NCBI GenBank assembly: GCA_025499705.1
Contig: JAFMVE010000049.1
Location: 1-41,640, forward strand
DNA length: 41,640 bases
Direction: 5' to 3'
Source: Carboxylicivirga caseinilyticus
GTDB taxonomy: Bacteria > Bacteroidota > Bacteroidia > Bacteroidales > Marinilabiliaceae
A program made the position numbers and the translations under genes. Below the pieces are notes generated by a model. That model was not told where the DNA came from, did not search any database, and saw only the letters and a program-made list of their open reading frames with translations. Below are positions 1-41,640 of the stretch, one piece after another. Numbering within the stretch: position 1 is the first letter of the stretch; each line of letters opens with the position of its first letter.

Positions 1-29
1 CAATTTGTAATAAAATATCATTTTATGTC

Positions 30-87
30 ACCCCTAAATCCCCTGAAGGGGACTTAAGCCTCCCTTATAGGGGAGGTTTGGTGGGGT
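30..87. repeat. Palindromic three-stem intergenic repeat
   Basis: Two hairpins sit inside a weaker outer stem. TCCCC (39-43) pairs with GGGGA (48-52) around a TGAA loop. CCTCCC (59-64) pairs with GGGAGG (71-76). ACCCC (30-34) can pair with GGGGT (83-87). The whole could fold as a three-way junction in RNA or single-stranded DNA. The style resembles the C/G-block palindromes scattered between genes in many Bacteroidota genomes (from memory). No gene is seen in 1-242. Confidence 0.6.
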
Positions 88-242
88 ATAATGAATGTAA
101 AGTTACAATTTGAAAGATTCCTTATTTGCAGAATCACTTTTTGGACACCCTCATTCTATTACCTATCTCTTGACTTTGTAAAAAATTAAGCCTTATTGGG
201 AATTGGGGCTTAAAGAATATTTCATCATTTATTGGAGGAAAA

Positions 243-1391
243 ATGAAAAGAATTTTACTATTAAGTGTTCTAATGGTTGTGGTATGTATTACCACTTCTG
301 AGGCACAAACAAAGACAGATGTATCTGCACAGGTTGGCAAGGGTATTCAATTCAAATCGGAAAATGACCTTTTTTATTTAAAGTTCACCACTCGTATTCA
401 AACCAGATGGGACTTTGTTAACACTTACAGTAACGAATCAGAGGCTGCTGAATTTGCAAACAAAGCATGGGTTAAACGTTCTCGTTTGAAGTTTGATGGA
501 TACTTTCTAAATCCTAGCCTGGTTTATAAAATTGAATATGATGTTATGGGTGGATATGTGAGAGATGCCATCTTCAAATACAAAAAGAACAACATTGAAT
601 TATGGTTTGGCCAGGGCAAACTACCTGGAAACAGGGAACGCGTTGTGTCATCTGCAAATTTGCAAATGGTTGATCGTTCAATATTTAACGACAATTATAA
701 TATTGACAGGGATATTGGTGTTCAGTTTCACCACAAATTTATGATTGGTAAAACTATTGTTGCTGATCGCTGGGCTTTCACGTCGGGTGACGGAATCAGA
801 AACAATGAATACGCACCTGGTCTAAGTTTGACCGGACAAATTGAAGTTCAACCATTAGGCGAATTTAAATCTAAAGGTGACTATAAATCGGCAGATTTGA
901 ACCGGGAAGAAACACCTAAGATTGCTATTGCAGCTTATACCAACTTCAATTCACATTCATATAAAGACAGAGGTCAGGTTGGAAAAGTAATAGGTGGTGA
1001 AGCTGATTTATTAAACATCGGAGGTGACTTTCTATTAAAATATCGTGGTTACTCGCTTATGATTGAAGCTGCCAACAGATCTGTGACTGATGATGCTAAA
1101 AAATTCGTTTATAATGACAACGGTGATGTTGAAGCCGCATTCTATACCGGATATGGTGCCAACATTCAAACCGGATATGTTTTTAAGAACAACTGGGAGC
1201 TATCGGGACGTTATTCATTTACAAAACCTAAAGAAATTGACTTTCACGATGAGATGACCGACTATACTTTGGGTGTTAGTAAATACATAATTGGTCACAA
1301 TTTTAAGTTTCAAGGAGATGTTACTTTTCGTGATAAAATGGCTGGAAGAGATCAAATTATTACCAGATTACAGATGGAATTGCAGTTTTAA
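243..1391 (+). CDS. Outer-membrane porin, OprO/OprP (phosphate-selective porin) family
   Basis: This 382-residue exported protein has a signal peptide (about residues 1-22, ending SEAQ) and a barrel rich in alternating aromatic strands, ending in the hydrophobic run MELQF typical of outer-membrane porins. Conserved family-like stretches include VKRSRLKFDGYF, YKIEYDV and ELWFGQGKLPGNRERVVSS near residues 77-140. The OprO/OprP family forms anion or pyrophosphate channels in other bacteria, but the substrate here cannot be read from sequence. The start is supported by GGAGG at 234-238, an unusually good Shine-Dalgarno for this phylum. It stands alone, ends at a strong terminator, and has no phosphate genes beside it, so a phosphate role is only a family label. 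Confidence 0.85.
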   Translation: MKRILLLSVLMVVVCITTSEAQTKTDVSAQVGKGIQFKSENDLFYLKFTTRIQTRWDFVNTYSNESEAAEFANKAWVKRSRLKFDGYFLNPSLVYKIEYDVMGGYVRDAIFKYKKNNIELWFGQGKLPGNRERVVSSANLQMVDRSIFNDNYNIDRDIGVQFHHKFMIGKTIVADRWAFTSGDGIRNNEYAPGLSLTGQIEVQPLGEFKSKGDYKSADLNREETPKIAIAAYTNFNSHSYKDRGQVGKVIGGEADLLNIGGDFLLKYRGYSLMIEAANRSVTDDAKKFVYNDNGDVEAAFYTGYGANIQTGYVFKNNWELSGRYSFTKPKEIDFHDEMTDYTLGVSKYIIGHNFKFQGDVTFRDKMAGRDQIITRLQMELQF

Positions 1392-1412
1392 ACAACACAT
1401 CTAACACAATAT

Positions 1413-1447
1413 AAAAGGCTGTCCAATAAAAAAATGGACAGCCTTTT
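1413..1447 (+). terminator. Rho-independent terminator of the porin gene
   Basis: A 13-bp perfect stem (1413-1425 with 1435-1447, core GGCTGTCCA/TGGACAGCC) with an A-rich 9-nt loop is followed by T residues. It lies 22 nt after the porin stop. Confidence 0.9.
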
Positions 1448-1494
1448 TTAATTTCAGCCCCTATTTTTTTATTGGTCTCAATAGTAGTTAAAAC

Positions 1495-1512
1495 TATGCA
1501 CTTTAGTGCATA
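1495..1512 (+). repeat. Left-end hairpin of the IS200-type element
   Basis: TATGCAC pairs with GTGCATA around a TTTA loop. It lies 34 nt before the transposase start and would be the TnpA recognition hairpin of the left end. Confidence 0.65.
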
Positions 1513-1546
1513 TCGCTTTAGCTTCTAAAAATGTTATTTTTATGTC

Positions 1547-1978
1547 ATGGTGCAGCGCAGTAATGGACATACCGTTTCAGAGATGACAGTTCATATAGTT
1601 TGGTCGACCAAATATCGCTATCCAGTTCTACAAGGTGATATTAAAGTAAGGTGTCGAAAAATATTAATGCAAATATGTGAAGCAGAAGATGTGTTGATAT
1701 TAAAAGGTGTTGTCTCATCCGATCACATTCATATGCATATCAATTATCGTCCATCACAAAGTATTAGTGAGTTAGTGCGAAAGTTAAAGGGAAGAACTTC
1801 TCGCAAACTTCAGCAAGAATTTCCATCCTTGAATAAACGATACTGGGGTAGACACTTTTGGGCAATTGGCTTTGGATGTTGGAGCTCTGGAAATATTACA
1901 GACCAGATGGTAAATGAATATTTGGAACATCATCGAAAACCAGAAGACCAAGATGGATCAAACTTCATCCTCGAATAG
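1547..1978 (+). CDS. tnpA: IS200/IS605-family transposase TnpA (Y1 HUH)
   Basis: This 143-residue single-domain protein has the HUH metal-binding motif H60-I61-H62 in SDHIHMHI and a catalytic tyrosine candidate, Y125, in VNEYLEHH. The family block RYWGRHFWAIGFGCWSSGNITDQ precedes the tyrosine. Length and architecture match IS200-type TnpA, which acts as a dimer that cuts and rejoins single-stranded DNA at hairpin ends. The gene appears complete, with both catalytic motifs present, so the element may still be active. It was probably inserted between the porin and the metal-type receptor genes. The start ATG at 1547 lacks a clear ribosome site, which is common in such elements. Confidence 0.9.
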   Translation: MVQRSNGHTVSEMTVHIVWSTKYRYPVLQGDIKVRCRKILMQICEAEDVLILKGVVSSDHIHMHINYRPSQSISELVRKLKGRTSRKLQQEFPSLNKRYWGRHFWAIGFGCWSSGNITDQMVNEYLEHHRKPEDQDGSNFILE

Positions 1979-1982
1979 CGCA

Positions 1983-2003
1983 AGAATGACTTTCAGTCAT
2001 TCT
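1983..2003 (+). repeat. Inner right-end hairpin of the IS200-type element
   Basis: AGAATGAC pairs with GTCATTCT around TTTCA. It begins 5 nt after the tnpA stop and shares the GACTTKCAGTC apex with the next hairpin. Confidence 0.65.
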
Positions 2004-2016
2004 GTTCATCCCCAAA

Positions 2017-2039
2017 ACTATGGACTTGCAGTCCATAGT
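2017..2039 (+). repeat. Outer right-end hairpin of the IS200-type element
   Basis: ACTATGGAC pairs with GTCCATAGT around TTGCA. Its AAAACTATG lead-in matches the left-end hairpin, so it is the likelier true right-end recognition site. Confidence 0.65.
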
Positions 2040-2078
2040 GGTTTATTTAATTTTCGTTAAAAGTGTATGTTCTCATAA

Positions 2079-2100
2079 AAATCCCTATTTATAGGGATTT
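2079..2100. repeat. Inverted repeat, possible weak terminator
   Basis: AAATCCCTA pairs with TAGGGATTT around TTTA. The following T tract is short (TTTG), so it may be only a weak terminator. Its last bases overlap the candidate -33 box of the next gene. Confidence 0.5.
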
Positions 2101-2128
2101 GTTGTATTAAAGAAATTTTTCATTTTTG
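2098..2128 (+). promoter_or_regulatory. Candidate Bacteroidota-type promoter for the His-rich gene
   Basis: TTTG at 2098-2101 and CATTTTTG at 2121-2128 are separated by exactly 19 nt. This fits the Bacteroidota TTTG-N19-TAnnTTTG pattern with one mismatch in the -7 box. Initiation would fall near 2134, almost on the ATG, giving a very short or absent leader. Confidence 0.4.
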
Positions 2129-2133
2129 TATTG

Positions 2134-2481
2134 ATGAAAAAAGAGTACAACACATACTTAAATCTGCTGAAACGAATAAGTATCCTGCTTGTCGTGGCGT
2201 TTACCCTGCAGGTTGTAAATAATGCTCTCTTTTTTCATTCACACAAAACAGCCAGTGGAAAAATCTTCCACCATGCTCATCCTAATGGAGGCAATCACTC
2301 TCATAGTGATTGCGAGTTTAGTTTTTACGAGCAACAGCAACTTTTATGTAATTCTGATATAAACCCATTAGTTGCTGAAGTTCCTTTTCAATTCAAGATA
2401 ACTTTCGAACCGTCTGGTTCGGGATTAAATCTTTCTTTACATTTTAATTGTCTATCCCACAGAGGCCCTCCAGTATGCTAA
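2134..2481 (+). CDS. Small His-rich exported or membrane-anchored protein
   Basis: About 115 residues: a hydrophobic N-terminal segment (about residues 10-30), then a histidine cluster (HSH, HHAH, HSHSD), two cysteines and an RGPP motif at the C-terminus. I do not recognise a named family with certainty. His-rich segments and a C-terminal RGPP/RAPP-like motif recall small DUF2946-like proteins found near copper or zinc genes (from memory, weak). The gene lies 53 nt upstream of a TonB-dependent receptor in the same direction, so the pair probably works on the same ligand, plausibly a divalent metal. The ATG at 2134 is preferred over the in-frame TTG at 2131. Confidence 0.7.
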   Translation: MKKEYNTYLNLLKRISILLVVAFTLQVVNNALFFHSHKTASGKIFHHAHPNGGNHSHSDCEFSFYEQQQLLCNSDINPLVAEVPFQFKITFEPSGSGLNLSLHFNCLSHRGPPVC

Positions 2482-2534
2482 ACCTTATTTAGTAATACGA
2501 AAAATTAAAATATTCCACCATAATTCACTACAAA

Positions 2535-4922
2535 ATGAAAACCAACTATTTGTATGGCCTTGCTATGGTCATATTGTCCCTATTTTCTATTAATATTTCT
2601 AGTGTAAAGGCACAGGCCGCCCCACCCGAACCTATTTGTAATCTTAAAGGAACCATAACATCAAAAGGCGAACCTTTGGCATTTGCAACGGTTTCAATCA
2701 GCAATACCACTTTGGGTGCTGTTTCAGATCTGAATGGTTTATTTGAATTAAACCTTGTACCACAGGGAGAATTTATTGTAAAAGCTCAGGCCCTTGGATA
2801 TAAACCAGTTGAAAAACTAATTCAGTTTGAAGCAGGTAAAACCAACAATATAACATTCAACCTGGAAGAAGATGTGTTAGGTATTGAGCAGGTAGTAGTA
2901 ACCGCCGACAGAAAAGAAACCAAGCGTACTGATGCCTCAATGATTGTTAATACTGTAACTCCTAAACTACTTGAAAACACGGAGACTATATCAATTGGCG
3001 AAGGACTGAATTATGTTCCTGGTTTACGATTGGAAAATAATTGTCAGAATTGCGGATTTACTCAAGTTCGAATGAATGGTATGGATGGAGCGCATTCGCA
3101 GGTATTAATAAACAACAGAGCCATCTTTAGTAATCTGGCTGGTGTTTATGGTCTTGAACTGATGCCTTCCAGCATGATAGATCGAATTGAGGTAATAAGA
3201 GGTGGTGGATCCGCATTATATGGAAGTAATGCCATAGCAGGTACCATTAATCTAATTACCAAAGATCCACTATCCAATTCTTATAATATAGGTACACAAT
3301 ACAGCTCAGTTGGAGTCGGGTCCGATGGTGGAGCAGCATCTGATTACTCAGTTAACTTAAATGCAACAATTGTTAGTGAAGATAAAAAAACCGGTTTGGC
3401 ATTATTTGGATTTTATCGAGACAAAGATCCGTTTGATTCCAACGGAGATGGCTATTCTGAAATCTCACAAATTGACAACCTTACGTTTGGTGCCCGTTTA
3501 AACCATCGCATCGATTACAGAAGTAAAATTACTTTGGATTTTATGCGAATGAATGAAGAACGTCGAGGTGGTAATAAATTTGACTATCCAAATCACGAAG
3601 CTGATATATCAGAAGCTGTTGAACACAAAATAACCACTACTGCCCTAACCTATGAACGCTTTGTTGGTACAGGAAGCGTGTGGTCGGTATACGGATCTGC
3701 ACAAAATGTTATCAGAGCCTCTTATTATGGTGCCGAGCAAAGTTTATCCGATTATGGTCATACCAACGGACTAACCTACAACATAGGTACACAATTCAAA
3801 ACTGATTTTGGTAATAATTCAATTATATCGGGTATTGAAGCGGTTAATGATGTGATGGATGATAAGAAATTAGGGTATCTTGATTTGGAAACAGGTGAAC
3901 ATGTACCTAATACTCAAATTACGGATCAGAAGAAATCAATTTATGGAGTTTTTGCTCAATATGACAGAAAGATTGGTAATGTAAAAGTATCAGTTGGTGC
4001 AAGATTCGATCAATATAAAATTACTGACATAGAGCATAAAGACGGTAACAATAGTGGAAAAGTTTTTAGTCCGCGAATGAATGTATTGTGGCACATCTCA
4101 CCTTCACTACAATGGAGAGCCAGTTATTCTCAGGGATATCGTGCTCCACAGGTATTTGATGAAGATCTTCATATTGAAACATCCGGATCACGAAAAGTAG
4201 TATATGCCAATGAAGCGGACCTAAAACAGGAAACAAGCCACAGTTACATGACTTCTTTTGATTTCAATAAGACAATGGGTACATGGAATATTGGTTTACT
4301 AGCAGAAGGCTTTTACACCAAACTTAATGATGCTTTTGCTTCTACACCAGAATATGACGAACAAACAGGCGTAACAACCTATATTAGAAGCAATGATGAA
4401 AATGGAGCTACAGTGCAAGGAGTTAATTTTGAAGCAACCATATCTCCTATTAACAAAGTTTACTTCAGAGCTGGTTACACTATTCAGTCAAGCACCTTTG
4501 GATCAGAACAGGAATTAAACGAAAAAGACTTTCTTCGTACCCCTGGCAATTATGGATTCTTTTCTTTTGATTATGATGTATTTCCAAAACTTTGCCTGAT
4601 AACAACCGGAACTTATACAGGTAAAATGAAAGTAGCTTATTATGGTGAAAACTTTACGGCGCAGGATAACATCATTACAGAAGAAGAAGGTATAGTTGGT
4701 ACAATCAGAACAACACCTACCTTTTTCGATCTGGGCTTTAAAGCTGAATATAAAATAAATATTGGAGGATTACCTTTTAAACTGTTTGGAGGTGTTAAGA
4801 ACATATTTAATTCTTACCAGGATGATTTTGATTCAGGTATCAACCGTGATCCGGGTTATGTTTATGGCCCAATGAATCCAAGAACGATTTACTGTGGCAT
4901 TAAATTAAGTAACATACTATAA
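2535..4922 (+). CDS. TonB-dependent outer-membrane receptor
   Basis: This 795-residue protein has a signal peptide (about 1-27), a carboxypeptidase-regulatory-like beta-sandwich (about 35-115, LKGTITSKGEPLAFATVSI), a TonB plug domain (about 125-240, ending RIEVIRGGGSALYGSNAIAGTINLITK) and a 22-strand-type barrel. The plug carries NCQNCGFTQVRMNG, a CxxC at about residues 169-172. From memory this version is seen in a subset of Bacteroidota receptors, and it could bind metal or form a disulfide. There is no SusD partner, so it is not a glycan SusC. With the His-rich neighbour upstream, a metal or metal-complex substrate is inferred but unproven. It ends at a strong bidirectional terminator. Confidence 0.9.
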   Translation: MKTNYLYGLAMVILSLFSINISSVKAQAAPPEPICNLKGTITSKGEPLAFATVSISNTTLGAVSDLNGLFELNLVPQGEFIVKAQALGYKPVEKLIQFEAGKTNNITFNLEEDVLGIEQVVVTADRKETKRTDASMIVNTVTPKLLENTETISIGEGLNYVPGLRLENNCQNCGFTQVRMNGMDGAHSQVLINNRAIFSNLAGVYGLELMPSSMIDRIEVIRGGGSALYGSNAIAGTINLITKDPLSNSYNIGTQYSSVGVGSDGGAASDYSVNLNATIVSEDKKTGLALFGFYRDKDPFDSNGDGYSEISQIDNLTFGARLNHRIDYRSKITLDFMRMNEERRGGNKFDYPNHEADISEAVEHKITTTALTYERFVGTGSVWSVYGSAQNVIRASYYGAEQSLSDYGHTNGLTYNIGTQFKTDFGNNSIISGIEAVNDVMDDKKLGYLDLETGEHVPNTQITDQKKSIYGVFAQYDRKIGNVKVSVGARFDQYKITDIEHKDGNNSGKVFSPRMNVLWHISPSLQWRASYSQGYRAPQVFDEDLHIETSGSRKVVYANEADLKQETSHSYMTSFDFNKTMGTWNIGLLAEGFYTKLNDAFASTPEYDEQTGVTTYIRSNDENGATVQGVNFEATISPINKVYFRAGYTIQSSTFGSEQELNEKDFLRTPGNYGFFSFDYDVFPKLCLITTGTYTGKMKVAYYGENFTAQDNIITEEEGIVGTIRTTPTFFDLGFKAEYKINIGGLPFKLFGGVKNIFNSYQDDFDSGINRDPGYVYGPMNPRTIYCGIKLSNIL

Positions 4923-4940
4923 TCATTTATACTACTACTT

Positions 4941-4974
4941 AAAATCCCCATTAACATTTGTTAGTGGGGATTTT
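4941..4974. terminator. Bidirectional terminator between convergent genes
   Basis: A 15-bp stem with one G-U pair (4941-4955 with 4960-4974, core ATCCCCA/TGGGGAT) has an ATTT loop. A-rich and T-rich flanks allow it to serve both the receptor gene and the convergent small membrane-protein gene. Confidence 0.9.
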
Positions 4975-4991
4975 TATTTAATGCTACTGAA

Positions 4992-5462
4992 TTATCTAAT
5001 CCATTTTCTTTCAGGAGTTGTACAATCATATACCTTTAAATCAAGGTTCTCACCAATTTTCATTGCTTCATCTAATGCTTTTTCTTTATTAAATGAGCAA
5101 AGTTTAATCACCCGCTTATGATCATCCACAGCCAATACTAACTTGTATAAGTAATCACTTGTATCAGCTTCTCCACTATCTCCTTCGCTAACCGATAAAT
5201 ACCTCACAACTGAAACATACTTTATGGCTGGCAAGTGTCTCCAACCCCCCATTGTATAGCCTAATACCTTTGAAAAGTTTCTGTATCGATTGTTTCCTAC
5301 ATCCAATTCGATACCAGCAGAATAAGTCATTGCAGCAATACCTATTGCGATAGCCATTAAACCCGTTTCAATCGAATAATAAGAAAGTATAACAGCTGCT
5401 ACATAATAGGATATAAAATAGACATTTAGCCTATTAGCTGTGAAGGTAGATTTATACATCAT
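4992..5462 (-). CDS. Small membrane protein of unknown function
   Basis: This 156-residue protein has two close hydrophobic segments (about residues 14-52), then a soluble C-terminal half with GIELDVGNNRYRNF and GGWRHLPAIKYVSVVRY. The arrangement of two transmembrane helices followed by a PH-like beta-rich domain resembles small uncharacterised Bacteroidota membrane proteins. That comparison is from memory, and no function is assigned. It converges with the TonB receptor gene and shares its terminator. It is separated from fhs by a terminator, so it is probably its own transcription unit. Confidence 0.7.
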   Translation of the reverse strand: MMYKSTFTANRLNVYFISYYVAAVILSYYSIETGLMAIAIGIAAMTYSAGIELDVGNNRYRNFSKVLGYTMGGWRHLPAIKYVSVVRYLSVSEGDSGEADTSDYLYKLVLAVDDHKRVIKLCSFNKEKALDEAMKIGENLDLKVYDCTTPERKWIR

Positions 5463-5580
5463 AGTATGTTTAGGTTGTTTCCGCCATAAATATATAAAAG
5501 ATTATTTACAAATAATATACATATTTACACTTTAATTAACATTTAATACTCAAACACAAAGAACTAGTTGCCTAAAAATC

Positions 5581-5607
5581 AAAAGGCTACCCATTGGATA
5601 GCCTTTT
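5581..5607 (-). terminator. Terminator downstream of fhs
   Basis: AAAAGGCTA (5581-5589) pairs with TAGCCTTTT (5599-5607), 25 nt past the fhs stop on the minus strand. The symmetric A/T flanks mean it could act in both directions. Confidence 0.85.
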
Positions 5608-5631
5608 GTATTTATTAAATACATTGTATTG

Positions 5632-7326
5632 TTATGACAAACCTGAGATAACTCCTTCAGAGTTAATATCCATTCCTTCTGCTGCAGGAACCGCAGGTAG
5701 ACCTGGCATACGCATCATTTTACCCAGAATAGGAATTATAAACCCCGCTCCGGCTGCAAACTCAAATTCTCTTACGGTAACTTTAAATCCTTTAGGACGA
5801 CCAATTAAGCTTTCATTATCTGAGAAAGATTTTTGAGTTTTAGCCATACAAACTGGTAACTTATCTAATCCCAGAGTTTCAATTTTCTTAATATCTGCTA
5901 ATGCCTCTTTCGAAAAATCAACACCATCAGCACCATATATTTCACGGGCAATAGTTTCTATTTTTTCAATTACAGAGGATTGATGATCATAAAGTGGCTT
6001 AAAATCACTCTCCCCTTCTTCAATAGCCCTAACAACAGCCTGTGCCAATTCCAAGGTGCCATCGCCACCTAATCCCCAACCTTGACTGATAACAGCTTCA
6101 ACACCCATTTCTTTACAACGGCACTTTACCAAAGCAATCTCTTCTTCACTGTCGGATACAAAATTATTGATGGCCACAACAGGCTTTAATCCAAATTTAA
6201 ACGCATTTTCGATATGTTTCTCCAGGTTGGCAAAACCAGCTTCCACCTTTTCTCTGCTTGGGGTATCGTATTCTTCTTTAACAGCTCCACCATGATGACG
6301 CAGTGCCCTAATGGTTGCCACAATAACCATGGTATTCGGCTTCAGATCTCCTGCAACTGATTTAATATTAAGAAACTTCTCTGCACCCAAATCTGCACCA
6401 AATCCAGCTTCTGTAACCACATAATCAGATAATGATAGGCCCATTTTAGTAGCCAAAATTGTATTAGTACCCTGTGCAATGTTTGCAAAAGGTCCTCCAT
6501 GAATAATGGCCGGATTTCCTTCGAGTGTTTGCACCAGATTTGGTTTTATTGCTTCTTTTAATAGTAAAGCCATAGGACCTTGTGCATTTAAATCCCTGGC
6601 ATAGATTGGTTTCTTATCGAATGTAAAACCAACAAATATATTTCCTAATCGCTCTTTAAGATCATCCAAACTGGTTGCCATACAAAGTATTGCCATCACC
6701 TCCGATGCTGCCGTAATATTAAACCCATCCTGTCGGGGAATACCATTTGCTGTTCCTCCCAGACCGATGGTAATATCACGCAAAGCTCTATCATTCATAT
6801 CAATAACACGTTTCCAAACAATAGTACGCGGATCAATATTTAAATTACGTGTCTTGCTTTGAATATTATTATCAATTAATGCAGCCAAAAGATTATTTGC
6901 TTTTTCAATGGCAGAAAAATCACCTGTAAAATGCAAATTGATATCTTCCATTGGAACAACCTGAGAATAACCTCCTCCTGCTGCACCACCTTTAATTCCA
7001 AATACGGGTCCTAACGAAGGTTCGCGCAAAACAGCAGTTGCCTGCTTGCCTATTTTATTTAATCCCTCGGTAAGCCCAATGGAAACAGTTGTTTTACCTT
7101 CTCCAGCAGGTGTTGGTGTTAGAGCAGTTACCAAAATCAACTTATTCTCCTTCACTTTTTCTTCATCGATTAAACTCAACGGTAGTTTAGCTTTATATTT
7201 ACCGTACATTTCTAATTCATCCGGATCAATATTAAGCTTTGCAGCAATTTTTGAAATATGCTGCATTTGTGCCGATTGGGCAATCTCTAAGTCTGTTTTG
7301 AATTTTTTGGTTGTGTTCAACTCCAT
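5632..7326 (-). CDS. fhs: Formate-tetrahydrofolate ligase
   Basis: This cytoplasmic enzyme joins formate to tetrahydrofolate using ATP, giving 10-formyl-THF for purine and other one-carbon needs. At 564 residues it has the normal family length. The nucleotide-binding loop [11 protein letters not shown] is at residues 70-80, and other family blocks include [33 protein letters not shown] and the C-terminal [17 protein letters not shown]. The gene stands alone on the minus strand, with a candidate promoter at 7378-7408 and a terminator at 5581-5607. In this window it pairs logically with pyruvate formate-lyase, which makes formate, and with purC and purL, whose pathway uses 10-formyl-THF. Confidence 0.97.
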
Positions 7327-7377
7327 TAATAGCTACTCTAAAAGTTTCTAAATTACTCTCTTCAAAAATTGAAGCTG

Positions 7378-7408
7378 CAAAAATACATTCTTCTTATTAA
7401 TTGTAAAG
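7378..7408 (-). promoter_or_regulatory. fhs: Candidate promoter for fhs
   Basis: On the minus strand TATTTTTG (7385-7378) is an exact TAnnTTTG -7 box. A TTTA at 7407-7404 sits about where the -33 TTTG is expected. The start codon is about 50 nt downstream. Confidence 0.45.
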
Positions 7409-7452
7409 GTGATATTTATCAGAAAATCTAAATCTTAACATTATAAAAACAA

Positions 7453-7478
7453 AAACCCGTCAAAAAGATGACGGGTTT
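7453..7478 (-). terminator. Terminator of the His/Tyr-rich exported protein gene
   Basis: A 10-bp perfect stem (AAACCCGTCA with TGACGGGTTT) with a 6-nt loop is followed on the minus strand by a run of T residues. It lies about 25 nt after the stop codon. Confidence 0.9.
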
Positions 7479-7502
7479 AACAATTTATTGCCTGTTTTAA
7501 TG

Positions 7503-8153
7503 TCAATTTCTAATTCTGCAAACTACCTCCGGTGAATGATCTCTCACTCTGTAATAACCACGCTCATAAGGTATGTAATAGTAACCATCTCTATACAGAT
7601 AATTATAACCATTATAACCTCTTACTGAACAATGACTAGGTGCATATCTAACGGTTGGCAGCTGCACTTCAGCCTCAATGTATCCTCTACCTGGCAAGTA
7701 AGTATAAAATCTACCTTGGCAATGATAATAAGTATCATAACCTATCACAAAACTAATATAATGGGTTGATGGAAGCCTTTGCAAATACACATAGTGGTTA
7801 TGATGCTTCGGATGATTGTAACCATTACGATGAACATGCACAGTTGTTGAATGGTGTCCAGGAACATTGCATCCGGCATGACAATGATCTTCTACATACT
7901 GATAATGGTGTTTTTTGTTACTATTGTTTACTTTTTTGTATTTCTGATTGTTTTTGTTATTCTTCACATAACTAGTTGATTTGTTATTTGTCTGAGTAGA
8001 CTGACGTTTAACCCGTGTTCTGTTGTTATCACTTGACCTTACCTCATTTCTGGATGTTCTGGATGATCTTTTCTCCTGTCCAAAAATATTATTGCCCGAA
8101 ATAAAAATAAAGGTTCCTATCAATACCGTGTATATTAATTGTTTCGCTTTCAT
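7503..8153 (-). CDS. Exported basic His/Tyr/Asn-rich protein, unknown function
   Basis: Starting at MKAKQLIYTV the product has about 216 residues. There is a signal peptide (to about FISGNNIFGQ), then a low-complexity basic region of Arg, Ser, Asn and Lys, a His-rich stretch (KKHHYQYVEDHCHAGCNVPGHHSTTVHVHR), and a Tyr-rich C-terminal domain with repeated GYxxxYYY patterns (YDTYYHCQGRFYTYLPGRGY). The C-terminal part recalls small Tyr-rich periplasmic domains common in Bacteroidota, but I cannot name the family securely. The upstream in-frame ATG (8177) would add eight residues before the signal peptide, so the internal start at 8153 is preferred. It has its own terminator. Confidence 0.7.
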   Translation of the reverse strand: MKAKQLIYTVLIGTFIFISGNNIFGQEKRSSRTSRNEVRSSDNNRTRVKRQSTQTNNKSTSYVKNNKNNQKYKKVNNSNKKHHYQYVEDHCHAGCNVPGHHSTTVHVHRNGYNHPKHHNHYVYLQRLPSTHYISFVIGYDTYYHCQGRFYTYLPGRGYIEAEVQLPTVRYAPSHCSVRGYNGYNYLYRDGYYYIPYERGYYRVRDHSPEVVCRIRN

Positions 8154-8293
8154 GGCTTCTAGTTTTAAGTTAGACATGTTATCAGGCTTAATGCATTAGC
8201 TTTGTTAGATCTATCCAAACTCCATGCCAAAACTTAACAATTATTAACAGGACATCCTGCCAGAAACCTACTTAACCACTATAAAACAATCAG

Positions 8294-9088
8294 TTATACC
8301 TTATCTATTTTTTTTGCTTCATTCCAGATCTTATCCATTTCTTCAAGAGACATTGCCTTTAAATCGAGTCCGGCTTTGATAGTTTTTTCCTCCAGATAAT
8401 TAAATCGGAGAATAAATTTACGATTGGTTCTTTCCAATGCATTTTCAGGATTTACGCCATAGAGACGGGCCGCATTGATAATGGAAAACAATAAATCACC
8501 AAACTCAGCTTCAATTTTATCCTGATCCATCTGATCAATTTCAACTTTCAACTCTCCCAATTCTTCATGAACCTTATCCCAAACTTGTTCTTTATGTTCC
8601 CAGTCAAATCCAACTCCACGGGCCTTGTCCTGTATTCTGTTAGCTTTCACCATAGCAGGTAAACTCATTGGCACACCCGACAAAACAGATTTATTACCAT
8701 CTTTTTCTTTAAGTTTAAGCTTTTCCCAGTTTTCTTCAACTTCACGTGCATCATCTACTTTTACTTCGCCAAAAATATGCGGATGTCGATAAATCAGCTT
8801 TTCATTTAAAGCTTCTATTACCTCCTTCATTGTAAAATCATGGGTTTCTGCACCTATTTTAGCATAAAACACAATGTGTAATAGCACGTCTCCCAGTTCC
8901 TTCTTAATCAGCTTCGGATCTTTTTTGATAATAGCATCCGCTAATTCGTATGTCTCCTCAATGGTTAATGTGCGCAACGATTCATTCGTTTGCTCTTTAT
9001 CCCAGGGACACTTACTGCGCAATTCATCCATTATTTCCAATAATTCTTTAAACGCAACCAGGGTTAATTCATGTGTGTTATTACTCAT
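8294..9088 (-). CDS. mazG: Nucleoside triphosphate pyrophosphohydrolase MazG
   Basis: This cytoplasmic house-cleaning enzyme hydrolyses non-canonical or damaged NTPs to NMP and pyrophosphate. It has two tandem MazG domains. The N-terminal one carries CPWDKEQTNESL, the acidic EETYELADAI motif and ELGDVLLHIVF. The C-terminal one carries KARGVGFDW and EFGDLLFSIINAARL. Starting at MSNNTHEL gives 264 residues, the usual length; the longer reading frame to 9148 adds a 20-residue tail unlike the family, so the internal start is chosen. It is divergent from phoH across a 187-bp shared upstream region. Confidence 0.95.
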   Translation of the reverse strand: MSNNTHELTLVAFKELLEIMDELRSKCPWDKEQTNESLRTLTIEETYELADAIIKKDPKLIKKELGDVLLHIVFYAKIGAETHDFTMKEVIEALNEKLIYRHPHIFGEVKVDDAREVEENWEKLKLKEKDGNKSVLSGVPMSLPAMVKANRIQDKARGVGFDWEHKEQVWDKVHEELGELKVEIDQMDQDKIEAEFGDLLFSIINAARLYGVNPENALERTNRKFILRFNYLEEKTIKAGLDLKAMSLEEMDKIWNEAKKIDKV

Positions 9089-9275
9089 AATGTTTAAAAG
9101 CCTTCGATGATTAATAATAGTACAAATATATCGGAAACTTGAGGTCATTTTAAATTATAGTCTATCTATTTGTTCAATTTAACTTTTGCTTTCATTTGGG
9201 GTATTTTGAAAGAAGAGAAATGTAAAAATTGTTGTTACTTTGCATTAGAGTAAATGACGGAATATTGACCTTTAT

Positions 9276-10229
9276 ATGATTGAAAAATTGATTTATCTCG
9301 AATCAGTCGATTTGGTAGAGTTTTTAGGTGTAAAAAATGCGAAACTAGAACTCATTAAAAACAGGTTCCCAAAACTAAAGATTGTTGCCCGGGGCAATTG
9401 GTTAAAAGCCATTGGGGATGCTGAAGAAATGGCTGATTTCGAAGAAAAAATCAATAATCTGATTGAGCATTACAATCAATACAATGTTTTAAAAGAAGCT
9501 ACTATCTCCGAAATACTTGAAGGCGATAGTATAACTGAAGCTAAGAGCGACAGCGATATTATCCTTTATGGCATCAGCGGAAGACCTATTAAAGCAAGAA
9601 CAGAAAACCAGGATAAATTAGTAAAGTCGTTTAAGAATAACGATTTATTATTTGCCATTGGTCCGGCAGGTTCGGGTAAAACCTATACGGCCATTGCTTT
9701 AGCAGTAGCTGCTCTTAAGAACAGACAGGTCAGAAGAATCATTTTAAGTCGACCAGCTGTTGAAGCCGGTGAAAAACTGGGTTTTTTACCGGGTGATATG
9801 AAAGAGAAGATTGATCCGTACTTACAACCTTTGTACGATGCTCTGCAGGATATGATTCCTCCTACCCGACTAAAAGAATACATGGAAAACGGCACTATAC
9901 AGATTGCACCACTGGCGTTTATGCGTGGACGTACACTAAATGATGCCTGCGTAATATTAGATGAAGCCCAGAACACAACAAATAACCAACTTAAGATGTT
10001 TCTTACCCGTATGGGTGCTTATGCCAAGTTTATTGTAACGGGTGATGTAACTCAGATTGACTTACCTAACCCTCGCAGTTCGGGCTTGATACAAGGTATG
10101 AAAATACTTAAGGGAATTGATCGGATTGCTATCATTGAATTCAATAAAAAGGACATTGTGCGACACCAATTAGTGCAGGATATTGTTGAAGCATATGATA
10201 AAAAACAAAAAGAAGACGACAAGAAATAA
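9276..10229 (+). CDS. phoH: PhoH-family ATPase
   Basis: This 317-residue cytoplasmic P-loop ATPase of the PhoH/PhoL type has Walker A GPAGSGKT at residues 129-136, Walker B VILDE at 226-230 and the family block [19 protein letters not shown] just after. The family is linked to phosphate starvation, RNA metabolism and ribosome maturation, and the exact role here is unknown. The N-terminal 120 residues form the usual KH-like region. It is followed 27 nt later by purC, so the two are probably co-transcribed, an arrangement I recall from other Bacteroidota. A TACTTTG box at 9236-9242 may be the -7 element. Confidence 0.95.
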
Positions 10230-10256
10230 AAACAAATATCAAATATCTACTATAAA

Positions 10257-11207
10257 ATGAGTAAAGCAATTATTAAGACCGACTATCAGTTTCCTGGTCA
10301 AAAGAGTGTTTACAAAGGAAAAGTTCGAGATGTTTATAACATCAACGACGATTATTTAGTAATGGTTGTTTCTGACCGTCTTTCTGCATTTGATGTTGTT
10401 CTTCCTAAAGGAATTCCTTACAAAGGACAAGTGTTGAACCAAATTGCAGCTAAATTTTTAGATGCAACTGCTGATATCGTACCTAACTGGAAAATTGCCA
10501 CTCCCGATCCTAACGTTACAGTTGGTCATATGTGTGAGCCTTTTGCAGTAGAAATGATTGTTCGTGGATATCTTACCGGTAGCTCATGGCGTTTATACAA
10601 AGATGGTGGACGTGAAATTTGTGGTGTACCGCTTCCTGAAGGCTTAAAGGAACACCAGGCATTTCCTGAACCAATTCTAACACCTACTACCAAAGCTGAA
10701 TTAGGAGCACACGACGAAAATATCACGCGTGAAGAAATTTTGAAACAAGGATTAGTTTCAGAAGAAGATTATATTGAATTGGAGAGAATCTCATTGGCAC
10801 TTTTCAAGCGTGGTAGTGAAATTGCCAAAGAAAAAGGATTGATTTTGGTAGATACCAAATATGAGTTTGGTAAAAAAGATGGACAGATTTACCTGATTGA
10901 TGAAATCCATACACCTGACTCATCCCGTTATTTCTATGCCGACGGTTATCAGGAACGTTTTGATAAAGGTGAAAACCAAAAGCAACTTTCTAAAGAATTT
11001 GTACGTGAATGGTTAATGGAAAACAACTTCCAGGGACGCAAAGGTGATGTTTTACCAGAAATTCCAGACGAGTTTGTTGATCAGATTTCTGAACGATACA
11101 TTGAATTATATGAAAGTATTACAGGTGATAAATTCGAAAAGGCCGATGTTTCAACTGTTGTAAGTCGTGTTGAAAAGAACGTAACGGATTATTTGAACAA
11201 TTTGTAA
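10257..11207 (+). CDS. purC: Phosphoribosylaminoimidazole-succinocarboxamide synthase
   Basis: PurC joins CAIR with aspartate using ATP to give SAICAR in de novo purine synthesis. The 316-residue protein carries the family blocks [11 protein letters not shown] (about residues 19-29), [28 protein letters not shown] and the SAICAR synthetase signature [11 protein letters not shown] with [14 protein letters not shown]. This is the longer (about 310 residue) form found in Bacteroidota and yeast. It is the second gene after phoH and is closed by a terminator at 11233-11254. purL lies elsewhere in the window, on the opposite strand. Confidence 0.98.
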
Positions 11208-11232
11208 TAATATTCCATCTATTCAGATACTT

Positions 11233-11254
11233 AAGGCACTCATAAGAGTGCCTT
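11233..11254 (+). terminator. Terminator of the phoH-purC unit
   Basis: AAGGCACTC (11233-11241) pairs with GAGTGCCTT (11246-11254) around ATAA, followed by TTTATTTT. Confidence 0.9.
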
Positions 11255-11626
11255 TTTATTTTAAATACATCCTGAAAAATCATCGCAAAAGACAAAAATC
11301 TGCTGCAAAACATGTTAATGTTTGTTAAATATTTTGGAAGCAATCATTCTAAATAAGGTTGTAATCTTCACATTACAATTTAAAGTTTTATATTGCAATC
11401 TCCACATAGCACCTATTCAACTTCATTGATATCAGGCATTTTCATTTTCGGCATATAAGAATCTTGAATATGATCATTATTTAGAATGTCTGAATTCCAA
11501 CCTCTTAAATAAGACTTAAAAGTCTTTTATAGCGTTGAAAATTTAATTTTTTGCTATTTACTTTGCACCCGAAACATCGCTAGAAATTATATAGCATATT
11601 ATATAAAAGGTAAATATCAATTAATC
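11255..11626 (+). promoter_or_regulatory. Long upstream region of pflB with two palindromes and a candidate promoter
   Basis: No gene is seen in the gap after the purC terminator. It holds ATGATCAT (11470-11477, inside a longer A/T dyad), a 16-nt palindrome of AAGACTT and AAGTCTT around AA (11511-11526), then TTG (11535-11537) and TACTTTG (11559-11565) as candidate -33 and -7 boxes. The palindromes lie where an activator or repressor could bind. No known FNR or CRP consensus is exact. Confidence 0.4.
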
Positions 11627-13858
11627 ATGAGCAAGATTAAAGACATGTTCAGAGATGGACTTTGGAACAAAGAAATTAACGTAAGAAACTTTGTTCAAAT
11701 GAACATCACCCCTTATGAAGGAGACAGTTCTTTCTTATGTGGTCCAACAGAAAGAACCCAAAAATTATGGGATCTTTGTAAGGAGGCTATTAAGGAAGAA
11801 ACCGAAAATAACGGAGTGCGTTCAATCGATACAGAAATTGTATCAAACATCACCGCTTTTGATGCTGGTTATATCCAAAAAGATCTTGAATTGATCGTTG
11901 GTCTTCAAACAGACGAGCTTTTAAAACGTGCCATGAAGCCTTACGGAGGTATTGCAGTGGTAGAAAAAGCCTGTAGTGAACAAGGTTTGGAGGTTTCAGA
12001 TCGCGTTAAAGATATTTTCCGTAATTATGCTAAAACACACAATGATGGTGTATTTGATGTATATACTGATGAAATACGTAAGTTCCGTTCATTAGGATTC
12101 TTAACCGGACTACCTGATAATTATGCACGCGGTCGTATTATTGGTGATTATCGTCGTTTGGCCTTATATGGTATCGACCGTTTAATTGAGGCTAAAAAAG
12201 AAGATCTGCGTGGATTATTAGGCCCTATGACCGATGATAAAATCCGTTTGCGCGAAGAGGTAGCTGAGCAGATCAAAGCTTTGGCTCAAATTAAAGAACT
12301 AGGTACCAAATATGGCTTGGATTTAAGTCGTCCTGCAGAATCAGCACAGGAAGCTGTTCAATGGGTTTATATGGCTTATCTTGCAGCTGTAAAAGAGCAA
12401 GACGGTGCTGCCATGTCATTGGGTAATGTTTCATCATTCCTTGACATTTATATTGAGTACGATCTACAAAATGGAACAATTACTGAAGAACGCGCTCAGG
12501 AATTTATCGATCAGTTTGTAATGAAATTACGTATGGTTCGTCACCTGCGTATGAATGCATATAATGAAATTTTTGCCGGCGACCCAACCTGGGTAACTGA
12601 AGCTATCGGTGGACGTTTAATGGACGGTCGTCACAAGATTACCAAAACATCTTTCCGTTTTCTACAAACATTATACAACTTAGGTCCTTCTCCGGAGCCT
12701 AACATGACTGTACTTTGGTCAAACACTTTGCCTGAAAACTTTAAGAACTTCTGTGCTCAGGTATCAATCGATACATCATCAATTCAGTACGAAAACGATG
12801 ATTTGATGCAAAGCACACGTAAATCAGATGACTACGGTATTGCTTGTTGTGTTTCGTTCCAGGAAATTGGTAAACACATCCAGTTCTTTGGAGCCCGTAC
12901 CAACCTTGCTAAAACCTTATTATTAGCAATCAATGGCGGACGTTGTGAGATGTCGGGTAAACAAATGATTGAAGGTGTTCCTGCTTTGAAAAGTGATGTT
13001 CTTGACTTTGACGAAATAATGGCTAATTACAAAATTGCCATGAAAGAAGTTGCTCGTGTTTACAACGAGTCGATGAACATCATCCATTACATGCACGATA
13101 AATATTACTACGAAAAAGCTCAGATGGCATTTGTTGATACCAATCCACGTATCAACCTGGCTTATGGAATCGCCGGTTTGTCAATTGTAGCAGACTCCTT
13201 ATCGGCTATTAAGCATGCTAAAGTAAAAGTGGTTCGTAACGAACAAGGTTTAAGTACCGACTTCAAAATCGAAGGTGATTTCCCTTGTTATGGTAACGAC
13301 GATGATCGTGTAGACAATCTGGCGGTAGAAGTATCAGGGTATTTCAATAGCTTATTATCAGAGCTAGGTGTATATAAAAATGCTGAGCCTACCATGTCGA
13401 TATTAACCATTACTTCAAACGTGGTTTACGGATTGAAAACAGGTGCTACGCCTGATGGTCGAGCACATGGTGTGCCATTTGCACCAGGAGCCAACCCAAT
13501 GCATGGTCGTGATAAAAACGGAGCCATTGCATCGTTAAACTCAGTGGCTAAGTTAGACTATAAAAATGCATTGGATGGTATTTCAAATACCTTCAGCATT
13601 GTGCCTAAATCATTAGGTGCTGACGAAAATGTTCGTCGTGAGAACCTTGTTACCATGATGGATGCCTACTTCTCAAAAGAAGCACATCACTTAAATGTAA
13701 ACGTGTTGAACCGCGAACTTTTGGAAGATGCAATGGAAAATCCGGGAGAATATCCTCAGTTGACCATTCGTGTATCGGGTTACGCTGTTAACTTTGTAAA
13801 ACTTACACGTGAGCAACAATTGGAAGTGATTTCAAGAAGCTTCTTCGATCGCATGTAG
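11627..13858 (+). CDS. pflB: Formate C-acetyltransferase (pyruvate formate-lyase)
   Basis: This glycyl-radical enzyme splits pyruvate with CoA into acetyl-CoA and formate under anaerobic conditions. The 743-residue length is normal. The catalytic cysteine pair is C407-C408 in [13 protein letters not shown], and the radical glycine is G718 in RVSGYAVNF near the C-terminus. The substrate-side block [10 protein letters not shown] and the TPDGRAHG block are present. It heads a pflB-pflA-focA operon in which the activase lies 82 nt downstream and the formate channel follows. The enzyme is oxygen-sensitive in its radical form, so it points to fermentative growth in at least some conditions. Confidence 0.98.
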
Positions 13859-13881
13859 CAGGCAAATGATCAATATACAGG

Positions 13882-13907
13882 AGGCAGTTGCTATGTAGCT
13901 TCTGCCT
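13882..13907 (+). ncRNA. Intercistronic hairpin between pflB and pflA
   Basis: AGGCAG (13882-13887) pairs with CTGCCT (13902-13907), and inside it GCTA (13890-13893) pairs with TAGC (13896-13899), with a TT/TT internal loop. The following sequence is T-rich but interrupted. It looks like a partial terminator or an RNA-stabilising stem that would keep pflB expression above pflA; this role is inferred. Confidence 0.55.
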
Positions 13908-13939
13908 TCTTCTCTTATTTACCTTTTTAAACTAACGCC

Positions 13940-14665
13940 ATGTTAAACGTTCATTCATTTGAATCGTTGGGGACTTATGATGGTCCCGGAATTCGTCTTG
14001 TGGTTTTTTTGCAGGGCTGTAATTTTAAATGTTTGTACTGTGCCAATCCTGATACCATTGAATGTAAAGGAGGCAAACCTACTTCGGCTGAAGAGATTGT
14101 AAGCATGGCTATAAACCAACAACCTTTCTTTGGTAAAAAAGGTGGTTTAACCTTTTCAGGTGGTGAACCCTTGCTTCAGGCTAAGGAATTAATACCGGTT
14201 TTAAAAGCGTTAAAGGCAGAAGGTTTTCATATTTGTGTTGATACCAACGGTAGTGTTCTTAATGACTTTGTAAAGGAAGCCCTGGAATATATCGATATTG
14301 TTCTGCTCGACATCAAGCAGATGAATGAAGAGCGTCATCGCGCATTGGTTGGACAAAGCAATGATAAAACACTTAAACTGGCTGAATACCTTAACGAAAT
14401 AAATAAACCTGTTTGGTTACGTTATGTTTTGGTACCCGGATACAGCGACGATCTGAAAGATCTGAAACAACTGGGAGAACACTTTGGTGGATACGAAAAC
14501 ATTGAAAAGCTGGAAATACAGCCATATCATCACCTGGGAGCTCATAAATATGATCACCTGGGCTGGAAATACGAACTGGAAGGCGTTCCATCCAATACTC
14601 CTGAACAATTGGAAACTGCCTACCAAATATTCAAGCAGTATTTTAAGGAAGTAATAATTAACTAA
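13940..14665 (+). CDS. pflA: Pyruvate formate-lyase activating enzyme
   Basis: This radical SAM enzyme uses a 4Fe-4S cluster and S-adenosylmethionine to install the glycyl radical on PflB. The cluster ligands are C27, C31 and C34 (GCNFKCLYC). The SAM-binding GGE motif (FSGGEPLLQ) and the YDGPGIR motif near residue 13 match the PflA family. The 241-residue length is usual for activases lacking extra ferredoxin domains. It lies between pflB and focA in the same direction, so its target is almost certainly the neighbouring PflB. Confidence 0.97.
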   Translation: MLNVHSFESLGTYDGPGIRLVVFLQGCNFKCLYCANPDTIECKGGKPTSAEEIVSMAINQQPFFGKKGGLTFSGGEPLLQAKELIPVLKALKAEGFHICVDTNGSVLNDFVKEALEYIDIVLLDIKQMNEERHRALVGQSNDKTLKLAEYLNEINKPVWLRYVLVPGYSDDLKDLKQLGEHFGGYENIEKLEIQPYHHLGAHKYDHLGWKYELEGVPSNTPEQLETAYQIFKQYFKEVIIN

Positions 14666-14709
14666 GAAAAGGATCAAACTTTTTTGTTTTTAGCAAAGCA
14701 TTATAAAAA

Positions 14710-15498
14710 ATGAACTACTATAACTCAAAAGAAATTGTATCGGTTGTTAATAAAGTAGCCGAGACAAAAACCAATACATCAGTCGCAAATACCATTGTAT
14801 TAGCCATTCTTGCCGGAGGTTATATTGCCATGGGAGGATTACTTGCTGTGGTAGTAGGTGGTGGACTTCCCGGATTAGAGGCTTCCAATCCAGGTATTCA
14901 GAAGTTCTTATTTGGGGCCGTTTTCCCATTGGGACTCATCTTAGTTGCTATTGCCGGAGCCGATCTTTTCACTGGTAATACGGCTTATTTTATTCCTTCA
15001 TGGTTTCAGGGTAAAACAAACTTTCAATCCATCTTAAAAAACTGGTCGTTAGTCTATCTTGGCAATTTTATTGGTTCAATCATTGTTGCTCTGTGTTTTG
15101 CTTATTTAACTGATTTATTTGCTAAAGATCCCTGGTTAGAAAGCATCAGAGGCATTGCTGAAGCAAAAACAGCTAATCCGTTTTACAAAGCCTTTTTAAA
15201 AGGTATTGGCTGTAACTGGATGGTTGCGCTGGCCATGTGGCTTTCATATGGTGCCAAAGATATTTCGGGTAAGATATTAGGAATTTGGTTCCCGGTTATG
15301 GCCTTTGTGGCAATGGGATTTGAGCACTCGATAGCCAATATGTTTTTTATACCTACAGCTATTTTTTATGGAGCTGATGTTACCTGGACAAGCTTTGTGG
15401 TAAATAATCTGATTCCGGTTACCCTGGGTAATATTGTTGGTGGTGCCTTATTTGTGGGTGCAGCCTACTGGTTTGTATACGAACGCAACAATTCATAA
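14710..15498 (+). CDS. focA: Formate channel FocA (formate/nitrite transporter family)
   Basis: This 262-residue inner-membrane protein has six hydrophobic segments of the FNT fold, which forms pentamers passing formate (or related small anions). Family signatures include GADLFTGNT (about residue 84), NWMVALAMWLS and GFEHSIANMFFIP, with the conserved pore histidine at H206. Its place directly after pflB and pflA makes formate the likely substrate; export or re-uptake cannot be told apart from sequence. It ends with a terminator at 15524-15551. Confidence 0.95.
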   Translation: MNYYNSKEIVSVVNKVAETKTNTSVANTIVLAILAGGYIAMGGLLAVVVGGGLPGLEASNPGIQKFLFGAVFPLGLILVAIAGADLFTGNTAYFIPSWFQGKTNFQSILKNWSLVYLGNFIGSIIVALCFAYLTDLFAKDPWLESIRGIAEAKTANPFYKAFLKGIGCNWMVALAMWLSYGAKDISGKILGIWFPVMAFVAMGFEHSIANMFFIPTAIFYGADVTWTSFVVNNLIPVTLGNIVGGALFVGAAYWFVYERNNS

Positions 15499-15523
15499 AC
15501 ATCCATATAGTCGAATGAATTTT

Positions 15524-15551
15524 AAAACCGGAGATGCTTATCTTCGGTTTT
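15524..15551 (+). terminator. Terminator of the pfl-focA operon
   Basis: A 12-bp stem with one G-U pair (15524-15535 with 15540-15551, ends AAAACCG and CGGTTTT) around a GCTT loop is followed by CTTGTTTTAT. It lies 26 nt after focA. Confidence 0.85.
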
Positions 15552-15565
15552 CTTGTTTTATAGGT

Positions 15566-15746
15566 ACGACTCCGCTGGAGTCGTTGATAGCATCATATTA
15601 TCTCGCTATAAAGATGGAACTCCTCTGGAGTTCATCTCAAAAAACCACTTTATAACCATAAATCTATTGCTCAAATAATTGATACCAGAGGCATCATATA
15701 TTTATAGAATATCCATCCAATACAACAGCCGACTCCAGCGGAGTCG
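15566..15746. repeat. REP-like hairpins 1-4, downstream of the RAYT gene
   Basis: Hairpin 1 is CGACTCCGCTGGAGTCG (15567-15583). Hairpin 2 is GAACTCCTCTGGAGTTC (15617-15633). Hairpin 3 is GATACCAGAGGCATC (15681-15695, one mismatch). Hairpin 4 is CGACTCCAGCGGAGTCG (15730-15746), the exact reverse complement of hairpin 1. Pairs 1-2 and 4-3 are the same unit in opposite orientation, with spacers of 33 and 34 nt. Confidence 0.85.
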
Positions 15747-15767
15747 AATATCTATTTACCATGCCAA

Positions 15768-16214
15768 TCAAACAAATTTATCCTTAAATTCAACATTAAA
15801 TAACTTCAATAATTTGACGTATTCATCTTTAAAACTACTCTTGTTATGATGGACCTTCTGATTCTCGATATACTTGATCACCGCATCTAACTGAGATTGA
15901 CCATAAGAAAAAGCCCCAAATCCCTCCTGCCATTTAAACTTATAACTACTAAATCCTTTATCTTCTATAAAATTTGTGGATGATTTTTTGATTTCTCTTA
16001 CCAGATCTGATAAACAACAGGAAGGCTTCATTCCAATTAGAAAATGGATATGATTATCTGTTCCATTAATGGATAGCATTTTCTGCCCTTTTTCTTTTAC
16101 AATACCTGAGATATATTTGTGTAATTCAGCTTCCCATTCCGACTGGATGGAAGCTTCTCTGTTTTGTATGGCAAATACAATCTGAATGTAGATTTGAGAA
16201 TAGGTATTGGCCAT
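15768..16214 (-). CDS. REP-associated tyrosine transposase (IS200-like, Y1 HUH)
   Basis: This 148-residue single-domain protein has the HUH motif H55-I56-H57 (DNHIHFLIG) and a catalytic tyrosine candidate, Y115 (VIKYIENQ). The block KWQEGFGAFSYGQSQ before the tyrosine and the N-terminal MANTYSQIYIQIVFA are typical of the stand-alone Bacteroidota IS200-like group. It shares little with the transposase at 1547-1978 beyond the fold. Its surroundings, multiple small palindromes on both sides instead of simple IS ends, fit the RAYT class, domesticated enzymes thought to spread or maintain REP hairpins. The coding sequence is intact. Whether it still acts on the nearby hairpins is inferred from proximity. 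Confidence 0.85.
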   Translation of the reverse strand: MANTYSQIYIQIVFAIQNREASIQSEWEAELHKYISGIVKEKGQKMLSINGTDNHIHFLIGMKPSCCLSDLVREIKKSSTNFIEDKGFSSYKFKWQEGFGAFSYGQSQLDAVIKYIENQKVHHNKSSFKDEYVKLLKLFNVEFKDKFV

Positions 16215-16240
16215 GGTAATGTAGGTTTGGTGTATATATT

Positions 16241-16306
16241 CGACTCCGCTGGAGTCGTTTTTTAAATTACAACTTTTTCTATAGATATAGAACTCCTCTG
16301 GAGTTC
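16241..16306. repeat. REP-like hairpins 5 and 6, upstream of the RAYT gene
   Basis: Hairpin 5 (16241-16257) is identical to hairpin 1, and hairpin 6 (16290-16306) is identical to hairpin 2. They are separated by 32 nt. The pair starts 27 nt before the RAYT start codon. Confidence 0.85.
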
Positions 16307-16365
16307 AAAGTCAATAATTTCCCTTGTATAGATTCCCTTTAATTTCAATCTACAAAAAAGCTAAT

Positions 16366-16468
16366 AATACCAGAGATATTATATATTTATAAAATGTTCG
16401 AAGAATTAACTCCATTTGAGCCATTAAAAGCATTCCCTTTCTACAAATGCGTAACTCGTAAGGAGTTC
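16366..16468. repeat. Degraded REP-like hairpins 7-9
   Basis: Hairpin 7 is AATACCAGAGATATT (16366-16380), which keeps the AGA loop with a changed, mostly paired stem. A decayed match (TAACTCCATTTGAG, from 16407) stands where its partner is expected. A third stem, AACTC (16453-16457) with GAGTT (16463-16467), follows. Confidence 0.55.
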
Positions 16469-16539
16469 AAAACAGTAAGTATTCCTTTAATCAAAATCTA
16501 ACATAAGCTTCTGTTCATCCAATTTTAAAGACTTTTATT

Positions 16540-16605
16540 GATGCCAGAGGCATCATATATTTATAGAATATATGATCAACTCAACACTCGACTCCAGAGG
16601 AGTCG
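16540..16605. repeat. REP-like hairpins 10 and 11
   Basis: Hairpin 10 is GATGCCAGAGGCATC (16540-16554, perfect). Hairpin 11 is CGACTCCAGAGGAGTCG (16589-16605, perfect). The 34-nt spacer carries its own dyad, ATCATATAT (16552-16560) with ATATATGAT (16568-16576). With the other repeats this fills most of the gene-free gap 16215-16648. Confidence 0.85.
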
Positions 16606-16648
16606 AATAACTATCAATTATGCCAATCAAACATATTTTCAACTATAC

Positions 16649-17218
16649 CTAATTATCTTCTTTAGCCAGTTCATGGACAGAAACATCATCAATAAAAACG
16701 TCTTTCACCACCGCATCCCCATTCATAATACTTACAAGAGCGTATGATATTTTACTGGTGTCGTTTAATGCCTCACGATGAACAATCTCAGCATTTTTGG
16801 CTTTAGATTCCTCCATATAAAAACGATTAAAATCGTAATCCACCCGTATCATTGCTGTGTCATTCCAAATACGATTACCAATAGTTGCCTTCACAAACAG
16901 TTGATTATCATCAATTATTGCTCTGGAAACCGATTCTATCTTAGCAAATCCATCCTTATCCATGCTAAAATAAACAAATACCTCATCTCCCCGACTCCAA
17001 CTTTCTGTACTGTCTTTCTTGATGCTATTTTCTTCATAATCCAATACAATATATTTTCCTCTGAACGGATCATTAGGATCGATTGGTGCTGTTTTTAGTT
17101 TAATTTCTGTTCCTTCTCTTAAAATTGCTTCTCTGTCCCAAATCATTTTAGAGGGTACAAACAATTGTACCAATGCTACCAGAATAAAAAGGGGCAATAT
17201 TATACTTTTCCTATTCAT
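16649..17218 (-). CDS. GDYXXLXY-type membrane-anchored protein
   Basis: This 189-residue protein has one N-terminal transmembrane or signal segment (about residues 5-21), then a mostly beta extracytoplasmic domain. The family motif appears as GKYIVLDY at residues 54-61, preceded by APIDPNDPFR, so the canonical D is K here. The GDYXXLXY family has no known biochemical role. Its start overlaps the end of the upstream DUF2157 gene by 8 nt, so the two are translated from one transcript and probably act together in the membrane, a pairing I recall from other genomes. Confidence 0.85.
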   Translation of the reverse strand: MNRKSIILPLFILVALVQLFVPSKMIWDREAILREGTEIKLKTAPIDPNDPFRGKYIVLDYEENSIKKDSTESWSRGDEVFVYFSMDKDGFAKIESVSRAIIDDNQLFVKATIGNRIWNDTAMIRVDYDFNRFYMEESKAKNAEIVHREALNDTSKISYALVSIMNGDAVVKDVFIDDVSVHELAKEDN

Positions 17219-18494
17219 TAGATTTCCTTTTTTTCAGCATTACATAATTTGAAGCAAAAAAGCCCACTCCCACTATAACAAATAACACACCTCTCAAAAC
17301 AAAACTCAGATCCGAATCAAAGAACCGACAAACAACCAATGCGGTAATGATTAGCAATCCATAATTCAATATTCCAAAATGATTTTTTTGAGCTCCCTGA
17401 AGAATAATTAAAATACCTAAACCCAATACAAATAAATTAATCAGGATAATCGCTACCGAAGAATTCAATCCAATAATATAAGTTGGTATCAACAAAAGAA
17501 ATATAAACGAGAATGGATTCATGTTTTCAATCGTCAATTCTCTTTTTCGATAGAATAGCATCACCAATGCTAAGGCAATCAAAACTATAATTGAGAGAAA
17601 TTCGTTCGAGCGTACCAATTCATTCATCAAAACTTCAGTCGTCCTCAGATGATCCCAAAACCAGTTAAAACTCAACATCAATAATATAATAATACTACCT
17701 AAGCTCCCCATAACGCTATAGCCATTACTTAATAATCTTTGCTTAGAAATGAATTCCCTGTCACCAATCAGACTAAAAATGCCAAATAAGACAATATATG
17801 CTATATACATTAACTCATCGAATTTTTCAGCCAGTGTACCAAGAATGATAACCAGCGATAAAGGAATGATCCAATTATGAAAAACCATAAAATTACTCGT
17901 TGGCTTTTTCCGATACAAATGATAATAATGAGGCATTATTAATAGTAATGACACCCAATACATGTATGAATCTGACGACGGATAAGTCCAGTAACTGGTT
18001 TCTGCAGCATAATAGGTAATTCCAGCCAAACAAAGCAATGATGCAACCGAAGATTTCATCAGATAAATCAGTGGAATACACAACAACATCCATGTAAGCA
18101 AAAATGAACTTAAATTACCCGGAATATTGTATATCTGACTCACCAGTGAGATACTTGCTCCAACAGCGAAAAACAAAAAAGCACTTACACTTTCTCGCCA
18201 TGCAATACTATCCCTTTTCTTTAGAATAACCCATCCGCTCAAATACTGACCGATAATAAGAGGAAGAAAAGCAAATATGGTTTTTGTCATTCTCGAAAGC
18301 TCATCCCAGTTATGAGCGATGATCAGAATAAGCCCAAGTCCAACCAATATAGCACCCAAGACACCAAAAACAATAAAAAGTTTATTGGTTGAGGAACTTT
18401 TTTTGCTTTTATAGTAATCCTGAATACGTTTTGCTGTTTCATCAGTGATAACACCTTCCTGCAATAATTCCGGTATTTCTTTTAGTATACCCAT
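17211..18494 (-). CDS. DUF2157-domain multi-pass membrane protein
   Basis: This 427-residue protein has a short cytoplasmic N-terminus (about 1-35, ILKEIPELLQEGVITDETAKRIQDYY) that fits the DUF2157 opening helix pair, followed by about twelve hydrophobic segments. The block GLGLILIIAHNWDELSRMTK is family-like. The function is unknown. The coupled downstream GDYXXLXY gene (8-nt overlap) suggests a two-part membrane system. No enzyme motif could be seen in the loops. Confidence 0.85.
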   Translation of the reverse strand: MGILKEIPELLQEGVITDETAKRIQDYYKSKKSSSTNKLFIVFGVLGAILVGLGLILIIAHNWDELSRMTKTIFAFLPLIIGQYLSGWVILKKRDSIAWRESVSAFLFFAVGASISLVSQIYNIPGNLSSFLLTWMLLCIPLIYLMKSSVASLLCLAGITYYAAETSYWTYPSSDSYMYWVSLLLIMPHYYHLYRKKPTSNFMVFHNWIIPLSLVIILGTLAEKFDELMYIAYIVLFGIFSLIGDREFISKQRLLSNGYSVMGSLGSIIILLMLSFNWFWDHLRTTEVLMNELVRSNEFLSIIVLIALALVMLFYRKRELTIENMNPFSFIFLLLIPTYIIGLNSSVAIILINLFVLGLGILIILQGAQKNHFGILNYGLLIITALVVCRFFDSDLSFVLRGVLFVIVGVGFFASNYVMLKKRKSNE

Positions 18495-18596
18495 AAGTTA
18501 GTTGATAAGTGGTCAAACATTGCAATTCTAAAATAAACAATATATTAATATTATCAACACTTATAATCAATAACCATTATTGCAGAGTATAACGTA

Positions 18597-18852
18597 GTAT
18601 AGCAACGGAACAAACTACAGTAGTAATGACGTCCAACCTAAGTAGCAAAGATTCAAAACTGTGGAAGTAATGTTCTAAAGTTGTTTAGCAATAACTAAAA
18701 ACAGTCTAGTACACGTTAGAAGTGAGGTAACAGCGAATAAAAGCACCGAAATTATGACAAATGATAAGGTATCACCACAAAAAAGCAACGTAGCAAGGGG
18801 TAAAAGTTAGGTAGCACCCCAAAAAAGTTTGGAAGCAGAGGGTAATAGCAGC
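18597..18852 (+). repeat. Degenerate 21-nt tandem array, about 12 units
   Basis: Units start at 18597, 18620 and 18642, then exactly every 21 nt from 18664 through 18832 (nine units). Two blocks are conserved: GTAGCA-like at unit positions 1-6 (GTAACA, GTATCA, GTAGCA, GTAGCA, GAAGCA in late units) and WAAAAG-like at 12-17. Positions 7-11 and the tail vary. The plus strand is poor in T. Stop codons fall in the repeats and no long frame covers it, so it is not coding. It fills most of the gap 18495-18915, ending 63 nt before the membrane-NUDIX gene. Confidence 0.7.
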
Positions 18853-18915
18853 CAAATTGACAGATTGATAGAAAATCTATAACAAACAGCTATCTTCGCA
18901 GCAAACAATCAAAAT

Positions 18916-19971
18916 ATGAACAGACTCGACCTCATCAAACGACTCCTGCCCGGCTTTTTACCCATCATTATTTTTATTGTAGTTGATGAAATATGGGGAA
19001 CTCTCTATGGTTTAATTATTGCTATTGCAGTAGGAATAATCGAGTTGGCATACAGCTATATTAAAGAACGAAAAACAGACCGGTTTGTAATACTTGATGT
19101 TGGGTTACTTGTTGCACTCGGGGCTGTTTCTATCGCTTTGGATAACGAGATATTTTTTAAATTGAAACCCGGAATCATCAGTCTTTTAATGACGGGTATG
19201 ATAGGCTTTTCCTCTTTTTCGAAACACAATATTCTTCTTCAGATGAGCCAACGTTATATGAAGCAGATACAGATGAATCCATACCAGGTTTGGGAAATGC
19301 AACAAAGCATGAAACGTATCTTTTGGGTGATGCTGGTATATTCTTGGGCTGCCATTGCTTCTTCATTTGTTGAGATAAAAGAGGTATGGAGTTTTATAAA
19401 TGGTGCCGGAATGTTTGTTGTGATGGGTATTTTCTTTGCTTTTGAATGGTACACGAAAAAGAAACAAGCTCCAAAGCTACAAAAAGAAGAATGGTTGCCT
19501 TTGGTGAATGAAAAAGGCCAGGTATTGGGTTCTGCTCCCCGATCAGTGGTTCATAATGGATCAAAACTATTACACCCGGTGGTTCATTTACATGTTTTTA
19601 ATGATGGAAAACTACTATTACAAAAGCGACCTATGAATAAGCTGGTTCAGCCCGGCAAATGGGATACAGCAGTTGGTGGTCATGTAAGTGCAGGCGAAAA
19701 TATTGAGCAAGCTCTGCAAAAAGAGACTTTTGAAGAAATTGGTTTGCAGCAATTCAAAGCTGAAGGACTAAAGCCCTATTTATGGAAAAGCGAAATAGAA
19801 CATGAGTTGGTATTTCTTTTCAAAACTAACCATAAAGGTCCATTCAAAAAAGCTGAAACCGAAGTAGATGAACTACGTTTCTGGTCGATAGACGAGATCA
19901 ATGAGAATTTGGGTAAAAATGTTTTTACGCCCAACTTTGAGCATGAGTTTAGGACTTATTTTGCTAAATAA
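18916..19971 (+). CDS. Fusion protein: YciB-like membrane domain plus NUDIX hydrolase
   Basis: The first 185 of 351 residues are multi-pass membrane sequence (five or six hydrophobic segments) resembling the intracellular septation protein A/YciB family. From about residue 195 a NUDIX domain follows, with the Nudix box at 255-277 (G255, E261, then KETFEEIGL), where Lys replaces the usual Arg. The opening EWLPLVNEKGQVLGSAPRSVVH and PGKWDTAVGGHVSAGEN resemble the isopentenyl-diphosphate isomerase-like or YfcD-like NUDIX group. A NUDIX enzyme tethered to the membrane would hydrolyse a nucleoside-diphosphate-linked compound or act on a lipid pyrophosphate; the substrate is unknown. The reading frame is continuous, so the fusion is real in this sequence. 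Confidence 0.85.
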   Translation: MNRLDLIKRLLPGFLPIIIFIVVDEIWGTLYGLIIAIAVGIIELAYSYIKERKTDRFVILDVGLLVALGAVSIALDNEIFFKLKPGIISLLMTGMIGFSSFSKHNILLQMSQRYMKQIQMNPYQVWEMQQSMKRIFWVMLVYSWAAIASSFVEIKEVWSFINGAGMFVVMGIFFAFEWYTKKKQAPKLQKEEWLPLVNEKGQVLGSAPRSVVHNGSKLLHPVVHLHVFNDGKLLLQKRPMNKLVQPGKWDTAVGGHVSAGENIEQALQKETFEEIGLQQFKAEGLKPYLWKSEIEHELVFLFKTNHKGPFKKAETEVDELRFWSIDEINENLGKNVFTPNFEHEFRTYFAK

Positions 19972-20303
19972 TATTGTAGGTAAAAGTGCTCTCTTTCATC
20001 TAAGCATATAAAGAACGGTCTTTAAATATAATCAACCACAAATTTCACTAATTAACACAAATTGTTCCGCATTAGCGGAACATCAATTGGTGAATCGAAG
20101 ATCGACGTAGTCAAAATTTAAAAATCAGCAAAGCTAAATATGCGCTTAATAAGTAATGATCTAAACCTTATGTTTAAAAGAATAGCTCTGAAAATTATCT
20201 TTTAACCCAACAATTAAACAAATTAATAATACATCAATTGCTTTACTGAAAATTGATTAATTGTCACATTGAAAATCGACTAATTGAATAATCAGCCAAT
20301 CGT
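19972..20303. repeat. Gene-free gap with a hairpin and degenerate short repeats
   Basis: TGTTCCGC (20063-20070) and GCGGAACA (20075-20082) form a perfect 8-bp stem around ATTA. Before it is a CAC/AATT-rich run (20029-20063). From about 20250 to 20330 there is a loose approximately 10-nt repeat of AATTG/AATCG-type words, reaching into the 3' end of mtaB. No gene was recognised. The hairpin could end the membrane-NUDIX transcript, though it lacks a T tract. Confidence 0.5.
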
Positions 20304-21608
20304 CTAATCAATCAATTGTCCAATCAAGACAGGCTCTTCCCTAGAATCTGTTAAACCTGTTAGCTTCACTTTGTAAAAGCTATTCTTCTTGACCTCATCA
20401 GCTTTAAACTGAACCGGAACATAATATTCACCATAACCATGAGCAAAGCCTCTTTTATCAATCTTTTCAACCAAAACAGTTTGCTCTGATCCAATAAACT
20501 GTTGGCGGTAATTTCTTTTGGCCTCCGCAGTCTTATGTCGTAGTTGTTCACTCCTATCCGACTTAACTTTTTCCGGAATCACATTGGTCATTCGGGCAGC
20601 CCGGGTGTTATCCCTTTTTGAGTATTTGAAAGTATGCACATGGCTAAAACCAATCTGATCAACCGAATCTAATGAAGCCTGAAAATCCTCTTCAGATTCA
20701 CCCGGAAAGCCAACAATAATATCTGTTGTAATATTAAATTTCGGATCAATTTCTCTCAGGCGCTGAACAATCTGTTTGTACGAACGATAGGTGTACATTC
20801 TTCGCATCTGCAACAAAACAGATTCAGAAGCACTTTGTAAGCACAAATGCAAATGAGGCGTCATTTTAGGATGTGTCAATAAAGCAAAAAACTCATCGTC
20901 GAAACCATCAGGTTCAATGGATGAAATACGCACCCTGAAATCAAATGGCAGATCCAGTATTTTTGCCAGAAGCCCTGAGAATTTGACTCCTTCGTGCTCA
21001 TAACGGCTAATATTCACACCGGTTATCACAACTTCTTTATAGCCAAAACCAACCACTTCTGTAATATTCTTCAGAATATCCTCTACTGGCCGACTGGTAG
21101 CTCTTCCTCTTACTTTGGGAATAATACAGAAAGTACAGAAGTTATCACACCCATCCTGAATCTTGATCATACTGCGCGTATGAAATGTCTCAGATGCTGG
21201 CGCATAGTTAAAAACGCCACCTTGTGTAGTATTTGCAGGAACAATCTCTTTATTAAAATGAGCCTGCACCAATTGAGGAATAGCACTTTTGTTTTCGTTA
21301 TCCACCACATAGGCATTGGGATACAGTTCTTCCAAAGCCTCTTTATGATGATTGGCCATACAGCCGGTTATAATCAGCATTCCGTTATGACCATTCTTCA
21401 ACGCATGATTAACTGCATACCGCGATTTTTGATCGCTTTGGTTAGTAACGGTACAGGTATTCACCACAAACACATCGGTATCTTTGCTGTCTTCTACCAC
21501 ATCGTAGCCCATAGCCACAAATTTCGATGCCATCGCATCGGTTTCAAACTGATTTAACCGACAGCCCAAAGTCTTAAAACCTACCCTTTTCTTTGCTAAC
21601 TGAAACAT
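20304..21608 (-). CDS. mtaB: tRNA t6A37 methylthiotransferase MtaB
   Basis: MtaB adds a methylthio group to N6-threonylcarbamoyladenosine at position 37 of ANN-decoding tRNAs, making ms2t6A. The 434-residue protein has the UPF0004 domain with cluster cysteines C16, C52 and C83, a radical SAM domain with C154, C158 and C161 (GCDNFCTFC), and a C-terminal TRAM-like region (about 370-434). The opening RVGFKTLGCRLNQFETDAM is characteristic of MtaB. The start codon overlaps the stop of the upstream MiaB-like gene by one base (TAATG), so translation is coupled. Confidence 0.95.
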   Translation of the reverse strand: MFQLAKKRVGFKTLGCRLNQFETDAMASKFVAMGYDVVEDSKDTDVFVVNTCTVTNQSDQKSRYAVNHALKNGHNGMLIITGCMANHHKEALEELYPNAYVVDNENKSAIPQLVQAHFNKEIVPANTTQGGVFNYAPASETFHTRSMIKIQDGCDNFCTFCIIPKVRGRATSRPVEDILKNITEVVGFGYKEVVITGVNISRYEHEGVKFSGLLAKILDLPFDFRVRISSIEPDGFDDEFFALLTHPKMTPHLHLCLQSASESVLLQMRRMYTYRSYKQIVQRLREIDPKFNITTDIIVGFPGESEEDFQASLDSVDQIGFSHVHTFKYSKRDNTRAARMTNVIPEKVKSDRSEQLRHKTAEAKRNYRQQFIGSEQTVLVEKIDKRGFAHGYGEYYVPVQFKADEVKKNSFYKVKLTGLTDSREEPVLIGQLID

Positions 21609-22957
21609 TATACCTCCTGCAAACTTTCTACTTCAACCAACTCGCCTTCCACTGAAAAATTTGTTGCCGATGTAATTTTTACTTTTACAAACTGACCAAT
21701 CAAACTCTTATCTTCTGATGCAAATCGAACGGTGATCTTACCTTCAGTCTGACCACTTAAGTAGCCACTCTTACGATCGGTATCGCGCACCAGAATGATG
21801 AATTCCTTATCCACCATATTTCGATTGTATTTACCTGAAACTTCTGCCAAGTCTTCAGTCAATAAAGCTAAACGCTCTTTCTTTATCTTATGATCCACAT
21901 CATCGGGCCAGCTATATGATGCCGCCCCCGGACGTTTCGAATACATGGCAATGTAAGCCATATTGTATTCAAACTCTCGCATGGCCTTGCGTGTATTCTG
22001 AAACTGCTCTTCCGTTTCACCTGAAAAACCAACAATAATATCGGTAAACAAGGTTGCCTGTGGTATCAGTTCACGAATAGCTTCTATCGATTCGCGATAC
22101 TTTTTAACCGAATGTTTACGGTTCATCTTAATCAACACCTTATCATCTCCCGATTGAATAGGAAGATGAATCTGCTTTCCAAGGCATTTGTATTTAGCAA
22201 TTACTTCAATCACTTCACGTCCCATATCACGCGGATGCGGAGAGGTAAAATATACCCAGAAACGATGCTGAGTTGATTCACCAATCTTACCTATCTCCTC
22301 AAGCAACTGTGCAAAGTTGATTTCTGCACCTTTTTTATCCAGCCCATATGAGTTTACATTTTGTCCTAACAAAGTAATCGACTTGTATCCTTTCTCAACA
22401 AGACTTCTTACCTCGCTTATGATTTCCACCGATGGACGACTTACTTCTCTGCCACGAGTATAAGGAACTGCACAAAACGAACAGAACTTATCACAACCAT
22501 TTTGAATTGGTATAAAAGCTTCAAAAGAACTGTTATACTTGGGTTTAACCTTCCAGAAAAAGTTAATTTCTTCTTTTGGATTCAGATTTTCTTTTTCCAG
22601 TCCGGCAGGTGTGGTTATACCATATTGCGATAACATTTGCGGAAACTTAGGAAGCTCGCGCATGGCAAATACGATATCAAAAAGCTTCAGAAACTTCTCT
22701 TCATCAGCAGGTAAAATACATCCGCTAATAAATGTAATCAGGTTCTGCGATTGCTTGCGTTTATTCCAAAGTGCTATTTTTGAATACACCTTGTCTATGG
22801 CTTTCTGTCGAACTGAACAAGCAAGAATACCAATAATATTAGCCTCTTCTTCATTTTCTACCCATTGATAACCCATGCCTTCCAGCACATTTCTCACTCT
22901 TTCACTGTCAGACATATTCATCTGACATCCCAATGTCACTAAATGGTACTTCATCAT
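21608..22957 (-). CDS. miaB: MiaB-like radical SAM methylthiotransferase
   Basis: This 449-residue protein has all three methylthiotransferase parts: a UPF0004 domain with C11, C47 and C80, a radical SAM domain with C155, C159 and C162 (GCDKFCSFC), and a C-terminal TRAM domain (about 380-445). MiaB makes ms2i6A37 in tRNA. The sequence differs from the usual Bacteroidota MiaB: it begins YHLVTLGCQMNMSDSERV and has ILACSVRQKAIDKVYSKI where most have NTCSIR-type wording. It may be a second, divergent paralog, so the symbol is tentative. It is coupled to mtaB downstream and follows the reductase gene after 43 nt. Confidence 0.8.
   Translation of the reverse strand: MMKYHLVTLGCQMNMSDSERVRNVLEGMGYQWVENEEEANIIGILACSVRQKAIDKVYSKIALWNKRKQSQNLITFISGCILPADEEKFLKLFDIVFAMRELPKFPQMLSQYGITTPAGLEKENLNPKEEINFFWKVKPKYNSSFEAFIPIQNGCDKFCSFCAVPYTRGREVSRPSVEIISEVRSLVEKGYKSITLLGQNVNSYGLDKKGAEINFAQLLEEIGKIGESTQHRFWVYFTSPHPRDMGREVIEVIAKYKCLGKQIHLPIQSGDDKVLIKMNRKHSVKKYRESIEAIRELIPQATLFTDIIVGFSGETEEQFQNTRKAMREFEYNMAYIAMYSKRPGAASYSWPDDVDHKIKKERLALLTEDLAEVSGKYNRNMVDKEFIILVRDTDRKSGYLSGQTEGKITVRFASEDKSLIGQFVKVKITSATNFSVEGELVEVESLQEV
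21612..21618 (-). promoter_or_regulatory. mtaB: Strong Shine-Dalgarno of mtaB inside the miaB-like 3' end
   Basis: AGGAGGT lies 3 nt before the mtaB ATG on the minus strand and is part of the last codons (Gln-Glu-Val) of the upstream gene. Canonical ribosome sites are rare in this phylum, so this one may help re-initiation, although the spacing is short. Confidence 0.5.
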
Positions 22958-23000
22958 ATTAGCTTCTAGCTGTTAGCTGCTGGCTACTAGCTTTAATTTG
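22958..23000. repeat. Short TAGCT-type tandem repeat between genes
   Basis: The 43-nt gap is made almost wholly of about 7-nt units built on TAGCT or GGCTA with changing spacer bases. It lies between the reductase and the MiaB-like gene, which probably share a transcript. Confidence 0.6.
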
Positions 23001-23681
23001 TTAAAAATAAACTTCTGCGTGAATGTTATCGGTACTTACCCCCTGCTCTTCCAATATATCATACACATCATGTATCATATTGCAATTCCCACACAAGAAA
23101 TACTGAACATCCTTACCGAATTTGTTTTCTTTCAGGTAATCAGTAACCCTTCCATAATAGTTACCTGTTCCCTCACGCGATGTACACTTTACATAACGCT
23201 TTTTGTCGTATGTTTCTGACTCATATCCTTCCGACCCATATTTTACACCATGCAACAAAGTATAATCAATCTCAGGTTTTGATAAGACAAAACTATGAAA
23301 AGGTGAAACTCCGGTACCACTGGCAATAAATACGTATTTCTGATTCTTTGGCAGTTTGTTATTGATTGTAAAATAACCTACAGGTTCTTCTACCACAACA
23401 AAGCCACCTTTCTGAAGTTTCTTCAGGCTTGGCGAAACCAACCCATTTTCAACTTCCTTCACCAGTATTTCAATATAATCATCATTTTCGGCACTATATA
23501 TTGAATATTCCCGAGTATGAATTCCATTAGGTGGTCCTACACATATATGCTGACCAGCTTCAAACTCCAGTCCCTTGCGCTCAAAACGCATAACAAAAGT
23601 TGAATCTGTTAAATTACGAACTTCTAAAATTTCGTGTAAATCGGTTTTAATCTTATTGGCCACAGGCACTTTATGACTCAT
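23001..23681 (-). CDS. Ferredoxin/flavodoxin-NADP reductase-like flavoprotein
   Basis: This 226-residue FAD-binding oxidoreductase of the ferredoxin-NADP reductase superfamily is a soluble cytoplasmic protein. The FAD-binding motif is REYSIYS (about residues 57-63) and the pyridine-nucleotide site is IASGTGVSPFHSF (about 118-130). The C-terminal block FLCGNCNMIHDVYDIL matches the NADP-binding end. There is no ferredoxin domain, so it needs a separate electron carrier. It heads a likely operon with the two methylthiotransferases, which are radical SAM enzymes needing reduced flavodoxin or ferredoxin. It could be part of their electron supply (inference). Confidence 0.9.
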   Translation of the reverse strand: MSHKVPVANKIKTDLHEILEVRNLTDSTFVMRFERKGLEFEAGQHICVGPPNGIHTREYSIYSAENDDYIEILVKEVENGLVSPSLKKLQKGGFVVVEEPVGYFTINNKLPKNQKYVFIASGTGVSPFHSFVLSKPEIDYTLLHGVKYGSEGYESETYDKKRYVKCTSREGTGNYYGRVTDYLKENKFGKDVQYFLCGNCNMIHDVYDILEEQGVSTDNIHAEVYF

Positions 23682-23969
23682 TTTATCTAAACTTTTCTAA
23701 TTAATTAAATAAGGTTACTGCTTTAAACAGGCTCAGAACAATTTGGTTTAAATTAAGAGAATGCAAAATTGGTACTTTTTTACTTAATTAGACAAAGAAA
23801 AGTTCGTTAAAAAAGGATAATTTTATCCTTATATATTTAAGCACAAAAATATTAGCTAAAAAAAGTTTTTGAAAGAACTTCATAAGGATAAACAAGATTT
23901 CATTTTGTAATGCATTTATTTTAGCTATTTTTATTCACGTTTAACCCAAATAATATTTCCAAACCATCT
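23682..23969. promoter_or_regulatory. Divergent regulatory region with AAGGATAA sites
   Basis: This 288-bp AT-rich gap separates the reductase gene from the hybrid regulator gene. AAGGATAA occurs as an inverted repeat with a 2-nt centre (23813-23830) and once more directly at 23884-23891. Such spacing could be an operator; no regulator is assigned. Confidence 0.35.
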
Positions 23970-26900
23970 ATGAATGAATTAAATCGAAGGTTCGTTATCA
24001 CCTTTCTTTTAGTATCAATACTTTCAGTATCTGCTTATTCACAATTTTCACAGTATCGCTTTGAAAGTCTGGATACAGATGATGGGCTTAGTAATAACTC
24101 GGTTAATTCCATTATACAGGACAGCAGAGGTTACATTTGGTTTGGAAGTTATTATGGATTAAACAGGTACGATGGATATGAAATAACTAATTTCTACCAT
24201 AAGCACGATGAACCCAACACTATTTCTGACAACTTCATTACTTCGCTGGTAGAAGACGAAGAAGGAAATATATGGATAGGTACAAAATTCGGATTAAACA
24301 GATTTCATCACGACACTGAACAAATCAGTACATTTTATGTAGACACAGTCCAAGGTTATTCTATCTCAAATAACCAGATTGGTGCCCTATTAATGGACGA
24401 TCAAAACAGGTTATGGATTGGAACAATGGGTGGAGGATTAAATTCTTATAATAAAGAGACAAAAACTTTTGATGCCTTTCCACAAAACCATAGGCAATAT
24501 AACTACATTAATTATATATCTGCATTGTGCAATGGTAGTGATGATGAACTGTGGATGGGGACCTATGGAAATGGACTTAGTCTGTATAACAAAAATTCCA
24601 GGACATTTAAACACTTCGACTTTGAAAACATGCAAATTAACAGTTTGCTTGATGATGGATTGGGTTTTATCTGGATTGCCACCAATAACATGGGTTTATA
24701 TAAATTTAGTAAGGAGAATTATCAATATATAAAGCTAAATCTTAACAAAGATGGTAATGACAATATCAACATTATTATGTCCTTATCTCAATCTCAAGAT
24801 GGCAAAATATTAGCTTCAATTGATGGTGATTGTATTTATGTGATTGATCAAACAAATAATCAGGTAATCTACAATACAGAACTGGCAAAAGCATTCAGAG
24901 GACTTGATACCAAAGCCGTTTATACAGTATTTGTTGATGGAAACGGATTATATTGGATTGGTACTATAGGTAAAGGTATCAGATTGTTAAATCTGGACCG
25001 AAACCGCTTTACCTATTTTACCAATGAGCCGAATAATCCCTTCAGCCTGAGTGAAGATGCTGTGATATCATTACTGCAGGACAATAAGGATAGAATCTGG
25101 ATTGGAACTGACGGTGGAGGCCTAAACCTTTTTGATATACATAACGGAAGATTTAAGAGATATACTCAACAAAGTTCTAACCTGAAAAGTAATGTTATTA
25201 AACGATTGTTTGAAGATATAAAAGGTAACATCTGGTTGGGTACTTATGGTGGTGGATTAGCTTTATTCAACCCTTCAAACGGTAATTTTAACTCATACAA
25301 TCCAATTGAACCTACTAAAAATGAAGAACTTTATTTATCGGTATGGTCAATCGGCCAACAGGAAGCTAACCAGCTTTGGGTAGGTACACTTGGGAATGGT
25401 CTTTTTAATTTTGATATTCAATCAAAAGAGTTCAAACCTTTAAAAGAAATATTTCCCGCTTTAGGCTATGTCTTAAATGATTATATACTAAGCTTAAAAG
25501 TTGACTCTAAAAACAATTTATGGATTGGAACCAGCAATGGTGTTTACGTATGGTACTATCAAACCAAACAATATAAGCGCTGGCTATTTGATGAGATCAA
25601 CAATAGTGGCGTTGGCAAGAATGCAATATTAACCATTAATGAGAGTTATGATGGCAACATGTGGCTTGGCACAAACGGCGGTGGAGTCATTATTATCGAT
25701 CCCCAAAATGGTACTTTTAATGAACTAGGCATAAAAGATGGATTGGCTCAGGAACAGGTTTATGATATCAAACAAGATAACAACAATCGGATATGGATTG
25801 CCACCCAGGGAGGAATATCAAAATACGATATAGAAACCGGACGTTTCCAGAATTTTGATAATCGGGATGGATTGATTGGCAGTGCTTTCAACACTTTGAT
25901 GATAACCGATTCTGATCTGATATTTGCTGGAAGTGTTAAAGGTTTAAATTATTTCAATCCTAACATTACAAAAGAAAATGCTTATGTTCCTCATGTTCAG
26001 TTGACCAACCTACTGATTAATAATGTACCCGTAAAAGTAGGTAGTGCTAATAGTCCGTTGACTAAAAACATTGCTGATACTAAAGAATTGGTACTAAATC
26101 ACAAACAAAATAATTTTGGAATTGAATTCGTGGCCATCAACTACTATTCAGAAAAAAACACCTATAGCTACCTGTTAGAAAACTCTTCTGAAAGCTGGAG
26201 TGAAAATTCTACAAACCGTATTGCCAAATACAATAATTTAAAACCGGGTAATTACATTTTTCGAGTTAAAGCTGCCAATAATGATGGTATCTGGAGTCAT
26301 TCAGAGACAATACTTCACGTAAAAGTATTAGCACCATGGTGGAAAAGATGGTATGCCTTTCTTGCCTATTTTCTTACTCTGGGCATTATTATATATGCCT
26401 ATATTCGTTATTCTATTCTTTGGATTGATTTAAAAAGAAAACTTCAGTTTGAATCAATGGAAAGTCAGCGTATTAAGGAGCTTAACCAGATGCGTCTGCA
26501 ATTTTTCACCAACATATCTCATGAATTCCGTACGCCATTAACCTTAATTGCCGGCCCATTGGAAGCCCTTCGAAAAAGACTAACCCTGAATAACGATGAC
26601 AAGGAGCTCTTTGTGATTATGCATAAAAACACCAACCTTTTATTACGATTAATAAATCAGGTGATGGATTTCAGAAAAGTTGAAACCGGCTCAATGGAAT
26701 TAAATGTTACCACAGGCGATATTATTTCGTTTATAAAAGAGTCAGCTCAGGCTTTTTCATATATGGCTACTGAACACCAAATTAATTTCAAAATCAAAAC
26801 TAGTATTGAAAGCCTTGTTATTCAATTTGATGAAGATGTTATTGAAAAGGTAATATACAACCTCCTATCTAATGCTTTTAAATATGGCAAAGAAAATGGC

Positions 26901-28055
26901 GAAGTAATTCTATCAGTAGATATTGAAGAATGTTTAGACAAAAAAGATCGCAATTGTTTATTAATAGCAGTTATTGATGATGGACCCGGTATTCAAACTG
27001 ATGATCCGGATAAAGTATTCGAACAATACAAACAATTTAATCAAGGTATCCATAAACATAATCCAGGCACAGGAATTGGGCTTCCATTAGCCAAATCACT
27101 GGTAAAGCTACATGGTGGCACACTTAATGTGAAGTCGGAAAAAGGAATTGGAACTACTTTTACTGCTTCCATTCCCTTTGTGATCGATAACAGAGACCTA
27201 GAATCACATAACAATCAAAAACACTTTGAAGTGCCTCTTGCCACAGTCAACTCAACACCCAATTCTGAACCTTATAAAGAGGTAAAACATAAATACACAT
27301 TAATAATAATCGATGATAATGGAGAAGTGATTAATTATTTAAACAGCATTCTTCGCAATCATTACAATATTATTAAGGCATATGATGGAGAGCAGGCCCA
27401 TAAATTAATAGTTAACCGTTCAGTAGATTTAATAATTACCGACGTGATGATGCCCAAGTTGAACGGAATTGAATTATGCCAATTAGTTAAAAATGATATC
27501 CAAACCAGTCACATACCGATTATTTTGCTTTCGGCCAAAAGTTCAGTTGAAAACAGAATCGAGGGTATATCAATTGGAGCAGATGCTTATGTTCCAAAAC
27601 CCTTCAACCCTGATTTATTAATTGCATACATCGAAAACCTGCTACATAGCAGGGAGAAACTAAAGGAACTGTTTACAGGTAATTCTATCATTGTTCCATC
27701 AGAAGTAACTTCAAGTGGTATTGATGAGAAATTTGTGACAAAAGCGCTTGAAATTGTTAAAACAAATATGGCCGACGAAACTTTTGGAGTTATTGAGCTT
27801 GGTAATGAACTGAATATGAGTCGTAGTAACTTACATAGAAAACTAAAGGCTTTAACTGGTAAATCAACATCTGATTTCATCAGAACCATTCGCTTGAAAG
27901 AAGGAGCCATAAAACTTATTTCAACAGATTTGCAGATAGCCGAAATTGCTTATCAGGTTGGCTTTAACAGCAGCTCATATTTCATTAAAAGCTTTAAAAA
28001 AGAATTTAATATGTCGCCAGGACAGTATAAACAAATGCAATATAAGTGGAAATAA
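23970..28055 (+). CDS. Hybrid two-component system sensor/regulator (propeller, kinase, receiver, AraC)
   Basis: A one-protein two-component system of 1361 residues. After a signal peptide (about 1-24) come two-component-regulator propeller repeats (about 30-690, many copies of IWIGT-G-GL), a Y_Y_Y domain (about 715-777), a transmembrane helix (about 795-817), a HisKA domain with H851 in NISHEFRTPL, an HATPase domain (N box near 964; DDGPGI, GTGIGLPLA), a receiver with D1158 in IITDVMMP, and an AraC-type DNA-binding domain (about 1255-1361). The periplasmic propeller senses a ligand, usually an oligosaccharide. No susC/susD or glycosidase genes are nearby, so its targets lie elsewhere or it controls the genes downstream. 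Confidence 0.97.
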   Translation: MNELNRRFVITFLLVSILSVSAYSQFSQYRFESLDTDDGLSNNSVNSIIQDSRGYIWFGSYYGLNRYDGYEITNFYHKHDEPNTISDNFITSLVEDEEGNIWIGTKFGLNRFHHDTEQISTFYVDTVQGYSISNNQIGALLMDDQNRLWIGTMGGGLNSYNKETKTFDAFPQNHRQYNYINYISALCNGSDDELWMGTYGNGLSLYNKNSRTFKHFDFENMQINSLLDDGLGFIWIATNNMGLYKFSKENYQYIKLNLNKDGNDNINIIMSLSQSQDGKILASIDGDCIYVIDQTNNQVIYNTELAKAFRGLDTKAVYTVFVDGNGLYWIGTIGKGIRLLNLDRNRFTYFTNEPNNPFSLSEDAVISLLQDNKDRIWIGTDGGGLNLFDIHNGRFKRYTQQSSNLKSNVIKRLFEDIKGNIWLGTYGGGLALFNPSNGNFNSYNPIEPTKNEELYLSVWSIGQQEANQLWVGTLGNGLFNFDIQSKEFKPLKEIFPALGYVLNDYILSLKVDSKNNLWIGTSNGVYVWYYQTKQYKRWLFDEINNSGVGKNAILTINESYDGNMWLGTNGGGVIIIDPQNGTFNELGIKDGLAQEQVYDIKQDNNNRIWIATQGGISKYDIETGRFQNFDNRDGLIGSAFNTLMITDSDLIFAGSVKGLNYFNPNITKENAYVPHVQLTNLLINNVPVKVGSANSPLTKNIADTKELVLNHKQNNFGIEFVAINYYSEKNTYSYLLENSSESWSENSTNRIAKYNNLKPGNYIFRVKAANNDGIWSHSETILHVKVLAPWWKRWYAFLAYFLTLGIIIYAYIRYSILWIDLKRKLQFESMESQRIKELNQMRLQFFTNISHEFRTPLTLIAGPLEALRKRLTLNNDDKELFVIMHKNTNLLLRLINQVMDFRKVETGSMELNVTTGDIISFIKESAQAFSYMATEHQINFKIKTSIESLVIQFDEDVIEKVIYNLLSNAFKYGKENGEVILSVDIEECLDKKDRNCLLIAVIDDGPGIQTDDPDKVFEQYKQFNQGIHKHNPGTGIGLPLAKSLVKLHGGTLNVKSEKGIGTTFTASIPFVIDNRDLESHNNQKHFEVPLATVNSTPNSEPYKEVKHKYTLIIIDDNGEVINYLNSILRNHYNIIKAYDGEQAHKLIVNRSVDLIITDVMMPKLNGIELCQLVKNDIQTSHIPIILLSAKSSVENRIEGISIGADAYVPKPFNPDLLIAYIENLLHSREKLKELFTGNSIIVPSEVTSSGIDEKFVTKALEIVKTNMADETFGVIELGNELNMSRSNLHRKLKALTGKSTSDFIRTIRLKEGAIKLISTDLQIAEIAYQVGFNSSSYFIKSFKKEFNMSPGQYKQMQYKWK

Positions 28056-28147
28056 GTCTAATTGGGAGAAATAGACATCTTACTTTGAAGATTATTCATT
28101 ATTTTGCGACTTAAATTCAAGCTTTTAATTTTTATTCATATCAATAT

Positions 28148-29029
28148 ATGAATGTCATATTCGGGGGATTATTCTATTTTTTTATAGCTATTATTGGTAT
28201 AACGCCATTTTTTATTCTCTATCTTTTTTCTGATTTTACCAGAATAATTTTAGGAAATTGGATAAAATACAGGCAAAAAGTAATTCAGTCAAACCTTAAA
28301 AGAGTATTTCCTGATAAACGTGAAAGTGAAATAAATGAACTGATTAAACTTACTTATCAAAACCTGGCTGATAATCTGGCCGAGAGTCTTAAAACATTCA
28401 CTTTACGCAAATCAACCATCGCAAAACGTCATACAATTCTTAACCCGGAATTATTAGATAAATATCTGCAAAACGGTCAAAGCGTAATTGGAGTTACAGC
28501 CCATTATAATAATTGGGAATGGGGAAGCGTATCAGCAGGAGTGCAAACACCATACCGATATATCGCATTTTACAAACCCATCAGAAATAAAATCATTAAT
28601 AAAGCAATCCTTAAAAGCAGGTCAAGATGCGGAACTGAATTAGTTTCCATTTACGAAACTTCAAAAACATTTGAAGCAAACAAAAATAAACCATGCGTAT
28701 ACCTTATGGCTGCCGATCAAAGTCCATCGGATAAACAATTAAAACATGCCTACTGGATTGATTTCTTAGGACAAAGAACAGCCTTTCTTCATGGGATGGA
28801 GAAACATGCAAAAGCTAATAACTACCCTGTTATTTATATTAATATTCAACGAATTAAAAGGGGATTCTATACCGTTGAATTGTCAGATTTATGTAGTAAT
28901 CCCAGCGCTTTAAAGGATGGAGAGTTAACAAAGCGCTATGTCAAAAAACTGGAGGAAATCATAATTGCAAAACCGGAAAACTGGTTATGGTCTCACAAAA
29001 GATGGAAACACTCTCCTGAAACAAAATAG
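28148..29029 (+). CDS. Lipid A-type lysophospholipid acyltransferase (HtrB/LpxL family)
   Basis: This 293-residue inner-membrane acyltransferase has an N-terminal hydrophobic anchor (about 5-35) and the catalytic HX4E motif H119-x4-E124 in TAHYNNWEWG. The later block AADQSPSDK and the C-terminal PENWLWSHKRWKH are characteristic of the family, which adds secondary acyl chains to lipid A. Other members acylate different lipids (ornithine or amino-acid lipids), so the exact acceptor is open. It lies 92 nt after the hybrid regulator and 9 nt before an acyl-CoA ligase, which suggests a lipid-acylation operon. Confidence 0.9.
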   Translation: MNVIFGGLFYFFIAIIGITPFFILYLFSDFTRIILGNWIKYRQKVIQSNLKRVFPDKRESEINELIKLTYQNLADNLAESLKTFTLRKSTIAKRHTILNPELLDKYLQNGQSVIGVTAHYNNWEWGSVSAGVQTPYRYIAFYKPIRNKIINKAILKSRSRCGTELVSIYETSKTFEANKNKPCVYLMAADQSPSDKQLKHAYWIDFLGQRTAFLHGMEKHAKANNYPVIYINIQRIKRGFYTVELSDLCSNPSALKDGELTKRYVKKLEEIIIAKPENWLWSHKRWKHSPETK

Positions 29030-29038
29030 GGGAAACAC

Positions 29039-30817
29039 ATGATTGATGAACATATCGCACACATGCTGCGTAATAGAGCTGAGAAATATGATCTGAGGGA
29101 AGTATTCAGGTACAAAATTGAAAATACTTATCATTCAATTAACTGGAGAACATTTAAGAACCAATCTGAAATTATAGCATCCTTTCTATTAAATTGTGGC
29201 GTTAATATTCAGGATAATATCGGAATATTTAGTTATAACTGTCCACAATGGACAATTGCAGATTTAGCTATATTATCCTGCCGATGTGTGATAGTTCCCT
29301 TCTACTCCACCTCAACTACACAACAACTCGAATACATCATCAATGAAACGGAAATGAAGATACTATTCATTGGCGATGAAGAACAAGTTCAAAAAGCACT
29401 TCCTCTGTTAAATATTGATACATGCTCGTTAGAATTGATCATCACCTTTAATTGTCCTCAGCAAAAGGATGATCGTGTGATTGAATTGGAGACAATCATG
29501 AACTCAAATTATTCAAATCGAACACAAACTGAACTCGCTGAAAGATTAAACAGTGGACAATCAAGCGATTTAGCTACCATCATATATACTTCAGGAACAA
29601 CAGGTGAACCTAAAGGTGTTATGCTGGATCACAGCAATTTTATGGCATCATTCAGAATACACAAAAAAAGGCTTTCTGTTGATGACACTGATATTTCCTT
29701 ATGTTTTTTACCATTAAGCCACATTTTTGAACGAGGATGGACTTATTTTCTTTTATATTCAGGTGGAACGAACGTTTACAACAAAGATCCTAAAGAAATT
29801 ACAAAAGAGCTTCCGATTGTACAACCAACTGTAATGTGTGTAGTACCACGCTTTTTTGAAAAAGTCTATGATCGTATTATCTCTGTATCAGAAGAAGGTG
29901 GTACTATTAAAAAAAGCATATTCAACTGGTCAATTGCTGTTGGTCATAAATACATTGAATATCAAAAAGATGACATAAAAACACCATACTTGTTATCAAT
30001 TAAACACTCTGTTGCTGATAAACTGGTATTTTCTAAAATCAGAAAATTCTTTGGTAATCAGATTAAATTCATGCCTTGTTCGGGCGCGGCCATGACACCA
30101 GAATTAAAACGCTTTTTTCACGCATTGGGCATATTTGTAAATTACGGTTACGGTGCAACAGAAACATTGGCAACTGTTTCGTGCATGCGAAGTGATAAAT
30201 ATGATTTTAATTACACTGGCGAAATCATGCCAGAAATAGAAGTTAAAATTTCGGAAGACAATATGATTCTTGTCAAAGGCGAGACCATATTTAAAGGTTA
30301 CTATAAGAAACCCGAACAAACCAACGAAGTATTAATCGATGGATGGTATTATACAGGCGACCAGGGACAACTAACCGGAAATAACCAACTTTATATGTCA
30401 GAACGTATTAAAGACATTATAAAAACATCTACCGGTAAATATATATCACCTCAAAAAATTGAACTTCTTTTATCAAAAAGTGAAATGATTGAGCAAACAT
30501 GTATAATTGGAGATAGCCGACACTATATTACAGCCCTATTAGTGCCGGCTTATGAGAAATTATCTGAATGGCTTAAGCAAAAAGGAGAAACTATTTCTGA
30601 AGTGAATCAAATGATAACCCACAAAATGGTTCAGACGTATTTTGAAGAAATTATTGAGGAAATACAAAGCGAATTACCAATACACGAACAAATAGTAAAA
30701 TTTGCTCTGTTGCCAGAGCCCTTTACTATTGAAAATGGAATGCTTACAAATTCATTGAAAGTAAGACGTAAGCAGGTAATTTCATGCTATCAAAATCTGA
30801 TTGAAAGTTTATATTAA
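29039..30817 (+). CDS. AMP-forming long-chain fatty-acid CoA ligase
   Basis: This 592-residue adenylate-forming enzyme activates fatty acids as acyl-AMP and then acyl-CoA. The P-loop-like motif YTSGTTGEPKG is at residues 183-193, followed by the family blocks LPLSHIFERG, GYGATETLATVSC, GWYYTGDQG and ERIKDIIKTSTGKYISP. The overall form matches the FadD15/long-chain ligase group. It follows the acyltransferase by 9 nt in the same direction, so the two are probably co-transcribed; it may salvage fatty acids for membrane lipids. A shared bidirectional terminator separates it from purL. Confidence 0.93.
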   Translation: MIDEHIAHMLRNRAEKYDLREVFRYKIENTYHSINWRTFKNQSEIIASFLLNCGVNIQDNIGIFSYNCPQWTIADLAILSCRCVIVPFYSTSTTQQLEYIINETEMKILFIGDEEQVQKALPLLNIDTCSLELIITFNCPQQKDDRVIELETIMNSNYSNRTQTELAERLNSGQSSDLATIIYTSGTTGEPKGVMLDHSNFMASFRIHKKRLSVDDTDISLCFLPLSHIFERGWTYFLLYSGGTNVYNKDPKEITKELPIVQPTVMCVVPRFFEKVYDRIISVSEEGGTIKKSIFNWSIAVGHKYIEYQKDDIKTPYLLSIKHSVADKLVFSKIRKFFGNQIKFMPCSGAAMTPELKRFFHALGIFVNYGYGATETLATVSCMRSDKYDFNYTGEIMPEIEVKISEDNMILVKGETIFKGYYKKPEQTNEVLIDGWYYTGDQGQLTGNNQLYMSERIKDIIKTSTGKYISPQKIELLLSKSEMIEQTCIIGDSRHYITALLVPAYEKLSEWLKQKGETISEVNQMITHKMVQTYFEEIIEEIQSELPIHEQIVKFALLPEPFTIENGMLTNSLKVRRKQVISCYQNLIESLY

Positions 30818-30819
30818 TA

Positions 30820-30849
30820 AAAATGGCAACCTGATAAGATTGCCATTTT
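30820..30849. terminator. Bidirectional terminator between the ligase gene and purL
   Basis: AAAATGGCAA (30820-30829) pairs with TTGCCATTTT (30840-30849) in a 10-bp stem between two convergent genes. Confidence 0.85.
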
Positions 30850-30869
30850 CTATACTAAGGTAAGTAAAT

Positions 30870-33800
30870 TTATTTCTTTGCTTCCACCCACTTACGGGCA
30901 TTAACAAAAGCTTCAATCCAGGGAGTTACCTCATCCGCTTTACGATCAGTTGGGTAATGTGCCCATTGCCAAGGGAAGATAGCTCTCTCCAAATGAGGCA
31001 TCATAGCTAAGTGACGTCCATCTTTAGAGCAGATTGCCGCGGTTGCAAAATCACTTCCGTTTGGATTAGCAGGATATGCATCATACGAATATTTACCTGC
31101 AATGTGATATTGATCCTCTGCATAAGGCATATTGAATTTTCCTTCTCCGTGAGCAATCCAAACACCTAAGCGACTTCCTGCCAAGGTATTTAACATTACT
31201 GAATTGTTCTTAGCAATGTCCATATTTATGAAGTTCGATTCGAACTTATGCGACTCATTATGCAGCATTGTTGGTTTTTCGGCGTGATCAGGATAAACAA
31301 GACCCAACTCAACCATTAACTGACATCCGTTACAAACACCTAAACTCAAGGTATCCTCGCGAGCATAGAATGCATCCAATGCAGCTTTTGCTTTTTCGTT
31401 ATAAAGGAAAGCTCCGGCCCATCCTTTAGCAGAACCCAGTACATCTGAGTTTGAGAATCCTCCTACAAAAACAATAAAGTTAATGTCTTCCAATCTTTCT
31501 CTGCCTGTAATTAAATCGGTCATGTGAACATCTTTCACATCAAAACCGGCTAAATACATTGAGTAAGCCATCTCACGATCACCATTCACACCTTTCTCAC
31601 GAATGATAGCTGCTTTAACTCCTGATTTCCCTTTACGAACAGCATCCAAACCTAAATCGGCCAACTTACCGCTGAATCCTTCAGTAAAGTTGAATTGTAA
31701 AGGTTGATTTTTATAATTATCGAAACGCTCTTTGGCCAACTTCTCAGTACTTTGTCTTCTGTCTAACAAATACGAAGTTTTGTACCATGCGTCTCTCATT
31801 TCGTTAATATTGAATGATAAAGTATCAGCTCCTTTAATAATCGTTAAAGTTCTTTCCTCGACAGGAGAACCGATTACGGTGAAACCTAATTCTTTTTCTT
31901 CTAACAGAGCAGTTACTTTAGCCACATCTTTCACCTGAATCAACACACCCGGATTTTCAGCAAATAGAATCTTCACTAAATCTTCTTCAGCAATATCTGA
32001 TAAATCAGCTTTAATACCGTGAGTGGTATTGGCAAAATTCATTTCTAACAATGCGGTTGCCATACCACCGGCAGAAATATCATGACCTGCTAAAATTAAC
32101 TCATCTTCAATTAAAGACTGAATTGTTTCCAAACCAGTTTTGAAGTAATCAGTATCTGTTACAGTTGGAGCTTCTGCTCCTAGCTTATTCACAACCTGAG
32201 CAAAAGTACTACCACCTAATTTATGGCTATCGAACGATAAATCGATGTAGATAATTGACGTATCAGTATCCTTAACCAATACTGGCTCAACAATCTTTTT
32301 CACGTCGCTTACTTCAGCTGCTGCAGAAATAATAACGGTTCCCGGAGAATAAACCACATCTCCGTCTTTATATTTCTGAGTCATCGAAAGTGAATCCTTA
32401 CCCGTTGGGATATTGATTCCCAAATCTGTTGCAAAGTCACTTACTGCCTCAACAGCTTTATATAAACGGGCATCTTCACCTGCATTCTTACAAGGCCACA
32501 TCCAGTTGGCACTTAACGAAACACCTTTAATACCGTGAGCAAATGGTGCCCAAACAAGGTTCGTTAACGACTCGGCAATAGATAATACAGAACCAGCAGC
32601 AGGATCGATCATTGCAGCAACTGGTGCATGACCTACAGAAGTAGCCAAACCAGAAGTACCTGTATAATCGATGGTAGTTGCACCAAGGTTATTCAATGGG
32701 ATTTGAACCTCACCGGCACATTGTTGCTTAGCCACTTTACCAGTAACAGAGCGGTCCACTTTGTTGGTTAACCAATCTTTACAGGCAACAGCCTCTAATT
32801 GCAATACATTTTTAAGGTATTCCTCAATTTTTGATTCATCATATACAACAGGTGCAAACGATTCTTCAACCGTTTTGTCCGTCATGATGGTTTTAGGAGG
32901 ATTACCGAACATATCAGAAAGTTGCCAGTTGATTGGCGCATTTCCTTTATCATCCTTGAAAACGAAGCTCATATCGCCGGTTGTTTCTCCAACCACATAC
33001 ATTGGAGAACGCTCGCGATCAGCAACCAATTTCAAACGCTCAATATCTTTTTCTTTTAATACCAATCCCATTCTTTCCTGCGACTCGTTACCAGCAATTT
33101 CTTTAGCCGATAATGTTGGGTCACCAACAGGAAGTTTGTCAAGATGAATAGTGCCACCTGTTTCTTCAACCAACTCCGACAAACAGTTTAAGTGACCACC
33201 TGCACCGTGGTCATGAATTAACACAATCGGGTTTTCATCAGCTTCAGCCATCGCTCGAATGGCATTCATGGCACGTTTTTGCATTTCAGGGTTTGAACGC
33301 TGAACGGCATTCAACTCAATGCTGTTATCAAATTCACCGGTAGCAACCGATGATACAGCACCACCACCCATACCAATGCGGTAGTTATCACCACCCAGGA
33401 TCACAACTTTATCTCCAGCTTCTGGTGTATCTTTTAAAGCATCCGATTTTTTAGCAAATCCAATACCACCGGCCATCATAATCACCTTATCGAAGGCAAA
33501 TTTCTTTTGGTTCTCGAAATGCTCAAAAGTCAATACCGAACCACAAATCATGGGCTGACCGAACTTGTTACCAAAATCACTGGCACCGTTGGAAGCTTTT
33601 ATAAGTATTTGCTCTGGCGTTTGATATAACCATGGACGAGCTTCAGTGGCTTGCTCCCAAGCTCTTCCTTCTTCTGAACGTGAATAAGAAGTCATGTAAA
33701 CAGCTGTACCTGCCAATGGCAAAGATGCTTTACCTCCACCCAAACGATCGCGAATCTCGCCTCCTGAACCTGTTGCTGCCCCATTAAAAGGTTCAACTGT

Positions 33801-34559
33801 TGTTGGGAAGTTATGCGTTTCGGCCTTAAGAGAAAGAACCGTATCAATTTCTTTAGTCTGGAAAAAATCAGGTTTATCCTGTGTTTCGGGTGCAAACTGA
33901 ATGGCTTTAGGCCCTTCGATAAACGCAACGTTATCTTTATAAGCCGAAACCAGATAATTTGGATTTTCTTCAGAAGTACGCTTAATCAGCTTAAATAAAG
34001 AACTTGGTTTTTCTTCACCATCGATGATAAATGTACCATTAAATATTTTATGACGACAGTGTTCTGAATTCACCTGAGAGAATCCAAAAACCTCACTGTC
34101 GGTTAATTTTCTTCCTAATTTCTTAGCTAATCCGTCAAGATAGCCAACTTCGTCATCGCTCAATGCCAAGCCTTCAGCTTTGTTGTAAGCAGCAACGTCT
34201 TCAATTTCAACAATCGGATCAGATTCTTTATCAATCGTAAAGATTTCTTGAGCCAATCCTTTGTATAACACCTGCAGCATAGGGTCGAACTCTGCTTTAT
34301 CCGAATCCACCTCGAAAAATTCCTCGATACGAAGAATTCCACTGATTCCCATGTTTTGGGTAATCTCCACCGCATTGGTGCTCCATGGAGTAATCATCTC
34401 CTTACGTGGACCAACAAAAAAGCCTTCTAAAGTTTTACTTTCAGAAAGCTTTGCCCCGCTAAATAGCCATTCGAGTTTCTTAATGTCTTCAGCCAACAAG
34501 TCGGATTGGGTGCCGACAGCCAAGATTTTCTTATTGTTTCCCTTGAAAAACAGGACCAT
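30870..34559 (-). CDS. purL: Phosphoribosylformylglycinamidine synthase (large single-chain)
   Basis: PurL converts FGAR to FGAM with glutamine and ATP in de novo purine synthesis. This is the long single-chain form (1229 residues from the chosen start), with an N-terminal FGARAT linker region, two AIRS-like halves (blocks SEHCRHKIFNGTF, KAETHNFPTTVEPFNGAATGSGG, SANWMWPCKN) and a C-terminal glutamine amidotransferase domain with the catalytic cysteine in GVCNGCQLM. The longer frame up to 34598 adds 13 residues unlike the family, so MVLFFKGNNK (start 34559) is preferred. It is a lone gene, convergent with the acyl-CoA ligase. Confidence 0.97.
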   Translation of the reverse strand: MVLFFKGNNKKILAVGTQSDLLAEDIKKLEWLFSGAKLSESKTLEGFFVGPRKEMITPWSTNAVEITQNMGISGILRIEEFFEVDSDKAEFDPMLQVLYKGLAQEIFTIDKESDPIVEIEDVAAYNKAEGLALSDDEVGYLDGLAKKLGRKLTDSEVFGFSQVNSEHCRHKIFNGTFIIDGEEKPSSLFKLIKRTSEENPNYLVSAYKDNVAFIEGPKAIQFAPETQDKPDFFQTKEIDTVLSLKAETHNFPTTVEPFNGAATGSGGEIRDRLGGGKASLPLAGTAVYMTSYSRSEEGRAWEQATEARPWLYQTPEQILIKASNGASDFGNKFGQPMICGSVLTFEHFENQKKFAFDKVIMMAGGIGFAKKSDALKDTPEAGDKVVILGGDNYRIGMGGGAVSSVATGEFDNSIELNAVQRSNPEMQKRAMNAIRAMAEADENPIVLIHDHGAGGHLNCLSELVEETGGTIHLDKLPVGDPTLSAKEIAGNESQERMGLVLKEKDIERLKLVADRERSPMYVVGETTGDMSFVFKDDKGNAPINWQLSDMFGNPPKTIMTDKTVEESFAPVVYDESKIEEYLKNVLQLEAVACKDWLTNKVDRSVTGKVAKQQCAGEVQIPLNNLGATTIDYTGTSGLATSVGHAPVAAMIDPAAGSVLSIAESLTNLVWAPFAHGIKGVSLSANWMWPCKNAGEDARLYKAVEAVSDFATDLGINIPTGKDSLSMTQKYKDGDVVYSPGTVIISAAAEVSDVKKIVEPVLVKDTDTSIIYIDLSFDSHKLGGSTFAQVVNKLGAEAPTVTDTDYFKTGLETIQSLIEDELILAGHDISAGGMATALLEMNFANTTHGIKADLSDIAEEDLVKILFAENPGVLIQVKDVAKVTALLEEKELGFTVIGSPVEERTLTIIKGADTLSFNINEMRDAWYKTSYLLDRRQSTEKLAKERFDNYKNQPLQFNFTEGFSGKLADLGLDAVRKGKSGVKAAIIREKGVNGDREMAYSMYLAGFDVKDVHMTDLITGRERLEDINFIVFVGGFSNSDVLGSAKGWAGAFLYNEKAKAALDAFYAREDTLSLGVCNGCQLMVELGLVYPDHAEKPTMLHNESHKFESNFINMDIAKNNSVMLNTLAGSRLGVWIAHGEGKFNMPYAEDQYHIAGKYSYDAYPANPNGSDFATAAICSKDGRHLAMMPHLERAIFPWQWAHYPTDRKADEVTPWIEAFVNARKWVEAKK

Positions 34560-34778
34560 GAATGAAATTTTAGAATTGAATATTTGTTTGTGCTGCAAAT
34601 TTAAGATAAAAACAGAAAAGCATCACATTCTAAAACATTAAAGCACATAAAAAATAATGTTTCTATGGAAGGTTTAAGAACCCATATTCCAAACCATCCT
34701 TAAACAATACATTTTTATATGTACTTATGACCTTTTCACTTTTATTAATTGTATTTATTATTTATATATAAAAACAAA

Positions 34779-34808
34779 AAATGAGGCTACTTTCAAGTAA
34801 CCTCATTT
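34779..34808 (-). terminator. Terminator of the TPR protein gene
   Basis: A stem of 14 pairs with one mismatch (34779-34792 with 34795-34808, ends AAATGAGG and CCTCATTT) has a 2-nt centre and is followed on the minus strand by a T-rich run. It lies between the TPR gene and purL. Confidence 0.85.
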
Positions 34809-34849
34809 CGTAATCCAAAATTCAACATGAATTTATTTGAAGCAATTTT

Positions 34850-36190
34850 TTATCTGTAACGTACGGTTGTTTCAACATTAATCCAGGAGCCAACAGTATA
34901 TTTCGACCCCTCTTCAATACCTTGAAAGAAACCTGTTTCCTTGTCTGGAATATATTGTGAATAAACATGAATCTGTTTATCAGCTTCTTCACCACACTCA
35001 GGATCTACTGCCTTTGCTTTCTTATATTGATCAATAGCAGCCCAATACACAGTTCTGTGTTCGAAATCATTAGAACCATACTTTTTACTTTCCATGGCAT
35101 AAATATTACCAATTAAGATGTAAGGCATTCCCCATTTACTCTTATTCTGAATAGCTTTGACAGCATATTCTCTTGCCTTTGGTCCATCTTTTGAATAGGA
35201 GAAAGTAAGCAATGCCAATTCATAATAATATTTAGCTCTTAAATCATCTACCTCCACCAAATCAATTGCCTTATTATAATATTCGATAGCCCTATCTGTC
35301 TGTTCTTGTTTTAAGAAATATCTAGCTAAAAAATAGGCAGCTGAGGCGTTAGGATTAAGTTTATAGTTTTGTTCAGATGCTTTTGCAAACAATTCATTAT
35401 TAGTACAGTCAAGATTATTCATTAATTGTAACATACGATTTATTGCACCCTGATTATCCTTAATATCCTCATAACGTGGAGTCAGGGCCAATTCAATTTG
35501 ATTGCAATCATTTAATCCTGTCCCAGCTAATGTCTCACCGCAAGCTTTACTAATTTGAGCTAATAAAGCCTGCTTTTCAGGATTCTTTTCATTTTCTATG
35601 TGAATATTAACTATTTCATCGACCTTAATAAAAACATCCAATGCTTCATCTGGGCTAACTCTATCTTGCTTAACCAATGCAGCTGTAGTATTAAACCAAT
35701 TTAAAGCAACCAATGGTTCAACAGATAGTTTTTGTGAATCGTAACATTCTTCAAAATATCCAAGAGATTCTTCTAATGTCTCTACATTATTTCTACGATA
35801 CTTTAACAAATCCATTGCTTTTCTTCCCAAAATCCATCCTTTCGGATACTTTGGATGAGAACCAAAATATTTGATTCTTTGGTCATAAACCATCATAATA
35901 CTATCCAAATAAGCTTCCTTCCTTGAAGCATCTTTCTCTTTTTTCATGTAATGCTTATACAAGGCTACTCCATCGGAATATATACTAACCGTTACATCAG
36001 GGCAATTTTTAAACATTTCACGCCATGCTGGCATGGCATAATCATACATCTTTTTTTTAAAAGATAAACTGTATAGTGAATAGTTTTTTAAACACTCAAT
36101 ACTATCTTGCTCTTGATTAGTTTCCTGAGCCTGAGTACTGAACTGTATTAACCCCATAAATACAAGTGCAATAACAATAAATCTCTTCAT
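34850..36190 (-). CDS. Exported TPR protein
   Basis: This 446-residue protein has a signal peptide (about 1-21, ending STQAQ), then helical repeats that include recognisable TPR units (about 285-345, AAYFLARYFLKQEQTDRAIEYYNKAIDLV). The C-terminal 40 residues form a separate region ending GSKYTVGSWINVETTVRYR. Similar periplasmic TPR proteins are widespread in Bacteroidota and are thought to be protein-interaction scaffolds; the partner is unknown. It stands alone with its own terminator. Confidence 0.85.
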   Translation of the reverse strand: MKRFIVIALVFMGLIQFSTQAQETNQEQDSIECLKNYSLYSLSFKKKMYDYAMPAWREMFKNCPDVTVSIYSDGVALYKHYMKKEKDASRKEAYLDSIMMVYDQRIKYFGSHPKYPKGWILGRKAMDLLKYRRNNVETLEESLGYFEECYDSQKLSVEPLVALNWFNTTAALVKQDRVSPDEALDVFIKVDEIVNIHIENEKNPEKQALLAQISKACGETLAGTGLNDCNQIELALTPRYEDIKDNQGAINRMLQLMNNLDCTNNELFAKASEQNYKLNPNASAAYFLARYFLKQEQTDRAIEYYNKAIDLVEVDDLRAKYYYELALLTFSYSKDGPKAREYAVKAIQNKSKWGMPYILIGNIYAMESKKYGSNDFEHRTVYWAAIDQYKKAKAVDPECGEEADKQIHVYSQYIPDKETGFFQGIEEGSKYTVGSWINVETTVRYR

Positions 36191-36480
36191 GACAATTCTA
36201 GGTTAAAGTTTAACGACATATGTGCATATTAAGTTAATGAATCAATATTTATGCCACAAATCTTTAAACACCAAATTATCAAATAATTGAATTATCAATT
36301 ATTTATCAATTGTGTTTATATACGAACAATCAGTGTTCGTTATCGTACATTTGACGAGATTTAAGAATTCTTTGTACTTTAGCAGTTATAAAATAACAAA
36401 ATTCAATCAGCAATCAATAGCAAAAAACCTTCATTTTAAAGAACTAAGAGAGGTTATTAATACAAATCCAACAAGATATT

Positions 36481-38391
36481 ATGAAAACAATTATTGATTT
36501 TTTTGAAGAAACTGTCAAAAACTATCCAAATAATACCTTTGTATGGGAAAAAGAAGATGATTCTTTTAAAAATTACAGCTATCAGGAAATAAAAAAGGAA
36601 GTTTACACCTTTGCTAATGGATTATTATCTTTAGGCATTCAAAATGGAGACCGTTTAGCTCTTTTGTCAGAAGGCAGAAGATTATGGTTAGTTAGCGAAT
36701 TAGCAATCTTTCACATTGGAGCCATAAACGTTCCACTTTCTACGAAACTTGAGGCTGATACTGATCTTATTTTCAGATTAAACCATTCAGAGTCTGAAAT
36801 AATCATTGTATCAAAGAACCAATTACCCAAAATCAGATTAATTAAGGATCAATTAGTTAATGTAAAAAGGTACATTATACTTGATTCAATAGAGAATCTG
36901 GAGGAAAATGAAATAAGCATTAACACACTATACACTAAAGCGAAGGAATTTGATACTGAAAAACCAAATGCTTTAAACGAAGCCATTCAAAAAGTAACAC
37001 CTGATACTTTTGGAAATATCTGTTATACATCTGGAACAACTGCAGACCCTAAAGGCATAATATTATCTCAAAGAAATTATACCGCTAATATTGAGCAGGC
37101 ATTTAGTTACATAGAAATTCCTCAGCATTACAAAACATTGGTTGTTTTACCATGGGATCACGCTTTCGCTCACACTGCAGCCTTATACTCTTTTATGCAT
37201 AAGGGAGCCTCAATAGCATCTGTTCAGATTGGTCGTAATCAGCACGAAACACTAAAAAATTTCGTCAATAATATGATGGAAGTCAAACCCGAAATATTAA
37301 TGAGTGTTCCTGCATTAGCTAAAAATTTCAAAAAAAACATAGAAAAAGGGATTGAAGCAAAAGGAAATATTGCGACAATTTTATTTAAAAACGGATTGAA
37401 ATTTGCTTATTGGTATAATGGAACAGGCGATAATGCAGGTAAAGGCCTTAAGATTTTAACGAAACCAATCTATTCTATTTTTAAAAGTATTCTCTTTAAT
37501 AAGATAAAAGAAAAATTTGGAGGTCAACTACAATATTTTATTGGTGGAGGGGCCTTATTAGATATTGAACTTCAGCGATTCTTTTATGCCATTGGTATGC
37601 CAATGTACCAAGGTTATGGATTAAGTGAAGCCTCACCTATTATTTCTGCTAATACTCCCAAATTTCACAAACTTGGTTCATCTGGAAAAGTTGTGAATGA
37701 CCTGGAAATAAAAATTTGCGATGAAGAAGGAAATGAACTTCCAATTGGTGAAAAAGGAGAAATCGTTATCAAGGGTGAAAATGTTATGAAAGGTTACTGG
37801 AAAAACCCTGATGCTACTGAAGAAACAATAAAAGAAGGTTGGTTATTTACCGGTGATTTAGGATATCTGGATTCAGAAAATTATTTATATGTTTTAGGTC
37901 GCTTCAAAAGCCTGCTAATTGGTGCTGATGGAGAAAAATATAGCCCTGAAGGAATTGAGGAGGCTATAATAGATCACTGTCAGTTTATCGACCAGTTTGT
38001 TTTACACAATAATCAAAGTCCTTACACCACAGGTTTAATTGTGCCTAATAAAGAGAAAATTCAATTATGGTTGAAACAATATAATAAGTCAATAGAAAAT
38101 TCAGATACTATTCAGGAAATTCTTGATATACTGAAAAACGAAATTGACCAAGTAAAAAATTCAACTTCACCTGAATTAACTTTCCCTACAAGATGGATGC
38201 CATCTACATCAGTTATTTTACCTGAAGCATTTACTGAAGATAATAAATTAATAAATAGTACAATGAAAGTGGTTAGAGGGAAAGTGGAAGAATATTTCAA
38301 ACAGGAAATTGAATTCTTATATACCTCCGCAGGGAAAAATTTTAACTCAGAATTAAATAAAAACAATTTAAAATCATTTATAATTGGTTAG
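36481..38391 (+). CDS. AMP-dependent synthetase, long-chain fatty-acid CoA ligase type
   Basis: This 636-residue adenylate-forming enzyme has the AMP-binding motif YTSGTTADPKG at residues 182-192, with Ala where Gly is usual. Other blocks are VVLPWDHAFAHTAALY, GYGLSEASPIIS, GEIVIKGENVMKGYWKNPDAT, WLFTGDLGYLD and GRFKSLLIGADGEKYSPEGIEE. It is a different subgroup from the ligase at 29039-30817, with longer spacing in the central region. The likely substrate is a long-chain fatty acid. The upstream 290-bp gap is AT-rich with a TGTACTTTA box near 36372 that may be the -7 element. No partner genes are adjacent. Confidence 0.93.
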   Translation: MKTIIDFFEETVKNYPNNTFVWEKEDDSFKNYSYQEIKKEVYTFANGLLSLGIQNGDRLALLSEGRRLWLVSELAIFHIGAINVPLSTKLEADTDLIFRLNHSESEIIIVSKNQLPKIRLIKDQLVNVKRYIILDSIENLEENEISINTLYTKAKEFDTEKPNALNEAIQKVTPDTFGNICYTSGTTADPKGIILSQRNYTANIEQAFSYIEIPQHYKTLVVLPWDHAFAHTAALYSFMHKGASIASVQIGRNQHETLKNFVNNMMEVKPEILMSVPALAKNFKKNIEKGIEAKGNIATILFKNGLKFAYWYNGTGDNAGKGLKILTKPIYSIFKSILFNKIKEKFGGQLQYFIGGGALLDIELQRFFYAIGMPMYQGYGLSEASPIISANTPKFHKLGSSGKVVNDLEIKICDEEGNELPIGEKGEIVIKGENVMKGYWKNPDATEETIKEGWLFTGDLGYLDSENYLYVLGRFKSLLIGADGEKYSPEGIEEAIIDHCQFIDQFVLHNNQSPYTTGLIVPNKEKIQLWLKQYNKSIENSDTIQEILDILKNEIDQVKNSTSPELTFPTRWMPSTSVILPEAFTEDNKLINSTMKVVRGKVEEYFKQEIEFLYTSAGKNFNSELNKNNLKSFIIG

Positions 38392-38612
38392 TGATAGACT
38401 ATATTTTCAAGAAGTTTACTACATTTAATCAAAATTTAGTAACAATTTGGGCTAAATTTAAGTCTAAAGGAACGTAACATTCACTATTAAAAATTGATAA
38501 TCTATAAAGTTTTTAGCTTAGAAATGCCATTTTTATGCTTTTTACAAAAAATTGATTTTTCTAATAACAAACTTTTTCACATTTTTACATTCAAAATTCA
38601 AAGCACATTCGA

Positions 38613-39449
38613 ATGCCGAAACCAATACGATATCTCATCCTAACACTAACTGTGTTTGCTTTTGTCAGTCAAGCATCAGCTCAACGAAGACGCAGATCAA
38701 CATTATGGGATGGAGTGCACCTTACGCCACGGGCGGGTATTAACATGTTTTATGGTGATTTAGTTGATCAATCCAGAACCAGTTATTCATTGGGAGGTGC
38801 TGCTGAAAAAGAGTTGTTACCATTTTTATCTGCCCGGATTCAATTGATGGGTGGAAATATGAAGGGTGAACAAAACTATACCGACACGGATGTATTGTAT
38901 ACCTATTTTGAAAATTACTATGCTGATTTTATGGTTGGACTAAAGTTCAAACCATTAGACTTGGCATTAGGTTATTTTAAACAGAGATCTTTTAGTCCAT
39001 ATATGATCGGACAGTTTGGTTTAGTTTATTACAATACAAAAACATGGTATGGTCCTGCAGGATTTGATCCCAACACATTGAGACATCACGTTTCAGGAAT
39101 TGCGCCAGCTGTGTCAGGAGGCTTAGGTTTATCCTACTGGGTTAATTCTGTAATTAGTGTAAATGCAGAATACACTGCAACATTACCTTTTACTGATATG
39201 GTTGACGGACATAAAGAATGGTATAGCGGCACTCCCGATAACATTGTAGCAGTTCACCCGACAGATGCATCCGATTTTTATTATACAGCAACAATTGGCG
39301 TTTCTTTCCTACTCAAAGATAGTAAATGGAAAAACGAACCTAAATACAACAGAAAAGCTTACCTAAAAACAAGACGACAAATGAGTACTTCTTCGAGGAA
39401 AAATCTCAAATCGATAAACAAACGACGAAAATCACTTAGAAGAAGATAA
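38613..39449 (+). CDS. Outer-membrane beta-barrel protein with basic C-terminal tail
   Basis: This 278-residue protein has a signal peptide (about 1-24, ending ASAQ) and aromatic-rich strands (LTPRAGINMFYGDL, YYADFMVGLKF, YMIGQFGLVYY, LGLSYWVNSVISVNAEY) consistent with an eight-strand OmpA-like or outer-membrane-protein-type barrel. After the last strand, about 40 residues are strongly basic, ending INKRRKSLRRR, and lack the usual terminal aromatic residue. The mature N-terminus is also basic (QRRRRS). The role is unknown. The basic ends could contact lipopolysaccharide or peptidoglycan (inference). A terminator follows at 39458. Confidence 0.85.
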   Translation: MPKPIRYLILTLTVFAFVSQASAQRRRRSTLWDGVHLTPRAGINMFYGDLVDQSRTSYSLGGAAEKELLPFLSARIQLMGGNMKGEQNYTDTDVLYTYFENYYADFMVGLKFKPLDLALGYFKQRSFSPYMIGQFGLVYYNTKTWYGPAGFDPNTLRHHVSGIAPAVSGGLGLSYWVNSVISVNAEYTATLPFTDMVDGHKEWYSGTPDNIVAVHPTDASDFYYTATIGVSFLLKDSKWKNEPKYNRKAYLKTRRQMSTSSRKNLKSINKRRKSLRRR

Positions 39450-39457
39450 AAATATTT

Positions 39458-39481
39458 AAAGAGCTGCACTTGCGGCTCTTT
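39458..39481 (+). terminator. Terminator of the barrel-protein gene
   Basis: AAAGAGCTGC pairs with GCGGCTCTTT (one mismatch) around ACTT, followed by TTTTG, 9 nt after the stop. Confidence 0.85.
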
Positions 39482-39514
39482 TTTGTTACCATTCTTTATC
39501 TTTTCTTAAATTTG
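39482..39514 (+). promoter_or_regulatory. uvrB: Candidate promoter of uvrB
   Basis: TAAATTTG (39507-39514) is an exact TAnnTTTG -7 box. TTG (39483-39485), within the T run of the upstream terminator, lies about 21 nt before it and may serve as the -33 element. The start codon is 20 nt downstream. No LexA site was recognised. Confidence 0.45.
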
Positions 39515-39534
39515 ACCAAATCAAGACTGAAAGA

Positions 39535-41538
39535 ATGGATTTTAAAATTACGGCAGACTTCTCTCCTACAGGAGATCAACCTCAAGCTATTATTGCCCTA
39601 AAAGAGGGAATATCTAATAACGCCAAGCATCAAACACTTTTAGGAGTTACAGGGTCAGGTAAAACCTTTACCATGGCTAATGTTATTAAAGAAACTCAAA
39701 GACCTACTTTAATTCTATCACATAATAAAACACTTGCTGCACAGCTTTATGGTGAGTTTAAAACCTTCTTTCCTGATAATGCAGTTGAATATTTTGTTTC
39801 CTATTACGATTATTACCAACCAGAGGCATACCTTCCCGTGACAGACACTTATATTGAAAAGGATCTTTCAATAAATGATGAAATTGAAAAACTACGACTC
39901 AGTGCAACGTCTGCGTTACTATCAGGAAGACGGGATGTAATTGTAGTGTCTTCTGTTTCTTGTTTATATGGAATAGGAAATCCGGAAGACTTTCATGAAG
40001 GTGTCATATATCTTAAAGTTGGAGATCAGATAACCAGAAATGCTTTTTTACGCCAATTAGTGGACAGTCTATACTCCAGAAACGAAGTAATGTTTGAAAG
40101 AGGAAATTTCCGCGTAAAAGGTGACACTGTTGAAATTTTCCTTGCCTATTCAGATTATGCATTCCGAGTTATTTTCTGGGGAGATGAAATTGAAGAAATT
40201 GAAACTTTCAATCCTGACAGCGGAGCAAAAATCGAATCACTAGATTCAACAGTTATCTATCCTGCTAATATATTTATTACCTCAAAGGCAAAAACCCAAC
40301 AAGCCATTAAAGAAATTCAGGATGATTTAGTTCAACACTTATCATTCCTGAGAGAAAATGGTAAGAAGCAGGAGGCAAAAAGACTTGATGAAAGAGTTAA
40401 TTACGATCTTGAAATGATTCGAGAACTTGGGTATTGTCCTGGAATAGAAAATTACTCCAGATATTTTGATGGTAGAAAAGAAGGAACTCGTCCCTTCTGC
40501 CTACTCGACTATTTTCCTGAAGATTTCCTAACCATAATTGATGAAAGCCACGTAACTATTCCTCAAATCAGAGCCATGTATGGTGGCGATAAATCAAGAA
40601 AACAAAACCTGGTTGAATATGGATTCAGATTACCCGCTGCAATGGACAACAGACCGCTTAGATTTGAGGAATTCGAACAATTAGTTAATCAAGTTATTTA
40701 TGTTAGTGCAACCCCTGCTGATTATGAGTTAGAAAAATCTGAAGGTGTTATTGTTGAACAACTAATTCGTCCAACCGGACTAATTGACCCCGTCATCGAT
40801 ATCCGACCAAGCTTAAATCAAATTGACGACCTCATTAATGAAATACAGGAAAGAATTGAGAAAAATGAGCGTACTCTTGTAACTACCTTAACAAAACGGA
40901 TGGCTGAAGAATTAACTAAATACTTAAACCGAGTATCTGTTAATTGCGAATATATTCATTCTGATGTTGACACTTTAGAGCGTGTAAAGATAATGGAAAA
41001 CCTTCGGGCAGGAACATTAGATGTACTGGTTGGAGTTAACCTTTTAAGAGAGGGATTAGATTTACCAGAAGTATCTCTGGTTGCTATTCTTGATGCTGAT
41101 AAAGAAGGTTTCTTGCGATCTGAACGATCACTTACCCAAACAGCAGGACGAGCAGCCCGAAATTTGAACGGAAAAGTTATCATGTATGCGGATAAAATTA
41201 CCAAAAGTATGCAGGCAACTATTGATAGCACTAATTACAGGAGGTTGAAACAGCTTAAGTACAATGAAGAAAACAACATCACTCCTACTCAAATAAACAA
41301 GCAAAATACAAATGTTTTAAAAGGTAAAGCAAAAGCTTACGTTGAACCCGAAGGGAAAGATATTGCTGCCGATCCTGTAGTTGGCTACATGAGTAAAGAA
41401 GCTTTGCAGAAAACTATAGATAAAACAAAAAAGGAAATGCAAAAAGCAGCAAAAGAACTGGATTTTATACTTGCTGCTCAATACAGAGATGAAATTATTC
41501 GATTAGAAGAACTATTAAACAAAAAGCCCTCGAAATAA
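39535..41538 (+). CDS. uvrB: UvrABC excinuclease subunit B
   Basis: UvrB is the central ATP-dependent component of nucleotide excision repair; it receives damage from UvrA and recruits UvrC. The 667-residue protein has Walker A GVTGSGKT (about 37-44), the beta-hairpin region [12 protein letters not shown] (about 91-102), DEAD-like DESH, helicase motif QTAGRAARN (about 534-542) and a C-terminal UVR domain (about 625-663, [21 protein letters not shown]) that binds UvrC. All expected parts are present at normal length. The stop codon lies within the loop of the downstream terminator hairpin. Confidence 0.98.
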
Positions 41539-41547
41539 TCGAGGGCT
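41525..41547. terminator. Terminator overlapping the uvrB stop, shared with a convergent gene
   Basis: AGCCCTCGA (41525-41533) pairs with TCGAGGGCT (41539-41547), with the uvrB stop codon in the loop. On the minus strand a T tract (TTTTTGTTT) follows the stem, so it mainly suits the convergent gene at the window end. Confidence 0.85.
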
Positions 41548-41574
41548 CCTGTTTTGTGCGAAAGACACCCATTT

Positions 41575-41640
41575 TCAGAACATGGAGTTAACAAGGTCAT
41601 AAATTTGTTGCTGGATATTGTTGTTTCTTAAACGGACTGT
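41575..41640 (-). CDS. 3' end of a gene running off the window
   Basis: On the minus strand, 21 codons are open to the window edge and end in TGA at 41577-41575. The visible C-terminus reads RNNNIQQQIYDLVNSMF. Its position just upstream of the shared terminator, and the T tract facing it, support a real gene end. Too little is visible to name it. Confidence 0.55.
   Translation of the reverse strand, partial: TVRLRNNNIQQQIYDLVNSMF

Follow-up and report, generated by a model that had tools for sequence, protein, structure and literature searches.

The stretch of DNA analyzed here (the window) comprises 41,640 nt of a Carboxylicivirga caseinilyticus contig (JAFMVE010000049.1). At 18495-18915 the window has a gap between two divergent genes, coding for a DUF2157 membrane protein and an IspA-NUDIX fusion protein, and this gap houses a tandem array of 21-nt units (Table 1). 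In a sequence-only reading of the window the array had been described as a degenerate 21-nt repeat with nine in-phase units at 18664 to 18832, and these coordinates are correct. Within 18590-18860, lag 21 gave 109 matches where 72.5 were expected (z 5.3), and lag 42 reached z 5.0. None of 2000 dinucleotide shuffles equaled the lag-21 count, and none attained z 5.3 at any lag from 3 to 59. Comparison with shuffled sequence, which had been proposed as a check, thus confirmed a strict 21-nt period. A tandem-repeat finder had been proposed as well, and here the outcome was negative: Tandem Repeats Finder left the array out of its output with the minimum score lowered to 30. Further details of the description agreed with our counts. 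The plus strand is T-poor (54 T and 116 A among the 271 nt), the complementary motifs GGGGT (18797-18801) and ACCCC (18816-18820) are both present, and no reading frame runs through the array, each of the six frames having at least three stops within 252 nt.

Table 1. Features of the window and arrays in related genomes. Positions without a prefix are those of the window; G000 is the genome of the window.
Feature	Genome	Position	Strand	Remark
IS200-like Y1 transposase gene (PF01797)	G000	1547-1978
IS200-like Y1 transposase gene (PF01797)	G000	15768-16214
GDYXXLXY gene	G000	16649-17218
DUF2157 membrane protein gene	G000	17211-18494	-	divergent; overlaps GDYXXLXY gene
21-nt tandem array	G000	18597-18852	+	best in-phase stretch 18664-18852; earlier units fit the unit poorly
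Special unit (AAAGCACCGAAATTATGACAA)	G000	18740-18760	+	counterpart of the AGTTATGACAA-type unit in the relatives' NUDIX, recR and PQLLE arrays
Terminal unit with CAAATTGACAG	G000	18845-18865	+	close variants close the recR array and the G001 and G002 PQLLE arrays
TATCTTCG, promoter -7-like box	G000	18891-18898	+	-25 from ATG; 46 nt past the start of the terminal unit
IspA (PF04279)-NUDIX (PF00293) fusion gene	G000	18916-19971	+	downstream of the array
Degenerate intergenic repeat with CAATTG/CAATCG motifs	G000	20220-20340		downstream of the NUDIX gene
16-nt unit within the CAATTG/CAATCG repeat	G000	20289-20327		Tandem Repeats Finder
Array before IspA-NUDIX gene	G000, G001, G002
Array before PQLLE-family gene (NF052641)	G000, G001, G002
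Y1-like protein	G000	L080:7450-8013		about 1.4 kb downstream of the PQLLE array; judged by eye
Array before DUF2089 gene	G001, G002
Array before second DUF2089 zinc-ribbon/HTH copy	G002	L289		own array of about six units
Array before recR	G001 only
Array before ABC-F gene	G002 only			weak: R1 E 0.16, R2 E 0.02
Other 21-nt arrays	G002	L169:15600-16010, L168:12784-13230, L180:4330-4640, L173:9440-9760		ATTATTT, AATATTTT, AAATTTT and AAAA/TTTT types
Palindrome-like tandem repeats	G002	L162:870-970, L196:14510-14620		23 and 22 nt

A protein search with the NUDIX-gene product matched all 14 genomes of the genus (G012 with the first half of the protein only) and 46 of 60 relatives overall, some through the NUDIX domain alone. 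Thirty NUDIX loci were fetched, and 29 of them could be read upstream (L006 comes without upstream DNA). A 21-nt period was expected in the orthologous gaps of close relatives and was indeed found in two sister species. It is strong in three of the 29 gaps, those of the window (z 5.4), G001 (z 8.6) and G002 (z 6.8), both relatives thus exceeding the window, and the next-highest value is 2.4. These z values, like those of the L044 and G002 gap scans below, come from plain base shuffles. The NUDIX-fusion proteins of G001 and G002 are 95% and 94% identical to the window protein. The DUF2157 gene was found in six of the 14 genus genomes. Beyond G000, G001 and G002 it lies on a different contig from the NUDIX gene (three genomes), and therefore no array-less orthologous gap is available for comparison. 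Upstream of the DUF2157 gene, G004 (L044) carries heptad repeats of the GGACTAC and GCACTAT types, with z as high as 8.5 at lag 7.

We then built a model of three units, using sequence only, with ten rows from G000, G001 and G002 (R1), and the search recovered the same arrays elsewhere in these three genomes (Table 1). No convincing match turned up in the 11 remaining genus genomes (best E 0.13). Under stricter filters, R1 matched three of 71 genomes of the family at E 0.001 and one of 395 genomes drawn from the phylum at E 1e-4, the latter being the window's own genome. With a longer model (R2, six rows), matches below E 0.02 were confined to G000, G001 and G002. The suggestion to search related genomes for other copies was thus borne out, with PQLLE, DUF2089 and recR loci, and probably an ABC-F locus, found in sister species. 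Although the ABC-F array is weak, none of 1000 dinucleotide shuffles reached its lag-21 count, and it is probably a member of the dispersed family. At all six distinct loci, of which two are paralogs and the ABC-F locus is weak, the array precedes the next gene on the same strand. Arrays have 9-12 units at the NUDIX, recR and PQLLE loci and 5-6 at DUF2089. Judging from these sequence matches, and as far as searched, this is a small dispersed array family in three sister species. Eight pattern matches in viral contigs were all inspected; they lie mostly in open frames, and none resembles the array family. An order-level pattern search hit three of 393 genomes, two of which hold unrelated palindromic arrays of about 21 nt (L154, L156 and L159; AAAGCTACATAGCTC and AAAGCCGATCAGCTTT types). 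Our literature search, with most subscription papers outside its reach, met no description of such 21-nt arrays among the titles and abstract openings listed. A protein-coding repeat was rejected, with a stop in every frame in six of nine arrays (three NUDIX, G002 PQLLE and two DUF2089); the recR array and the G001 and G000 PQLLE arrays each have one open frame, on the minus strand.

The unit of the array family reads AAAGYNNNNNAGCR-N5-YA, and the relatives sharpen it to YA-AAAGY-N4-[GT]AGCR-N5 (columns 20-21, 1-5 and 10-14). The sequence-only reading had proposed two conserved blocks with variable positions between them. The blocks hold, but the supposedly variable stretch is frequently a CCCC or GGGG tract and not free. 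The NUDIX, recR and PQLLE arrays include a AGTTATGACAA-type unit near their end, and their terminal unit finishes with TTGACAG or a sequence close to it. In the G000 PQLLE array the usual terminal unit is missing.

The NUDIX, PQLLE and recR arrays also have a common order of units. We compared order scores with 2000 unit permutations, and all ten pairs among the G001 and G002 NUDIX, G001 recR, and G001 and G002 PQLLE arrays gave p 0.0005, the smallest possible value. Pairs with G000 arrays gave p 0.0005-0.007, with the exception of G000 NUDIX against G000 PQLLE (p 0.20). The DUF2089 arrays scored p 0.03-0.93 against other arrays and therefore have little or no order in common with them. In the three orthologous pairs compared (NUDIX, PQLLE and DUF2089), the G001 array exceeds that of G002 by one 21-nt unit. 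At recR, the array is found solely in G001 among five species aligned; the 520 nt aligned upstream of recR in G000, G002, G003 and G005 contain none. Immediately ahead of recR, G001, G000 and G002 carry the identical sequence CTTTTTATTACCTTTG, which varies in G003 and G005. Since the G001 gap has other extra DNA, the difference is one of presence and absence and not a clean insertion. Likewise, the aligned ABC-F gaps of G001, G000, G003 and G005 are without an array.

A degenerate minisatellite family without binding function, in which 21-bp units duplicate in tandem, spread by recombination and decay neutrally, would account for the variation of unit number in whole units. It also agrees with the poor fit of the upstream part of the G000 arrays to the unit and with the local homogenization of spacers, which in the second DUF2089 array (G002, L289) have turned to another sequence, e.g. 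CGATGGTC. Nevertheless, we consider this explanation unlikely, though one to be taken seriously. Three unlinked arrays keep the unit order and the special unit, and the columns do not decay alike. Between G000 and G001, 43 of 180 positions in block columns differ compared to 92 of 198 in spacer columns (Fisher 6e-6). Between G001 and G002 the counts are 27 of 270 and 52 of 297 (p 0.011), with none of the three loci significant singly (p 0.10-0.27). Block columns, which had been picked from the same units that were later tested, thus change at about half the rate of spacer columns. In line with this, simulations of uniform column decay seldom reached the observed heterogeneity (0, 1, 1, 2, 10, 14 and 17 of 500 in seven arrays).

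The minisatellite explanation further draws on the presence in G002 of other 21-nt arrays with different units. We scanned 228 gaps of 140 nt or more in 40 stretches of this genome, which make up 0.8 Mb of 6.27 Mb, and lag 21 was the commonest strong lag, with five gaps at z of at least 4.2, followed by lag 7 with four. Four of the five gaps were strong with dinucleotide shuffles too (z 5.9-8.9, reached by 0 of 1000), the stretches tested in this way having been picked for their 21-nt period; the fifth was weak (z 2.7, reached by 5 of 1000). The units of the four strong arrays (Table 1) look unrelated to the NUDIX-array family. Two of the five gaps, including the strongest (L169, z 8.9), lie between convergent genes, where an operator is not expected, and these two gaps speak against an operator function of the array (see below). 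Samples of 0.4 Mb from G000, G005 and G021 contained one 21-nt gap each. The gap in G021 (L249) proved to be a run of N and was discarded as an artefact, and that of G000, the sole one there, is accompanied by lags 7 and 14. We take these counts as suggestive only. Since G002 yielded four further strong arrays in 0.8 Mb, 21-bp-phased arrays may form a wider class in this lineage, in which each array has a unit of its own.

Several loci with a common right end, together with presence or absence at orthologous sites, could also point to a mobile element that is non-autonomous and relies on a transposase such as an IS200-like (Y1) enzyme. Y1 transposase genes do occur in the window, and, judged by eye, a gene near the G000 PQLLE array codes for a similar protein. 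However, terminal inverted repeats as in MITEs are absent from all three arrays examined (the G001 PQLLE array has one short internal palindrome), and no target duplication is recognizable in gaps that are too diverged to show the array ends. At the cut-off used, the flanks of different loci, the right flanks beyond the terminal unit included, have nothing in common beyond the arrays. Moreover, Y1 transposases act on hairpins. We therefore regard a mobile element as very improbable. REP/BIME elements with their RAYT enzymes resemble the family in being dispersed intergenic repeats, and Y1 transposases occur in the window and a GTAG/GGAG-like tetranucleotide in the unit. They are hairpin-forming imperfect palindromes, whereas the array unit forms no hairpin and recurs strictly every 21 nt; the window array has no inverted repeat.

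The position of the arrays relative to promoters was analyzed next. At the NUDIX locus of all three species the terminal unit is at -71 and TATCTTCG at -25 from the start codon. We take TATCTTCG to be a -7-like box on the basis of the Bacteroidota consensus TAnnTTTG. The distance from terminal unit to box is 46 nt at NUDIX, about 43 at recR, 59 at the G001 PQLLE gene and 95 at ABC-F, and thus not constant; the last three were counted by hand, and PQLLE distances hinge on the choice between two nearby ATGs. Within 130 nt of the PQLLE and DUF2089 start codons no TAnnTTYG box was found. At NUDIX, recR and ABC-F the array sits upstream of the promoter-like box, which argues against an RNA function, i.e. 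a repeated leader or small RNA in which complementary G-tract and C-tract units pair. In the NUDIX, recR, and G001 and G002 PQLLE arrays, the terminal unit is preceded by a C-rich and then a G-rich spacer, and the complementary pair noted in the window recurs there. RNAalifold on six of these arrays gave ten pairs, four of them with a change kept on both sides. However, its covariation term was unfavorable (+0.5), and fold energies were ordinary in nine of ten stretches (z -1.5 to +1.6 on the plus strand, -1.8 to +0.6 on the minus strand). The tenth stretch, ABC-F, reached z -4.3 and -3.2 and also takes in a terminator-like hairpin that lies outside the array. Rfam and tRNA searches of the window gave no match. 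The complementary tracts are thus a recurrent feature of the arrays, but one with ordinary folding, and we consider an RNA function very improbable.

Intrinsically curved DNA, in which phased A-tracts upstream of promoters act without a sequence-specific protein, initially appeared well supported. In a wedge model, the ratio of end-to-end distance to contour length was 0.46-0.55 in seven of ten array stretches compared to shuffle means of 0.83-0.90, and at most 1.7% of 300 dinucleotide shuffles were as low in those seven. The effect is strong when dinucleotide shuffles are the reference. Among 400 column-permuted periodic arrays, in contrast, 11-66% were as curved or more for each of nine arrays, and curvature was demoted for this reason. 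Furthermore, neither DUF2089 array is curved, and curvature is weak in the G000 PQLLE array. Curvature as the function of the arrays is therefore improbable.

There is in our judgment an even chance that the array is an upstream operator where a single DNA-binding protein has about 10-12 tandem sites, and that this operator was copied to other promoters as a module. Protein subunits would be placed every 21 bp, i.e. every two helical turns, on one face of the DNA beside the core promoter. Each unit would offer two recognition blocks, YAAAAGY and [GT]AGCR, about one turn apart and together spanning about 16 bp, plus a 5-bp spacer. Slippage or unequal exchange would shift the unit number by whole 21-bp steps, so that the helical phase would be kept. 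Copying of the array as a module before other genes would give rise to the common unit order, and the genes recruited in this way may form a small, young regulon. Several results speak against an operator. The distance from terminal unit to -7-like box varies, the PQLLE and DUF2089 genes show no TAnnTTYG box, and the unit numbers far exceed the two sites of a LytTR or AraC operator. The choice of block columns from the units tested and the other extra DNA in the G001 recR gap weaken the case further. A row of proteins on one DNA face had been put forward in the sequence-only reading, and pitch, blocks, slower change of the blocks and upstream position fit this idea best; it is a plausible, partly supported proposal that the comparison of genomes strengthens.

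The accompanying analogy to iterons and partition sites gained no support. Plasmid iterons likewise are direct repeats of about 21 bp, arranged in tandem and in helical phase, whereas the array occurs at several loci per genome. We scanned 16 of the 35 listed open reading frames of at least 100 amino acids in the window for protein families, direct neighbors included (three of the 16 without family), and found no Rep or ParA/ParB family and thus no adjacent replication initiator gene.

Regulators with a comparable operator geometry are better matches. LytTR operators lie directly ahead of the promoter and consist of 9-bp direct repeats, in most cases 12 bp apart (PMC6193735). The array resembles them in its direct repeats, its upstream position and its 21-nt pitch, which corresponds to 9-bp repeats 12 bp apart. 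Columns 1-9 deviate by at most one mismatch from the LytTR consensus in 29 of 90 units compared to 6 of 1800 other-phase positions, a post hoc count on units that are not independent. LytTR operators differ in having two repeats, a pair close to the -35 region, whereas the arrays have 9-12 units (5-6 at DUF2089), a second conserved block, and a terminal unit that precedes the -7-like box by 43-95 nt. No LytTR family was detected in the 16 window proteins scanned. AraC-family monomers place two HTH motifs in two contiguous major grooves (PMC6018408). AraC/XylS operators share with the array direct repeats and two boxes about one turn apart within about 16 bp (here columns 20-5 and 10-14). The pitch of araI1-araI2 is 21 bp, as in the array, and the AraC site has a TAGC box; at column 10 the arrays have TAGC in 16 of 90 units and GAGC in 27 of 90. 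The arrays differ in their greater unit number and in a second box unlike the AraC site. By analogy, LytTR is matched by the consensus of the first block, and AraC is the better match for the two-block layout. Both geometries fit, and the putative binder may be neither. An AraC-HTH hybrid two-component gene is located at window position 23970, and nothing ties it to the array. DUF2089 was an attractive candidate binder, because it combines a zinc ribbon with an HTH, has its own array, and its second copy in G002 is also preceded by one. A search of seven genomes detected the gene in G001 and G002 and a 40% relative of it in G004. It was not found in G000, although G000 keeps two arrays, and DUF2089 is therefore no more than a lead.

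A more far-reaching form of the operator reading, a portable polymeric operator of about ten 21-bp sites that would have spread as a module and drawn the unrelated recR, NUDIX, PQLLE, DUF2089 and ABC-F genes into one regulon in a few close species, goes beyond what we would expect to hold and is rather doubtful. If the arrays are operators, they would represent a natural long, phase-locked protein-binding row on bacterial DNA. They would then also show, caught among sister species that have or lack the array at the orthologous promoters of recR and ABC-F, a regulon that grows by copying whole binding arrays before new promoters.
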